NCBI GenBank assembly: GCA_016184145.1
Contig: JACPDF010000024.1
Location: 1-63,573, forward strand
Direction of reading: 5' to 3'
DNA: 63,573 nucleotides
Source of the DNA: Candidatus Woesearchaeota archaeon
Lineage (GTDB): Archaea; Nanobdellota; Nanobdellia; Woesearchaeales; GW2011-AR4
The notes under the pieces were generated by a model, which was not told where the DNA came from, searched no databases, and was given only the letters and a program-made list of their open reading frames with translations. Positions 1 through 63,573 of the stretch are shown here, one piece after another. Within the stretch, counting starts at the first letter, position 1. Every line of letters starts with the position of its first letter. Both the position numbers and the translations under genes were made by a program.

Positions 1-203
1 TAAAGATTTCCTTGTTATCCATTCTCATTGACCCCCTAACGTTTTTTTGTATAGTATTGCTGTAAAATTCCTGTTTTAGAATATATTTTGGAGTATATAG
101 TCATATTTAAAGGTTTCGAAAACAAAAGTTTTGCCGCCGGAGATGCAGGCTTTTGCCAAAGCTTGCAGCCTTTACAGAGGTTGGTGCGAAATTCTAATTC
201 GTG

Positions 204-245
204 CAGTGAAATGCGAGTGAGCTTGCGAACTCGCTCACAATTCAC
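204..245 (-). repeat. Dispersed palindromic extragenic repeat, copy A (minus orientation)
   Basis: Reverse complement GTGAATTGTGAGCGAGTTCGCAAGCTCACTCGCATTTCACTG matches the 9180-9221 copy at 39/42 positions. Confidence 0.85.
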
Positions 246-415
246 GAGCCTTAGCATTGCATCTCAACTTTGCAATACTTTGTATTGCTCAGGTCGCATA
301 TTCCAATCCTGCGGAGCTTTCTGCATTGGCAAAACACGCACAAGCACCGATTTTCGCACCAACCTCACCTTTACAACAAAGCTTATAAACAAAAATTAAT
401 TTATTTTACAGTTCG

Positions 416-2200
416 TTGAAAAACAAGAATAATATGATTGTGCATGCACCCACTGGAATAGGGAAGACTGTTTCTGCGCTCGCGCCATGTTTGAGCTTTG
501 CCTTGAAGAAAGGCCTTGCTGTTTTTTTCCTTACATCAAGGCAGACCCAGCATAAGATTGCAGTAGATACATTAAAGCAGATAAAGAAAAAGCACGGGAA
601 TGATTTTGGGGTTGTTGATTTAATCGGAAAGAAATGGATGTGCTTACAAGAAGCGGATGCATTGCAGAATTCTGATTTTTTGGAGTACTGCAAAAAGCTG
701 AGGGACAAGGATGAGTGCGAGTTTTATGTTAATACAAGGAAAAAGTCAAGACAGCCAACTATAGCTGCAAGCAGCAAGCTAAATGAATTGAAAATTTTGG
801 GGCCGATGCATGTGCAGGAGTTGGTGGAGGAATGCAAAAAGCCAAAACTGTGCCCCTATGAGATAGCTTCTTTCATGGCCAAGGACGCCAAAGTCATTAT
901 TGCAGACTACAATTATGTTTTTAATCCTAATATCAGAGACAGCTTGTTTGCAAGGGCCGGCAAAAAGCTTGAAGAGAGCATAATAATTGTTGATGAGGGG
1001 CATAATCTGCCAGGAAGGACCAGGGAATTATTAACTGCGAAGATTTCTTCCTTTATGATAGACAGGGCGCTTAAAGAAGCCGGTAAATTTGAGCATTTTG
1101 ACGCTCTTGTCAAATTAAAAAATCTGAGGGAGATTTTTGAAAGTTTGGGAGCGGAGCTGAATTTTAACAAGGAAGAAAAATTTGTGAGGAAGCATGAGTT
1201 TATAGATAAGGTAAATGAAGGCATGGATTATGATGAGCTTATTTCAGATCTTGCTTTTGTAGGAGATGACATAAGGGAAAGGCAGAAGCAGAGCTATGTT
1301 GGGAGTGTCGGGAAATTTCTGGAAGCGTGGCTGGGTAATGATGAGGGATTTGCAAGGATATTGGCAAAAACCGGCAATGGTAATTTAATTTTGAACTATA
1401 AATGCCTTGACCCATCTTTAATGACAAGGGAAGTCATAGAAAGGAGCTATGCGACAATAATGATGTCAGGAACTTTAACTCCTACAGCAATGTATGGCGA
1501 TATTCTTGGCTTTCCAAAAGAAAGCATTGAGAAAATTTATGGCAATCCTTTTCCAAAAAATAACAGGTTATGCCTGATAATACCGGAGACAACGACAAAA
1601 TTCACAAGAAGGGGTGATGAGGAATACAAAAATATAGCCAATGTGTGCAATAAGATTATTAGTAAGATAAATGGGAATTCTATTTTGTTTTTTCCCAGTT
1701 ATGATCTTAGGGACAAGGTTTACAGGTATTTTTTTGAGATATGCAAAAAAAAGAAGATTATTGAGAAGCCAAACCTTGGCAAAGAGGAAAAGGAGGGCAT
1801 CCTTGAAGAGTTTAAAAGAAATAAAAAAGACGGCTCTGTTTTATTGGCTGTTTCTGCAGGCAGTTTTGGGGAAGGTATAGACCTGCCTGGAGATTTTCTA
1901 AAGGGAGTTGTTATTGTTGGACTGCCCTTAGAAAAGCCTGATTTGGAGACAAAAGAGCTTATTGATTATTACCAGGAAAAATATGGGAAGGGCTTTGAGT
2001 ATGGTTATATATTTCCAGCGATAACAAAATGTCTGCAGAATGCAGGAAGGTGCATAAGATCAGAGACCGACAAGGGAGCAATAATATTTTTGGATGAGAG
2101 ATTTGCATGGCAGAATTATTACAAGTGCCTGCCTTCGGATATGGACTTCAAGATAAGCAAGAACTATGAGGAGAGGATTGAAAGGTTCTTTAGCTCTTAG
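416..2200 (+). CDS. XPD/Rad3-type (SF2) DNA helicase, short N-terminus, TTG start
   Basis: Walker A APTGIGKT, DEGHN box, C-terminal SGTLTP, GSFGEGIDLPG and NAGRCIRS motifs; TATA-like TTATAAAC about 30 nt upstream of the TTG. Confidence 0.85.
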   Translation: MKNKNNMIVHAPTGIGKTVSALAPCLSFALKKGLAVFFLTSRQTQHKIAVDTLKQIKKKHGNDFGVVDLIGKKWMCLQEADALQNSDFLEYCKKLRDKDECEFYVNTRKKSRQPTIAASSKLNELKILGPMHVQELVEECKKPKLCPYEIASFMAKDAKVIIADYNYVFNPNIRDSLFARAGKKLEESIIIVDEGHNLPGRTRELLTAKISSFMIDRALKEAGKFEHFDALVKLKNLREIFESLGAELNFNKEEKFVRKHEFIDKVNEGMDYDELISDLAFVGDDIRERQKQSYVGSVGKFLEAWLGNDEGFARILAKTGNGNLILNYKCLDPSLMTREVIERSYATIMMSGTLTPTAMYGDILGFPKESIEKIYGNPFPKNNRLCLIIPETTTKFTRRGDEEYKNIANVCNKIISKINGNSILFFPSYDLRDKVYRYFFEICKKKKIIEKPNLGKEEKEGILEEFKRNKKDGSVLLAVSAGSFGEGIDLPGDFLKGVVIVGLPLEKPDLETKELIDYYQEKYGKGFEYGYIFPAITKCLQNAGRCIRSETDKGAIIFLDERFAWQNYYKCLPSDMDFKISKNYEERIERFFSS

Positions 2201-2304
2201 TGTTGGTTTATTTTATTACTAAAATACTAAACTAGTATACAAAAACGTAATATTTATATATGAGTTATATATTTATATAATAGTTATACTTATCCACTAC
2301 CAAG

Positions 2305-2709
2305 ATGGTTATTTTGTTTGACCGGTTTAATCTGCCGGAGGACATATATGAGGTTATTTTTGCAACTAAGCAGCAGATCATTGTAGCGAAGCTGCTTATT
2401 GAAATGATTAAGGGAAATGGAGGAGAGATAAACAAAACAGAGATGAGTTTGTTTGCGACAAAGCTGCATGAGGGCAGCTTAATTACAGACTTGATAGAGG
2501 AAGAGCCTTACAAGGGAAAGAAAGTAAAGGTTTCCTATAACAAAAGGCAGTTTTATGACAGGATTTTGACGCCAATGAAGAGCATGGGACTGATAGATTA
2601 CGACTTGTACAAGAAAACATACAAAATAAGCGACCACTTCAACAAGGAGATGATAAGAATAGGGCTTTTATGGCTCAAGGAAATGAGGAAGCCAGCAAAA
2701 AAATCATAG
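2305..2709 (+). CDS. Hypothetical protein, winged-helix-like
   Basis: ORF of 134 aa with AT-rich promoter upstream; Lys-rich helical composition; no firm family. Confidence 0.6.
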   Translation: MVILFDRFNLPEDIYEVIFATKQQIIVAKLLIEMIKGNGGEINKTEMSLFATKLHEGSLITDLIEEEPYKGKKVKVSYNKRQFYDRILTPMKSMGLIDYDLYKKTYKISDHFNKEMIRIGLLWLKEMRKPAKKS

Positions 2710-2895
2710 TTTTTAGGCCCCCCATCCAGAGTTCTTTCCAAACCACCCCCACGAATCGAAAGCGGGGGGGCCACTCACTTAAAAAAAGAGTTCAATAAAA
2801 TAGTTTAAGGGAAAAAGAGGTGATAGGGTGGTTTTTAGGATATTATAATACTAATTTTATTAAAAATAATTCCCGGGAATTTTAGGCTCGCCTCA

Positions 2896-2944
2896 GTGAA
2901 TTGTGAGCGAGTTCGCAAAAAATTCGCTCACTCGCATCTCACTG
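2896..2944 (+). repeat. Dispersed palindromic extragenic repeat, copy B
   Basis: GTGAATTGTGAGCGAGTTCGCAAAAAATTCGCTCACTCGCATCTCACTG; same core as copies A and C with an expanded loop. Confidence 0.8.
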
Positions 2945-3114
2945 GCTCGCATTGATTTGGATATTCCACTATAAGAACTCGCCTGCATTAATTGGCGAGA
3001 ATTTAAGTTTTCCTTTCAGAACTGAATTGAAAATTTGGAATGCTCATTATTAAATACCAGAAACTATTCTAACACAAAAACCTTTAAATATAATCGATAT
3101 TTGGGTTTACCATT

Positions 3115-6100
3115 ATGGGAGAGCAAAGCCAACAGGTAGCTGTAGAGGAGAAAAAAGATGGCAGGGCAGGGAAAGGCACAAAGATAAACAGGATTGTGAT
3201 GAACGGCTTCAAGAGCTTTGCGAAGCATACAGAGTTTCTGTTTAATGGCAACTTTAACTGCGTTTTGGGGCCCAATGGCTCGGGAAAAAGCAATGTTCTG
3301 GATGCATTATGCTTTGTTTTGGGAAAGAGCTCTGCAAAATCATTAAGGGCAGAGAAGTCTTCTAACTTGATATACAATGGCGGCAAAGCAAAAAATCCTG
3401 CTAAACAGGGTGAAGTCTCTATTTTCTTCGACAATTCCAATAAGATGTTTCCAACAGAGGATGGGGAAGTTAAAATAACAAGGATAGTGAGGCAGAACGG
3501 GCAAAGCGTGTATAAAATCAATGACGAGACAAGGACAAGGCAGGAAATCCTTGAGTTGCTCGGCATAGCAAGGATAAACCCGGATGCTTACAACATAATC
3601 CTCCAAGGAGACATAATAAAGCTTGTGGAAATGCACCCAAATGAAAGAATGGAGCTTATTGGGGAAATAGCAGGAATTTCAATGTATGAGGAAAAGAAGC
3701 ACAAGGCAGTTTTAGAGCTGGAAAAGGTTGATGAGAGGCTTAAGGAAACAGAGATTGTTTTAGCTGAAAGGAACACTTACCTTAAAGAGCTCAAGAAAGA
3801 CCGCGACCAGGCTTTGAAGTACAAGGACATGAATGAGCGCATCAAGGTAAACAAGGCCTCTTACTCAAAGCTGCAGATAGACAGGAAGGAAAGGGAAAGA
3901 AATGAGCTGCGGCAAAAATTAGAGGAAGCAAACAATGAATTAGAAAAAATCAACAATAAGATAGAGGCGCTAAAAAGCAACAACAGGGAGAAAAGAGAGG
4001 AGATAGACAAAATAACCAAAGAGATAGAGGAAAAAGGGGAAATAGGGCAGGTAAACCTTAACAAGGAAGTTGAGACATTAAAGATAGAGCTCACAAGGAA
4101 GAATTCAAGGACTGATGCCCTTAAAAACGAGCTGGCAAGATTAAGCCAGAGAAGAGGTGATATAAAAGAAGAGACTAAAGAAATAGAGGACAAGATAAAG
4201 CAGCTTGAGGAAGAGAAAGAAGAGATGATGCAGGATATAGAGAAAAAAAAGAAAGAAAGGAACAGCATTGCAAACAGGATAAAAGAGTTCAAGGAAAAGA
4301 ACAAGCTGGATAATGTAGGGGAGATTGAAAAACAAGTGGAGGAGATAGACAAAAAGGCAGAGGAGCTGGAAAAAGAGGTGCACGAGGCAAGGGAAAGGCA
4401 GCACAGCCTGATAAGGGAGAAGGACAGGCTAACGCACGAGGTAGGCACGATAGACGCGCAGATGAGCAAAGTCCTTGACATAGAAAAAGAGCACAAAAAG
4501 CAGCTGCAAGATTTGGAAACCAAGAGGAAAGAGTTTAAAGAGTCTACATTGGAGTTAAACAAGAAGCTTGACGAAGATTCAGGCATGGCTGCGCAGCTCT
4601 CAACCGCAAGAAGAAAAACAAATGCCAAAGAGGAGGAGCTTTCAAAGCTGAAGGCAAGACAAATTTCGGCAAGAGAGCTAAATTATGCTGATGTTGCAAT
4701 AAAAAGGATCCTGGAGCTGAAGAAGAAAAGAGGTGGGATTTACGGGACAGTTGCAGAGTTGGGAAATGTTGACTCAAAATACGCTTTGGCTTTGGAAATT
4801 GCAGCCGGGCCAAAGATAAAAAGCATTGTTGTTGAGGATGACAAGACTGCTTCTGAATGCATCCGCTACCTTAAAGACAATAAATTGGGCGTTGTGACCT
4901 TTTTGCCATTGAATAAGATAAACTCAAAACCAATGGACCCTGAGGCAAAAAAGCTTTCCAAATCAAATGGAAGCCATGGCCTTGCGCTTGATTTGGTTTC
5001 TTTTGACAACAGTTTCAAGAAAGTTTTTGAGTATGTTTTTGCCGACACTATAGTTGTGGACAACATAGATGTTGCCAGAAGATTAGGGATAGGAAATGCA
5101 AAATATGTTACTTTGGATGGCGATTTAGCGGAAAAAAGCGGAGCTATGCATGGCGGCTACAGGCTGAAGAGAAAGCAGAGCATGGGCTTCCAGGAAAAAG
5201 ACATTGCTGAGGAGATTGAAAAGCATGAGCAGGAGCTCAGGGAGCTTAAGAACACAATTGATGTGCTGGAAAAGAGAAGAATAGAGAATGAGGAGCTGAT
5301 TTCAGGATTAAGGGGTAGAAAAGCCGCTTTGGAAGGGGAGATAATAAAGACGGAAAAATCACTTCATCTTGATACTACCGATTTGGATGCATCCAAGGGA
5401 AAAAGGGATACTCTGCAGAAATATGAAGAAGAGGTTGACAGGAAAATAAAATTGGTGCAGGACAAGATTTCTTCCTTAAACAAGGAGCTTGCATTGGTAA
5501 AGACAGAGAAGCAGAAATTAAGGGCGAGCATAGCCCAATTAAGGAATCCTGCCTTATTGGCTGAGCTGAATGCTTTTGAGGAAAAGCACAAGGAGCTTAA
5601 CGAGGAAATCATAAAGATTGACTCTGAGATAAAGGCAAGGGACACGCAGTCAGAGAAAATCTACAAGAGCGAGCTGGAGAAAACAGACAAGATACTAAAG
5701 CAGATAGAGAAAGACGAGCAGGGATTCAACAGGGAAATGCAGCAGCTAATGAATGAAATCAAAAATAAAGAAAATGAGCTGCAAAAAAAAGAGGCTTTAG
5801 CGCAGGATTTCTATGCGAAGTTCAAAGGGCTGTTCAACAAAAGGTCTGAGATAGACAAGGAGATACAGAAGAATGACGGCTTGATCAGCAATAAACAGGA
5901 AGAAAGCAGGAATGTTGAGATTAAGGCCAACACATTATCTTTAAAGCATGCTGAGATACAGGCTGCCCTAGCTGGCCTGGAGCAGGAATTCCAGCAGTAT
6001 GAGGGCGTTAAGCTGGATTTGGAAAAGAATGAGGAACAATTGAGGGGCGAGATAAGCAAATTCGAGAGGATGAGGGAGCAGATTGGAAGCGTCAATATGA

Positions 6101-6675
6101 GGGCTTTGGATATATATGAGGATGTGGAAAAGCAATACCATGTCTTGCTGGAAAAGAAAGAAAGCCTCGGCAAAGAAAAGGAAGATGTATTGAAGATGAT
6201 GGGAGAGATAGAAGGGAAGAAAAAAGACTTGTTTATGAGCGTATTTGATGCTGTAAACGCCAATTTCCAGAAATTCTTTTCAATGCTGACGACAAAAGGA
6301 GCCCAGGCTACACTGGTAATAGAAGACGAGGAAAATCCTTTTGAGGCAGGAGTGAGGATTAATGTAAAGATAACTGGAAGCAAATTTTTAGATATAAGAA
6401 GCCTGTCAGGAGGGGAAAAGACAATGACTGCCTTGGCTTTTATTTTTGCCATACAGGAGCATGAGCCAGCTTCTTTCTATGTGCTGGACGAGGTTGATGC
6501 TGCTTTGGACAAGCATAACAGCGAGAAGTTTGCAAAACTGATAAGGCAGTATTCCAATAATGCACAATATATAATAATAAGCCACAATGATGCTGTAATC
6601 TCGGAAGCAGACACTTTATACGGGGTTTCGATGAACGAGCATGGAATCTCCCAGGTTGTTAGTTTGAGGATTTAA
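3115..6675 (+). CDS. smc: Chromosome segregation protein SMC
   Basis: GPNGSGKSNVLDAL Walker A, long coiled coils, hinge, LSGGEKTMTALAFIFAI signature and VLDEVDAALD Walker B. Confidence 0.97.
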   Translation: MGEQSQQVAVEEKKDGRAGKGTKINRIVMNGFKSFAKHTEFLFNGNFNCVLGPNGSGKSNVLDALCFVLGKSSAKSLRAEKSSNLIYNGGKAKNPAKQGEVSIFFDNSNKMFPTEDGEVKITRIVRQNGQSVYKINDETRTRQEILELLGIARINPDAYNIILQGDIIKLVEMHPNERMELIGEIAGISMYEEKKHKAVLELEKVDERLKETEIVLAERNTYLKELKKDRDQALKYKDMNERIKVNKASYSKLQIDRKERERNELRQKLEEANNELEKINNKIEALKSNNREKREEIDKITKEIEEKGEIGQVNLNKEVETLKIELTRKNSRTDALKNELARLSQRRGDIKEETKEIEDKIKQLEEEKEEMMQDIEKKKKERNSIANRIKEFKEKNKLDNVGEIEKQVEEIDKKAEELEKEVHEARERQHSLIREKDRLTHEVGTIDAQMSKVLDIEKEHKKQLQDLETKRKEFKESTLELNKKLDEDSGMAAQLSTARRKTNAKEEELSKLKARQISARELNYADVAIKRILELKKKRGGIYGTVAELGNVDSKYALALEIAAGPKIKSIVVEDDKTASECIRYLKDNKLGVVTFLPLNKINSKPMDPEAKKLSKSNGSHGLALDLVSFDNSFKKVFEYVFADTIVVDNIDVARRLGIGNAKYVTLDGDLAEKSGAMHGGYRLKRKQSMGFQEKDIAEEIEKHEQELRELKNTIDVLEKRRIENEELISGLRGRKAALEGEIIKTEKSLHLDTTDLDASKGKRDTLQKYEEEVDRKIKLVQDKISSLNKELALVKTEKQKLRASIAQLRNPALLAELNAFEEKHKELNEEIIKIDSEIKARDTQSEKIYKSELEKTDKILKQIEKDEQGFNREMQQLMNEIKNKENELQKKEALAQDFYAKFKGLFNKRSEIDKEIQKNDGLISNKQEESRNVEIKANTLSLKHAEIQAALAGLEQEFQQYEGVKLDLEKNEEQLRGEISKFERMREQIGSVNMRALDIYEDVEKQYHVLLEKKESLGKEKEDVLKMMGEIEGKKKDLFMSVFDAVNANFQKFFSMLTTKGAQATLVIEDEENPFEAGVRINVKITGSKFLDIRSLSGGEKTMTALAFIFAIQEHEPASFYVLDEVDAALDKHNSEKFAKLIRQYSNNAQYIIISHNDAVISEADTLYGVSMNEHGISQVVSLRI

Positions 6676-6695
6676 TTGGGGATTTCATCTTATTC

Positions 6696-7394
6696 TCATT
6701 TTTTATAGTTAAACCCGTATTTGAACTTGTCAGTTTTAATCTCTCCGAAAAGAAGCCTGTGGAGCCCTGAAAAGAATAATTTTGAGAAGAGATTAAACCT
6801 TCCTTCGCTGTCAAACCTTCTCATGGAAGTGTAGGTCCTTACGCTGCTTAAAATCCTGAATTTCCCGTGTTTTCCCGCTCTCCTTACATAGTCCATGTCT
6901 TCTGACAGCCTTATTTTCTCGTCAAATCCCCTTATTTTTTCATGTACGCTTTTTTTGCAGAAAATCCCGGAGCCTGGGGCGTGGGGATAGAAAAACTGCG
7001 TTGCGTAAATCCAGAAGTTGAAAAGCGCAAACGCAATCTTATCAACAATTCTTTTGCCCAACGGCCACACATAGCAGCCTGCAGCATCAAGATTTTTTCT
7101 TTTTATTTCATCCAGTGATTTCTTTAGAAAATCCTTTCCCATGATGCAATCAGCGTCTATGAAAAACAAAATGCCTCCTTTTGCTGCTTTTGCCCCATTG
7201 TTCCTCGCTATTGGAGGCTTTCCCCCCTTAACAATCCTACATCCATATTTTTTTGCTAGCTGCCTTGTTTTGTCTTTTGAATTATAATCTGCAACTACGA
7301 TTTCATAATCCTTAAAGCTCTGGTTTTTTACAGAATCCAACAATTTTGGGAGGTATTTTTCTTCATTTAGTGTCGGGATGATAATGCTCAGCAT
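6696..7394 (-). CDS. Glycosyltransferase family 2
   Basis: SIIIPTLNEEKYLPKLLDSV...FIDADCIMGKDFL motifs. Confidence 0.9.
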   Translation of the reverse strand: MLSIIIPTLNEEKYLPKLLDSVKNQSFKDYEIVVADYNSKDKTRQLAKKYGCRIVKGGKPPIARNNGAKAAKGGILFFIDADCIMGKDFLKKSLDEIKRKNLDAAGCYVWPLGKRIVDKIAFALFNFWIYATQFFYPHAPGSGIFCKKSVHEKIRGFDEKIRLSEDMDYVRRAGKHGKFRILSSVRTYTSMRRFDSEGRFNLFSKLFFSGLHRLLFGEIKTDKFKYGFNYKK

Positions 7395-7434
7395 TTTATT
7401 TTTAGAATTAATGCGCGTTTATAAAAGTAATGAA

Positions 7435-7575
7435 TGCGTCGGCCGGGACAATCGGTACTTTTTCCAAGCACTTTCGAATTTCCGAACAATCCAATTGACT
7501 GCTTCCCGGATAAACGGCTTGGAAGGCCGTTGTCATATAAACGCAACTCCAGTTGTGCCGTTAGACCACCGACGC
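7435..7575 (-). tRNA. tRNA-Gly(TCC), interrupted by insertions in D-loop and T-loop (or a pseudo-tRNA)
   Basis: Acceptor GCGTCGG/CCGACGC, D-arm GTCTAACGG...GAC, anticodon arm AACGGC-CTTCCAA-GCCGTT, T-stem CCGGG/CCCGG; total 141 nt against ~73 expected. Confidence 0.7.
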
Positions 7576-7639
7576 ATCAAAGGCAAAAGATTGGTAAAAG
7601 GTTTATAAATTTAATTGTTTTATCCAAAATCACGATACC

Positions 7640-8086
7640 ATTGACTATTTTAATTTTAATGATATTGGCAAGGAGCCAAAGATCATAGAATTTCTTAATG
7701 ATATAAGCAATGATAATGACTCTATTGAGCTGAATTTAATAAAGAACAAGGCTTACAAAGAAGCTGTTATAATGTCCCTGCATATTATTAACGAGGAAAG
7801 CGGGATTTTAAAAGAAATTACGAAAGATGAGCAAAAAACCTTTGGCGGAAGCAAACTGTTTTATGTAAATGATAACTTTGACAAAATCCTTGTCATGGCA
7901 GTCAAAGGAAGCATGGATGGAAAGCTCAACATGGTTGTAAACAGGCTAAACAAGATAAATGAGAGGATATACAGGCTAAATACAAAGATAAAAAAGGGTA
8001 ATATGGAAATGTACCTGAAAAGGAAAAGCATAAACGACAAGAAGGATGCTATAGTAAATATGATTAATAAGAATCTTAAAGTCTAG
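7640..8086 (+). CDS. Hypothetical protein; ORF-track start at 7772, likely true start upstream at a non-canonical codon
   Basis: Frame open and coding-like upstream of ATG 7772 (IDYFNFNDIGKEPKIIEFLNDISNDNDSIELNLIKNKAYKEAVI-M...); TATA box TTTATAAAT near 7603-7611. Confidence 0.5.
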   Translation: MDYFNFNDIGKEPKIIEFLNDISNDNDSIELNLIKNKAYKEAVIMSLHIINEESGILKEITKDEQKTFGGSKLFYVNDNFDKILVMAVKGSMDGKLNMVVNRLNKINERIYRLNTKIKKGNMEMYLKRKSINDKKDAIVNMINKNLKV

Positions 8087-9111
8087 GCTATATTTTTCTT
8101 TAGGCTCTCGACAAAATCCTTAAACTGGTGCTGCTTGACATTTGCGCCGCATGCATATTCATGGCCTCCGCCGTAGCCTTCCAAACCAACAAGCGCTTTA
8201 TTGAGGAGCGGAGGCAATATTGTTTTTTTGCTCCTGATGCTCATCCTCACATCATCATCTTTTCTCCTGCCGACTAAGATTATTTTATCCGGGAATTTGT
8301 ACAATAACTCATTTGCTATGTCTCCGGTAAAGCTCATCTTGTCGTCATCATAGGTAAAGACAAGCAGCTTATCCTTTGTAGCAGCTTTGAGCGCATCTTT
8401 CAGCATATTATCATACGTTTTGTTGAGCTTTTCAAATCTCCTGTAGATGAACTTTCCAGCGGCTGTTTCCTGATCAAGGATCTCGTAAGGGGTTTTTATC
8501 CTTGTAAGTATCTTGATGTTTTTCATAATTTCCTGGGTTTTCCCCTTAAGGCAGAAAGAGAATATCTTAATAAGCATTCCAAGCCTTGTGTTGAAGTATA
8601 TGTCTCCTATTGTTTTTTCATTGCCCATTAAATTAGGATACTGCGCCTTAAAATCATCCAAAAAATCAGGGATGTAATAGTCCGCTATACAGCCCAAGGC
8701 TGCTATCCATAAGTCCTGCTTGACTGCATTATAGCACATGTATGTTGTCGGCACATTTTCATCCTTTTTCCTTAGCCTGGGATTAAAATACAGCACCCCG
8801 TTAATCTCATGCGGGCCATGGTGGTCTATCCATATTATAGGAACGGGGCATGCATCGACAAAGCTCTGCTCCAACAAGGCAACGTCGAGGATAAAAACCT
8901 TGTCAGGCTTATAGTCTTCTAAGCTCGGTGCTAACCTGGCATCGAGTGTCGGGTGCGTCTTAACTAAAATGCCGTGCCCTTCCTTTTTATAGCGGTAAAG
9001 CAGCAAAAAAGAGGATAAGCCGTCAGGATCATCATCAAAGAAATACAAGGGGTTCTGGCAGTTGTCCAACTCATTTTTTATGTGCTGGTATTGTTTTTGG
9101 GTAAGCGCCAT
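8083..9111 (-). CDS. DHH family phosphoesterase
   Basis: DDDPDGLSS, DVALL, IDHHGP and GGHEYACG motifs. Confidence 0.9.
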   Translation of the reverse strand: MALTQKQYQHIKNELDNCQNPLYFFDDDPDGLSSFLLLYRYKKEGHGILVKTHPTLDARLAPSLEDYKPDKVFILDVALLEQSFVDACPVPIIWIDHHGPHEINGVLYFNPRLRKKDENVPTTYMCYNAVKQDLWIAALGCIADYYIPDFLDDFKAQYPNLMGNEKTIGDIYFNTRLGMLIKIFSFCLKGKTQEIMKNIKILTRIKTPYEILDQETAAGKFIYRRFEKLNKTYDNMLKDALKAATKDKLLVFTYDDDKMSFTGDIANELLYKFPDKIILVGRRKDDDVRMSIRSKKTILPPLLNKALVGLEGYGGGHEYACGANVKQHQFKDFVESLKKNIA

Positions 9112-9121
9112 TTGTCAAAAA

Positions 9122-9142
9122 CCGCCAGTCACAGACTGGCGG
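9122..9142. repeat. Perfect 9-bp hairpin CCGCCAGTC-ACA-GACTGGCGG
   Basis: Direct reading of inverted repeat. Confidence 0.9.
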
Positions 9143-9179
9143 AATTTATCTGCTTTTTATTGCATGAAGCGGTTTTTGA

Positions 9180-9221
9180 GTGAATTGTGAGCGAGCTCGC
9201 GAGCTCACTCGCATCTCACTG
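9180..9221 (+). repeat. Dispersed palindromic extragenic repeat, copy C
   Basis: GTGAATTGTGAGCGAGCTCGCGAGCTCACTCGCATCTCACTG. Confidence 0.85.
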
Positions 9222-9223
9222 CT

Positions 9224-9286
9224 CGGAAATTTTCTGTATGTAAAATTGCTTTCAGCCACTAGTTGTAAACTAGTGGAAAATTTCCG
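9224..9286. repeat. Nested inverted repeats: CGGAAATTTTC...GAAAATTTCCG enclosing CCACTAGTT-GTA-AACTAGTGG
   Basis: 11-bp perfect outer arms (9224-9234/9276-9286) and 9-bp perfect inner hairpin (9256-9276). Confidence 0.9.
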
Positions 9287-9369
9287 ACATTTTATCAGAT
9301 TTTTTGCTTATATTTAAATATGATGCATCTTTCAAAAGATTTATAATATTTGTTTTCTTATTAATAGTT

Positions 9370-10581
9370 ATGCATCTGCCAAAGTATAATGCAAAAAACC
9401 ATCCTTTGTTTAATTGCGGCAATGTAAACTGCCCTATATGCGCCAAGGCTTATTCCCAAATCAGGATAAAGAAAAGGATTGTCAAGGAAAATTTTTCTAC
9501 CGATGCTGTTGCCCCGTTTGTTGGAAGGTATGGGTATCCTGCTGTAAATGTCGGAATACTGGCGCCTCCGTCTGAGGAAGAGGAGTCATGGCTTTATGAT
9601 GCCCCGAAATACTGGGCTGCAAACAATTTCCAGATACCCAGAATAGTTGATTTCAGGAGCTCTTTGATAAATTCAAGGGATAAGTTTGATATCAAGAAGA
9701 GGAGCAATTTTTTGGAGCTAAACCAGGAGGTAAGCATGGCTTCAATGCCTGTTGATGTGGACATTAATCTAAAGGGCAAGCCGCGCTTTAGGATAAATTA
9801 TGACAATTTAATGGCTCCTACAGGCCCCTATGCAGAGCTAAAAAAGGCCAGATTAACTGAGAATCCAAAAATCCACACAAAGGTTCAGAAAGTGCATTAT
9901 GACACAGACTTAAAGGCAAATGAGGCATTAGTCTATCTTTATGATAATAATTTTGATGAAAATTTCTTAAGCAGGATTTTAAGTGTAGGCGCATTGGGCG
10001 TTGGGAAAAACAGGAAGTTAGTTCCTACAAGATGGTCGATAACAGCAACTGATGATACACTGGGAAGGCATTTGATTAATGAAGTAAAAAAGCATAATCA
10101 GATTGATTATTCTGCCTTTTTCGGCAGCTATCTTGGAAATCATTACTTAATATTGTGTTTTCCCGATGTATGGAGCTATGAATTGTTTGAGACAACCGTT
10201 TCCAATCCTGAATATTACATGACTGACCATGAGTTTTATGACAGCAGGAAATATTATGCTGAGAACACAGCTGGAGGCTATTATACAGTAAGATTGGCAA
10301 TATTGGAAAAATTAAATGAAATAAAAAAACAAGGAAGTTGCTTGGCTTTGAGGTTCATCACTTCTGATTATACATTGCCTTTAGGAGTCTGGGTTACAAG
10401 GGAAGCGGCAAGGAATGCCATGTCCTCGAAAAGGATAGAATTTTCATCAAAGGAATTGATGCTTGAATATGCAAGGAAGCTAATTAAGAAAAGGTTTAAC
10501 TTGGATGCAGAAGTTTATTTAAGGCAAAGCAAGGTTTTAAGGAGTATTAATAACCAATCGAAACTAATACAATACCTGTAA
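9370..10581 (+). CDS. DNA repair protein NreA-like
   Basis: Cys motif CGNVNCPICAKAYSQIRIK, FVGRYGYPAVNVGILAPP block, C-terminal PIP-like QSKLIQYL; ATG at 9370 preferred over 9304. Confidence 0.85.
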   Translation: MHLPKYNAKNHPLFNCGNVNCPICAKAYSQIRIKKRIVKENFSTDAVAPFVGRYGYPAVNVGILAPPSEEEESWLYDAPKYWAANNFQIPRIVDFRSSLINSRDKFDIKKRSNFLELNQEVSMASMPVDVDINLKGKPRFRINYDNLMAPTGPYAELKKARLTENPKIHTKVQKVHYDTDLKANEALVYLYDNNFDENFLSRILSVGALGVGKNRKLVPTRWSITATDDTLGRHLINEVKKHNQIDYSAFFGSYLGNHYLILCFPDVWSYELFETTVSNPEYYMTDHEFYDSRKYYAENTAGGYYTVRLAILEKLNEIKKQGSCLALRFITSDYTLPLGVWVTREAARNAMSSKRIEFSSKELMLEYARKLIKKRFNLDAEVYLRQSKVLRSINNQSKLIQYL

Positions 10582-10607
10582 TAAAAATGCAAAAACAGCC
10601 ATTAGAA

Positions 10608-10622
10608 TCAAAATATTTAAAT
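10608..10622 (+). promoter_or_regulatory. TATA-box promoter for leucine-rich leader ORF
   Basis: AAATATTTAAATATG about 30 nt upstream of ATG 10651, spacing typical of leaderless archaeal transcripts. Confidence 0.6.
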
Positions 10623-10650
10623 ATGAATCATTAAATCTACATAAATTAAA

Positions 10651-10728
10651 ATGGCTGACAAAAGAATAAATAAAAATTCTGTATTGTCTTTGTTAGCTTT
10701 AAATCTATTGCTTCTGCTGTTGCTGTAA
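10651..10728 (+). CDS. Putative leucine-rich leader peptide (25 aa, 11 Leu, 7 terminal consecutive Leu)
   Basis: ATG GCT GAC AAA AGA ATA AAT AAA AAT TCT GTA TTG TCT TTG TTA GCT TTA AAT CTA TTG CTT CTG CTG TTG CTG TAA; located between a TATA box and a LeuA-family gene; absent from the ORF track because of size. Confidence 0.65.
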   Translation: MADKRINKNSVLSLLALNLLLLLLL

Positions 10729-10835
10729 GGCCCACCAAGAGTCGGTATATTCTTAATGGGTCTTGAATTTTGAGCTTGTCTGAGTTCTAGGATATGCTGG
10801 CGAAAAAAACATTGAAAAGATATTGGAGGATAAAA

Positions 10836-12530
10836 ATGATTGCATCAAAAGAGAGAAGGGAGCCTATTATATTTGACACAACTTTAAGGGAGGGTTTTCA
10901 GACACCGGGAGGAATAGGCGGATCTTTAGAGGAGAGGGTATATGCTGCCGCACTGATACAGAATTATGCTCACTGGGTTGAAATTGGAATGCCTGCTAAC
11001 AATGTTGATTATGACATTATAAGTGCCATAAGGGACAGATTTTTAGCTGAAAAATATCCAGTTGGACTTGCCGTTCTTGCAAGATGTGCGGATTTGGATG
11101 TAGAACGATCAGCAGAAGTTATGGCTAGTTATCCCAACAATTTGATACATTTGTTTGTTGGTACCTCTGATGAGCACAGAGCTGTGCGCTTCGGAGGTCA
11201 GGATAAAGACTATTATGCCCAAAAAATTTCAAAATATGTAGAAATGGCTGCCGCTAATCCTGTTTTCTTAAGGGTTATGTTTTCTCCAGAAGATTCCTAC
11301 AGGACATGGGCACAAGACCATGAAACTCTAATAAGATTTATTGAAGCAGCTAAAAAAGCTTATGATAGGGGAAATACAAAAGTTGGTAGGAAAGAGCCAG
11401 TAATATTTAATTTACCAGACACAGTCGGTGCCAGCACTGTTGAGGAGTTCTGCGGGGTGATAGAACATGTTCAGCAAGTATTTGGCAACGATGTTGAGTG
11501 GAGTGTGCACTGCCATAATGATAATCGCATGTCTCAAGCTCAGGCATTAACCGTATACGAAAGGTTTGGTGTTCCATGGATACAAACAACTTTTGCGCAG
11601 CTAGGAGAAAGGAATGGAATTGCAGCAACTGATTTAACAGTTAAAATCTTATCAGAGCGCGGCTATTTAAATGAACCAAGGATAACATCCTTAGACAATC
11701 TTAGATTGCTTGACCCCACCATGAATGCCATTATGTGGACATTAGGAAGAATGGTGCCAAAAGAGCATCTTGACAGGACAAACATTTCCACTGCCGGAAT
11801 CCACACAGATTTGGTTGTAAAAGACACATCTACATACCACATAAGGGGTGATAGGTATGGCTCACAAATTTATATAGAACTTGGACCAACATCGGGGAGC
11901 AAGCAGGTGATTGACGTATTAGAAAAAAATAGGTTTCCTTACACAAATGTTCCAAAAGAAGACATTGAAAAATTTACAGAACGATTAAAACATGAATCAA
12001 ATGCAGGAAAGTTTCCAATTTCTGAAACCCATATTCTTTATGAAGCACTCAAGGAATTTTTAAGATTTGAAGATGATGGACTGAAGGTTACTAAGTATAG
12101 ATCTATAACTAAATATGATGGTGTTGAATTGGTCGGCATAAGTGGTTCTATTGATGGTACTCCTTTTAGGAAAGTGCATAAAAGCAGAGGTCCAGTTGAA
12201 GCTGTCATGGAACTACTTAATGGTGTCATAAATGAGCATAGGGGCACAGATTCAGAAATAGCACTTGTAGATTACCTACCCTATATAGTTCCTATTATTG
12301 GAAAAGAATATCTAAATTGGGAAGTTGGGCAACGTCCTCAAATACCAAGAGAAGTAGGAAAACATGCACATCAAGGCGTTTACTTGATGTTCAGAAATGG
12401 CTCAGGAGTATACCAAGGATGGGCTAGGCACGAAAACAGTTCAAAAGCGCCAATTGATGCTGTAATTGATGGGATGACTAAAATGTATGCACTCCAGAAA
12501 TGGCAGAATCTTGCAAGACATTCGAAGTAA
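10836..12530 (+). CDS. 2-isopropylmalate synthase / homocitrate synthase family protein (LeuA-like)
   Basis: FDTTLREGFQTPG, NLPDTVGAS, HCHNDNRMSQAQAL motifs; C-terminal region resembling the regulatory domain; SD GGAGG at 10825-10829 before ATG 10836 (ORF track begins at 10794). Confidence 0.88.
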   Translation: MIASKERREPIIFDTTLREGFQTPGGIGGSLEERVYAAALIQNYAHWVEIGMPANNVDYDIISAIRDRFLAEKYPVGLAVLARCADLDVERSAEVMASYPNNLIHLFVGTSDEHRAVRFGGQDKDYYAQKISKYVEMAAANPVFLRVMFSPEDSYRTWAQDHETLIRFIEAAKKAYDRGNTKVGRKEPVIFNLPDTVGASTVEEFCGVIEHVQQVFGNDVEWSVHCHNDNRMSQAQALTVYERFGVPWIQTTFAQLGERNGIAATDLTVKILSERGYLNEPRITSLDNLRLLDPTMNAIMWTLGRMVPKEHLDRTNISTAGIHTDLVVKDTSTYHIRGDRYGSQIYIELGPTSGSKQVIDVLEKNRFPYTNVPKEDIEKFTERLKHESNAGKFPISETHILYEALKEFLRFEDDGLKVTKYRSITKYDGVELVGISGSIDGTPFRKVHKSRGPVEAVMELLNGVINEHRGTDSEIALVDYLPYIVPIIGKEYLNWEVGQRPQIPREVGKHAHQGVYLMFRNGSGVYQGWARHENSSKAPIDAVIDGMTKMYALQKWQNLARHSK

Positions 12531-12535
12531 CTCTT

Positions 12536-15064
12536 TTATTTTATTTTCCCCTTCATCTCTTCCAACTCCTCCAAAAACCTCTTTATTGTTTTTGTGATAT
12601 GTTCGGGCTGGGTCTGAAGCGTTTTTGAGATTTCTGCAAGAACGTCTCCTTTAAAAGTTACTTTTTTTGCTAATTTCAAGTCCTCTTTTGTCAGCTTGAT
12701 GCCTTTTTTGGCTGCTTTTCTTGCTTTTTTCCATACATTAAACAATTCCTGCACGCGGGAAGGAAGCTCATTTACCCCCACATCCAATAATTTTTCCGCT
12801 TCTTCCAATATTTTGTTTTTTTCCTCTAACTCCTTTTCAGCAGCTTTTCCTGCAGTAAACTCTATCCTTACGATGCTGTCGGATATTTTAGTTGATTTGA
12901 GGATTTTTATTTTTCCTGCTTCTGAAGTGTTATTTAGATGGGTGCCGCCGCATGCCTGCGTGTCCAAGCCTTTAATCTGGACAATCCTCAAATTCTTGCC
13001 CGGGACTGCGCCTCCTTGGTATATATTCATGCCGAATTTCTTCTCTGCTTCTGTCCTCGGATAGAATTTTTTTATTATCTCTGTCTTGGAATTTACAATT
13101 TTGTTGGCTTCGCTTTCTATCTTTTTTGTTTCTTCATCTGAAAGAGACTGGTAATGGGTTATGTCCAGAGTGGCTTTTTCCCTTGTTTTCTTTGCCCCTG
13201 CCTGATTAATATGATTTCCAAGCACCTTGCGGGCGGCTGTGCCTACTATATGGGTTGCGGTATGGTGCTGTGCGAGCTGTTTTCTCCTTTCTTTGTCAAT
13301 CTCAACAGCTACAATATCCCCCACTTTAAATGAAGGCTTATTTTTTAACACATGGACAATTATATTTCCCTGCTTGAAAATATCTGTTAATTCCTCATCA
13401 CTTATCTTTCCGGTGTCGTGCAGCTGCCCTCCTGAAGTTGGATAGGCGACGGTTTTGTCCAAAATCACATTGTTTCCAATTATTTTCAGCACTTTCCCTT
13501 TGCTTTCAGTTTTGAAAGGATCGTCGTAGTAGAGCGCCTCTGTTTCCTGTAGCCCTTCTAAATCGAGTTTTTCTTCTCTTTTTGTCTCGTGCTCCTGCCC
13601 TTGCTTTTCATGCATCTCAGAGACAAGGGCATAGAAATTATCCGGAACTTTGATTTTCTTTCCCATTTTTTCAGCTTCTTCCTTGACCAATTCAGGAGCA
13701 ATTCCCTGGCTGTCATACAAGGTTAATAATTTTTTCTCATTTATTTCTTCCTTGATTAATTTTGATATTATTGACTGGGTTTTTTGCTTTGTCTGCCCGT
13801 ATTTTCTCTTCTCAACATTTAAAATTTCATTGACTTCATTCAAATTTTCGCTTAATTCCGGATACAAGGGCTTCAAATACTGGGCATGCAAATTGCACAG
13901 CTCATTAAATTCAATTTTCCAGCTGTATTTGTCCATAAGAGACATCGCCCTCCTGAACAATACCCTTAGGTTATAGCCGCCGCCTACGTTAGAGGGCAAA
14001 GCCCCGTCTGAAAGAGCCACCAATAAAGCCCTCGAATGCTCCGCTATAGAATACAAAGCTGCTGATTCCAATATTTGTTTTTTTAATTCTTCTACATTGT
14101 ACCCTGTTTTTTCCGCTACAAGATTCCATGTCTTGTCTATATCCTCAACTTCGTCTATGTTAAGGTAAGAGGAGTATGGCAGGAATTTCCTCATAAGTTC
14201 AGAATCTATTTTTATTCCGGTTGCTTTTTTTAATTTTTCAACTACTGTTGGAAAGGTTGTTTCGTAGCTTGTTGGGCTTCCTTGGGTAAACCATGCGTTT
14301 CTTTCGTGCCCCATCCCCATATCAAGCACTTTTAAGCTTAATTCTTTGCTCCCAGATGGAGTTACTTCATAAAGCATGTAAACCTGGTTCCCAAGCTCCA
14401 AGCCGCGAGAAAAAAATTCCATGCACGGCCCAAAATTACCGCCGCCAGCCCATGCATCCTCATGGAACTTTATTTCCCCGTTTTTTAATCCCAAGCCTTG
14501 CTTAAGCCAGTTGTGTATATCCCTAAAGTGTCTTGCCTGCGACCATTCAGAAGGCTTCATAAAGGCATGCTGGCCGATCATGTCAAAGCACGAGTAATGG
14601 GCGCCGGTAATTCCGATATTGTCTATATCATTGAACCTTAAGCAGAGTTGAGGCACAACCAAAGGATTTGCCGGAGGCTCCACTTCTCCAGAAACTACAT
14701 AAGGCTGGAAATCGTAAATAGAGGCTTGCACAAAATCAGCATCTTGGCGCCAGCGGGCAGTAACGGGGTAGCGATTTATTGGCGTATATCCCCATTTTTT
14801 GAATAATGATGCGAATTCCTTCCAGACTCCGATATAATCAAGTTTTTTTGTTGCCGGCGTATTTCCAATAAACCTAAATCCGCCACTGCAAGAAGGATCT
14901 CCGCAGGCATCATCATCTACTACACTCCAAAAGAAAGTTCCGCATTTAGAGCATTTTTTCCTCTTGAAGCCCTCTTCTTTCAGGACAGAAGCCGCATAGT
15001 ACTTGTCAGGCTCTTTCGAAGCTTTTAATTTGAACTCTTTTTTAATTTCCTTGTCAGATTTCAT
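12536..15064 (-). CDS. alaS: Alanyl-tRNA synthetase (archaeal type)
   Basis: N-terminal KCSKCGTFFWSV zinc motif, editing domain HHTATHIV and CGGTHLNNTSE. Confidence 0.96.
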   Translation of the reverse strand: MKSDKEIKKEFKLKASKEPDKYYAASVLKEEGFKRKKCSKCGTFFWSVVDDDACGDPSCSGGFRFIGNTPATKKLDYIGVWKEFASLFKKWGYTPINRYPVTARWRQDADFVQASIYDFQPYVVSGEVEPPANPLVVPQLCLRFNDIDNIGITGAHYSCFDMIGQHAFMKPSEWSQARHFRDIHNWLKQGLGLKNGEIKFHEDAWAGGGNFGPCMEFFSRGLELGNQVYMLYEVTPSGSKELSLKVLDMGMGHERNAWFTQGSPTSYETTFPTVVEKLKKATGIKIDSELMRKFLPYSSYLNIDEVEDIDKTWNLVAEKTGYNVEELKKQILESAALYSIAEHSRALLVALSDGALPSNVGGGYNLRVLFRRAMSLMDKYSWKIEFNELCNLHAQYLKPLYPELSENLNEVNEILNVEKRKYGQTKQKTQSIISKLIKEEINEKKLLTLYDSQGIAPELVKEEAEKMGKKIKVPDNFYALVSEMHEKQGQEHETKREEKLDLEGLQETEALYYDDPFKTESKGKVLKIIGNNVILDKTVAYPTSGGQLHDTGKISDEELTDIFKQGNIIVHVLKNKPSFKVGDIVAVEIDKERRKQLAQHHTATHIVGTAARKVLGNHINQAGAKKTREKATLDITHYQSLSDEETKKIESEANKIVNSKTEIIKKFYPRTEAEKKFGMNIYQGGAVPGKNLRIVQIKGLDTQACGGTHLNNTSEAGKIKILKSTKISDSIVRIEFTAGKAAEKELEEKNKILEEAEKLLDVGVNELPSRVQELFNVWKKARKAAKKGIKLTKEDLKLAKKVTFKGDVLAEISKTLQTQPEHITKTIKRFLEELEEMKGKIK

Positions 15065-15131
15065 ACAGGCAAAGATTAGGGAACAATATAAAAATATTTA
15101 GGTTTTGGGTAAAGAAAAATTTTAGGATGGA

Positions 15132-15413
15132 TTATCTGTAACAGAGGGACAGTCCTTCAACTCTCCTATAATCCACTACAGCTGCTTCGTTTAATATAGT
15201 ATCTGCCCTACTTTCAATTCTCGCTGGCTCAATTTGCTTAAGAAGGGGATGACCAATGTCAGCAGCGCCTATGCCCAAAAAATTGTCCAAATTTTCCGGT
15301 CTGAAGTTCTTTTTGTGCTTTTCTTCAGTAGTTCGGGCTTCTACAGGATTGAGTGCATAATCGATTATTCTTTCTCCATTAATAGGACCAATATAAGGAA
15401 TAGCAATATCCAT
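15132..15413 (-). CDS. Hypothetical protein
   Basis: 93 aa ORF with AT-rich upstream region; no recognised family. Confidence 0.5.
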   Translation of the reverse strand: MDIAIPYIGPINGERIIDYALNPVEARTTEEKHKKNFRPENLDNFLGIGAADIGHPLLKQIEPARIESRADTILNEAAVVDYRRVEGLSLCYR

Positions 15414-15489
15414 TTTAGTTATAGATTAGGAGTTTTCATTAATTTATAAACCTTTCCTCGGTGCCAGCTTCATCCAGAATCAGGCAAGA

Positions 15490-15780
15490 TTACAGCTTAT
15501 AGACAACATCGTGCTCTCTAGCGTGCTCTTTTACCTTTAAGCCTATGCTCTGCCCTTTTTTCGCTTCCTGTATCTTGTCTTTCTCTATCTGCATGCTGTC
15601 AACTGTCTGGGTAAAGTCACTTGTAGCGCCTTTAACCCTTATCTTATCCCCTACCTTTAAAGCGCCGCTTACCTTAACTACAGCCACGCCGATGTTTGTA
15701 TAGTAGTGAGCAACTTTTCCTACTTCTTTACCTGCTTCCTTTTCTGCCGCTTTTTTCTTGGTTTTTTCCCCTTCAGCCAT
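15490..15780 (-). CDS. EF-Tu domain 2-like small protein (translation elongation factor-like)
   Basis: KVAHYYTNIGVAVVKVSGALKVGDKIRVKG...SMQIEKDKIQEAKKGQSIGLKV beta-barrel pattern; ATG at 15780 preferred. Confidence 0.75.
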   Translation of the reverse strand: MAEGEKTKKKAAEKEAGKEVGKVAHYYTNIGVAVVKVSGALKVGDKIRVKGATSDFTQTVDSMQIEKDKIQEAKKGQSIGLKVKEHAREHDVVYKL

Positions 15781-16032
15781 AAAAACCACCCAAATAGCCA
15801 TGAATCTGCCTTAGAATATAAAAATTTGTCGGAAATTCCTTGCATTCACTGGTAAAAATTATATAAACTTTTCCCCTGCGATTTTGACTCCAGCTTGTGC
15901 CGGGTACAGTAAAGTTAAGGGTGTTGCAACCAATATTCGTGAGTTAAGGAATGATAGTTTGTCACTTAATCTTACTTAACCCTTGTGCCGAAACATATTT
16001 AAAAGGACATTTAATCCAAATCAGTGCTAAAT

Positions 16033-16131
16033 GCCTCTGTAGCTTAGCAGGTAGAGCGTGCGGCTGTTATCTTACTTTTTAGAATTAAGCGAGAAACCGC
16101 AAGGTCGGCAGTTCGAGTCTGCCCAGAGGCG
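16033..16131 (+). tRNA. tRNA-Asn(GTT) with 26-nt intron at 37/38
   Basis: Acceptor GCCTCTG/CAGAGGC, anticodon stem TGCGG/CCGCA, loop CTGTTA[16070-16095]A, T-arm GGCAGTTCGAGTCTGCC. Confidence 0.93.
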
Positions 16132-16168
16132 TTTTTTCAGAACAATTCCTTGGAATTGAAATTCACTT

Positions 16169-16254
16169 GGGCCTGTAGTTCAGCCTGGTTAGAATGCTCG
16201 ACTGATAAATTTTTGGAAATCGAGTGGTCCTCAGTTCAAATCTGAGCAGGCCCA
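16169..16254 (+). tRNA. tRNA-Ile(GAT) with 11-nt intron at 37/38
   Basis: Acceptor GGGCCTG/CAGGCCC, anticodon stem CTCGA/TCGAG, loop CTGATA[16208-16218]A, T-arm CTCAGTTCAAATCTGAG. Confidence 0.92.
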
Positions 16255-16459
16255 TCATACTTTCGAACAAAGTGAGAAAGCCCTGAGGGCTGATAAGGGC
16301 AGACTGCCATTATGTGGAAATCTGTCCAGGCCCACCATTCTTATTGCCAAATTGCCAATTTCGAGAATTTTAAGATATTTTTAAAAACATTTTTTACTAC
16401 CCAAAAAGTTTAAATAGAAGTTGTTATTTTATAATAATTACTAATTAAAAGGTGGTATT

Positions 16460-17503
16460 TTGGTGAGAAAAGAGCTTTTTTTAGCGTTGATGGTTATTTC
16501 TATGTTTCTTATTAGCGCATGCGATGTATATAATACTCTTTATGTCAAGCAGCCTGCTATACAGGGAGAGGCTGTGGAGGTTCCTGAGGTCAATATAACA
16601 TTAGAGATTCCTGAAGAAGGGGCAATACCAGAGGAAGAAGCAAAGGAGATAGACGAGGAGATGGAGGCTGCTGAAGAAATTGAAGCAGGCATGGAAGAAA
16701 AGCCGGAAGCAGCAAATGTAATCATAGTTGCTGAGGGTGAAAAAGTAAGCTTAACTCCAAAAGCAGAAGACCCAGACAATGACAAATTGACATTCACTTT
16801 TACAAGCCCCTTGGACAGCAATGGGCAATGGCAGACAACTTATGGGGATGTGGGGGAGTATACAGTCACTATAACTGCAAGCGATGGAACATTAACAGCG
16901 AGCAAGGAAGTTTTAATCATAGTAAAAAAGAAAGAGGAGGCTCCTGTCTTTGAGAGATTTAAACCAATAGAAGCTGCAGTAGCGGTAGAGGAAACAGAAG
17001 CAGTTGATTTTGAGGTCGTTGCATCAGACCTTAACAAGGACGAGCTGTCATACGAATGGAAGCTTGATGGCGTTATGGTAGGGGATGAGGATTCTTATAC
17101 GTACCAGACAACATACGATGATTCTGGAAGCCATACTGTAAAAGCCAAAGTGACAGATCGAATGTTTGACACGGAGAAGATATGGGCTGTTACTGTGGAG
17201 AATGTGAATAGGAAGCCTGTGCTGGAAACAGTTGATGATATAAATGTAGAAGAAACAGACAGAGTTGTAATTGAGCTGAAGGCAAGCGATTCAGATGGGG
17301 ATGATGTAAGCTACAGCATAGATAACGAAAAGTTTTTGCAGGATGGAAATACATTCACATGGAAAACAACTTATGATGATGCTGGCGAGTATACATTTAC
17401 TGTAAGCGCATCTGACGGGGTGGACACAGCAAGCCAACAGGTAAAAGTCGCTGTTGAAAATGTAAACAGGCCGCCAATGATACTTGACATAGTGCAGAAA
17501 TAG
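16460..17503 (+). CDS. Secreted lipoprotein with PKD/cadherin-like repeat domains
   Basis: Signal peptide with lipobox LISAC; repeated DPDNDKLTFTF...WQTTYGDVGEYTVTITASDG units. Confidence 0.8.
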   Translation: MVRKELFLALMVISMFLISACDVYNTLYVKQPAIQGEAVEVPEVNITLEIPEEGAIPEEEAKEIDEEMEAAEEIEAGMEEKPEAANVIIVAEGEKVSLTPKAEDPDNDKLTFTFTSPLDSNGQWQTTYGDVGEYTVTITASDGTLTASKEVLIIVKKKEEAPVFERFKPIEAAVAVEETEAVDFEVVASDLNKDELSYEWKLDGVMVGDEDSYTYQTTYDDSGSHTVKAKVTDRMFDTEKIWAVTVENVNRKPVLETVDDINVEETDRVVIELKASDSDGDDVSYSIDNEKFLQDGNTFTWKTTYDDAGEYTFTVSASDGVDTASQQVKVAVENVNRPPMILDIVQK

Positions 17504-17586
17504 GTTTTCTTTTGCTGCACAGCGAGAAAATTAAAAATTTTCTCCGGGTTTGGTAAAGTTTTCACTCCGTTCAAATTGTATGAAAA

Positions 17587-19476
17587 ATGAAAAAGCTGGC
17601 AATAATAACAATCTTATTTTTTATTCTTGTATATTCTGCCAGTTCTTTGAAGACCTTTGAGATAAACGAGACAGACAAAATAAGCCTGGCTCCAAAAGTG
17701 GATGATCCTGATGCTGACAAGCTGATTTACACTTTTACAGAGCCTCTTGATGAGAAAGGGGAATGGCAGACTGCTTATGGGGATGCAGGGGAATATAAAG
17801 CCAAGGTAACTGTGAGTGACGGTATAAACGAGGTCAGCGAAGATGTCCTCATAAAAGTTGGCAAGAAAGAGGAAAAGCCCACTATAGATGATTTTGAGCC
17901 GAAAGAAGATCCTGTAATTATTAATGAAAGGGAAAATGTAAAATTCAAAATAGCGGCTTCTGACCTGAACAAGGACAAGCTAAGCTATGAGTGGAAATTA
18001 AATGACAAGGTTGTTTCCAATGATGGGGAACTTCTTTTTGATACCGGCTATAAAGATGCAGGAGACTATAAGATTTCCGCATCTGTAAGTGATGGAGCTT
18101 CCAAGACAATAAAAATCTGGAATGTTGCAGTTAATGATGTTGATATCGACTCCATTTTGGATCGGATCAAGGATGTAACCGTAACTGAGACAGGGACTGC
18201 AAGCTTGGAGCTGCCTGATTTTGGGAAATACGGGCTAAAGTACAGCATTTCAGAGCCTTTGGGAAATGACAATAAATGGAAAACTGGCTATGACGATGCT
18301 GGGGAATATGGGGCAACTGTAAAGGCGGAAGGAATGGATTTTGAAGGTGAAAAGAAAGTCAGGATTACAATAATTAATAAAGACAGGAAGCCTGAATTCA
18401 TTGGCCTAAAGGATGCGAGCATAAATGAGAATGAGCAGCTGAGCATAGAATTAAAAGCAACCGATACCGACAATGATACGGTGATTTTTTCTGCAGAAGA
18501 CATACCTGAAGGAGCTGAATTGGCCGATAATGTATTTTTGTGGAAGCCAGGATATGATTTCGTGCAGAAGGAAAATGCCTTTGATTATGTGCTTGACAAG
18601 TTCAAATTGCTCAGTAAAAGCGTGGATGTAAAATTCATAGCGCAGAGCGGCAGCCTGAAAGATGGGAAAAGTGTGAAGATTACGGTAAAGGATGCCAACA
18701 GGCCTTTTACCCTTGACATTCCAGAAAGCATTGAGGTGAACGAAGGCCAGGAAATTGCTATCGAGCCGAAGTATAACGATCCTGACAAGGACAAGGTTTC
18801 GTTTTCCTATTCCGGCTTCATGAACAGCAATAAAAAAATAGCTGGATTTAATGATGCGGGGCAGTATATTGTAAAAATTATTGCAAGCGACGGCTATTTT
18901 GAGGAAACAAGGCTTGTAAATTTGAAGGTGAATGATGTCAATAGAGAGCCTGTTTTTGATATAAAGGACAAGTTTGGGGCAGCGGAGAGAGATGAATTAA
19001 AAATAGAGCTTAAGGCAAACGACCCTGACAACGATCCTGTAAGCTTTTCTGCTGTCAGCCTGCCAAGAGGCGCAAGCTTAAGAGGCAACTTATTCGCATG
19101 GGAGCCGGATTTTGACGCTGTAAATGGCACAAAGAAAGAGTTTGGAGTTGAGTTTGTTGCCAGTGACGATAAGAATGAAAGCGCTGCCAAAAAGATAGTA
19201 ATCACAGTCCTGAACAAAAACAAGGCACCGGAAATGATAAGTACGAGCGATAATTTAATTGCGTTGAGGAACGAGCCGACATTATTTGAGGTTAATGTTG
19301 CGGATGTTGATGGTGATGAGTTAACGTATGAATGGGATTTCGGCTTTTTGGACAAGTTTGAAAGCACTAATATGCATCAAAGAATATTTACAGCTGCCGG
19401 CAGCAAGGAGGTCAAAGTGACTGTGAGCGACGGCAAGGAAAGCGTAAGCAAGGTATGGAAGGTTGAAGTTATTTGA
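17587..19476 (+). CDS. Secreted protein with PKD/cadherin-like repeats (tandem paralogue of preceding gene)
   Basis: Signal peptide; VDDPDADKLIYTFTEPLDEKGEWQTAYGDAGEYKAKVTVSDG and further repeats; C-terminal PKD. Confidence 0.8.
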   Translation: MKKLAIITILFFILVYSASSLKTFEINETDKISLAPKVDDPDADKLIYTFTEPLDEKGEWQTAYGDAGEYKAKVTVSDGINEVSEDVLIKVGKKEEKPTIDDFEPKEDPVIINERENVKFKIAASDLNKDKLSYEWKLNDKVVSNDGELLFDTGYKDAGDYKISASVSDGASKTIKIWNVAVNDVDIDSILDRIKDVTVTETGTASLELPDFGKYGLKYSISEPLGNDNKWKTGYDDAGEYGATVKAEGMDFEGEKKVRITIINKDRKPEFIGLKDASINENEQLSIELKATDTDNDTVIFSAEDIPEGAELADNVFLWKPGYDFVQKENAFDYVLDKFKLLSKSVDVKFIAQSGSLKDGKSVKITVKDANRPFTLDIPESIEVNEGQEIAIEPKYNDPDKDKVSFSYSGFMNSNKKIAGFNDAGQYIVKIIASDGYFEETRLVNLKVNDVNREPVFDIKDKFGAAERDELKIELKANDPDNDPVSFSAVSLPRGASLRGNLFAWEPDFDAVNGTKKEFGVEFVASDDKNESAAKKIVITVLNKNKAPEMISTSDNLIALRNEPTLFEVNVADVDGDELTYEWDFGFLDKFESTNMHQRIFTAAGSKEVKVTVSDGKESVSKVWKVEVI

Positions 19477-19555
19477 AGGAAAGGTATTAGGCTATAAATT
19501 TCTAAAATTATCATTCGGCAAACCAACAACTTTATAAAATTCTTGATTATCTCCT

Positions 19556-21112
19556 TTGTTGATGCCAGCAAAAAAAATTTCTTCTGAGACAGGAAACGGG
19601 GCTCTGGATTTGGCCTTGGACACCATAAAATCAGGGAAGCAGGCCTTGGTTTTTGTGAATACAAAAAGGAGCGCGGAGAAAACAGCAGAGGACATTTCCA
19701 ATAAGATAAAATCAAATGATGAAAAATTAAGAGAACTAAGCGAAAATGCCCTAAAAGCGCTTTCCAGGCCGACAAAGCAGTGTGAAAGGCTGGCAAAGTG
19801 CATAAAAAAAGGGATAGCTTTCCATCATGCCGGCTTAGTTTCCAAGCAAAGGGAATTGATAGAGGGCAGCTTTAGAAATGGGACAATAAAGATAATATGC
19901 GCAACTCCAACTCTTGCCTATGGCGTTGATCTGCCTGCTTTCAGGGCTATAATAAAGGACTTAAAAAGGTACGGGAGCAATGGGCTAAATTACATTCCTG
20001 TTCTGGAGTATTTGCAGATGTCAGGAAGGGCGGGAAGGCCGAAGTTTGACAAGTTTGGAGAGGCTATTTGCGTAGCGATAAGCGATAATGACAAGAAGAA
20101 GCTTTATGAAAGGTATATCCTAGGCGAGCCTGAAGAGATTTATTCCAAATTAGCTGTTGAGCCTGTGCTGAGGACTTATTTATTAAGTTTGATAGCTGCA
20201 AATTTTGCTAATACCAAGAAAGAAATTGTTGATTTTTTTGGAAAAACATTCTGGGCATATCAGTTTGTGGATATGGCCAGATTAGAGCAGATAATAGACA
20301 AGATGCTTGACTTGCTTGAGGAATGGGAATTCATACAGAAGCATGGCCAGGATTTTGTTGAAGCAAATAAAATAAATGACAGGAGAATAAATGCAACAAA
20401 TATGGGGAAAAGGGTTGCGGAATTATATTTGGATCCTCTGACTGCTTACTTCTTTATTGCATGCCTAAGAAATGCCTCTGACAGGAGAATAAATGAGTTT
20501 TCTTTTTTGCAGATGGTAAGCCATACTTTGGAGATGAGGCCTTTGTTAAGAGTGTCAATCAAGGAAGGGGATAAAATACAGGAAGAATTGCTTAAGTTCT
20601 ATGACTTTTTGCTGGAAAAGGAGCCGTCCTTATATGAGCCCGAGTATGAGGATTTTGCCAACAGCATTAAAACTGCTTTAATGATGCATGAGTGGATTAA
20701 TGAAAAGGATGAGGAGTATTTGCTTGAAAATTACAATGCGAGGCCCGGTGAAATAAGGGGCAAATTGGAATTGGCTGACTGGCTGCTGTACGCTTCCGAG
20801 GAGATATCAAGGATTTTGCATTACCAGTACCTAAATAAAGAGATTGTAAAGTTAAGGCTCAGATTAAGGCATGGCGTTAAGGAAGAATTATTGCCTTTGA
20901 TAAGGCTGCAGGATATTGGAAGAGTAAGGGCAAGGAGATTATTTTCCAACAGAATCAAGGATATAAAAGACGTTAAGAATGCTGATTTAATGAAATTAAG
21001 CCAGATACTGGGAAAGCAGGTTGCCTTGAGCGTAAAGAAACAGGTCGGAGAAGAGATTAAAGAAGTTCCTGCCGGCAAGAGAAAAGGGCAGGTTAGTTTG
21101 GAGAAGTATTAA
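19556..21112 (+). CDS. Hel308/Ski2-like helicase, C-terminal half only (RecA2, winged helix, helix-hairpin-helix)
   Basis: ALVFVNTKRSAEKTAE, FHHAGL, ICATPTLAYGVDLPA and QMSGRAGRP motifs; no Walker A or DEAH motif. Confidence 0.85.
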   Translation: MLMPAKKISSETGNGALDLALDTIKSGKQALVFVNTKRSAEKTAEDISNKIKSNDEKLRELSENALKALSRPTKQCERLAKCIKKGIAFHHAGLVSKQRELIEGSFRNGTIKIICATPTLAYGVDLPAFRAIIKDLKRYGSNGLNYIPVLEYLQMSGRAGRPKFDKFGEAICVAISDNDKKKLYERYILGEPEEIYSKLAVEPVLRTYLLSLIAANFANTKKEIVDFFGKTFWAYQFVDMARLEQIIDKMLDLLEEWEFIQKHGQDFVEANKINDRRINATNMGKRVAELYLDPLTAYFFIACLRNASDRRINEFSFLQMVSHTLEMRPLLRVSIKEGDKIQEELLKFYDFLLEKEPSLYEPEYEDFANSIKTALMMHEWINEKDEEYLLENYNARPGEIRGKLELADWLLYASEEISRILHYQYLNKEIVKLRLRLRHGVKEELLPLIRLQDIGRVRARRLFSNRIKDIKDVKNADLMKLSQILGKQVALSVKKQVGEEIKEVPAGKRKGQVSLEKY

Positions 21113-21129
21113 ATTAGCAATTCTTGAAG

Positions 21130-21861
21130 TTATTTTTTGCCTTTAGTACTATACATATCCATCTGAGTTTTATATGCTGACTTAATCAATTTTTCCGCTA
21201 TTAGAACTAATTTATCCTTTGGTGCCCTAACATTTACAAGAAATTCGTCTCCAGCACTCCCATGAATTCTTTGAACCAAAGAATCATTCTGCATAACCCT
21301 TGTTACCAAATCCCTATCCCTAGTTTCCTGTCTTTCGTTTCTGCTGTTATGACTTAATGCCCTTCCAATAGCCGCTATATGTCTTGTAACCTCATCATAA
21401 TCAGTCAGATCATTCCAGTGATGCATATCATTACAATCAAAAAATAATAGCCGCCTTTGCTGGGTTCTTCCATATTCACTTCGTTCTCTTTCAACACTCT
21501 GTTCCAATTGGAATTGATAGCCATAAGGAGTCAGTGTCCCGGTAGAATGATCGTATCTTTTTCCTTCAATAAGTGTTAACATATCCGCATAAACTCTGGG
21601 ATTGCCACTATGACTATTTAATATTCCTAAATCTGTCTCGAGTTCCTTCAGAGCCATTGCTTCGTCTAATAAAGGAGAACCAGAATACTGAGCAATGCTA
21701 TATGGGCCATTAAACCTTATTTTTATTGGCTTGCCTTCTTCAACTGTCTCTTTCAGTGATTTTGCATTTTTTAAGGCTTCTTGCGCTTCTTTTATACTGT
21801 CGCCTATTCCTACTGAGAGTCCTAATATGAATGGTCCTTTATAAGATGTTTTCATAGTCAA
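21130..21861 (-). CDS. GGDEF-like domain protein
   Basis: LLFFDCNDMHHWNDLTDYDEVTRHIAAIGRAL...IHGSAGDEFLVNV resembles the GGDEF fold signature. Confidence 0.6.
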   Translation of the reverse strand: MTMKTSYKGPFILGLSVGIGDSIKEAQEALKNAKSLKETVEEGKPIKIRFNGPYSIAQYSGSPLLDEAMALKELETDLGILNSHSGNPRVYADMLTLIEGKRYDHSTGTLTPYGYQFQLEQSVERERSEYGRTQQRRLLFFDCNDMHHWNDLTDYDEVTRHIAAIGRALSHNSRNERQETRDRDLVTRVMQNDSLVQRIHGSAGDEFLVNVRAPKDKLVLIAEKLIKSAYKTQMDMYSTKGKK

Positions 21862-21981
21862 GTAATAATATTAAGCCTTTATAAATCTTTCTATTTTTTT
21901 ACTATTTGGGGGTAGTTATAAATTATGCAAGCGATGCACTGCAAGAATGTTTATAAACCGAATATAATTTGCTGGCTTTAT

Positions 21982-22104
21982 GCCCCTATAGTTTAGTGGA
22001 TCATAATGCGAGGTTGCGGTATTTGTGAAAACCTTGCGGCCCGAGTTCGATTATCCCAACGGGAGACCACGAATCCCGGGGATTCGGGAGTCTCGGTAGG
22101 GGCA
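21982..22104 (+). tRNA. tRNA-Arg(GCG) with 11-nt 37/38 intron and a 39-nt T-loop insertion
   Basis: Acceptor GCCCCTA/TAGGGGC, anticodon stem CGAGG/CCTTG, loop TTGCGG[22020-22030]A, T-stem CCGAG(22041-22045)/CTCGG(22092-22096) with 46-nt loop beginning TTCGA. Confidence 0.85.
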
Positions 22105-22234
22105 TTTTTATATCCTCACCTTGTATTTCTAATCTTCTATTTTTATTTAATCGGCAGATATAGAGAATTGCGCTTATTATATGACATTTGAGCGCAATTC
22201 TGATATAGTAAATTGCCTTTTGATAGTCATATAA

Positions 22235-22630
22235 TTACTGCAATTTACTATAACTAAAAATCAGCAAAAGTATATTTACTGCATATATTGAATAGCATAT
22301 CAGGCAAACTGCCCTGACCTTAAACTGCAGCACATAAGCAAGGTATAATGACGCAAAAATGGATAATACAGAAAGGTAGAATGCCAGATTTAAAGCGCCA
22401 TAAAAGACCGTTATTAACACTATGCCATAAAACAGCATTCCAGCAAGGCCATTTGAAATGCCGAATATCTTTCCATAGCCGGTTGCAAATGCCTTGGTGC
22501 AGGAAAGCTTATCGCTTATATCACAAACTGCCTTGTAATTTTTTTGGCTGCTGACTTTCCTTTCCACATAAAAAGAATACAATGACAAAAGGAATCCAAT
22601 AGCTAAAATAATCAATAAGGTTAATGCCAT
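22235..22630 (-). CDS. Vitamin K epoxide reductase (VKOR) family protein
   Basis: Four-helix membrane protein with CDISDKLSC, GISNGLAGMLFYG and CLIC motifs. Confidence 0.85.
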   Translation of the reverse strand: MALTLLIILAIGFLLSLYSFYVERKVSSQKNYKAVCDISDKLSCTKAFATGYGKIFGISNGLAGMLFYGIVLITVFYGALNLAFYLSVLSIFASLYLAYVLQFKVRAVCLICYSIYAVNILLLIFSYSKLQ

Positions 22631-22713
22631 ATATACTCAATTTTTTAGTTTTATATAAATATTTTTATTTAAACGTTATATGGATTAAAACAAATAAAAA
22701 TAATTGCAATAAA

Positions 22714-24888
22714 TCAGACCCCTACCTGCGCTTCAGTCAAACCTTTCCTGTTACGTATCTGCTTGACAATTTTGTCCTGCAGCTCCTCTGGGAGCTTCTC
22801 GAACATCTGATCAATCAATGAGCTGGAGCCTCTGCCTCCTGTCGCACTTCTTAAATCAGAACTCCATCCAAACATTTCCCCTACTGGCAGCTTGGCTTTT
22901 ATTATGGACAAAACCCCTTCCTGCTGCGCATCCAGTAACTGGCCGCGCTTGTTGCTGATTAACTTCGAAATCTCTCCCAAGAAATCTGATGGCGCTTCTA
23001 TCCTCAATATCTGGTAAGGCTCAAATAAGATTGGCCTTGAGGTCATCATGGCTCCCCTGATGCCTTCCCTGACAGCAGGGTAAACCTGCGCTGGACCGCG
23101 GTGAATAGCATCCTCATGAAGCTTCATGTCTGTAAGCATTACCTTGACCTTAAAGCATGGCTCCCTGGCTAATGGCCCCTGAGACATGACATCCTCAAAC
23201 ATATCAAGAATCAACTCAAGAACTTCTCCCAGATGAACTTGGCCGCGCGTCATGTCCATTAAAATGTTCCCTTTATAGATAGCTTTAACTTTTAAGGCAT
23301 CTTTGCTCTCCATTCCACATTCTACAAGCTTGTCCCTAAGCTCAAGGTCTTTTTTCTTAATTCTGCCTTCGCTTATCTCTCCTTTCTTTATCGCTTCATA
23401 GATAGAATCTTCCAATGGATCTACTCTGAAAAAGAACAAGTTGTGCTTATTGGGAGTTTTACCCATGGCTTCCTGCGAGGGTTTTGTTATTGATTCCCTA
23501 TAGACAACAATAGGATTAGAAGTCTGCACCTCAACGCCCTTTTCCGTCTTGATGCGGTTTTCAATAACTTCCAAATGCAGCTCTCCCATGCCGTGCATCA
23601 AGTGCTCTCCTGTCTCTTCATTGATCTCTATCTTTACAGTGGGATCTTCCTTACCGACCATCCTTAAGACCTCTATGAGTTTTGGCAAGTCGCTTGGTTT
23701 TTTCGCTTCTATTGCTTTGGTTATTACAGGCTCAAAGATATGGGTAATTTGCTCGAAAGGCGTTTCAGCTGGCTGCAGAGTTATTGTTTCTCCGGCATAT
23801 GCTTTTACCCCTGCAACACCAATAAAATTTCCGGAAGGAACATTATCAACTATTTCCCTCTTAGCCCCGTTATAGATAAAGACCTGCTGCACTTTTGTAT
23901 TCTGCTTCAGCCTGTTCAAATAAACGTCTATGCCTTTCTTCATTGTTCCTGAGAATAAGCGGCCAGCGGAAATTTCTCCAGCCTGAGGGTCAATGACAAT
24001 TTTTGTTATAATAAAATACAACGGGCCGTTAGAGTCAGAGGCAACCAGGCTTTTTCCATCCTCGCTTTCTATATCACCATGCCATATTTTTGGGATACGG
24101 TAAGGCTGCGCTATCTTGGGAGAGGGCAAGTGGTCAACTACCATGTTAAGGACAACTTCATGCAAAGGAGCCCTATCACTCAAGGACTTGTAGTTATCAG
24201 TATTATATGCTTCTATAATATCCTTGAATGTAATCTTCTTGCTTTGCATATAAGGAATAGACAAAGCCCAGTTGTGGAAAGCTGAGCCAAAACAAACACT
24301 GCCATTTTGAACATTAACCTGCCACTTTTCACCATAGCCTTTTGGGGCTATGTCCATGATAAGCCTGTTGACTGAAGTAATGATTTTTATAAAGCGCTCC
24401 TGCATCTGCTCAGGGGTTAACTGCAGCTCCTTTATCAAACGGTCAACCTTATTGATAAAAAGGACCGGCTTTACAAGCTCCCTTAATGCCTGCCTCAAAA
24501 CTGTCTCTGTCTGCGGCATTATGCTCTCTACCGCATCCACTAAAACAATAGCTCCGTCAGCTGCCCTCATTGCCCTTGTTACATCCCCCCCAAAATCAAC
24601 ATGGCCAGGAGTGTCAAGAAGGTTAATCAGGTACTCATTGCCCTTCAAAGAATGAACCATGCTAACAGCGGCTGTGTCTATTGTGATGCCCCTTTCCTGC
24701 TCGTCTGCATGGAAATCAAGCTTTAACGCTTTGCCAGCATCTTCCTTGGACATCATTCCTGCGCCTGCAAGCAGATTATCAGAAAAAGTTGTTTTTCCGT
24801 GATCAATATGAGCGCAAATGGCAATGTTCCTTATGTTTTGTGGATTTTTCATCAATCTTGTGACTTTATCCACCATCTTTTCTGCCAT
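22714..24888 (-). CDS. fusA: Elongation factor 2
   Basis: AHIDHGKTTFSDNLLA, DTPGHVDFGGDV, NKVDRL, RGPAQVYPAVREG. Confidence 0.97.
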   Translation of the reverse strand: MAEKMVDKVTRLMKNPQNIRNIAICAHIDHGKTTFSDNLLAGAGMMSKEDAGKALKLDFHADEQERGITIDTAAVSMVHSLKGNEYLINLLDTPGHVDFGGDVTRAMRAADGAIVLVDAVESIMPQTETVLRQALRELVKPVLFINKVDRLIKELQLTPEQMQERFIKIITSVNRLIMDIAPKGYGEKWQVNVQNGSVCFGSAFHNWALSIPYMQSKKITFKDIIEAYNTDNYKSLSDRAPLHEVVLNMVVDHLPSPKIAQPYRIPKIWHGDIESEDGKSLVASDSNGPLYFIITKIVIDPQAGEISAGRLFSGTMKKGIDVYLNRLKQNTKVQQVFIYNGAKREIVDNVPSGNFIGVAGVKAYAGETITLQPAETPFEQITHIFEPVITKAIEAKKPSDLPKLIEVLRMVGKEDPTVKIEINEETGEHLMHGMGELHLEVIENRIKTEKGVEVQTSNPIVVYRESITKPSQEAMGKTPNKHNLFFFRVDPLEDSIYEAIKKGEISEGRIKKKDLELRDKLVECGMESKDALKVKAIYKGNILMDMTRGQVHLGEVLELILDMFEDVMSQGPLAREPCFKVKVMLTDMKLHEDAIHRGPAQVYPAVREGIRGAMMTSRPILFEPYQILRIEAPSDFLGEISKLISNKRGQLLDAQQEGVLSIIKAKLPVGEMFGWSSDLRSATGGRGSSSLIDQMFEKLPEELQDKIVKQIRNRKGLTEAQVGV

Positions 24889-24958
24889 TGTTTCTTTACC
24901 TCCAATTAGGATTAAGACAATATAAAAATCACCAATATGCCATTATCAAATAAACTAG

Positions 24959-25471
24959 TTATTTTTTCTCTTGCTTCCAAAAAATTTCTGTTTTAGCTAC
25001 TTGCCTGGATTCCACAGGATAAATAGTCTGAATAAGCTCGCCTGGCCTAAACCAAAGCTTAATCTCGCGCTCAGCCTCTTTCTCGCTTTCGGAAGCATGT
25101 ACAACATTCTCAAAAACTCCTTTGGTTGTTATCCTCCCGAATTTTCCCCTTATTGTTGATGGGTGCGCCTGCTCTGGGTTAGTTGCGCCAACAACATCCC
25201 TTACTTTCGCTATTGCGTTTTCTCCATGATAAATCAGGGCTAAAACGCGCTTAACATGAAACTCGCCCATTATGTACCTTATCAGCTCGTCAAAGAATTT
25301 TTCCTCGCTTAAATGCTGGTAGTGCTCTTCGGCTAATTCACGGGTTACCTGCACTATTTTTGCCCCTACAAGAATCAAGCCTGTATCGGAAAGCTCGGTA
25401 AGTATGTTTCCAGTTAAAGATTTTGCAATCCCATCAGGCTTTATCAAAACCAAGGTCTGCTGGACGCTCAT
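24959..25471 (-). CDS. ndk: Nucleoside diphosphate kinase
   Basis: TLVLIKPDGIAKSLTG...NVVHASESEKEAEREI. Confidence 0.95.
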   Translation of the reverse strand: MSVQQTLVLIKPDGIAKSLTGNILTELSDTGLILVGAKIVQVTRELAEEHYQHLSEEKFFDELIRYIMGEFHVKRVLALIYHGENAIAKVRDVVGATNPEQAHPSTIRGKFGRITTKGVFENVVHASESEKEAEREIKLWFRPGELIQTIYPVESRQVAKTEIFWKQEKK

Positions 25472-25638
25472 TTTTCATACCTTCCGCTCCACTTTGTCGT
25501 TATTGGCTTTCTTCTTAGCTTGAGCATGTTCTTTTCACATTTTGAAGAGCAAAAGTATAGTACTTTAGCGTCCTTCTGCACGTAAATTTTTCCTGTTCCT
25601 TTAGGTATGTTAATACCGCAAAAAGTGCATTTTGCCAT
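25468..25638 (-). CDS. rpl24e: 50S ribosomal protein L24e
   Basis: MAKCTFCGINIPKGTGKIYVQKDAKVLYFCSSKCEKNMLKLRRKPITTKWSGRYEK; ATGA overlap with ndk start; not in ORF track. Confidence 0.95.
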   Translation of the reverse strand: MAKCTFCGINIPKGTGKIYVQKDAKVLYFCSSKCEKNMLKLRRKPITTKWSGRYEK

Positions 25639-25643
25639 TTTAA

Positions 25644-25919
25644 TCAATCAGATTTATAAAACTCTGCCATAATTGGTCCATTTCTCATAATATATTTTTT
25701 ATTATCATACTCCAAACTTTTGAATGGTAAATTATTTCTTTGTAAATATTCTCTGAACTCCCCAAGACTTCCAAATTGCCCACGCATGCCAACTGATATC
25801 AGACCTCTTGGGTTAATTTGAACTGATAAAACAATACCATCATCACCCCGCAAACCCACAAGTCTATCTACAAGGGCTTTGAATTCTGGATGTGTTGATG
25901 TACGAATCATGTCTGCCAT
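25644..25919 (-). CDS. Hypothetical protein
   Basis: 91 aa ORF between rpl24e and rps28e. Confidence 0.55.
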   Translation of the reverse strand: MADMIRTSTHPEFKALVDRLVGLRGDDGIVLSVQINPRGLISVGMRGQFGSLGEFREYLQRNNLPFKSLEYDNKKYIMRNGPIMAEFYKSD

Positions 25920-25992
25920 TTTTTCTTTTTCAATACTTTTTTCAATTTAATTTTTAATGCAGTTGTTGTTTTATCTTAATAACTGAAATTTT

Positions 25993-26316
25993 TTACCCAG
26001 AACCCCTGCCTGATCTTGTTAATTGCCTTGCTTCTATTTCAGTTTCCCTGAGCATTAAAATATCGCCAAGCTGTATGGGACCTTTAATATTCCTCCTCAA
26101 TACCTTGTTCTTATCGCGGCCATCTAAAATACGGCACCTTACCTGTATGGCTTCCCCTCTTGTTCCTGTCCTTCCTATGATTTCCTCTACTTTAGCTGGC
26201 CACGCCATTGAAAAATTTACGTTTCCTTTGGCTGGTTCCTGCGCTACAGGGCTTCTTTCCTTTCGTGGCTTTTCTTCTGCCTGCACTTTTTCTGCTTTTT
26301 CTTCTGCCATGCTCAA
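25993..26316 (-). CDS. rps28e: 30S ribosomal protein S28e
   Basis: [59 protein letters not shown]. Confidence 0.9.
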
Positions 26317-26356
26317 AAATCTCCTCCGTCTATTTTTGGCACCACCTACGGTGGTT

Positions 26357-26704
26357 TTACTGTTTAGCTTTGCTTACCAATTCCTTAATCAGGTTTTTTG
26401 CTTCGCCTTCCTGCACCACTGCAACACTCCCTGTAGGAACCTGGATGCCTGCTGCCGCTCCAAGCTCTTCTTTGCTCGGCACCTGAAAGCAAGGCACATT
26501 CTTCTCTTCTGCTATCATTGGTATGTGCATTGTAATCTCTGCAGGCTCTACATCTTTCGCAACTGCAACAAACTTTGCCTTTCCCTTTTCTATTGATTTT
26601 GTCGTCTCGTTTGTGCCTTTCTTTATCTTTCCTGTGCTTTTAGCTACCTCGATTATCTCATAAATCTTATCAACCATTTCCTTTGAAACTTCTATAGCTG
26701 CCAT
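26357..26704 (-). CDS. rpl7ae: 50S ribosomal protein L7Ae
   Basis: [58 protein letters not shown]. Confidence 0.96.
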
Positions 26705-27030
26705 TTTAATTTCCTCCCTAATCTTATTATGTGAGGCAATAAACAGAAATTGAACCTCACTCGGGCCAAAAGCATTGTGCTTATAGCCTTCATCATTTCA
26801 TTGGTAAGCAAAGGGATATTAGCCTAATTTAAAAATGTTATTGTTTTGGGATTTGTAATTTTTTATTATTTTATTCTGTTCGCCCTTCGGGCTCACAATA
26901 TGCCCGTAAATCAAAGATTTCCCGCACCCACTGCGTGGGTTTACTGCGAGGCTTTCGCTGTCTGCCACACGCTCAAGCCTCGCCTATCCAATAATTCGAT
27001 AGAAACTTATATAAACATAAACAAATTACA

Positions 27031-27050
27031 TAATTAACAATAGTTAATTA
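27031..27050. promoter_or_regulatory. Perfect palindrome TAATTAAC-AATA-GTTAATTA between TATA box and SD of the SOD gene
   Basis: 8-bp arms, 4-bp spacer, located downstream of CTTATATAAAC and directly before GGAGGTGG. Confidence 0.6.
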
Positions 27051-27065
27051 TGGAGGTGGATTTTT

Positions 27066-27668
27066 ATGCATACATTGCCAAAATTGCCATATGCTTATGA
27101 CGCTTTAGAGCCGCATATTGATGCAAGGACGATGGAGATACACCATACAAAGCATCATCAGGCTTACATTGACAAGTTGAATGGGGCTATAAAAGGGACA
27201 GAATTTGAAAAAATGGATGTCAATAAATTGCTAAAGCAACTCAACAAAGTTCCGGAGAATATAAGGACGATAGTAAGAAACCATGGTGGCGGACATTCCA
27301 ATCATTCTTTTTTCTGGCAGATAATGGGTCCTAATTGCGGCGGCCAGCCGGAAGGAAAAATTGGAGATGCGATTAACGAGGCTTTTGGAAGCTTTGATAA
27401 GTTTAAAGAGATATTTGCAAATGCTGCTGTCAGCAGATTTGGAAGCGGATGGGCATGGCTGATGGTTGAAGATGGAAGGTTAGGAATTACTTCAACGCCA
27501 AACCAAGATACTCCAGTAATGGAGGGCAAGCATGTTGTTTTAGGCTTGGATGTGTGGGAGCATAGTTATTATTTAAAATTTCAAAACAGAAGGGCTGATT
27601 ACATTAATGCTTGGTGGAATGTAGTAAACTGGAATAAAGTCAATGAATTTTTTGAGAAGGCAAAATAA
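27066..27668 (+). CDS. Fe/Mn superoxide dismutase
   Basis: [33 protein letters not shown]...[29 protein letters not shown]. Confidence 0.96.
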
Positions 27669-27754
27669 ATAAGCCAGCAATAAAAATAACAATAATTATA
27701 AATAATAACAGAATAATAAAAATAATTAATAATCGAATTGATTGGTGAAAAACA

Positions 27755-28336
27755 ATGGAACAAAAATCTTTATTAATAACAAAAGACACAATCATAGGGG
27801 ATATTGTGGAAAATTACCCTGAGACTATAGAGCCATTAATGGAGATGGGAGTGCATTGCGTGGGCTGCCATGTAAGCCCTTATGAGTCTCTAGAAGCAGG
27901 GTTTAAGGGGCATGGGATGAGCGATGAGGAAATAGACGAGGCCTTAAAGAAATTGAATCAGGCCATAAAAAATAATTCCAATAATAAAACGCAAAAAGAA
28001 GAGTTTGATTTTTCCAAGGCTAAATTAAATGTTACCGATAAAGCAGCCCGTAAAATCAAAGAATTGATAAAGCAGGAAAAAAAGAAAGGGCTGAGGATTT
28101 CTGTTGTTCCGGGAGGATGCTCCGGCTTTAAGTATGGAATGGAGCTCAGCGATGATGAATTAGAAGAGGATGTGGTCATAGAAGAGAAAGGGATAAAGAT
28201 ATTCCTGGATAAGGCCAGCATGGCAAAGCTTGACGGCTCAAATGTCGATTTTGTAGACAGCCTGCAAGGCGCCGGCTTCAAGATAGAGAATCCGAATGCA
28301 ACAAAAAGCTGCGGGTGTGGGAATAGCTTCAGGTAA
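27755..28336 (+). CDS. DUF1858-like domain fused to HesB/IscA-type Fe-S assembly domain
   Basis: N-terminal PETIEPLMEMGVHCVGCHVSPYESLEAG; C-terminal GLRISVVPGGCSGFKYGMEL...KSCGCGNSF. Confidence 0.85.
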   Translation: MEQKSLLITKDTIIGDIVENYPETIEPLMEMGVHCVGCHVSPYESLEAGFKGHGMSDEEIDEALKKLNQAIKNNSNNKTQKEEFDFSKAKLNVTDKAARKIKELIKQEKKKGLRISVVPGGCSGFKYGMELSDDELEEDVVIEEKGIKIFLDKASMAKLDGSNVDFVDSLQGAGFKIENPNATKSCGCGNSFR

Positions 28337-28768
28337 TCAAACATCAACAACAAACAATGCCTTGTAGCCTTCTTTTGTTTTTTCTAATTTAAACATATGC
28401 AATGTAATTGCCTTGATATCATTCCTTAATTCATGCTTTTTCCTATTAATAGGCTCCCCAACCAATTCGGCATTTAGGGAATAATTATTGCCTTTTTTGC
28501 TTATTTTAACTGACGCTTTTTTGAATATCATTGAATAAGTATCTTTTAAGAACAAGATTTCAGATAAAAAATCAAACAACAAGTCGTCAGCGCTCTTTGC
28601 GCTTAATTTAACTGATTTTTTTTCCTTTTCTTTTATTTTATTTATATCTGCAGATTCTTCAAAGACTGCAAATGCGCAGTTTTCAAACAATTCATTAAGG
28701 CCTTTTCCATATGCTTCTATGGCTATGTCTGCAATGGCTACATCCTCCAGTATTTTGTATTTTTTCAT
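28337..28768 (-). CDS. Archease
   Basis: VAIADIAIEAYGKGLNELFENCAFAVFE...KGYKALFVVDV. Confidence 0.85.
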   Translation of the reverse strand: MKKYKILEDVAIADIAIEAYGKGLNELFENCAFAVFEESADINKIKEKEKKSVKLSAKSADDLLFDFLSEILFLKDTYSMIFKKASVKISKKGNNYSLNAELVGEPINRKKHELRNDIKAITLHMFKLEKTKEGYKALFVVDV

Positions 28769-28921
28769 TTTAGCCTTTTACAATAAGGATATAACAATAA
28801 TGAAATAATTTGGTTTCAATATTTAACAACAATAATATTATTTCCAATTATAATAAAACAATAATTTAATTTTCAATAATAAAAACAATGCAAATAATTA
28901 ATAATTAAAATTTTTATAATA

Positions 28922-30394
28922 TCATCCCTTGACGTTGGCTATCGGGAGAAGCTTTACGACCCTCTTGGATATTCCTGCCTTATGGACTGTATCAATGACT
29001 TCATCAACATTCTTGTATGCCAAGCCAGCTTCCTCTGCAAGGCCTGCCATCGAGACTGACTTGACATAAATGCCTCTTTTTTCCATGTCTTTCTGCAGTT
29101 TATCGCCTCTAACTTCCCTTTTTGCCCTTGCCCTTGACATTGTCCTTCCTGAGCCATGGGCAGTTGATCCCCACGTTTGCTTCATTGCTTCCTCTGTTCC
29201 GACCAATAAATAGGAACCTGTTTCCATACTGCCTCCAATGATAACAGGCTGGCCTGTTTTTTTGAATATAGGGTTTAATTCAGGATGCCCCGGCGGAAAT
29301 GCCCTTGTTGAGCCTTTTCTGTGGACAACTAATTTTTTCTTTTTCCCGTCAATTTCATGCTCCTCTAATTTTGCTATATTGTGAGCAACATCATAAACCA
29401 TATGCATTTCCATCTTTTCTGCATCCTTGTTAAAGGTTTTTTCAAAGCCCTCCCTTATTCTGTGTAAAATAACCTGCCTGTTGGAAAAGGCCATGTTTGC
29501 AGCGCATGCCATTGCCTTGTAATAATCCTGGCCTTCTTTGCTGTTAAAAGGGGCGCAAGTTAATTCGCGATCCCTTATCTCAATGCCATGCTCTTTCATC
29601 ACCGGTTCGAATTTCCTCAAATAATCCGTTCCTATCTGATGGCCAAATCCTCTGCTTCCGCAATGAACCATAACCACTATTTGATTAGAGGTATGTATTC
29701 CGAATGCTTTTGCGGTTTCTTTGTCAAAAATATTCTCGGCTTTGACAAGCTGTGTCTCAAGGTAATGATTTCCAGAGCCTAAAGTGCCTAATTGATTCAT
29801 GCCTCGCTGCATTGCTTTGTCGGAAACTTTAGTGTGGTCTGCCCAGTCTATTTTTCCATAGCCTTCTGTCCTTTCAATGTCTTCTTTCCAGCCATAGCCG
29901 TTTTCAACGCACCATTTGCTGCCATTCTCTATAATTTCTATGAACTGCGACTTGTTTGCATCTACAAATCCCTTGCAGCCAACGCCTGCAGGAACTAATT
30001 TGAAAAGGGTGTCTGTCAGCTCCCTTAACTTTGGCTTCACCTGATCAAAAGTCAGATTAGTGGTAACTAATCTCATGCCGCAATTAATGTCAAAGCCAAT
30101 TCCTCCGGGGCTTATAATCCCTTTTTCTTCAGGGTCAAAGGCAGCAACTCCTCCAATTGGAAATCCGTAGCCCCAGTGGCCATCCGGCATGCAAAAAGAA
30201 TATTTCTGAATTCCTGGAAGGCAAGCTACATTAGTCACCTGGTCAAAGACTCCATTGTCCATCTGCTCGATAAGACCTTTGCTGGCATAAATCCTGGCTG
30301 GAACCAGCATTCCTTTCTTATGTGATGTAGGTATTTCCCAAATAAAATCGCTTATCTTGTTTATTTCTTTTGGCCTTTCCGGTTCCGGTCTCAT
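28922..30394 (-). CDS. rtcB: RNA ligase RtcB (tRNA-splicing ligase)
   Basis: DGHWGYGFPIGGVAAFD, GIGFDINCGMR, LGTLGSGNHYLE, VHCGSRGFGHQ, STAHGSGR. Confidence 0.97.
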   Translation of the reverse strand: MRPEPERPKEINKISDFIWEIPTSHKKGMLVPARIYASKGLIEQMDNGVFDQVTNVACLPGIQKYSFCMPDGHWGYGFPIGGVAAFDPEEKGIISPGGIGFDINCGMRLVTTNLTFDQVKPKLRELTDTLFKLVPAGVGCKGFVDANKSQFIEIIENGSKWCVENGYGWKEDIERTEGYGKIDWADHTKVSDKAMQRGMNQLGTLGSGNHYLETQLVKAENIFDKETAKAFGIHTSNQIVVMVHCGSRGFGHQIGTDYLRKFEPVMKEHGIEIRDRELTCAPFNSKEGQDYYKAMACAANMAFSNRQVILHRIREGFEKTFNKDAEKMEMHMVYDVAHNIAKLEEHEIDGKKKKLVVHRKGSTRAFPPGHPELNPIFKKTGQPVIIGGSMETGSYLLVGTEEAMKQTWGSTAHGSGRTMSRARAKREVRGDKLQKDMEKRGIYVKSVSMAGLAEEAGLAYKNVDEVIDTVHKAGISKRVVKLLPIANVKG

Positions 30395-30646
30395 TTTACC
30401 TCCAATATAGGTATGTATAGTTTAGCATAGAAGTCTCAGCTTCTACGCATACTCTCTACACAAAACCAAATATTTGGTGCGAGCATGCGCAGCACTATAA
30501 TTGCAGGAATGGTTTTGCTTATTTAAAGATATTGATTTGTCGCTATAAAAACATAAATCTTATGCTGCAACATATCCCAAAAAACCTATATATTTTATAA
30601 CCATAACATTTAAATAGAAGAAGGCTTTTGGAGAAAGTGTTAAAAA

Positions 30647-30694
30647 ACACAATATGTTGTGGTTCTTAACTGCAGTATATACAATATGTTGTGT
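30647..30694 (+). promoter_or_regulatory. Two NrdR-box-like sites: ACACAATATGTTGTGG (30647-30662) and ATACAATATGTTGTGT (30679-30694)
   Basis: Each agrees with the recalled bacterial consensus acaCwAtATaTwGtgt at 14/16 positions; offset 32 bp; upstream of class II RNR. Confidence 0.65.
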
Positions 30695-30733
30695 CTATGT
30701 CTAGTGGTAAAAAGAGGGGAGAGGGATGCAAAA

Positions 30734-33700
30734 ATGACGTCAAAGATTTCTGAAATAAAAAAACGCGATGGCAGTGTAGCGGCTTTTGACAGCAGCAAGA
30801 TAGCCAATGCAATATTCAAGGCTGCAAGATCTGTTGGCGGCCAGGACAGGAATGAAGCTGATAAGCTTGCAGATAAAGTTGTCAAGGAGCTTGAAAAAGA
30901 AACAGAGGGCATCCCGACAGTTGAGCAATTACAAGACTTAGTGGAAAAGGTTTTGATAGAAGCAGGGCATGCAAAGACAGCCAAAGCCTATATTGTGTAC
31001 AGGCAGAAAAGGGCTGAGGCAAGGGAAGAGAAGATGAGAGTCCTGGAAAAGGACTATTTAGATGATGTTGACAAAAGGTTTGATGTCAATGCTTTGAGGG
31101 TTTTAAAGGCGAGATACCTAAAAAAAGATGATAAAGGAAAGCTTATAGAAACGCCAAAGCAGCTTTTTACAAGAATATCCACTCACTTGGGCATACCAGA
31201 GATTTTTTATGATGAAAAAGTGTTTGACATAAACGAGAAGCAGAATGTTTTTGAGATTGAGGAGTTTAACAAGGAAGAGCAGGACAACAAAGTTTCAATA
31301 GGAAAATATAAGCTAAACCAATACCACATGGAAGGCGTAAGAAGGCTTTATGAACGCTACAATAAGCAGAAAAAGATGAAGGTTTCATGGAGCCAGTTTT
31401 TAGAGCTCCTGGAGCAAGGCTATTTTAACAACTACGAGAGAAACATAGATGAATTCTACAGCCTGATGGTTGAAAAAAGGTTTATGCCTAATACACCGGC
31501 AATAGCAAATTTCGGCAATTCATTGGGAATGGGAAGCGCGTGCTTTCATCCCGACCAGCTTATATTAACAGAAGACGGCCCAAGAAAGATAAGCGAGGTT
31601 AATGCAGGTGACAAGGTTTTGACGCATAGGGGAAGATTCAGGAAGGTCAAGCAAGTGTTTGTCAGGGATTCTAATTCGCTTCTTTCCTTTGAATGCAAGA
31701 AATTGCCTAAAACCACAATGTTGGCAACAGAGGAGCATCCAATATTAACGCACAAAGATGGCGAAGCTGGATGGTATCCTGCCTATATGATAAAAGAAGG
31801 CGATAAAGTAGCGCTTTCGTACCCTGCTGAAACAAAAGATGTGGAAAAAATTTTGGTAAGTGAGTTTGTGGATGGAATAACAGTAAAGGATGACAAATGC
31901 TGTTATGAGTATAGCGGAGGCAAATTCAATGCATTTGTGCACACTACAAAGTCTGTAAACAATACAATCTTAGTTGATTATGACTTAATGAAGCTGTTTG
32001 GCTTTTATTTGGCAGAGGGCACTGTTTCTGAAGAAGATTGCGTCAGATTTACATTATCTGCGGATGAAGCAGATTACTGCAATGAAATCATTTCCATAAT
32101 GGAAAGGAAATTTGGAGTATCAGCCAGAATTGAAAGCACTAACGATGCAGAAAGAAAGTGGCTGTCTCTGCGCTTTCATTCAACAATATTGGCAAAGTTC
32201 TTCATTAGCTTATTTGGGACTGGCTATAATAAGAAAAAAATACCCAGCTGGATTATGTTGCTTCCAGCTGAGAAGCAAAAAGGCCTGATGTCTGGTATGA
32301 TAAGAGGGGACGGAACTGTATTTAAGAATTGGAACAAAATGAATGCAAAGCTTGTTATGTCAAATACCAGTTTAGTGTATGCATTTTGGCAGATGTGCAT
32401 GCGATGCGGCGTTTTTGCTGCACTAGGCAAAGAGAGCATGCCAAAGCTTGCAAAGGTACAGCCCGTCAGATGTACCTTAGGAGATGCAAAAGGTCAATTA
32501 TTAATGAATGAATTATTTGGAGAAACTATACAAGAAACTGTTAGCGAAGACAAAACTTTTGTTGTAAATGGGATTGTTTTTACAGATGTAGAAAAGATTG
32601 AAAAAATTGATTATAAGGGTGCTGTATATAATTTAGAGGTGGAAGAAGACCATTCTTATGTAGCAAATATGGTTTCTGTGCATAATTGCTTTGTTTTAGG
32701 TGTAGAGGACAGCATGGAAAGCATCATGGACACTTTAAAGTACACTGCAATCATACACAAAAGCGGAGGAGGGACTGGATTTAATTTCTCGAAGATAAGG
32801 CCGGAAGGGGATTTTGTAAGCTCAACTTCAGGAGCAGCATCCGGCCCGTTGTCTTTCATGAGGATGTTTGATACAATGACAGAGGTAGTCAAGCAAGGAG
32901 GGATAAGAAGAGGAGCAAATATGGGGATATTAAACAGCAACCACCCTGACATAGAGAAGTTCATAACAGCCAAAGAAGGAAACAAGGCTTTGACTAATTT
33001 CAACATCTCTGTTTTGCTAATGCCTGATTTTTGGGAATGCTATGAGAAAAACAAGCCTTATCCATTGGTAAACCCAAGAAATGGAGAAGTGGTAAAGACT
33101 GTTGATCCCAAAGCTTTGTTTGATAAGATTGTTTATCAGGCATGGGAATCAGCAGAGCCAGGAGTCATTTTCTTTGATATTGTAAACGATTACAACCCGT
33201 TCTTTGAGCATCTGGGGCCTATAGTCACAACTAACCCCTGCGGAGAAGTGCTTCTTTATCCTAACGAACCTTGCAACCTAGGAAGCATAAATGTATGGGC
33301 TTTTGCAAAAGAGGATGGGCAGGGAAACGTGTATTATGACTGGAACGGCCTGAAAGAAGTCACAAAGAAATGCACCAAGCTGCTGGATAATGTCATTGAT
33401 GTAAATAAGTTTCCGCTGAAGCAGATAGAAGAGATGAGCCTTAATACAAGGAAGATTGGCTTAGGAGTTATGGGAGTTGGTGATCTATTGTACGAGTTAA
33501 GGCTGCCATACAATAGCGATGAGGGAAGGAAGTTTATGGAAAAACTGATGCAGTTCATCGCTTACCATTCCCATGCTGAAAGCATGGAGTTGGCAAGGAA
33601 AAGAGGCAATTTGCCTTACTATGACAAAAGCTTCTACAAGGGAGGAAGGCTGCCTTTCAGGGGCTTTGAATTAAAAGATGAGTGGGAGCATGACTGGAAA

Positions 33701-34438
33701 AAGTTAAGTGACGATGTTAAAAAATATGGAACAAGGAACGGCTACACAACGGTTATTGCGCCTACAGGCAGCATATCAATGATAGCTGGATGCTCATCAG
33801 GAATGGAGCCGGTGTATAGCTTGGCGTTTGAGAAGAATGTCAAGGTTGGAAGCTTCTACTATGTTGACCCTGCTTTTGAAAGGGCTTTAAGGAGAGAAGG
33901 CTTATACTCTGAGGAGCTTATGCAGGAAATATGCGAGAATGGGGGAAGTGTACAAGGATTAGAAGATTTTCCTGCAAAACTGCAGAAGGCTTTTGTTACT
34001 GCAATGGACATAACTCCAGAAGACCATATAAGGGCTCTTGCAGCATTCCAGAAATGGGTTGACAGCTCAATTTCAAAGACAAATAATTTCCCGGCAGATG
34101 CGACAGTAGAGCACATGAGAGACAGCTATATTTTAGCTTACAAGCTTGGATGCAAGGATGTCACAGTATTCAGGGACTCAAGCATCAAGAACCAAGTCCT
34201 GGTTGCGCCTAAAAAGAAAGAAATTGAGAAGAAAGCTGAAGCTGTTGAGATAAAGCACGAACTGAGAGTTGCTGGAAATGGAAGCGCAATGGCGCAAAAA
34301 GAGCTTGACTCCGGAAGCTTGGTAATGCAGAGCGAGAGCAAGGGAAAGACGAGGACATGCCCCGAGTGCGGCGGACAAGCCCAAATACAGGAAGGCTGCG
34401 TCACATGCAAAGCATGCGGCTGGGCGTTATGCAAGTGA
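30734..34438 (+). CDS. Adenosylcobalamin-dependent (class II) ribonucleotide reductase, with ATP-cone and intein
   Basis: ATP-cone KRDGSVAAFDSSKIANAI; RNR motifs PNTPAIANFGNSLG, KSGGGTGFNFS, NPCGEVLLYPNEPCNLGSIN, APTGSISMIAGCSSGMEPVYS; C-terminal Zn/Cys cluster. Confidence 0.95.
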   Translation: MTSKISEIKKRDGSVAAFDSSKIANAIFKAARSVGGQDRNEADKLADKVVKELEKETEGIPTVEQLQDLVEKVLIEAGHAKTAKAYIVYRQKRAEAREEKMRVLEKDYLDDVDKRFDVNALRVLKARYLKKDDKGKLIETPKQLFTRISTHLGIPEIFYDEKVFDINEKQNVFEIEEFNKEEQDNKVSIGKYKLNQYHMEGVRRLYERYNKQKKMKVSWSQFLELLEQGYFNNYERNIDEFYSLMVEKRFMPNTPAIANFGNSLGMGSACFHPDQLILTEDGPRKISEVNAGDKVLTHRGRFRKVKQVFVRDSNSLLSFECKKLPKTTMLATEEHPILTHKDGEAGWYPAYMIKEGDKVALSYPAETKDVEKILVSEFVDGITVKDDKCCYEYSGGKFNAFVHTTKSVNNTILVDYDLMKLFGFYLAEGTVSEEDCVRFTLSADEADYCNEIISIMERKFGVSARIESTNDAERKWLSLRFHSTILAKFFISLFGTGYNKKKIPSWIMLLPAEKQKGLMSGMIRGDGTVFKNWNKMNAKLVMSNTSLVYAFWQMCMRCGVFAALGKESMPKLAKVQPVRCTLGDAKGQLLMNELFGETIQETVSEDKTFVVNGIVFTDVEKIEKIDYKGAVYNLEVEEDHSYVANMVSVHNCFVLGVEDSMESIMDTLKYTAIIHKSGGGTGFNFSKIRPEGDFVSSTSGAASGPLSFMRMFDTMTEVVKQGGIRRGANMGILNSNHPDIEKFITAKEGNKALTNFNISVLLMPDFWECYEKNKPYPLVNPRNGEVVKTVDPKALFDKIVYQAWESAEPGVIFFDIVNDYNPFFEHLGPIVTTNPCGEVLLYPNEPCNLGSINVWAFAKEDGQGNVYYDWNGLKEVTKKCTKLLDNVIDVNKFPLKQIEEMSLNTRKIGLGVMGVGDLLYELRLPYNSDEGRKFMEKLMQFIAYHSHAESMELARKRGNLPYYDKSFYKGGRLPFRGFELKDEWEHDWKKLSDDVKKYGTRNGYTTVIAPTGSISMIAGCSSGMEPVYSLAFEKNVKVGSFYYVDPAFERALRREGLYSEELMQEICENGGSVQGLEDFPAKLQKAFVTAMDITPEDHIRALAAFQKWVDSSISKTNNFPADATVEHMRDSYILAYKLGCKDVTVFRDSSIKNQVLVAPKKKEIEKKAEAVEIKHELRVAGNGSAMAQKELDSGSLVMQSESKGKTRTCPECGGQAQIQEGCVTCKACGWALCK
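31541..32686 (+). other. Intein (382 aa) with LAGLIDADG-type homing endonuclease domain inside class II RNR
   Basis: Starts CFHPDQLILTEDGPRKISEV, ends SYVANMVSVHN followed by Cys+1 (CFVLGVED); internal LFGFYLAEGTV and LMSGMIRGDGTV; boundaries in frame (1146 nt). Confidence 0.93.
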
Positions 34439-34504
34439 CTTTTTCTTTTTTTATTCATTTTTGGCAAATATTAAAAAGATACGCCTATTAGCTTATGCCG
34501 TATT

Positions 34505-35119
34505 ATGGTAACGAAGCTAAAAAAAAAGATTGTAGTGGAAGGGGATGAGAATAGGGAGCATCTTGGCTTGATACATGTTGTTACAGGAGATGGCAAAGGC
34601 AAGACAACAAGTTCTTTAGGCCTTGCAGTAAGGGCCCTGGGCAGCAATTTAAGGGTTTATATGGTGCAATTTCTTAAGTCAGGAACAACAGGAGAGATTT
34701 ATACTATAAAGAATCATCTCCCGGGCATGAATATTATACAGTTCGGAGTTGATGCAGTCAGGGAAAGGCAGCAAAAACTGGATATTTTCAGGGACAAAGG
34801 AAGCAAGTTTGTGTTTAATCCTGATGAGGAGGAGAAAGAAGCGGCAATGATGGGCTTCGAGCATGCAAAAAAGATAATAAAATCAGGAGAATACGACCTT
34901 GTGATACTGGATGAGATAAATGTTGTTTTAGACAAGGGGCTGATTCCGATAAAAGAAGCTCTTGAGCTGATGGAAAACCATGGGAATGTGGAACTGTATT
35001 TTACCGGAAGGGATGCCCCCCAGGAGATTATTGACAAAGCAGATTACGCCTCTTTAGTCAAATCAGTAAAGCACCCCTGGCAGAAAGGGATAAAAGCCAG
35101 AAAAGGAATCGAGTTTTAA
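34505..35119 (+). CDS. Cob(I)alamin adenosyltransferase (CobA/BtuR type)
   Basis: LIHVVTGDGKGKTTSSLGLAVRALG, VILDEINVVLDKGLI. Confidence 0.93.
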   Translation: MVTKLKKKIVVEGDENREHLGLIHVVTGDGKGKTTSSLGLAVRALGSNLRVYMVQFLKSGTTGEIYTIKNHLPGMNIIQFGVDAVRERQQKLDIFRDKGSKFVFNPDEEEKEAAMMGFEHAKKIIKSGEYDLVILDEINVVLDKGLIPIKEALELMENHGNVELYFTGRDAPQEIIDKADYASLVKSVKHPWQKGIKARKGIEF

Positions 35120-35127
35120 GGCAAAAT

Positions 35128-37005
35128 ATGGCAAAAATAAAGCTGAGCAATAATGCATTGCAGATACTGGAAAAGAGGTACTTGAAGAAGGACAAGGAAG
35201 GCAAAGTAATAGAAAAGCCTGAAGACTTGTTTCTCAGGGTAGCTAACAATATTGCGCTGGCTGACGCAAAATATTTGCTTAAGGAGGAAATAGAAAATCT
35301 GCAGCAAAAAGAAAACAAGGAATACCATGAACTGGCAAAGGAGAAAACATTCCAGAATTTAACAAACAAAAACAGCAAAATAAAGAATAAGATAAAAAAA
35401 ACCGAGAAAGAATTTTATGATATGATGGCAAGGCTTGATTTTTTGCCTAACTCGCCAACTTTGTTTAATGCCGGAAGGAAACTGCAGCAGCTCGCTGCAT
35501 GCTTTGTGCTTCCTGTCGAGGATGACTTAGATGCAATATTCAAGGCTTTGCATTACGCAGCCAAAATTTCCAAATCCGGCTCGGGCACCGGGTTTAATTT
35601 CTCCCATTTGAGGCCAAAAAACGATGTCATAGCATCTGTCACAGGCTTTTCTTCCGGCCCGTTGTCTTTCATGAAGATATTTGACGCGGTAACAGAGCAA
35701 ATCAAGCTTGGCGGCTTAAGAAGAGGAGCGCACATGGGCATTTTGAGGGTTGACCATCCGGACATAGAAGAGTTTGTAACGATAAAGGCAAAGGAAAAAG
35801 TCCTTGAGAATTTCAACATCTCTGTTTCGATAACGGACAGATTCATGCATGCTGTTGAGAAAAATAAAAGCTATCCTTTGATAAACCCGAGGACAGGGGA
35901 AGAAGTAAGGGAAGAGAGCGCGAACAAGATTTTTGAGATGATATGCCAAACATCCTGGAGGACAGGGGATCCAGGCTTATTATTCATTGACAGGATAAAT
36001 AATAATAACCCCACGCCTAAGCTTGGCGCGCTTGAGAGCACTGACAGCTGCGGAGAGCAGCCTCTGCTGCCCTATGAGTCAGCGAATCTGGGGTCAATAA
36101 ACCTTTCAAACATGGTTAATAATGGAAAAGTTGACTTTAACAAACTGGGAAAGATTGTGCATACGGCAATACACTTCCTTGATAATGTAATTGACATGTG
36201 CAATTATCCAACACCGGAAACAAAGGAGATTGTGGGCAAAAACAGGAAAATCGGGCTGGGGGTTATGGGCTTTGCGGAAATGCTTGTAAAGCTGAAGATT
36301 CCTTATAACTCTGAGAAAGCGGTCAATGTTGCCGGAAATGTTATGAGTTTTATAAGGAAAGAGGCTGACAAAGCTTCTGTTGAGCTTGCCAAGGAAAGGG
36401 GAGTTTTCCCAAGCTGGGAAGACAGCATTTACAGCAAGGAAAGCAAACAGTTTAAGGGAAAGCACCTTAAATTGAGGAATGCGACAAGATTGACTTTAGC
36501 TCCTACTGGAAGCATAAGCATCATTGCAAATACTTCTTTCGGGATTGAGCCTTTATTTGCATTAAGCTTTGTGAGAATGCTTAATGACGGCTCTGAGCAG
36601 TTGAATGTGGACAAGAATTTTGAGGATGCGATGAAAAAGAGAAAGCTGTACAGGGACGAGCTTATGAGGTTCATAGCAAAAAAAGGAAGCATACAGCAGA
36701 TTGCCTCGATACCAAAAGACATAAGGGATGTTTTTGCTGTTTCTTATGACATAACACCAGAGTACCATGTAAAGATACAGGCTGCTTTCCAGAAGCATGT
36801 TGATAATGCTGTTTCAAAAACGGTAACTTTGCCTAATGAGGCCAGCATAGAGGATGTAAAAATCACTTACATGCTTGCTTACAGGCTTGGATGCAAAGGA
36901 ATTTCCATATACAGGTTTGGAAGCAGAGACGACCAGGTATTGTTCTTAAGGGGCATAAAAGACAATCAAGTGAGTTTGACAAACTGGCTGAAGCATCTGA
37001 GGTAA
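35128..37005 (+). CDS. Second adenosylcobalamin-dependent (class II) ribonucleotide reductase, without intein or ATP-cone
   Basis: FLPNSPTLFNAGRKLQQLAACFVLPVEDD, SGSGTGFNFSHLRPKND, LAPTGSISIIANTSFGIEPLFAL. Confidence 0.93.
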   Translation: MAKIKLSNNALQILEKRYLKKDKEGKVIEKPEDLFLRVANNIALADAKYLLKEEIENLQQKENKEYHELAKEKTFQNLTNKNSKIKNKIKKTEKEFYDMMARLDFLPNSPTLFNAGRKLQQLAACFVLPVEDDLDAIFKALHYAAKISKSGSGTGFNFSHLRPKNDVIASVTGFSSGPLSFMKIFDAVTEQIKLGGLRRGAHMGILRVDHPDIEEFVTIKAKEKVLENFNISVSITDRFMHAVEKNKSYPLINPRTGEEVREESANKIFEMICQTSWRTGDPGLLFIDRINNNNPTPKLGALESTDSCGEQPLLPYESANLGSINLSNMVNNGKVDFNKLGKIVHTAIHFLDNVIDMCNYPTPETKEIVGKNRKIGLGVMGFAEMLVKLKIPYNSEKAVNVAGNVMSFIRKEADKASVELAKERGVFPSWEDSIYSKESKQFKGKHLKLRNATRLTLAPTGSISIIANTSFGIEPLFALSFVRMLNDGSEQLNVDKNFEDAMKKRKLYRDELMRFIAKKGSIQQIASIPKDIRDVFAVSYDITPEYHVKIQAAFQKHVDNAVSKTVTLPNEASIEDVKITYMLAYRLGCKGISIYRFGSRDDQVLFLRGIKDNQVSLTNWLKHLR

Positions 37006-37162
37006 AAATACAATAAATAATTGATTAAAATTGATATGATTTGCAAATTAAAAAACAATGCCAATAATGTTAACAACCAAGTTCGCAACTAAGGCATTAA
37101 ATTCGATATTGTAGAAATAGATTATCATACGGCGCAACAAAAAAACAAAAAATAATTCCCGA

Positions 37163-37199
37163 GCGTTTTTGCCTTCGTGCTTTTTCAGGGCAAAAACGC
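37163..37199. repeat. Perfect 11-bp stem-loop GCGTTTTTGCC...GGCAAAAACGC
   Basis: Direct reading; preceded by AAAAAATAATTCCCGAG shared with other extragenic elements. Confidence 0.85.
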
Positions 37200-37311
37200 A
37201 GGCTATAATTAAGCGTTGTTTAGTGCCCGAAGAATATTAAAAGTGAAATTAAGAAATGACAAAGCAAATAGTTGTGCATCATAAGATAAAAATTAAAGAA
37301 ATAAATTCAAA

Positions 37312-38031
37312 ATGCAAAGCATAAAACTAAGCGATAATCTTGCGATAAGGAACCTGAAAAAGGAGTATTTGCTGAAAAAGGAAAGGATAAACAGCAGATT
37401 AAGGGAATTTGACAAATTTTATTTGGGGAGTTATTCCTGGCATTTTGAAAATAACAATATGGAACTAAAATTAAATGATAAAAACCCGAATCACAATTTA
37501 TTTGAGGAACTTTGTTTCTGCATATTGACTGCAAATACAAGTGCTGAGATGGGTTTAAGGTCCATAGATAAGATAAGGGATTTATTAGTTAATGGCTCTG
37601 TTGAGGATATGAGTAGGAATTTAGAAGGTATTTATCGTTTTAATAACTTAAGACCCGCATTCATCGTGCATACAAGAGAAAAATTACAAAAAAGCCATAA
37701 TTTTGAATTAAAAAATATTATTGAAACCTTGAAAAACAACCCTGATGCTCTGCGTGATTTTTTTGTTGAGAATGTAAAGGGTTTTGGCTATAAGGAGGCT
37801 TCTCATTTTCTGAGAAATATCGGGTTTAAAGGGTACGCAATTTTAGATAAGCATATACTAAATTCTTTGGTTGAATTTGGGGTTGTTGATGAGTTTAAAA
37901 TGCCATTGAACAAGGAAAGGTACAAGGAATTGGAGAATAAGCTAAGGCTGTTCAGCAATGAAATAGGCATTCCAATGGACGAGCTGGATTTATTGCTGTG
38001 GAGCAGGAAGAACGGAAGGATTCTTAAATAA
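37312..38031 (+). CDS. N-glycosylase/DNA lyase (Ogg2-like)
   Basis: FEELCFCILTANTSAEMGLRSIDKIRDLL...VKGFGYKEASHFLRNIGFKGYAILDKHIL. Confidence 0.88.
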   Translation: MQSIKLSDNLAIRNLKKEYLLKKERINSRLREFDKFYLGSYSWHFENNNMELKLNDKNPNHNLFEELCFCILTANTSAEMGLRSIDKIRDLLVNGSVEDMSRNLEGIYRFNNLRPAFIVHTREKLQKSHNFELKNIIETLKNNPDALRDFFVENVKGFGYKEASHFLRNIGFKGYAILDKHILNSLVEFGVVDEFKMPLNKERYKELENKLRLFSNEIGIPMDELDLLLWSRKNGRILK

Positions 38032-38033
38032 AA

Positions 38034-38750
38034 ATGCCAAAACCAACGAAAATCAAAGATTTTCTGGGTTTTGAAAATCAGAGACTTTCAAAACCTCCCA
38101 AAAACATTGATAAAATAATCTTTTTATTGAAAAAGGAAATAAAGCAGTTTAAGGAGCCTATAGCAACAGAAATAGGGGAGAAAACTAAAGATCCATTTCT
38201 TGTTTTGATTTCCTGCATAATGAGCCTGAGGACTAAGGATACTACAACAGGCCCTGCAGCTAAAAGATTGTTTAAATTAGCAAAAACGCCAAAAGGAATG
38301 CTGAAACTATCAAAAAAACAGATAGAGAAGGCTATTTTTCCAGTCGGTTTTTATCCTACTAAAGCAAAGTATATTGTTAAAACATGTGAGGTTTTGGTTG
38401 GTAAATATAATGGCAAGGTTCCTGATGCTATGGAAGAATTGATTAAATTGCCAGGTGTTGGGAAAAAATGCGGTGCAATAACTTTGGTATATGGTTTTAA
38501 CAAATCAAATTACATACCTGTCGATGTGCACGTTCTAGTTATTTCAAATAGATTAGGTTGGGTAAAAAGCAAATATCCAGATAAAGTAATGGAAAAACTA
38601 ATGGAGATTATACCAAAAAAATATTGGCATGATTTGAATGATTTATTAGTGAGGCACGGGCAAAACGTTTGTGTGACAAATTCCCCATTTTGCAGCCGTT
38701 GTGCTATTAAAAGTTATTGTCCTAAAATAGGCGTAACGCGAAGCAGATAA
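38034..38750 (+). CDS. nth: Endonuclease III
   Basis: HhH LIKLPGVGKKCGAITLVYGF...VDVHVLVISNRLGW and C-terminal 4Cys cluster CVTNSPFCSRCAIKSYC. Confidence 0.93.
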   Translation: MPKPTKIKDFLGFENQRLSKPPKNIDKIIFLLKKEIKQFKEPIATEIGEKTKDPFLVLISCIMSLRTKDTTTGPAAKRLFKLAKTPKGMLKLSKKQIEKAIFPVGFYPTKAKYIVKTCEVLVGKYNGKVPDAMEELIKLPGVGKKCGAITLVYGFNKSNYIPVDVHVLVISNRLGWVKSKYPDKVMEKLMEIIPKKYWHDLNDLLVRHGQNVCVTNSPFCSRCAIKSYCPKIGVTRSR

Positions 38751-38802
38751 ATATGCAAATATAACAAATTTTTAATAATACCAAAGATACCGGCTAAAAT
38801 AA

Positions 38803-39672
38803 ATGGGAAATCCAAAGAAAAATGCTGCAACAGTCGGCATAGCTGGAAACATATTCCTGTTCATAGCAAAGCTTGCAATTGGCTTTGTTTCCAACAGCAT
38901 CGCAATAATATCAGATGCCTTTAACTCATTGACTGATGTTGTAAATTCGATAATACTTTTTTTTAGCGTAAAGGTAGGAAGCAAGTCCGCTGACGAAGAT
39001 CATCCTTTCGGTCATCACCGCTCAGAGCCTCTTGGCGGCCTGATAGTTGCGGTCCTTACAATAGTTCTGGGCTTTGAGATAGCAAGGATAGCAGCAACTA
39101 GACTAATAACAAAAACAGCGCCTATATTCAGCATTCCTGTTGTTTTTATACTGCTTTTAACCATTCTAATTAAATCTTTTATGTACCTTTACACAAGATC
39201 AGCATGGAAGAAGACGAAAAGCACCGCTGTTTTTGTATTGATGGTTGACCACAGGAATGACATATGGATTTCCTCAGGGGCTATAATAGGTTTTCTGGGG
39301 GCAAATTATAACATTGTTTTCCTCGATGCATTGGTTGCGTTTTTTATAGGGATATGGATAATAAAGGTCGGGTTTTCCATAGGCGCAAGAAATGTAAAGT
39401 ACCTCATGGGAGAGGCTCCTAAGCCAGAGCTTGTTGATAAAATCTCAAGAATTGTGTTAAATGTAAATGGGGTAAGAAGCATTCAAAAAATAAAAGCCCA
39501 TTATGTCGGAGTATTATTGCAGGTTGAGGTGCATATAAGGGTAAGCAGGAATATCTCCGTGTATAGGGCGCATACAATAGAGACAAATGCAAGGAAAGCC
39601 ATTGAAAAGCTCAGGGAAGTTGACAGGGCATTTGTGCATGTTGACCCGATAATAAAGTCAAGGCCGCATTAA
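38803..39672 (+). CDS. Cation diffusion facilitator (CDF) family transporter
   Basis: AIISDAFNSLTDVVNSIILFFSVKVGSKSADEDHPFGHHRSEPLG. Confidence 0.92.
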   Translation: MGNPKKNAATVGIAGNIFLFIAKLAIGFVSNSIAIISDAFNSLTDVVNSIILFFSVKVGSKSADEDHPFGHHRSEPLGGLIVAVLTIVLGFEIARIAATRLITKTAPIFSIPVVFILLLTILIKSFMYLYTRSAWKKTKSTAVFVLMVDHRNDIWISSGAIIGFLGANYNIVFLDALVAFFIGIWIIKVGFSIGARNVKYLMGEAPKPELVDKISRIVLNVNGVRSIQKIKAHYVGVLLQVEVHIRVSRNISVYRAHTIETNARKAIEKLREVDRAFVHVDPIIKSRPH

Positions 39673-39674
39673 AT

Positions 39675-40949
39675 TTAGATGCCTTTGATAAAAACTAGGT
39701 AAAGCAGATAAGAGTTAAAGGACAATATTATAATGCCGAAAATTGACGCTAAAATTGTTGTAAATTTTTTGTTTACCAGTTCTCCCATTATTTTTTTGTC
39801 TGCGCTGAAAAGCAGGATAGGTATCATAGGCAATGGAATTAAAAGGCTCAATACCACCTGGCTGTAGACAAGAAGATGCAGAGGCTCTAAGCCGAGCATT
39901 ATTGCAATTGTTAAAGGTATAAGGTTAATGAATCTTGTTATCAAGCGCCTTACCCAAAGCGGTACCTTAAAGCCCATAAGACCGTCCATGACTGACTGGC
40001 CGGCTAAAGTGCCGGTTATTGAGGAGGATATTCCTGCTGACAATAATGCAAGGGCAAAAATCAATGCTGCAAAGCCTCCAAACAGGGGTATTAAGGTTAT
40101 GTAAGCTCCTTCTAAAGTCGCTACCTTTTCCCCTAAGCCGAAAAATACCGCTGCGGCCATTATGAGCATTGCTGCATTGATTAAAGCTGCTATTGTCAAA
40201 GACAATATATTTTCGGTTGCGTGGTACTTTAAAGTGGTTTCTTTGCTTAAGTTGTTATTCAGCCCTATTATTTTGTTTTTTATCAGCCATGAATGTACAA
40301 ATAATGCATGAGGCATGACGGTTGCTCCTATAATGCCAACTGCTATCAAGGCGCTTTCATTGGTTAAGATGGGCTTTATAGAGCTGGCGAGTATTGAGGA
40401 AAAGTTTGGCTTAGCCAAGAATACCTCGTAGACAAAACCAATTCCGATTACCGAAACGAAAAGGACAAACGCCCACTCCAAGTAGCGGAATCTTTTCTGG
40501 GTGAGCAAAATAAGCAGCAAAACATCAATAACCGCTATATATGTACCGTAAATCATTGGGATGCCAAAAAGAAGCTTCAAAGCTACAACAATTCCTAAAA
40601 ATTCGGCAAGGTCTGTCGCCAATATAACGAGCTCTGACAAAAGCCAATATGACACAATAAGGCTTTTCCTTTTCAGCTTTTCCTTGACCAATTCAGCGAC
40701 ACTATAACCGGCTATTCCGATTTTTCCGGAAAGATATTGGAACATCATGGCCATGCCGGAAGCAAGCCAGATAACCCAGAGGAGCTTATACTCAAAATTT
40801 GCCCCCCCGCTGATGTTAGTGCCCCAATTGCCGGGGTCCATATAGGCTACGCTCACTATCAGTCCAGAGCCTGTGAAGAGCCAGAACTTCCTGTCTGACA
40901 ATATTTTAAAATAAGAATTAAATTTTTGAAACATAGTCATTGTATGCAC
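39675..40949 (-). CDS. NRAMP family divalent metal (Mn2+/Fe2+) transporter
   Basis: DPGNWGTNISGGANFEYKLLWVIW; GATVMPHALFVHSWL. Confidence 0.93.
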   Translation of the reverse strand: MHTMTMFQKFNSYFKILSDRKFWLFTGSGLIVSVAYMDPGNWGTNISGGANFEYKLLWVIWLASGMAMMFQYLSGKIGIAGYSVAELVKEKLKRKSLIVSYWLLSELVILATDLAEFLGIVVALKLLFGIPMIYGTYIAVIDVLLLILLTQKRFRYLEWAFVLFVSVIGIGFVYEVFLAKPNFSSILASSIKPILTNESALIAVGIIGATVMPHALFVHSWLIKNKIIGLNNNLSKETTLKYHATENILSLTIAALINAAMLIMAAAVFFGLGEKVATLEGAYITLIPLFGGFAALIFALALLSAGISSSITGTLAGQSVMDGLMGFKVPLWVRRLITRFINLIPLTIAIMLGLEPLHLLVYSQVVLSLLIPLPMIPILLFSADKKIMGELVNKKFTTILASIFGIIILSFNSYLLYLVFIKGI

Positions 40950-40958
40950 CTTTTTAAT

Positions 40959-42167
40959 TTACCCCAAAACCAAAAATCCTGTCAGATAAATGACTAAAAG
41001 GCCTGCTAAAAATCCTGCAACATTTGTCAAGGTGAATAATGAAGTCCATTTTCCTTTTGCCATGTAATGCAAAATATCAAAAGTTACATCAAAAATTGCC
41101 CCTGCGCCTATTGCAAGGAAAAATACTGCCATTACGGGAGAATATGCAAATCCGCCCACAACAGCACCAATTATTGTAGGAGCGCCTGCCAATAATCCCA
41201 TTATGATAAGATGAAAATAGAAGTTACTCACTTGCCTTACAAATCTGGTTAATGGGGCAACAATTGCAACTCCTTCTGTTACATTGTGAATCATAAAGCC
41301 TATTACGAGGGTAGCTCCCAGTGCTATCTCCCCTATAGCATACGCGCTTCCTATAGCAAGCCCTTCCCCTAAATTATGCAATCCAATTCCAAGAGCAATC
41401 AAATAACCGAAAATTAAAGCCTGAAAATGCTCGCCTTTAATTTGCCTGTGGTGCTCTGACTTGTAGCTTATGGCAGACAAAGTGAGGATAGCTAGAGTGA
41501 ACCCAATTATTATAATCCCTATCCCATTATATGCGTTTGGTATCGCTTCCAAAAGGTCGAATGATTCCTCAAGCGCGTCAAATCCCAAGAATGAAAGCAA
41601 GCCTACTGTCAAGGCAAGCAAAAAACTATACCATCTTGCCCTTAGCATTTGCAAAAATGGAAGCCATAACAAGCCAAGCAAAACAGGAATAACACCAACA
41701 TAAATTCCCAGCAAAACAAATGTTTTAAAGTAAAAGAAATTAAATTTAGGAGTCAAAGCTGCTGCCTCAACTTCTTTTTCAAAAGTAACCCCATTCCTTG
41801 ATATCAAAGTTATTTTTTCAAAATCCCCCTCGAGCCAGGGATATGGGATATCAATTTTTGCCTTTTCAAGGGGGTTTAAAGTGTTTTTTGGAGTGATTTC
41901 AAATTGCCAGTAAGCATCATTGACTAAAACTTGGGCTATTGTCACTGGCTCCGGACCATCGTTAAAGACCTCCAAAGTTATATGCTCAGCAGAAAATACT
42001 ACTCTTTGTATAAATGCCTTTTCTAAGGGAACAATATTTGATTTTAAGACTCCAAGAGGTCCAAACTTAAGAAAAAACACCAGCAATATTCCCAATAATA
42101 TAAGAGGCAATAAAGCCTTTGACCAAAATTTTAATTTACTTTGCTGTTCCATTTTACTCAACCTCAA
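40959..42167 (-). CDS. ZIP family metal transporter with N-terminal extracytoplasmic domain
   Basis: IGLHNLGEGLAIGSAYAIGEIALGATLVIGFMIHNVTEGVAI. Confidence 0.9.
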   Translation of the reverse strand: MRLSKMEQQSKLKFWSKALLPLILLGILLVFFLKFGPLGVLKSNIVPLEKAFIQRVVFSAEHITLEVFNDGPEPVTIAQVLVNDAYWQFEITPKNTLNPLEKAKIDIPYPWLEGDFEKITLISRNGVTFEKEVEAAALTPKFNFFYFKTFVLLGIYVGVIPVLLGLLWLPFLQMLRARWYSFLLALTVGLLSFLGFDALEESFDLLEAIPNAYNGIGIIIIGFTLAILTLSAISYKSEHHRQIKGEHFQALIFGYLIALGIGLHNLGEGLAIGSAYAIGEIALGATLVIGFMIHNVTEGVAIVAPLTRFVRQVSNFYFHLIIMGLLAGAPTIIGAVVGGFAYSPVMAVFFLAIGAGAIFDVTFDILHYMAKGKWTSLFTLTNVAGFLAGLLVIYLTGFLVLG

Positions 42168-43275
42168 AAAATCCCATCCATCCTAATTCTGCAAATTCAG
42201 ACACATGCGCATGGAACATGTACATTCCAGTGTACTTGAACTTCACATCCAAAATAGACCTTTCTCCCTGAACCATAGAGGTAATATCCGTATATGCATC
42301 TGGCTCAAGCTTTGTTCCTGTGCTGTACTCGTCAAAAAAAGTTGCATGCAAATGAAAAGAATTTATAGGATCAAATTCAACAATATTAATTAAATAAATC
42401 CTTATCAATTCATCTTTTTTGACTTTTATGGGGTTTATGGCATAGTAAAAAGCCTTGGTATTGACAGCATATACTTCATTTTCTCCATCAAGATTAGTGT
42501 CAAAGGCATTCATAACCATAACCAATTCCTTATCTGGTTTTGGCCTTGCATCATTTTTCGGGTCAACAATATATGCTCCGTACAATCCTTTGGATATATG
42601 CTGTTTCAACGGAACGGAATGGCAATGGAATAAATGAACTCCGAAAGGGTCTGCATCAAACTCGTAAGTAAAGCTTTGTCCAGGGTAAACAAAATCTTCT
42701 GTCATAGCACCATCCATCGAAGAATTATGAATACCATGAAAGTGCATTGTATGCGGCTTAGTCCCTTTATTTGTAAAATAAATTCTTATTAAATCGCCTT
42801 CTGTAGCCCTTATAGTCGGGGCCGGTACTTGCCCATTGTAAGTCCAAGCTGGAAAGAAAACTCCAGGTGCGATTTCAATTTCTTTGTCTTCAGCATAAAT
42901 CCAATATTCCCTCAGCAAGCTTCCATCCGGCCGCTTTGTTTCTTTGTAATATTTTTCCCTTTCATCTTCCGGCAGATTATTGAAGTTCCATGTTGTCAAA
43001 TAATTTGTTGGGTCAAAGCCGTCATAGCCGTAACTGCCTTCTGCCCCAAATTTCTCCTGTGCTGTTTTTTGGGTGTTAAAACCATTAGAATTCCCATTGT
43101 GGATGCTGTTGAACGCCTCAATGCAATCTTTGTCTTTGCCATCAGAGCACAGCTTTGCTGCTTCCTTTAATTCATCAAATTCTGCATTTGTATTTTTATC
43201 TGGAAAAAACAGAAATATTAAAGCTGCAGCTACAAAAAACATGCCTAATCCAAGGATTATTTTATTATTTTTCAT
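42154..43275 (-). CDS. Multicopper oxidase
   Basis: Copper ligand motifs HTMHFHGIH, HLFHCHSVPLKQH, SFHLHATFF, GMYMFHAHVSEFAELGWMGFFEV. Confidence 0.92.
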   Translation of the reverse strand: MKNNKIILGLGMFFVAAALIFLFFPDKNTNAEFDELKEAAKLCSDGKDKDCIEAFNSIHNGNSNGFNTQKTAQEKFGAEGSYGYDGFDPTNYLTTWNFNNLPEDEREKYYKETKRPDGSLLREYWIYAEDKEIEIAPGVFFPAWTYNGQVPAPTIRATEGDLIRIYFTNKGTKPHTMHFHGIHNSSMDGAMTEDFVYPGQSFTYEFDADPFGVHLFHCHSVPLKQHISKGLYGAYIVDPKNDARPKPDKELVMVMNAFDTNLDGENEVYAVNTKAFYYAINPIKVKKDELIRIYLINIVEFDPINSFHLHATFFDEYSTGTKLEPDAYTDITSMVQGERSILDVKFKYTGMYMFHAHVSEFAELGWMGFFEVE

Positions 43276-43290
43276 TTTGTTTGGAAAGAA

Positions 43291-43689
43291 TTATCTTGGT
43301 ATTGGCTTGCCATGAGGGTCTTTTTTTGGGTTGTTGAGCAATTTCTTCATCTTATCTATAGATTCCTGGCTGAAAGCATGCTCGAGCTTGTGGGCTTCCT
43401 CATGGACTTTCTGCGGACTTATTTTTAGCATATCCTTGAGAAAAGTCTCTATTATCCTGTGCCTCATAGTAAGGTTTTTTGCAACTTTAAAGCCGTTTTT
43501 TGTAAGATTGATTTTTGAATATTTTTTATACTGAATCAGCCCGTCTGCATCCAAATTTTTGAGCATTTCCGAAACGCTTGGCTTAGATACACTAAGATAA
43601 TCTGCAACTTCAACAGACCTGACTTCATCCTTTTCCTCCATCAAGTGGTATACTGCCCTCAAATAATCCTCCCTGCTTATGCTTTCCAT
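43291..43689 (-). CDS. DtxR/MntR family metal-dependent transcriptional regulator
   Basis: SREDYLRAVYHLMEEKDEVRSVEVADYLSVSKPSVSEMLKNLDADGLI; HRIIETFL...EEAHKLEHAFSQE. Confidence 0.94.
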   Translation of the reverse strand: MESISREDYLRAVYHLMEEKDEVRSVEVADYLSVSKPSVSEMLKNLDADGLIQYKKYSKINLTKNGFKVAKNLTMRHRIIETFLKDMLKISPQKVHEEAHKLEHAFSQESIDKMKKLLNNPKKDPHGKPIPR

Positions 43690-43692
43690 AGA

Positions 43693-43712
43693 AAGTTAGG
43701 TTAGCCTAACTT
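43693..43712. promoter_or_regulatory. DtxR/IdeR-type operator AAGTTAGGTTAGCCTAACTT
   Basis: Palindrome 4 bp upstream of the dtxR start codon, abutting TATATATAA; 17/19 with recalled consensus TTAGGTTAGSCTAACCTAA. Confidence 0.85.
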
Positions 43713-43787
43713 ATATATAAAGGTTTGCATTTGGGTTTTTGCTCCAAAAAGATAAATTAATATATAGCCTCTAAATTACAAATTTCC

Positions 43788-45284
43788 ATGGCATTAAAAA
43801 TTGAGGCAGCAAGCAAGGATATTGCAGAAATAGGGGATAAATGCATTGTCATAGCTTTCTTTGAGGACAATTTAAAGCTGAATAAGGATATTGCCAGCTT
43901 TGACAAAACAATAAACAACGCTATAAGCAATTCCATTAAAAACAAGGACTTCAAGGCAGAATTAAATGAGGTTAAGAGTTTTTATGTCAATAGTAAAAAG
44001 CTGGATTATGTTGCGCTGCTTGGCCTGGGCAAGGAAAAGGACTTTAACCTTAACAAGCTGATGGATGCCGTAAGTGCGCTGTCAAAGAAGCTAAGGGGCA
44101 TGGACATCAAGAGCTTTAGCATTTATTTTGACTCCTTCAAGAACAAGAATTTTGATTTTGAAAGTTATCTTGAAAAAATTATACAAGCGGCTGCTCTTTC
44201 ACTTTACCAGTTCACAAGGTACAAGACAAAAGACCTTGACAAGGTAAAAAGAGTTGATAGAGTAAATATTATAGTCAATGAAAATGATGCAAATAAAGCC
44301 AAAAAAATAGTTGATGAGACCTTAGTTTATGCGGAAGCGGTCAATAAGACAAGGGATTTAGTAAATACGCCCCCTAATGTAGCTGTTCCGGAATATGTTG
44401 CTGATTATGCCAAAGAAATTGCAAGGAAGAACGGCTTAAAGTTTACTGTCCTTGACGAGAAGCAGCTTGAGAAATTAGGCATGGAATGCTACATGGCTGT
44501 TGCAAGGGCTTCTGTCAACAAGCCGAGGATGTTCATTCTTGAGTATAATGGAAAAGGAAATGAAAATCCAATTGTGCTAGTTGGGAAAGGCCTGACTTAT
44601 GATACCGGAGGCGTTAATGCAAAGCCCGCAAACTATATGGTAAACATGAAGGATGACAAGGCGGGGGCATGCTCTGTGATTCACGTCCTGGAAGCGTGCG
44701 CAAAGCTCAAAATAAAGGCAAATGTCATTGGGATAGGGGCAATGGCAGAGAATGCAATTGGCGGGAATGCGTATAAGCCTGATGATGTGCTGAAGTCGTA
44801 TTCAGGCATTACAGTAGAGGTTATACATTCAGATGCCGAAGGAAGGATGGTTTTGGCTGATGCTCTTGCTTACTCCTTAAAGTTTAAGCCAAAGGCTATT
44901 GTTGATATTGCCACTTTAACAGGCGCTTCAATAATCGCTCTAGGATATGGAATAAGCCCTGTCTTGGGAAATGACCAGGAGCTTGTAGATAAGATAAAGC
45001 ACGCTGCGGAAAAAAGCCTGGACAGGGTATGGCAGCTGCCGATGCCGGAAGACTATGAGGAATTAATCAAGAGCGATGTAGCTGACATAAAGCATGTTAA
45101 CTCGGATATAGACGCCGGAGTAATTGTTGGAGGGATTTTCTTAAAGCAGTTTGTAAAAGACGCAAAATGGGCTCATATTGATATCGGGGCAACAGTCTGG
45201 GCAAAGCAGGAGAAAGGGTATAAGATAAAAGGAGCTACAGGTTTTGGCGTAAGGCTTTTGCTGGACTTTTTAAGAGAGCGATAA
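43788..45284 (+). CDS. Leucyl aminopeptidase (M17 family)
   Basis: VGKGLTYDTGGVNAKP, MKDDKAGA, NTDAEGR-like HSDAEGRMVLADAL. Confidence 0.95.
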   Translation: MALKIEAASKDIAEIGDKCIVIAFFEDNLKLNKDIASFDKTINNAISNSIKNKDFKAELNEVKSFYVNSKKLDYVALLGLGKEKDFNLNKLMDAVSALSKKLRGMDIKSFSIYFDSFKNKNFDFESYLEKIIQAAALSLYQFTRYKTKDLDKVKRVDRVNIIVNENDANKAKKIVDETLVYAEAVNKTRDLVNTPPNVAVPEYVADYAKEIARKNGLKFTVLDEKQLEKLGMECYMAVARASVNKPRMFILEYNGKGNENPIVLVGKGLTYDTGGVNAKPANYMVNMKDDKAGACSVIHVLEACAKLKIKANVIGIGAMAENAIGGNAYKPDDVLKSYSGITVEVIHSDAEGRMVLADALAYSLKFKPKAIVDIATLTGASIIALGYGISPVLGNDQELVDKIKHAAEKSLDRVWQLPMPEDYEELIKSDVADIKHVNSDIDAGVIVGGIFLKQFVKDAKWAHIDIGATVWAKQEKGYKIKGATGFGVRLLLDFLRER

Positions 45285-45331
45285 GGACCAGCAAACAATT
45301 AAAAACCATTAAAAACAGCTATTTTTTTCTT

Positions 45332-46063
45332 ATGGATAAAAAACCATTGCAAAAAGCAAAGGAGCATAAATTAAAAATAACCAGAATTATTGATGAGGCT
45401 CATGACACTAAGACGTTTAGGGTAGAAGTTCCTAAAAATACTGAAATAGATTTTTTGCCAGGGCAGTTCTTCATGGTAAGGTTTTGGAATAATGAAATTT
45501 TGAAAAGGGCTTATTCAATAGCTTCTTCTCCGACAGACAAAGGCCATATGGACATAACCATGAATTTGGTTGGTGAGTTTACAAAAAAATTATGGCAGTG
45601 CAAAGTCAATGAGCATTTGATTTTTACGGGGCCTTACGGAAAGTTTTATTTTGATGAAAGCATGAAACAGGATTTGGTTTTGATTTGCGGGGGCTTAGGA
45701 ATAACACCTTTAAGGAGCATCATAAGGTACTGCAATGACAAAAAATTGCCAAATAAGATTAATTTGATTTACAGCGCAAGAACTCCTGATGCAATAGTCT
45801 ACAAAGAGGAGCTTGAAAATTACAAAAAGAAAAATCCGAATTATAAGTTTGTTTTTACAATAACAAGGCCACAACCAGAGCATAAATGGAATGGCAGGAC
45901 AGGAAGAATAGATGAGGGGCTTTTAAGAGGCAATATTGAAAATATTGAGAATACGTTGTTCTTTGTTTGCGGCCCTTTGCAGTTTGTCAAGGATACAAGG
46001 GCAATGCTTGAGAGCTTAGGGGCAAAAAAAGAGCAGATTAAAACGGATATTTGGGGAGAATAA
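45332..46063 (+). CDS. FAD/NAD(P)-binding oxidoreductase (ferredoxin reductase-like)
   Basis: FLPGQFFMVRF, KRAYSIASSP, CGGLGITPLRSIIRY, FVCGPLQFV. Confidence 0.9.
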   Translation: MDKKPLQKAKEHKLKITRIIDEAHDTKTFRVEVPKNTEIDFLPGQFFMVRFWNNEILKRAYSIASSPTDKGHMDITMNLVGEFTKKLWQCKVNEHLIFTGPYGKFYFDESMKQDLVLICGGLGITPLRSIIRYCNDKKLPNKINLIYSARTPDAIVYKEELENYKKKNPNYKFVFTITRPQPEHKWNGRTGRIDEGLLRGNIENIENTLFFVCGPLQFVKDTRAMLESLGAKKEQIKTDIWGE

Positions 46064-46123
46064 AGGGTAACAGATATTATTGATTCTGGAGTGGAAGCAA
46101 AAAGTTTATAATTAACAGATTTC

Positions 46124-46927
46124 ATGGTTGATTTCATGTATAAAAGGATAGTATCAATGGCCCCGAGCAATACAGAGATTCTATACGCTTTAGGCGTTGG
46201 GGATAAGATTGTTGCTGTCACAAGATACTGCGATTTTCCCGCTGAGGCAAAGAAAAAGCCGAAGATAGGGGGCTGGCTGGATATAAAGGACGAGCTTGTC
46301 ATGGGTTATAAGCCTGACTTATTGCTTACCTCCACTTTTGTGCAGAACGAGATAACGGAAAAATACAAAAAAATGGGAATGAATGTTGTTTCCCTTATGC
46401 CCACTACCTTGGTTGGCGTCTTTAATTCCATAAAAAAAATCGGCAAACTGGTCGGCAGGGAAAAAGAAGCTGAGCTATTGGCAAGGAATATGAATAAAAG
46501 GATCAATGAGATAAAAAGCAAGGTTAAAAATGCGGATTTTAAGCCGAGGCTTTACATAGAGGAATGGCACAAGCCCCCAACTATCTCTGGAAACTGGGTC
46601 CCCACGCTTGCAAGGTTTGCAGGGGCTGACTACAGCTTAATAAGGGCAGGCTACCACAGCAGGGAAGTTTTTCTTGATGAAATCCAAAAATACAATCCTG
46701 AGTTTATTGTTGTTTCCATTTGCGGGCTGAATGACAGGGCTCCGAAAGAATGGATCATCAAAAGGGAAGGCTGGGAAAATATAAGGGCTGTAAAGAACAA
46801 TAATGTGCATGTTTTTGATGATTCTTTGCTGAACAGGCCGGGGCCAAGGTTGGTTGACGGCTTGGAGAAATTGGCAAGTATGCTGCATCCTGAGATATTT
46901 GGCAAGGAAGAAGCAAAACTGCATTAA
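46124..46927 (+). CDS. BtuF-like periplasmic-binding-fold (cobalamin/siderophore-binding) protein, no evident signal peptide
   Basis: KRIVSMAPSNTEILYALGVGDKIVAVTRYCDFPAEAKKKPKIGGW. Confidence 0.85.
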   Translation: MVDFMYKRIVSMAPSNTEILYALGVGDKIVAVTRYCDFPAEAKKKPKIGGWLDIKDELVMGYKPDLLLTSTFVQNEITEKYKKMGMNVVSLMPTTLVGVFNSIKKIGKLVGREKEAELLARNMNKRINEIKSKVKNADFKPRLYIEEWHKPPTISGNWVPTLARFAGADYSLIRAGYHSREVFLDEIQKYNPEFIVVSICGLNDRAPKEWIIKREGWENIRAVKNNNVHVFDDSLLNRPGPRLVDGLEKLASMLHPEIFGKEEAKLH

Positions 46928-46972
46928 AGCATAAAACTAATAAACAAAATAAATTTCCTCTAATTCTCTGAT

Positions 46973-47692
46973 ATGTTTTTGAAGATGAAATTAAAGGATA
47001 AAGTTGCATTGGTTACTGGAGCCAGTTCCGGAATAGGAAAAGCTGTCAGCTTGTTGTTTGCCGGGGAAGGGGCAACAGTGATTCTTACCGGGAGGCATTT
47101 AAATAATTTAAAACTGGTTGAAAATGAAATAAAGCATAATAATGGAAAAGCAGAGTCATTTGCAATGGATATAACTGACAGGGAGCAAATCAACAAAACC
47201 ATAAAAAAAATTATTGGAAAACACAAAAAAATTGACATATTGGTCAATAATGCCGGCATAGCAAAATGGAATTCGATAGAAAATACAACTTATGAGGAAT
47301 TCTATGAGCACATTAACATCAACCTAATCGGATATTTTAACTGCATCAAAGAGCTTGTGCCGATAATGATTAAGCAAAAGTCAGGCTCTATAGTGAATAT
47401 AATAACAAGCACTGTAAAGAAAACAAAAGCTGAAAGGGTTGCTTATGCAACCTCTAAATACGGGCAGGCTGGCTTGTCAAATGCAGTTCATGAAGATCTG
47501 AAAAATAAGGGAATTTCCGTTGTAGCTGTTTATCCGGGAAAGACCGATACTCCAATACATGGTCTGCCGGAAGATGATCCAAGAAGGAAGGAAATGCTTA
47601 AACCGGAGAAAGTTGCCGAGGTTGTTTTGAAAGCTGCTTTAATACCCGCGGAGAAGGATGTTAAGGAGCTGTCAATTAACCCAGTAAAATAA
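46973..47692 (+). CDS. Short-chain dehydrogenase/reductase
   Basis: VALVTGASSGIGKAVS, DILVNNAGIAKW, YATSKYGQ. Confidence 0.93.
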   Translation: MFLKMKLKDKVALVTGASSGIGKAVSLLFAGEGATVILTGRHLNNLKLVENEIKHNNGKAESFAMDITDREQINKTIKKIIGKHKKIDILVNNAGIAKWNSIENTTYEEFYEHININLIGYFNCIKELVPIMIKQKSGSIVNIITSTVKKTKAERVAYATSKYGQAGLSNAVHEDLKNKGISVVAVYPGKTDTPIHGLPEDDPRRKEMLKPEKVAEVVLKAALIPAEKDVKELSINPVK

Positions 47693-47788
47693 GATTACCT
47701 ATAATTTTTATCTAAATAGTTCAAAATGCTCAAATAAATTTTAAAGAAGATTTTTATATAAGCCCAATAGCCCAAAAAACAAGATAAT

Positions 47789-50584
47789 ATGGAATATGCC
47801 AAAATAAGGGATTTTTTTGTAAAGTACTGGTCGTATTTTCTAGTCCTGATACCAATATTTATCGTCATATACATGAGGATGCAGTCGGCAAACCTTACAA
47901 TCACAGACGACTGGGCAGCCACAAATGTTTACAACTACTACAAGGCATCAATCAAAAGCCAAATAATGCAGCAATACCCGAATATTCCTGAATCCAACTT
48001 AAATTCCCTTGTGGAGCAGGAGTTTGGCAAGTTTGCAAGTGAAAACAAGGAGAATATAAACCAGCAGATAAAAGCAGTTTCCCAGCAATTAAAAGACAAT
48101 TATCAATACGAATCCGGAAGCAAGCGCTACCCCTATATGGGCGACATAGACTCCTATTACTTTTTGAGGCAGGCAAGAAATATAGTTGAAAAATCCCATA
48201 ATTGCGATGTAATTGAGAATGGGATATGCTATGATACATATACCTTGGCTCCGTTAAAAGCAAGGCTGTCACAAACCATACACCCTTATTTCATAGTATA
48301 CCTCTACAAAATAATCAAGCCTTTTAATCCTGACATAACGCTAATGCAGGCTCAGATTTTAGTGCCTACTGTGCTTGCAGTGGCAATTGCAATCATTGTT
48401 TTCTTTATGATGCTAAGGAATTTTAACCTGCTTGCAGCGCTTACAACCTCAATCTTGGTTTCAGTTAATCCTATATTCCTATCAAGAAGCCTTGGGTCTG
48501 ATACGGACATATACAATGTATTCTTTCCGGTTCTGGTGGTATTCCTCATTTTTGAATCGTTTAGATCAGAAAACTTGAAGGCAAAAGCGATTTTTGCTGC
48601 GCTTGCTGGCATTTTCATCGGCGCATATAGCTTTTCCTGGAACGGCTGGTGGTATCTTTTTGACTTTATTATAATAGCAATTATTGCAGATTTCATATTC
48701 AAAACAGCTAAAGAATATATAAAAACGAAAAAATTTGATTTAAGGGAAACAGCAAGAAGCCAAAATGCAATTAGGACATTTTCCATCTTAGCGCCGTTTT
48801 TGATTTTTTCAATGATTGCTGTAAGCCTTATCATTGGCTTTAACTCTGTACTTGAAGCCTATAGGAGCCCTCTTTCCTTCGTTACGGTAAAGGCAGCAGC
48901 ACAACAAAGCTTATGGCCAAATGTCCTGACTACAGTCGCTGAGTTCAACGAAGCATCTATAAATGAAATAATAAAGCAGATGGGAGGAAGAGTGTTTTTC
49001 TTTTTTGCCATGCTTGGATTTGTTCTCCTGTTTTATAAGAAACTCAAGAATATAACAAGCAATATCTTCTTATTCTTAATTTCCATTGGGCTGCTATATT
49101 ATCTTGCAACCAAAAGCGCAACCAGCTCTCTTGCTCCGGTCACCTACATTTTGGTGCTTGGCCTGCCACTTATTTTAGGAATTTATATGGCATTGCGCTC
49201 GGAAGAGGACTTTGATATAAAAACTGCAGTGCTTCTATTTTTATGGGTGTCTGCATCTATTTACGCAGCGACAAAGGGCGTGCGCTTTACCCTGCTTCTG
49301 CTTCCGCCAATTGCCATAGGAATCGGAATTGCTTTTGGATTCCTGCATTCAAAACTGACCCTTTTGCTTGCCAAAGCCCTCAGAATAAAATGGCTGATAA
49401 GCATAGTTATCTTCCTGTTTTTCGCATTTTACCTTATAGAGCCTGTTAAAAATGGAGTTAACATATCCAAACAATACATTCCAAATGTTGACGACCAGTG
49501 GTGGAATGCGTTAACAAAGATAAAGGAAAGCTCCAAGCCGGATGCCATAATAAACTCGTGGTGGGACTTTGGGCACTGGTTTAAGTACATTGCAGACAGG
49601 AGAGTCACGCTTGATGGCTCGTCTCAAAATAATGAGCAGCTCCATTGGCTGGGGAAGCTTCTCCTCACGCCAGATGAAAATGAGGCAAGAGGCATCCTAA
49701 GGATGCTTGATTGCGGAGGGAATAAAGCTTTTAGGGACATAGATAAAAAGAAGGATAATGCCCAAAAATCAATCGAGCTTGTCAATAAGATCATTCTTTT
49801 AAAGAAAAAGGAAGATGTGGAGAAAATGCTTTTAGAAAATGGCTTTTCACAGGCAGAATCAAATGAAATTTTGCAATACAGCCATTGCGAGGCTCCGGAG
49901 AACTTTTTAATAACAAGCGAGGATATGGTGGGAAAAAGCGGCGTATGGTCTCATTTCGGCAGCTGGAATTTTGGCAGGGCCTGGATGCAAAAAACGTTCA
50001 AAAACGCGAAAGAGAAAGAAGAAGTAATTAAAAGTTTCATTGAGCAGTTTGGGTTCTCAAGGGAAGAAGCTGATAGCTATTATTCCCAGCTTGAAAACCT
50101 GAAAACGGAATCTGAAATTAATGCCTGGATAGCCCCTTGGCCGGGTTACGCCCAGGGGGAATCCGGCTGTGAGAACGATAATGGCACGGTAAAATGCGGC
50201 TTTCAAAATGTGGTTGTAGAAATTAACCTGACTACGATGGAAGCCAGAATTCCAACAAGCCAAGGCTATTTAAGGCCGGATGTATTTGGCTACACAACCC
50301 CAGATAGTGTTGAGATAAAGGATTATTCCGAGAACACCATAGGCATAGGAATGGTGCTGATGATAACAAAAGACAGCTATACAAGCATTTTCATGTCGCC
50401 GCAGCTTGTAAACAGCACATTTACAAAGCTATATTATCTTGACGGCCACGGCACATCGTACTTTGAGCCTTTTCACAGCAGCACGGGCTTTAACGGCTTC
50501 AGCATTAAAATATGGAAAGTCAACTGGGAAGGAAGAGAAAATAGGCTGATTGCTGACAGGTTTAATGCAGCCAAATTTAGCTGA
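47789..50584 (+). CDS. aglB: Oligosaccharyltransferase STT3/AglB-like
   Basis: Multi-TM N-terminus, DIDSYYFLRQARN, NSWWDFGHWFKYIADRRVTLDG motif. Confidence 0.93.
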   Translation: MEYAKIRDFFVKYWSYFLVLIPIFIVIYMRMQSANLTITDDWAATNVYNYYKASIKSQIMQQYPNIPESNLNSLVEQEFGKFASENKENINQQIKAVSQQLKDNYQYESGSKRYPYMGDIDSYYFLRQARNIVEKSHNCDVIENGICYDTYTLAPLKARLSQTIHPYFIVYLYKIIKPFNPDITLMQAQILVPTVLAVAIAIIVFFMMLRNFNLLAALTTSILVSVNPIFLSRSLGSDTDIYNVFFPVLVVFLIFESFRSENLKAKAIFAALAGIFIGAYSFSWNGWWYLFDFIIIAIIADFIFKTAKEYIKTKKFDLRETARSQNAIRTFSILAPFLIFSMIAVSLIIGFNSVLEAYRSPLSFVTVKAAAQQSLWPNVLTTVAEFNEASINEIIKQMGGRVFFFFAMLGFVLLFYKKLKNITSNIFLFLISIGLLYYLATKSATSSLAPVTYILVLGLPLILGIYMALRSEEDFDIKTAVLLFLWVSASIYAATKGVRFTLLLLPPIAIGIGIAFGFLHSKLTLLLAKALRIKWLISIVIFLFFAFYLIEPVKNGVNISKQYIPNVDDQWWNALTKIKESSKPDAIINSWWDFGHWFKYIADRRVTLDGSSQNNEQLHWLGKLLLTPDENEARGILRMLDCGGNKAFRDIDKKKDNAQKSIELVNKIILLKKKEDVEKMLLENGFSQAESNEILQYSHCEAPENFLITSEDMVGKSGVWSHFGSWNFGRAWMQKTFKNAKEKEEVIKSFIEQFGFSREEADSYYSQLENLKTESEINAWIAPWPGYAQGESGCENDNGTVKCGFQNVVVEINLTTMEARIPTSQGYLRPDVFGYTTPDSVEIKDYSENTIGIGMVLMITKDSYTSIFMSPQLVNSTFTKLYYLDGHGTSYFEPFHSSTGFNGFSIKIWKVNWEGRENRLIADRFNAAKFS

Positions 50585-50603
50585 AAAGATTGCAAGAATT
50601 ATA

Positions 50604-51362
50604 TTAAAAACTAATATGCCTTTCTCTCAGCTTATCAACACAATAATCTGCTATTGTTTTTAAGTTTATTACATCTTCCTCATTATATTCCACTAATAAT
50701 TTTAAATAATAATCGTCTCCTGTTGCGCGGTACATCCTCCATAATGCCAGGGCATCTCCGCCATAGAATCCTTCTATTATTTTGTTTCTTTCGATGCCTA
50801 ATTTTTTCTCTATTTCTTTTAAGCCGCCTTTAAGGTTTAACTTGTTAGTTATGGATTTGACATCGAAGTTTGGAATATTTGGCAATAAATGAGGATATAG
50901 TCTATTAATGAATGGAACATCAAAACTTGATCCGTTGAATGTTACGATTAATTTATATTTGCTTAATTCATTTTTTAATTCTTTTAAATCAAAATTGATG
51001 CCTTTAATCATTGTTTTTGTCTCTATGCCGTCAAACAACCCGATAACAGTAATGTCATCATTATTCCTGTCCAATCCTGTTGTTTCGATGTCAAGAAAAA
51101 CAGCTTCGTCCTTGAAAAAATCATACAGCCTGTAATACTCTGCCTGAGGCAGTATTTTTTTAAAGTAAGAGGAATCCTGGCTATAGAGCGCCTTTCTTGC
51201 CTGCAGGATTTTCCTGTCGTAGTATATTTTTCTTCTTTTGCTTATTCCACCGATTTTTTGTGCATTAAGGAAAGAGTCCCAGTCCTTGATTCCCTGCTTC
51301 CATAAATTTTCCTCTAAGCCTCTTTTTACCCTTTCAAGGAAAAGGAAAGTGTTTTGGATCAT
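50604..51362 (-). CDS. RNase H-like exonuclease domain protein
   Basis: FLDIETTGLDRNNDDITVIGLFDG, TFNGSSFDVPFI, LALWRMY...YNEEDVINL. Confidence 0.85.
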   Translation of the reverse strand: MIQNTFLFLERVKRGLEENLWKQGIKDWDSFLNAQKIGGISKRRKIYYDRKILQARKALYSQDSSYFKKILPQAEYYRLYDFFKDEAVFLDIETTGLDRNNDDITVIGLFDGIETKTMIKGINFDLKELKNELSKYKLIVTFNGSSFDVPFINRLYPHLLPNIPNFDVKSITNKLNLKGGLKEIEKKLGIERNKIIEGFYGGDALALWRMYRATGDDYYLKLLVEYNEEDVINLKTIADYCVDKLRERHISF

Positions 51363-51525
51363 TATTGGGAAAGTTTTTTATAATGGATTTAAAATTAAAA
51401 TAATTGTCCTGTCAAGTCGACCTATGCGGCCTTTTTTTCTTTTATTTTATAAACCATTTATTTATAAACCTGACGCGGGAATGTCCAGTGCAATATAAAC
51501 AGATGTCCAGTGGGAAAGATTCACA

Positions 51526-51574
51526 TAACACTTGCTTTTTACAAACATAAATGTTCGCAAAAAGCGTGTTAGGC
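51526..51574. other. attC-like stem-loop ending in GTTAGGC (left boundary of TA module)
   Basis: TAACAC TT GCTTTTT ACA AACAT AA ATGTT CGC AAAAAGC GTGTTA GGC; three paired segments; GTTAGGC fits GTTRRRY. Confidence 0.4.
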
Positions 51575-51647
51575 AAACATTTGCGGACACCAAGAATGCT
51601 TTTGTCTTCGTCTAATCTCTGTAGATTAAGCAAACTTTTTAGGGAAA

Positions 51648-51914
51648 TCAATCATAAACTCTTGAGCGCTTATCTACTTTGACTACAATGAGCTTGTTTG
51701 GATTGTATCTCACAATGTAAAGAATTCGTTGGTCTCCAACTCTTACTCTGAAAACTTTCTCGCCTTTAAAATCTTCAACTCTTTCAATGTCCTGTGGAAA
51801 AGGATTTTCTTCTAGCTTTTCAATTTTTTCGCGAATTCGTTCTCCACCGTATTTCTTGATATATTTCGCAGCCTTATTAGAGAATTCTGCTGGAAAATTA
51901 ACCATCTTAACCAA
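51648..51914 (-). CDS. RelE/ParE family toxin
   Basis: FSNKAAKYIKKYGGERIREKIEKLEENPFPQDIERVEDFKGEKVFRVRVGDQRILYIV. Confidence 0.92.
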   Translation of the reverse strand: MVKMVNFPAEFSNKAAKYIKKYGGERIREKIEKLEENPFPQDIERVEDFKGEKVFRVRVGDQRILYIVRYNPNKLIVVKVDKRSRVYD

Positions 51915-52101
51915 ATACTTGCTTTTTGCTTAGAAGTTTTCCTTCTCTTTCTTCTTTAAGTGCTTCTGCCAATGCCTTTTTATCGTCTTCACTTAGTTTT
52001 GTGTCTTCAATGTATTCCATTATGTAATCAACTTTCTTTTCCACGCTTGCTAATTTGCTGAGTATTTGTTTTTCAAATGTTGTTTCACTCATTGTAGTCA
52101 A
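51907..52101 (-). CDS. Cognate antitoxin of RelE-like toxin
   Basis: 64 aa, overlaps toxin start; acidic C-terminus EDDKKALAEALKEEREGKLLSKKQVF. Confidence 0.8.
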   Translation of the reverse strand: MTTMSETTFEKQILSKLASVEKKVDYIMEYIEDTKLSEDDKKALAEALKEEREGKLLSKKQVFG

Positions 52102-52244
52102 ACAATATACGTTTTAGTATAAAAATATATCGCTAGATTTCCCTAAAAAGTACGACAAAAGCATTCTTGGTGTCCGCAAATGTCTGCGCTCACGAATTTC
52201 ATTCGTTCGCTTGGTGGAATTTCCGCTTCGCTTCAATTCCACTC

Positions 52245-52324
52245 GCCTAACACTCGCAAGGCAAACTTTTTCTCGCTTCGCTCAAAAAAGTCTCGAGTGC
52301 TTCAAAATTTTTTCAACGTTATGC
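52245..52324. other. attC-like imperfect inverted repeat GCCTAAC...GTTATGC (right boundary of TA module)
   Basis: GCCTAAC fits RYYYAAC; nested pairings TCGCCTAAC/GTTATGCGA, CACTCG/CGAGTG, ACTTTTT/AAAAAGT. Confidence 0.4.
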
Positions 52325-52379
52325 GAACTTTTCAAAAACTAAGAGAATATTTTTAAAGTCATTTGTATTATCTTTCATT

Positions 52380-52652
52380 ATGGCTGCCATATTAGGCACA
52401 AGATATGCTGAAACAAAGGAAAGATTAAGGGAAGCAATAAGAAATGGCACCATAAGCGTGTTAGAAATTGAAGTGGGAAATTTCTCTTCGTACTTCACTC
52501 TAAAGCCTATAAAAGAAAATCCAATAATGCTTGTCGAGATTGATGAAAATGGAACTAGGAAGTATTTTATATCCAGAGAAGAATATGGAGCATGCTGTCC
52601 TAACAATGAGAGACTGCTGAGATTTTACAAAGGAAGCAGCTCAATAAATTAG
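52380..52652 (+). CDS. Hypothetical protein
   Basis: 90 aa ORF with TATA-like element upstream. Confidence 0.6.
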   Translation: MAAILGTRYAETKERLREAIRNGTISVLEIEVGNFSSYFTLKPIKENPIMLVEIDENGTRKYFISREEYGACCPNNERLLRFYKGSSSIN

Positions 52653-52653
52653 G

Positions 52654-53076
52654 CTATTTCTCCGGAACAATAATCCAGGCAATTATGTATGCAATGATTG
52701 CTGCTCCGAAGCTTAAGAATACCAATAATACCCATACGAGCCTTACGACTGTTGGATCTATTTCCAGATACTCGCCTATTCCTCCGCATACTCCTGCTAT
52801 AATGCGGTTTTTCCTGCTCCTGAACAATCTTTTGCCCTTAAATGATTTTTCCTTTGCCAATTTAGCACCTCTGGATCTTGACAAGATGAAATACAATAAG
52901 GCGCCAAGCACGTTAAGTAACACTATAACAACCAACCACAATAATTTTTCAGGAACATTTAACCTTGATGACAGGCAATGCACTATTGCCCAAATCCACA
53001 AAATAAACAATAATAATACCAATAACAAAACAAATACGATTGCCCATAAGGGAAATAATATGAGAGGAGATACCAT
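52654..53076 (-). CDS. PspC domain membrane protein
   Basis: RLFRSRKNRIIAGVCGGIGEYLEIDPTVVRLVWVLLVFLSFGAAIIAYIIAWIIVP. Confidence 0.92.
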   Translation of the reverse strand: MVSPLILFPLWAIVFVLLLVLLLFILWIWAIVHCLSSRLNVPEKLLWLVVIVLLNVLGALLYFILSRSRGAKLAKEKSFKGKRLFRSRKNRIIAGVCGGIGEYLEIDPTVVRLVWVLLVFLSFGAAIIAYIIAWIIVPEK

Positions 53077-53077
53077 C

Positions 53078-54181
53078 TTACAGCACTATATAAGGCTTGA
53101 GCTTTATCTTTAAGGCTTCCTCCATGTTCTTCTCATCTTCAGATGCAGTATAAACCAGCTTCTTTTTTTTCTTCTCATACTGCTTTATCTTGAACTTCAT
53201 CAATTTTTGATAGTCTTTGATATAGTCATATTTGAAATGCTCCAAATACAGGTCAAGCTTTGGGATGAAAAATGCAGCCTTAAAATCATCCTTGTCTGCC
53301 CATGTTACAGCAGCATTATATTGGAAAATTAGATTATTGTCAAAAAGGAAGTTGGCAATGATCTGCTCTGACTTGTCCCTCACCAGATGGCCTGTCTTTG
53401 TCTTGAATTTTAAGTCGGAATCGAGGATTGTTGAATGCTTTACCTCTATTCCTTTCTCCCCTTTTATGTCGTCAAACAAGGCTATGCCCTCCTTGTTCTC
53501 GTAGTTTTTGCTTATCATTATGACATTGTCAAAGGAAAGCATCGCATCTTTTACAAGGCCCATCAAAAACTCAATATGGCCTTTTTTGTACCATGCGTCT
53601 GCATTGCGCCTGTCTATTTCAACGGCTTTTGCAAAGCATTCATGCGCCAAGCTTAACAGATTGCTTTTCTCGTCCATTTTCTTCAAAATGTCCATAGTTT
53701 TCTCATCAGCATCAAACTCCGATTCCATTCTTGTCTTGTATGTTTCTTCGTCTCCTTTTATTAGCTGCTTCGCAAGGTAATAGGAATTCCCTTTTCCCAT
53801 CAAGGCCTTTACCTTGTTTTCATTGTCAGTATTGTCTATCTTCAATGCATTGTCAAAATACTCTATTGAATCCCTTATTTTGTTCATGTAAGAATAAGAA
53901 GCAGCTATGTTGTAATAGATTTTGAAGAAGAACTCTGCAGGCTTTTTGAAAATAAGCTCCTTTTCATTATAGGGGAAGATTTCCAGGGCCTTATTATATT
54001 CATTGATTGCATGCTTGTACTGCTTTAAATGAGCTAACCTGTCAGCTTCTTTCTTTATCTGCTCTGCCTTCTTCATATCTTCTGATTCCCTATAACTCTC
54101 AAGCTTCTGCTCCTCAGCCAATTCCTCTGCTTTTCTCTTCCTTCGCTCTTCCAGAGCTTTCTTAATCCTGCCAATCACCAT
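53078..54181 (-). CDS. TPR-repeat protein
   Basis: AINEYNKALEIFPYN, DSIEYFDNALKIDN, AKAVEIDRRNADAWYKKGHIEF. Confidence 0.8.
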   Translation of the reverse strand: MVIGRIKKALEERRKRKAEELAEEQKLESYRESEDMKKAEQIKKEADRLAHLKQYKHAINEYNKALEIFPYNEKELIFKKPAEFFFKIYYNIAASYSYMNKIRDSIEYFDNALKIDNTDNENKVKALMGKGNSYYLAKQLIKGDEETYKTRMESEFDADEKTMDILKKMDEKSNLLSLAHECFAKAVEIDRRNADAWYKKGHIEFLMGLVKDAMLSFDNVIMISKNYENKEGIALFDDIKGEKGIEVKHSTILDSDLKFKTKTGHLVRDKSEQIIANFLFDNNLIFQYNAAVTWADKDDFKAAFFIPKLDLYLEHFKYDYIKDYQKLMKFKIKQYEKKKKKLVYTASEDEKNMEEALKIKLKPYIVL

Positions 54182-54276
54182 TTTGCAGTAATTTCACAAC
54201 AAGGGGATATATAAATTTTTGTTTTTCAGGCAAACAAATGAAAAGATATAAAAAATAAGCGAGTATATCCAATACT

Positions 54277-54564
54277 ATGGCAACCAAGGAAGAGGTAATA
54301 GAAGCTTTGAAGAAAGTGAATGACCCTGAGATAGGGATAGATGTCTATACTCTGGAGCTTATTTATGATGTTAAGGTTGAGGATGGAAGGGTTGAAATAT
54401 TAATGACCCTGACAACTCCAATGTGCCCTTACGGGCCTATGCTGATTGAGGAGATAAGGGCAAGAGTAAGGGAACTAAAAGGCGTCAAGGAAGTTGATGT
54501 GGAAGTGACTTTTGATCCACCATGGCAGCCTTCTGAGCAGCTTAGAGCTACTTTAGGTGTTTAA
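54277..54564 (+). CDS. MIP18/SufT-like Fe-S assembly protein (DUF59 family)
   Basis: VIEALKKVNDPEIGIDVYTLELIYDV...LTTPMCPYGPMLIEEI. Confidence 0.92.
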   Translation: MATKEEVIEALKKVNDPEIGIDVYTLELIYDVKVEDGRVEILMTLTTPMCPYGPMLIEEIRARVRELKGVKEVDVEVTFDPPWQPSEQLRATLGV

Positions 54565-54566
54565 TT

Positions 54567-55640
54567 TCAGAATTCTGTAAGCTTCTTTGTCTTGGTAGAG
54601 TATTTTACTATTGTTGTGTTGCCGTCCTTGCCACCAGAAGTCTTCTTGACATTTATGAACTTGTTTTTCTCTAATTTCTCAATCTTTCTCTGGAAACTCT
54701 TGTAAACTAATTTGCCTCCCTTTTCCTGGTACATTGCAAAAAGGTCGCCAATCTTTTTCTCGGAGTTGTTCTTTATTATGCTTAATATGGATTGCTCGTC
54801 CTCTGTCAGGTCAGTGCTTTTTTTTATTGTAAACTTGTCGGCTTTTTTCATGGCTTCTTCTGCATGCTGCAATGTTATTTTTCTTGAGGATTTGTCCTCT
54901 GCTATGTTTGCCGCTTCCCTCATCAGATACAAACCAGCCCTCATATCCCCTGATTCTGCTGTCTTTTTTACTACGAGCTCAAAAGCGTCTTTTTCCCATA
55001 CACCCGGAACAAATGCATATTCAATCCTCTGCTTAAGAATATCGCGGGTTTCTTCGAGATTGTAAGGCCTGAACTCAAGGGTTTCTGACATCAACCTGGA
55101 CTTGACGCGGTCATCGAGGTCATCAAACCAATCAGAATAATTCGTTATCAATATTACAGATTTCCTGTATATTTCCTCAAGGACAGAGTAAAGAAAATCA
55201 TACTCTTCTAATTTATCGACTTCGTCAAAAGCAAAGACAACCGCTTTCTTGTTTGCTATTGTTTTTATTACATCAAAAAGCTCTTCTGTCCTCTTGTTGT
55301 GGGTCAATTTATAGCCGAGCTGTTCGCATATGTCCACTATAATCTTGAAAGTCGTGTTTTTCTGCCAGCAGTTTATGTATATAGGCATCACATCCTCTGT
55401 TTCATCCTCCAATTCATTAATAACATGCCTTATGGCAGCAGTCTTTCCTATTCCAGGAGCGCCAAAAACAAATACATTCCTTCCATTTTTTCCCATCAGC
55501 AGGGGCCTTATGGATGCGGCTATGTATCTTTGCTGATTCTCGCGGTGAGGCAATAATTTTGGCAGGAAAGAATAATCTAACGCAACCTCATTCTTGAAAA
55601 GGGATTCATCTGAACCGAGCATGTCCTTGAATAAAGCCAT
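54567..55640 (-). CDS. Orc1/Cdc6-type replication initiator
   Basis: FVFGAPGIGKTAAIRHVINEL, VFAFDEVDKLEE, C-terminal winged helix. Confidence 0.88.
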   Translation of the reverse strand: MALFKDMLGSDESLFKNEVALDYSFLPKLLPHRENQQRYIAASIRPLLMGKNGRNVFVFGAPGIGKTAAIRHVINELEDETEDVMPIYINCWQKNTTFKIIVDICEQLGYKLTHNKRTEELFDVIKTIANKKAVVFAFDEVDKLEEYDFLYSVLEEIYRKSVILITNYSDWFDDLDDRVKSRLMSETLEFRPYNLEETRDILKQRIEYAFVPGVWEKDAFELVVKKTAESGDMRAGLYLMREAANIAEDKSSRKITLQHAEEAMKKADKFTIKKSTDLTEDEQSILSIIKNNSEKKIGDLFAMYQEKGGKLVYKSFQRKIEKLEKNKFINVKKTSGGKDGNTTIVKYSTKTKKLTEF

Positions 55641-55720
55641 TAAACCACCTTAAAGAGCATATTGGAATTATGGTATTTTTATGTGTTTCTATTTTTCATA
55701 TGTATCTTATAGATTGAATA

Positions 55721-55815
55721 AAAATAATGCCCGGGGTATTTACGCCTCGCCAATGCGCTCGGCTTCTATTGCTATACACAGCATTAAGGACTCGCCTACA
55801 ATAATTGGCGAGACT
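55721..55815 (+). repeat. Extragenic repeat element related to 2861-3000
   Basis: Shared ends AAAAATAATKCCCGGG...CTCGCC and GACTCGCCTACAATAATTGGCGAG (compare 2976-3000 GAACTCGCCTGCATTAATTGGCGAG). Confidence 0.75.
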
Positions 55816-55844
55816 AAAAGGTTTATCTTAAGAACCAAGAATAC

Positions 55845-56327
55845 TTATTCCCTTACGCACTTATTATCGCTGCACGCATAGCCTTCATCGCAGCCGCACA
55901 GGTTGCAGTTAAAGACCAGTTTTCCGTCCTGGCAGAATTTCCCGTTTAGGAAAGAGCATTCGCCATAAATGCTGCCGTCAGCGCACCTTTCCAGCGCTGC
56001 GCAGGTTCCGAATTCAGTGCAAGTCTCGCCTTCATTGCAACCGCATTCGTAGCAATTATAAACCAAATTCCCGTCAGCACAATACAATGGCTTAGTGTTT
56101 GAGCATGAGCCATGCTGAATATTTCCAATACAGGAGTTTCCAATATTATTATTTTCATTAACTGAAATATTAGCCTGATTATTTGTTTCTATTAAATCGT
56201 TATTTCCGGCTTCTTTTACAGCGAAACCAGTTGTTTTCGGCTCTGAGGCAAATAAAGCGATTATAGAAACGAACATAAGCAAGGAAAGCAAAATTCCGTA
56301 GAAATTTGATTTTTTATTTAATGCCAT
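55845..56327 (-). CDS. Membrane-anchored/secreted protein with two Cys-rich repeats
   Basis: N-terminal TM; CSNTKPLYCADGNLVYNCYECGCNEGETC and CSFLNGKFCQDGKLVFNCNLCGCDEGYAC. Confidence 0.75.
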   Translation of the reverse strand: MALNKKSNFYGILLSLLMFVSIIALFASEPKTTGFAVKEAGNNDLIETNNQANISVNENNNIGNSCIGNIQHGSCSNTKPLYCADGNLVYNCYECGCNEGETCTEFGTCAALERCADGSIYGECSFLNGKFCQDGKLVFNCNLCGCDEGYACSDNKCVRE

Positions 56328-56356
56328 CGTATTTTAATGATTATTTCCCTATTAAT

Positions 56357-57637
56357 TTATTGTTTTTTGCCTATTGCCTTGATGCCGTTCATATAAGGCA
56401 CTAAAACAGCAGGGACTTTAATGCTGCCGTCTTTCTGCTGGTAATTTTCAAGTATAGCCCTCAAGGCCCTTGAGGTGGCAATTGCTGTGCTGTTTAGGGT
56501 ATGCACATACTCCTTCTCGCTGCCTTTCTGGTATTTTATATTGAGCCTTGCTGCCTGATAGGCAGTGCAGTTGGAGCAGGAAACCACTTCCTTATAGGCT
56601 TTCTCCCTTGGCATGTAAGCCTCCAAATCATATTTTTTTGCCGCTACAATTCCAATGTCGCCGGTGCAGACGCTCACTATGCGATAAGGCAGCTTTAATT
56701 TCTGGAAAATTTCTTCTGCATTTTTAATAAGCTCTTCATGCATCTTCCAGCTTTCTTCCGGCTTGCAGAAAACGAATTGCTCAACTTTGTTGAATTGATG
56801 CACTCTGAACAAACCTTTCTCATCAACGCCATGGCTTCCAATTTCCTTCCTGAAGCAAGGGCTTACACCGACATATTTCCTTGGAAGTTCTTCCTCATTG
56901 AACACGCGGTTGGAACATAATACTGCGATTGCATGCTCGGATGTTGCTATTAAGTATAAATCCTCATTCTCTATTTTGTACATCATTGTTTCAAAGTCCT
57001 TTAAGTCTGTAACACCTTCATAGGGCTTCCTTCTCAACATTAAAGGCACTTGTGTAAGGACAAAGCCTTTTTTCATCAGCATATCAACAGTAAATCTCTG
57101 CAATGCCAACTCCATTAATGCCAATTCGTTGAATAGATAATAAAAGCCCCTTCCGGAAACTTTTGCTGCCTTGTCAAAGTCCCCTAAACCAAGGCTTTCA
57201 ATAAGGCTGCCATGGTCTTTTAATTCAATGCCTGGTTTTCTTATTTCGCCCCATTTTTTCACAGTCTTGTTGTCGGTATCATCTTTTCCTATTGGAACAG
57301 AATCATGCAGAATATTTGGTATGCGCATCAAGTAATTGCTGATTTCCAACCTTAACTCATCAACTTTAGAAGTAATCTCTTTTACTTTTTCAGGCAACTC
57401 GCTGGCTTCCTTTACTTTTGCCTTTATGTCTTTGCCTTGCTTCTTTAATTCATTTATTTCCTGCGTAATCAGGTTTCTCTTATGCCTTAGTTCCTGCTCT
57501 TTCTGCAGCAAAGCGCGGTATTGCTCATCTTTCTTGATAAGAGCGTCTATCCACTTTAATTTTTCCTGGTCATTCCTTTTCTTAAGGTCTTTTCTTACAA
57601 TATCGGGATTTTCCCTTATAAACCTTATGTCAAGCAT
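56357..57637 (-). CDS. serS: Seryl-tRNA synthetase
   Basis: MLDIRFIRENPDIVRKDLKKR; class II motifs FRKEIGSHGVDEKGLFRVHQFNKVEQF, NSTAIATSRALRAILENYQ. Confidence 0.97.
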   Translation of the reverse strand: MLDIRFIRENPDIVRKDLKKRNDQEKLKWIDALIKKDEQYRALLQKEQELRHKRNLITQEINELKKQGKDIKAKVKEASELPEKVKEITSKVDELRLEISNYLMRIPNILHDSVPIGKDDTDNKTVKKWGEIRKPGIELKDHGSLIESLGLGDFDKAAKVSGRGFYYLFNELALMELALQRFTVDMLMKKGFVLTQVPLMLRRKPYEGVTDLKDFETMMYKIENEDLYLIATSEHAIAVLCSNRVFNEEELPRKYVGVSPCFRKEIGSHGVDEKGLFRVHQFNKVEQFVFCKPEESWKMHEELIKNAEEIFQKLKLPYRIVSVCTGDIGIVAAKKYDLEAYMPREKAYKEVVSCSNCTAYQAARLNIKYQKGSEKEYVHTLNSTAIATSRALRAILENYQQKDGSIKVPAVLVPYMNGIKAIGKKQ

Positions 57638-57693
57638 AATAGAAATAAATTTTAATAATGTATAAAAAGGTTTCTGAAAAAATAAAATAAAAT

Positions 57694-59367
57694 TTAAGCT
57701 ACGAGTTTGAGGGATTGTGTGGCTTGCACTGTCGGCTTTATACTGCTACGATAGGCTCTTTCTATGTACTGATTTATCATTCGCACTGCGCTGAATTTAG
57801 GCCCGAATTCTGCAATCACGCCCGGCATATCTTTAGCCATCTTTCCACTATTGAAATCGTCCATTGCCATCCTAAACTGACTTTGAAATTCTGAAGGCGT
57901 TTCAAATGTATAACCATTCTCTCCAAAACGCCCTTCTACCTCGGGCCAAGCTCCCCCGTCTCTGGAAAGGGTCTTATTCCCGTTCATGCCTGCTTTGAAT
58001 GGGCTTGTGCCAGAAGCCTCTTCGCGCGGCTCTGCTGTTACAACCCATAGGTCTGCGCCAACTGTAAGAATTTTTCCATATTCCATGCTATAGCCTGGAA
58101 GGAATGCAAACTTTATACGGCCTTTTTGCGCTAAGCCCAAGCCAAGAATTTCGTGCAGTATGTTATGACTTACACCATCATCTCTATGTACCTTACCTGA
58201 ATAAATTATCTGCACCGGTCCTGGAAGGTTTTGCGCCTCTACTAAAAACTTTAAGAAATGCTGCGGGTTTTTATAAGGTGTTATCCTCTTTGCATATACG
58301 GCAGTGAAAACATCTTCGCTAAAATCAGCCGTCTTTATACCATGTTCGTTTACTAATCCTATCAAGGTTCTCTTATCGGCAGAATGGGCATCTTGCATCA
58401 AAGATGAATCTATGCTTGCGGCATGGGAGAGCAACTCCGGATTCAAACGCCAATTGCCTTGTATGTGCTCATCAAAAAGCCTTTGCATTTTATCTGAAAT
58501 AAACCTCCAATGGACGCCATTAGTGATATAGTCTATTGTCTTGCCTTTAAATTCCGGCATCTCTTTCATGACTTCTGCATGCAATCTTGACACGCCATTG
58601 GTGTATCTGCTTAAATTAGCTGCAAATAAATTAGTATTAAAGCATTCAGCTCCTGCAAGTTTCGAAAGCTCGTCATAACCCGACAATGAATGCCCTATAG
58701 CTCTATAAACATCTTCATATTTAAATTTTGGCATTCCTGCCTCAATTGGGGTATGATTTGTATAAACACATTGCTCCCTTACACTATCAACATTCCAATG
58801 GTTTTGATTCAAAAGCCTTAATGCCACAAAAGATGCTGCACCTTCCTGCATATGATGTAGGCTTATGTCATAACCTAATTTTTCCAGCATTTCTGGGCCG
58901 GCTAAGCCTAAAATTAAATCTTGAGGCAGCTTATGGTTATTATCATACAAAGATGCAGTAAACCATCTGGCCCACTCAGGATTTTCTGGCTCATTTGCAT
59001 CAAGAAGTATACTATCAATGCTCTCTCCTCTTATTGGGCTTATTATACTTTTCTTCCAAGCTCCAACAACTATATCTGTATCATACAACCTAGTTTTTAC
59101 TTTTTCATGAAGCTTTACATATCCTTGCTGTGCTGGATCCCATGTATCAGGATTAGAAACCTGCCAATTGTTTTCTATTCTTTGCTCAAGAAGGCCATTA
59201 CGATAATTTATGCCAACTGCGACTACTTTTGGGGTTGTTTCAAATTGCGCAAGATCTGCATATGCATAGGCTAAACAGCCATTGAGAACTCCAAGACCGC
59301 CATTATACAGCTTAATTCCATCGCTAAAGCCCCATTCCTGGGAGTATATTGCAACTTGCTTTTGCAT
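57694..59367 (-). CDS. Alpha-glucan phosphorylase family protein
   Basis: YNGGLGVLNG, VYTNHTPIEAGMPKF, TNGVHWRF, AYAKRITPYKNP, EASGTSPFKAGMNGNKTLS. Confidence 0.88.
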   Translation of the reverse strand: MQKQVAIYSQEWGFSDGIKLYNGGLGVLNGCLAYAYADLAQFETTPKVVAVGINYRNGLLEQRIENNWQVSNPDTWDPAQQGYVKLHEKVKTRLYDTDIVVGAWKKSIISPIRGESIDSILLDANEPENPEWARWFTASLYDNNHKLPQDLILGLAGPEMLEKLGYDISLHHMQEGAASFVALRLLNQNHWNVDSVREQCVYTNHTPIEAGMPKFKYEDVYRAIGHSLSGYDELSKLAGAECFNTNLFAANLSRYTNGVSRLHAEVMKEMPEFKGKTIDYITNGVHWRFISDKMQRLFDEHIQGNWRLNPELLSHAASIDSSLMQDAHSADKRTLIGLVNEHGIKTADFSEDVFTAVYAKRITPYKNPQHFLKFLVEAQNLPGPVQIIYSGKVHRDDGVSHNILHEILGLGLAQKGRIKFAFLPGYSMEYGKILTVGADLWVVTAEPREEASGTSPFKAGMNGNKTLSRDGGAWPEVEGRFGENGYTFETPSEFQSQFRMAMDDFNSGKMAKDMPGVIAEFGPKFSAVRMINQYIERAYRSSIKPTVQATQSLKLVA

Positions 59368-59437
59368 TTGTAGTCTTAGTTTTAATATCTTGAAACTACT
59401 ACTTTATAAATTTTACTTAAATTTGTGCCAAATGGAA

Positions 59438-61300
59438 TCAAACCAAAAGCCTTGCTTTTTCTCCCCTGTTTATTGCGTCAATAATAATCCTGCCAACATT
59501 GTTGTTCTTTTTTACCTTAATTAAACCGGTTTTTCCCGCTTTTGCCGTCATTAAGAACTTGTCATTGAGGTATATATCAACATCTTTATGCTGCATATTT
59601 ATTCCCAAATCAAAAAGAATGCTGTTCTTTTTTATATTCAATTGGTACGGGACTTCCTCCTGTTTTTTTGCTTCTTCGTATTTTCCTTTATTGCCGCTTC
59701 CAAGCTCCTGGACATCAATGCTCATCCCCAAATCTTCCTCTATCTGGCTTATTGTCTTTCCCTGCTTCCCTATGATTTTTGCAATGTCGTTTGCAGGAAC
59801 ATAGACAATGCACTTGTTGTCTGAGAGAACTTCAACTTCAGCGTCCCTGGAAAGCCTTTTGAAATAATCCTCTATGGAGGAGGCTGCGAGCCTATGTATG
59901 CCTTTTTTCTTTCCGGCAGTTTCCTGCACAGGAATGACTACTGTCTGCTCACCGTAGCTGTATATTTCATACAACAGTTTCCCTGTCTCGAAATCATTCA
60001 CAACAACAACGGGCCTTGCAAGGTCAGCTTCCGTCATGCCGCTGGGGACTTTTACTGTCATTTTTAATGAAAGCACTTTGCTAATGAAGCCGTTTTTTAT
60101 GAAAACAACGGTGTCAATAACCTGGGGTATTACCCCCATTTCAATTCTTCCTATGAATCTTTGTATAGCATCTATGGGGTTAGTTGCGTGGACAACGCCA
60201 ACCATTCCCACTCCTGCCAGACGCATATCCGCAAACAATTCAAAATCTTTGGTATTCCTCATCTCATCAAAGATTGTGTAATCGGGCCTCGACAGCAATA
60301 AGATGTCATGTATTTCCTGGGCATCTCCGTGGCTTATTGCGTACTGGGTTATGTTATCTGACAGAATCAAGTCGCGGGGGGCTTCGACCGTTTTTACGAT
60401 TTTTTCTTGTTTTGCATAGAATTCGGACAAAGCTTGTGCGAGAGTACTTTTTCCCATGCCTGGAGCTCCTGCTATGAGGACTCCCTCTGCTTGATCACAG
60501 ATTCTTTTCATAAGTTTTTCCGATAGTTTATAGTCTTCTAAATTTAATTTTCTTACAGGCCTGACTGCAGTTATTTCCCACCCGTCAGAGAAAGGAGGCC
60601 TTGTTATGACAATCCTATAGCGCCCAAGCTGCACAATAGTGCTGCCAAACCTTTCTATTTCGATAAAGCTGTCCCTTCTCAGCTTTGCATCTTCTATAAT
60701 CTCGCGGCTTATTTCCTGGATTTCTTCCTGCGACAGAATTTTTTTCCTTAAAGCCTTAAACTCCCAGTTTCCCGGCATTCCTTTCTTTGCATAAGGCATC
60801 ACGTTTTCCCTTAAATGAACTGACATTGTGATTTCATCGAAGAATTTTTCAAGCTTAAGCTTCTTAAGGCCTTTTTCAGAAGGCTTAAAGTAGATTGCTT
60901 TTATGCCCCTGGCTAATGCAACTTCTGACTGCACTTTGTCTGAGGTAATCAAGGTTGCATCTTCGTCATAAGCCAACTGCCTTATCAAAGCGTCTATTTC
61001 TCCCAAAGAAGCGTGCCTTATTTCAGCTGCCCTTGGCCTTGCGCCCTTAAAAGAAAGCTCAAACTCCTTTTTTGGCCCAAGATGCTTTATTCTTTTGATT
61101 TCATCCAATCCTAAAAAGCCGATCGCTTTGCCTAAATTTGCCTGGTGCTCAAGCTCTGCAAGGACCGCTTCATGGATTATTACCTCTTTAGTCTTGATTT
61201 CGTCTTTGCCCATTTTTTCTGATAACAGGCCCTCTATTATTACAGAAGTATCCGGGACAATTCTTTCCATACCTGCATTTTTTTGGTTTTCATTATCCAT
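59438..61300 (-). CDS. PIN domain + PilT/VirB11-like ATPase + KH domain protein (PINA-type)
   Basis: N-terminal PIN (VPDTSVIIEGLLSEKM...DEDATLITSDK), ATPase GAPGMGKSTLAQALSEF, KH VPANDIAKIIGKQGKTISQIEEDLG. Confidence 0.93.
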   Translation of the reverse strand: MDNENQKNAGMERIVPDTSVIIEGLLSEKMGKDEIKTKEVIIHEAVLAELEHQANLGKAIGFLGLDEIKRIKHLGPKKEFELSFKGARPRAAEIRHASLGEIDALIRQLAYDEDATLITSDKVQSEVALARGIKAIYFKPSEKGLKKLKLEKFFDEITMSVHLRENVMPYAKKGMPGNWEFKALRKKILSQEEIQEISREIIEDAKLRRDSFIEIERFGSTIVQLGRYRIVITRPPFSDGWEITAVRPVRKLNLEDYKLSEKLMKRICDQAEGVLIAGAPGMGKSTLAQALSEFYAKQEKIVKTVEAPRDLILSDNITQYAISHGDAQEIHDILLLSRPDYTIFDEMRNTKDFELFADMRLAGVGMVGVVHATNPIDAIQRFIGRIEMGVIPQVIDTVVFIKNGFISKVLSLKMTVKVPSGMTEADLARPVVVVNDFETGKLLYEIYSYGEQTVVIPVQETAGKKKGIHRLAASSIEDYFKRLSRDAEVEVLSDNKCIVYVPANDIAKIIGKQGKTISQIEEDLGMSIDVQELGSGNKGKYEEAKKQEEVPYQLNIKKNSILFDLGINMQHKDVDIYLNDKFLMTAKAGKTGLIKVKKNNNVGRIIIDAINRGEKARLLV

Positions 61301-61567
61301 ACTGATTGTTAATACTAATTTATTTATAAAATTTTGCTTTTTTATTAAATTTCAGTATTGAAAATAATTTATTTTAGATTAGTTTTATTTCTTAATAATA
61401 TTGAAAATAAATGAAGGAAGTAAAATTAGAATTAGACCACAGGTTACAGCACATAATAATTATGTCAATAAAGTCAAAATAGCAATATAAATAATATTTT
61501 AATTTATTATAATATTGAAAATAATTAATTCAAGCATAAATTTATTTATTTACAATAATGAAAAGAT

Positions 61568-63573
61568 TTATTTTTTTCTGAAAACAAACCAAACAATAAT
61601 AAAGAATACTACCAGGCTGCCTATTATAACAAATAGCAATGTTTTCGGCTTTTCAAGGCTTCTTGTTATACTATTGAAAGTCAGCATAAAATTCTGTATA
61701 AGGGTGACATTGGCAAGCTCAACAGCAATGCTTTCATTTGCCTCATAAGGCCTCTCATTTTTATCTTTATACTTAATATTGATGTTAAATTCGTTAACTC
61801 CTTTCCTTAAATCCTTGCCAAGCAAATTTATTATGAATTTCCTGCCCCCAGAAAGCTCCTTTACAACCCATGTTTTTTCAAAATTATCATTTGACAAGGC
61901 AATCTCAACGTTTTGGGGGTTTGATCTGGATTCCTTGTTTAATAAAAAGCTGATCTTAAACTGCTCCCTGTAAGAAACTTCTTTAGGCGCTTCTATTTCA
62001 TTTATTTTTATTTTTGGAGCGTCCAAAACATCAACATCAATGCTATGAGCTTTGGATACATCCGCATTTTTTAGGCTCAAAACAAGCTGCTGCTTTTCTT
62101 CTTTTAGATTTTCTGCTGAGAAGTTAACTGATTTTTGCTGTGATATGCCCAAATCAAATTTCCTGCATTCATTTGCCAGGCAGAAATCCAGATTTTTCAG
62201 GAAGATATTTCCGATATTTTTTACATTGCAATGGACCAAAGCGGTTTCATAGGAATAAAACTCGCTTTTGTCTATGCTGCAGTCAATGTTAACCTCTTTT
62301 GAATATATTTTTTGCTCCTCTTCCTGCTTTTGCTTTAAAATATTGTTTACTTCGTCTAAGGAAAGAACTATGTCATTTTTTGCTGACTTAAATTCAACGC
62401 TTTTTGTAAAGTTCCTTAACACGGTTATTGATATAGGAAAGGTGTAGATGTAATTCCTTTCAAGATCAGAAGGCAGCTTAACAATCCAGAATACGCTCTT
62501 CTTTTCTTTTGGCTTTAACAGGATGTTTTTGACAAAGTTTTCTTCCAAAGAAATTTCTTTTGGCTTTGATATATAGATCTCTGATGAAATGTAATAATCT
62601 TCTGAATTTTCCAAAGAAACTTCTATCAGGTTATATGAGCCGAAGCCTATATTTTCCTTTAAAACGCTAACGTCTAAACTAATGGGCTGCTCTGCTCTTC
62701 CTATCTTTTCTTCAACATCAGCTTTTATGTCCAGCTCTTTTGTCTCTAAATCAACTTTTCTTGAGAGCCACTTGTACTGGACAGAAGGCTCTGCGCTGTC
62801 TATGGATTCTTTCAGCTTTATATGCGTAGGGTCTATGTAGCCAAACTGGCCGTATGTTACATCGTAAGGAACCCAGCCATAGCCTGGAAAATAAACCTCT
62901 GCCCACCCATGAGAACCCCAGTTTTCCGGAAATAGAGGGCTGTTGGTATATGCTACACCAGAAACGAATCTTGCCGGAATGCCGACAGATCTCAGCATTG
63001 CAATAAATAAAGAGGTTAGCTCATCGCATACGCCCTGCTTTTGCTCAAGAACCCATGATGCTTTTTGGCTTACATCTGCTGTGAGTGTGCTCAAGTTGTA
63101 ATTGATATTGTTCTTTGTCCATTCAGCAAACTTATCCACAACAACATACAAATCATCCTGCCCTTCAGCAAGTTTTGATGCTAATTCTATTATGTCCTGG
63201 TTATTCGAGTCTATTACCTCCTGGGGCTGGGTAAATTGCTTTAGTTCTTCAGGAAGCTCAGCTAGGGGGAAGGGTATTTTTTTTGTCAGCTTTATGATGT
63301 TGCTGCTTGTCCTTATTTTTGCGCTGTAGCCAAAGCTTATTTCGTTTTTAGGATTCTGCCATTCAAAAAGCAAAGCGTTGTTTTCTATTTTTGCCTCAGG
63401 ATAAAAGTCAAATGCCATAACTTTCTGATTGAAGCTTTCATAAGGATAATGGGAAAGGTTTACTTTTATGTAATCCACGCTATAATCTGCGGCTTTTGGC
63501 CTTATATCGGCCCCAGAGGAAACGTCTATGCCTATTATTAAATTCTGGCTGTTGTAGAACCAGTCGTCCTGAG
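61568..63573 (-). CDS. Membrane-anchored transglutaminase-like domain protein, truncated by window edge
   Basis: QKQGVCDELTSLFIAMLRSVGIPARFVSG, SHGWAEVYFPGYGWVPYDVT; frame stays open upstream of 63478 to the window end (QDDWFYNSQNLIIGIDVSSGADIRPKAADYS). Confidence 0.9.
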   Translation of the reverse strand, partial: QDDWFYNSQNLIIGIDVSSGADIRPKAADYSVDYIKVNLSHYPYESFNQKVMAFDFYPEAKIENNALLFEWQNPKNEISFGYSAKIRTSSNIIKLTKKIPFPLAELPEELKQFTQPQEVIDSNNQDIIELASKLAEGQDDLYVVVDKFAEWTKNNINYNLSTLTADVSQKASWVLEQKQGVCDELTSLFIAMLRSVGIPARFVSGVAYTNSPLFPENWGSHGWAEVYFPGYGWVPYDVTYGQFGYIDPTHIKLKESIDSAEPSVQYKWLSRKVDLETKELDIKADVEEKIGRAEQPISLDVSVLKENIGFGSYNLIEVSLENSEDYYISSEIYISKPKEISLEENFVKNILLKPKEKKSVFWIVKLPSDLERNYIYTFPISITVLRNFTKSVEFKSAKNDIVLSLDEVNNILKQKQEEEQKIYSKEVNIDCSIDKSEFYSYETALVHCNVKNIGNIFLKNLDFCLANECRKFDLGISQQKSVNFSAENLKEEKQQLVLSLKNADVSKAHSIDVDVLDAPKIKINEIEAPKEVSYREQFKISFLLNKESRSNPQNVEIALSNDNFEKTWVVKELSGGRKFIINLLGKDLRKGVNEFNINIKYKDKNERPYEANESIAVELANVTLIQNFMLTFNSITRSLEKPKTLLFVIIGSLVVFFIIVWFVFRKK

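Follow-up and report, generated by a model that had tools for sequence, protein, structure and literature searches.

Ribosome-mediated attenuation is textbook bacterial control. In the leu/ilv attenuators of bacteria (enterobacterial leuL and ilvL, and ilvBNC of Corynebacterium), a leader rich in codons for the end product precedes the first biosynthetic gene and is followed by an RNA structure, and in ermC-type translational attenuators a ribosome stalled on the leader breaks a hairpin, the signal in that case being a drug. A run of Leu codons and a conserved pseudoknot are also found upstream of leuA in the actinobacterial LEU element, where the Leu-codon run pairs with the Shine-Dalgarno (SD) sequence and where mutated Leu codons behaved unlike classical attenuation (PMC1262725). 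For archaea, no report of a leader-peptide attenuator was found in open-access full text, and a Ribo-seq paper on Methanosarcina mentions uORFs only generally (PMC11456600).

The archaeal locus described here lies in the window, which is the whole stretch of 63,573 nucleotides from a Candidatus Woesearchaeota archaeon that was analysed, and has the following features.

10614..10623, forward strand: TATA-like element TATTTAAATA, 37 nt 5' of the leader ATG
10651..10728, forward strand: leader peptide ORF, MADKRINKNSVLSLLALNLLLLLLL and stop; frame conserved in 17 family genomes
10705..10725, forward strand: control run of seven Leu codons ending at the stop, seen in the sequence and in the Leu/Ile match across the order
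10726..10734, forward strand: stem A 5' arm TAAGGCCCA, containing the leader stop codon
10741..10753, forward strand: stem B 5' arm GTCGGTATATTCT, within the stem A loop
10757..10765, forward strand: stem A 3' arm TGGGTCTTG
10789..10801, forward strand: stem B 3' arm AGGATATGCTGGC, pairing with the stem B 5' arm
10825..10829, forward strand: SD sequence GGAGG of the downstream gene, seen in the sequence
10836..12530, forward strand: divergent LeuA (2-isopropylmalate synthase)-like gene with an HMGL-like domain, of a clade with LREGFQ

The sequence-only reading had proposed a Leu-rich leader ORF, a TATA-like box and an SD sequence at 10825, and all three were recovered, the leader in every detail: its 25 codons include 11 for Leu, of five types (TTG, TTA, CTA, CTT and CTG), and seven of these stand at its end. 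The TATA-like element predicts a near-leaderless transcript for the leader, and TTTAAATA is kept at its position in the family alignment. The start ATG of the downstream gene is at 10836, leaving a gap of 107 nt between leader and gene. The LeuA-like open frame also contains an earlier ATG at 10794, within the 3' arm of stem B, which is probably not the true start, as the SD sequence favours 10836; gene finders may nevertheless pick it, and so annotate across the regulatory RNA.

The element shares with the bacterial leu/ilv attenuators the order of codon-rich leader, RNA structure and biosynthetic gene, and, in relatives, mixed Leu/Val/Ile runs before leuA loci that have an ilvB-like frame next. 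It differs from them in being near-leaderless by prediction, with a control run that ends at the stop, and in having a pseudoknot or a single hairpin that overlaps or abuts that stop; mutually exclusive antiterminator and intrinsic terminator structures with a U-run were not found, stems A and B having no bases in common and U-richness being modest. Unlike those of the LEU element, the archaeal stems use stop and post-stop sequence, neither Leu codons nor SD, and stem A overlaps the stop; the two also belong to different domains of life, and the archaeal set includes an Ile version before cimA. With ermC-type systems the element has in common the predicted disruption of a hairpin by a stalled leader ribosome and, in two genomes (G393 and G475), a buried SD sequence, whereas its signal would be amino-acid codons rather than a drug and the SD sequence of the window lies 23 nt beyond the structure.

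The DNA at 10600–10840 matches 24 of 79 related genomes, around 18 of them strongly (74–86% identity) and mostly just downstream of nreA, and the similarity of the leader among these ~18 family genomes is, on sequence grounds, not due to chance. Within the window's family at least 17 genomes conserve the leader, with both the frame and the Leu run kept in 17 of the 17 examined, and the 17 peptides compared are of 23–27 residues and resemble MA(N/D)...SLLALxLLLLLLL. Across the aligned 12-codon core of these 17 leaders, 351 of 464 single-base codon differences (76%) are synonymous, against ~30% expected. Because of this synonymous drift, and because the frame is kept, the substitution pattern shows that selection keeps the leader ORF coding, and coding for leucine in particular. 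Drift of the Leu codons among relatives would have spoken against the original reading, and it was their conservation, together with that of the short ORF, that was found instead. Two family members carry tandem copies: in G025 there are two tandem units of Leu leader and RNA (L321/L325) with a small ORF after each, and in G014 (L041/L061) the leader end and hairpin are partly duplicated in tandem.

Leaders were then surveyed in 322 genomes of one archaeal order, using a symmetrical rule (an ATG ORF of 12–60 codons, I/L/V at 8 or more of the 12 C-terminal positions, and a stop 20–260 nt upstream), with gene identity assigned by NCBIfam models. LeuA-type and LREG-type genes have a leader in 28 of 44 cases, of which 27 are Leu-dominant and one is a tie. 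Among genes for CimA, the citramalate synthase with which isoleucine synthesis begins, leaders precede 13 of 21 of the TIGR00977 type and 5 of 5 of the Leptospira type, and all 18 are Ile-dominant. The difference in Leu or Ile dominance by gene type is strong (Fisher p = 7e-12), and nine genomes carry both kinds. By the same rule, no leader was found before homocitrate-like paralogues (0/8) or in a reverse-strand control (0/78). Leaders are missing by the strict criterion from 16 of 41 LeuA-classed genes, some of which have short or cut upstream regions and some of which are probably other paralogues. The LeuA of G048 scores above its NCBIfam cut-off and the CimA of G012 exceeds that of TIGR00977 (538 vs 450 bits); the second G048 enzyme has the Leptospira-type NF042433 as its best model yet falls below its cut-off. 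After several true leuA genes comes an IlvB-like frame (read by eye); the leaders of these genes contain both Leu and Val, as a shared pathway would predict. Of 46 BCAA leaders, 41 have a TATA-like motif 18–45 nt upstream, where coding windows give an expectation of 1.3. Comparable leaders are present in further orders of the class (G411 and G441; weaker in G393 and G475), on a Diapherotrites contig (JAFCCK010000005.1) and, more weakly, on a Nanohalarchaeota contig; a second contig scan returned mostly bacterial LeuA and is a weak outgroup, with a Leu-rich ORF in only two (bacterial) of 82 upstream regions.

Across the order, the codons of the control run correspond to the amino acid at the end of the downstream gene's pathway, although the part that the window's own gene plays in a pathway is doubtful, and we regard this match between codon identity and enzyme pathway in relatives as the decisive evidence that comparison offers. 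It also bears on whether the leader could be a functional small membrane peptide, its Leu run a transmembrane segment and its proximity to the gene simply operon structure. Such a peptide would fit the hydrophobic C-terminus, the polar and partly conserved N-terminus (MANTNKKLNS) and the better conservation, within the window's family, of the leader than of the downstream gene, but would leave unexplained the exchange of Leu and Ile runs with the kind of enzyme downstream, the loss before homocitrate-like paralogues and the fact that the run ends at the stop where a covarying RNA starts; we consider it very unlikely.

The conserved RNA (10726–10801), which had escaped the sequence-only reading, begins with the leader stop codon itself. 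Stems A and B interleave in the order of an H-type pseudoknot. Since pseudoknot-free RNA folding gave mixed structures, the stems were assessed by exchanging their arms from genome to genome, and arms of the same genome out-paired exchanged ones, with 1 of 20000 permutations as good for stem A and 0 of 20000 for stem B, a few stem B anchors being mis-set. Paired cells make up 91% in the anchored segments, compared with 24–49% in slid controls, and double-change cells number 31, compared with 10.3 +/- 2.6 expected (0 of 500 shuffles), counts which, coming from hand-anchored segments, lean towards structure. A covariance model (R1), built from the post-stop RNA alone and without leader sequence, matched 28 times, in 22 of 59 relatives and always inside the window's family; it recovers the whole of 10726–10801, of which the window genome has one copy. 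Six of the seven matches outside the training set have a Leu- or Ile-run leader whose end coincides with the match's first codon; one of them, in G022, is a newly found Ile leader upstream of a gene for a divergent CimA-like protein. A search of 10300–11200 against Rfam gave no family match (best E-value 4).

In other families, nearly all leaders have a hairpin whose 5' arm starts within ~10 nt of the stop, and the hairpin is strongest at that position (17.5 vs 10.6 in shuffles); the RNA outside the window's family is mostly such a simple hairpin, of varied sequence. From these comparisons, the element is a leader joined to a pseudoknot or hairpin that overlaps its stop, and not a leader peptide alone. 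In many families a motif of the CAT(T/C)(G/C)T type lies beyond the hairpin next to the stop (15/46 vs 1.3 in shuffles), its place in the window being 10766–10790.

A compact H-type pseudoknot common to the Leu- and Ile-type leaders of the family might instead be read as a ligand-binding riboswitch or a protein-binding site to which the leader is incidental, as has been proposed for the LEU element (PMC1262725). This we judge highly improbable, given that one RNA fold serves both Leu and Ile genes while the codons differ, and that the varied simple hairpins outside the family would provide no fixed pocket.

The element is very probably a leucine-sensing ribosome-mediated attenuator; what the comparisons themselves establish is a coding leader with a Leu run, a conserved RNA overlapping its stop, and codons matched to the pathway. 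The suggestion that bacterial-type attenuation logic operates in an archaeon is in this way strengthened by the conserved Leu codons, the product-matched Leu/Ile codons and the covarying post-stop RNA. Transcription would start at about 10643–10645 and the leader would then be translated by ribosomes. When Leu-tRNA is plentiful, the ribosome would reach the stop and depart, stem A and the pseudoknot would fold, and expression of the downstream gene would be low. When Leu-tRNA is scarce, the ribosome would wait on the Leu run with its 3' edge over the stop and GGCCC, blocking stem A and allowing the gene to be expressed; a ribosome at the end of the run or on the stop must exclude stem A, because the stop itself belongs to that stem.

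The output step may be transcript release or ribosome access to the downstream start, and need not be alike in every lineage. The SD sequence of the downstream gene is covered by the hairpin in G393 and G475, suggesting translational control there, while in the window the structure stops 23 nt short of an SD sequence that is not sequestered, so that transcription or RNA stability is the likelier target. SD sequestration as a general explanation was set aside, as it holds for these few loci and not for most, the SD sequence being usually distant from the structure. Support for an intrinsic terminator goes no further than modest U-richness after the hairpin (0.39 vs 0.27–0.32), with no long U-run. 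FttA-dependent termination, which a review regards as probably responsible for archaeal polarity (PMC12548453), could be an output. Translational coupling, in which termination on the leader and reinitiation feed the downstream start without any sensing of leucine, would suit a leader that is predicted to share its transcript with the gene, the latter having an SD sequence in front of it. It is, however, extremely improbable, as it leaves the product-matched codons unexplained, and as gaps are usually 50–140 nt; in both Haloferax and E. coli coupling fades past 30–40 nt (PMC12548453), so reinitiation across the 107 nt of the window is unlikely.

The downstream gene had been taken for a member of the 2-isopropylmalate synthase family, a view which stands insofar as the protein is a LeuA paralogue that matches the HMGL-like domain model (PF00682), has the HCHND motif and is of similar length to LeuA. 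The paralogue is a divergent one: it scores 129.6 bits against the 532-bit cut-off of the best LeuA model, too low for an equivalog, and has RDGEQ changed to REGFQ. It groups with two others, L132 and L135, which also have Leu leaders, in a clade that reads LREG(F/L/M)Q instead of LRDGEQ. Its relatives, at 23–34% identity, occur in 18 of 79 related genomes, and a direct search of genome contigs found no close ones. No LeuC or other aconitase-family protein was found in the window genome, which is 97% complete, and canonical leucine synthesis is for this reason probably missing in the organism; control of leucine synthesis there is consequently not supported, and the product under control is probably a LeuA-like paralogue outside a working leucine pathway. 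The window genome also has a weak match to a divergent TrpE-like protein (E 2e-6, G000:C5:1806-2090) and no match to HisG, and divergent paralogues of first-step enzymes (TrpE-like and LeuA-like) may have been repurposed in it.

Within the window's family, what comes after this leader and its RNA varies: a LeuA-like gene in G004, G010 and G014, a stand-alone LeuA_dimer domain in G024 (E 1e-21) and G032 (E 6e-16), and small ORFs with no Pfam match in other members. The leader has thus outlasted the synthase. The proteins of G024 and G032 (L048/L049) have the LeuA allosteric domain PF08502 without the catalytic domain, and are possible leucine-binding candidates. The lack of LeuC, together with downstream genes that are divergent or replaced across the family, could also mean that the window element is a relic, functional in leucine-making relatives and no longer so here. 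We think this unlikely, since the leader, stems and TATA-like element are intact in the window, the leader is under purifying selection in the family, and the element is retained in the genomes where a stand-alone LeuA_dimer gene takes the place of the enzyme.

If attenuation by leucine does operate here, the regulation of archaeal genes would extend to sensing amino-acid supply through codons, something that calls for close interplay between ribosome and nascent RNA in archaea. A pseudoknot laid over a stop codon is a simple and testable design, and leader codons would offer a way to read which amino acids are monitored by uncultivated archaea. The leaders also point to genes of obscure role that may be leucine-responsive, among them those for stand-alone LeuA regulatory domains.

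Short ORFs of other kinds were observed before hisG and trpE. Ahead of hisG, 12 of 33 genomes have short, mostly TATA-preceded ORFs with a (D/G)C(I/L)H motif near the end, such as MKRVDCIHC, MTRSDCIHC and MKRVGCLHCE (loci L252, L294, L283, L290, L247, L289, L260, L259, L288, L284, L251 and L258), and the motif was found in 0 of 27 regions before trpE and 1 of 79 before LeuA-family genes. L251 and L260 have a tRNA-His gene nearby, located between the motif and hisG, and one is also present in L282. These ORFs are possibly His leaders or tRNA-sensing elements; apparent second copies of the motif right at hisG were discarded, being the hisG N-terminus in another frame. Before trpE, several of 27 genomes have ORFs with a (D/G)C-x-W motif (L264, L266, L268, L298, L265 and L263), for example MTSDCPWHR, MKSDCPWLGKRNI, MTRVDCRWHWL and MTYKSDCRWS, with a tRNA-Trp gene in L298, and this motif was found in 0 of 33 regions before hisG and 0 of 79 before LeuA-family genes. 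It is tentatively conceivable, at somewhat less than an even chance, that codon-matched leaders form, in these archaea, a general language of amino-acid sensing that evolved separately from bacterial attenuation, with Leu or Ile runs and a pseudoknot or hairpin for leuA and cimA, and (D/G)C-x-His or (D/G)C-x-Trp before hisG and trpE, sometimes with the matching tRNA gene between. Elsewhere in the window, a ribonucleotide-reductase-like ORF at 30659–34438 contains an apparent intein (CFHPDQLILTEDGPRKI ... VHNC).
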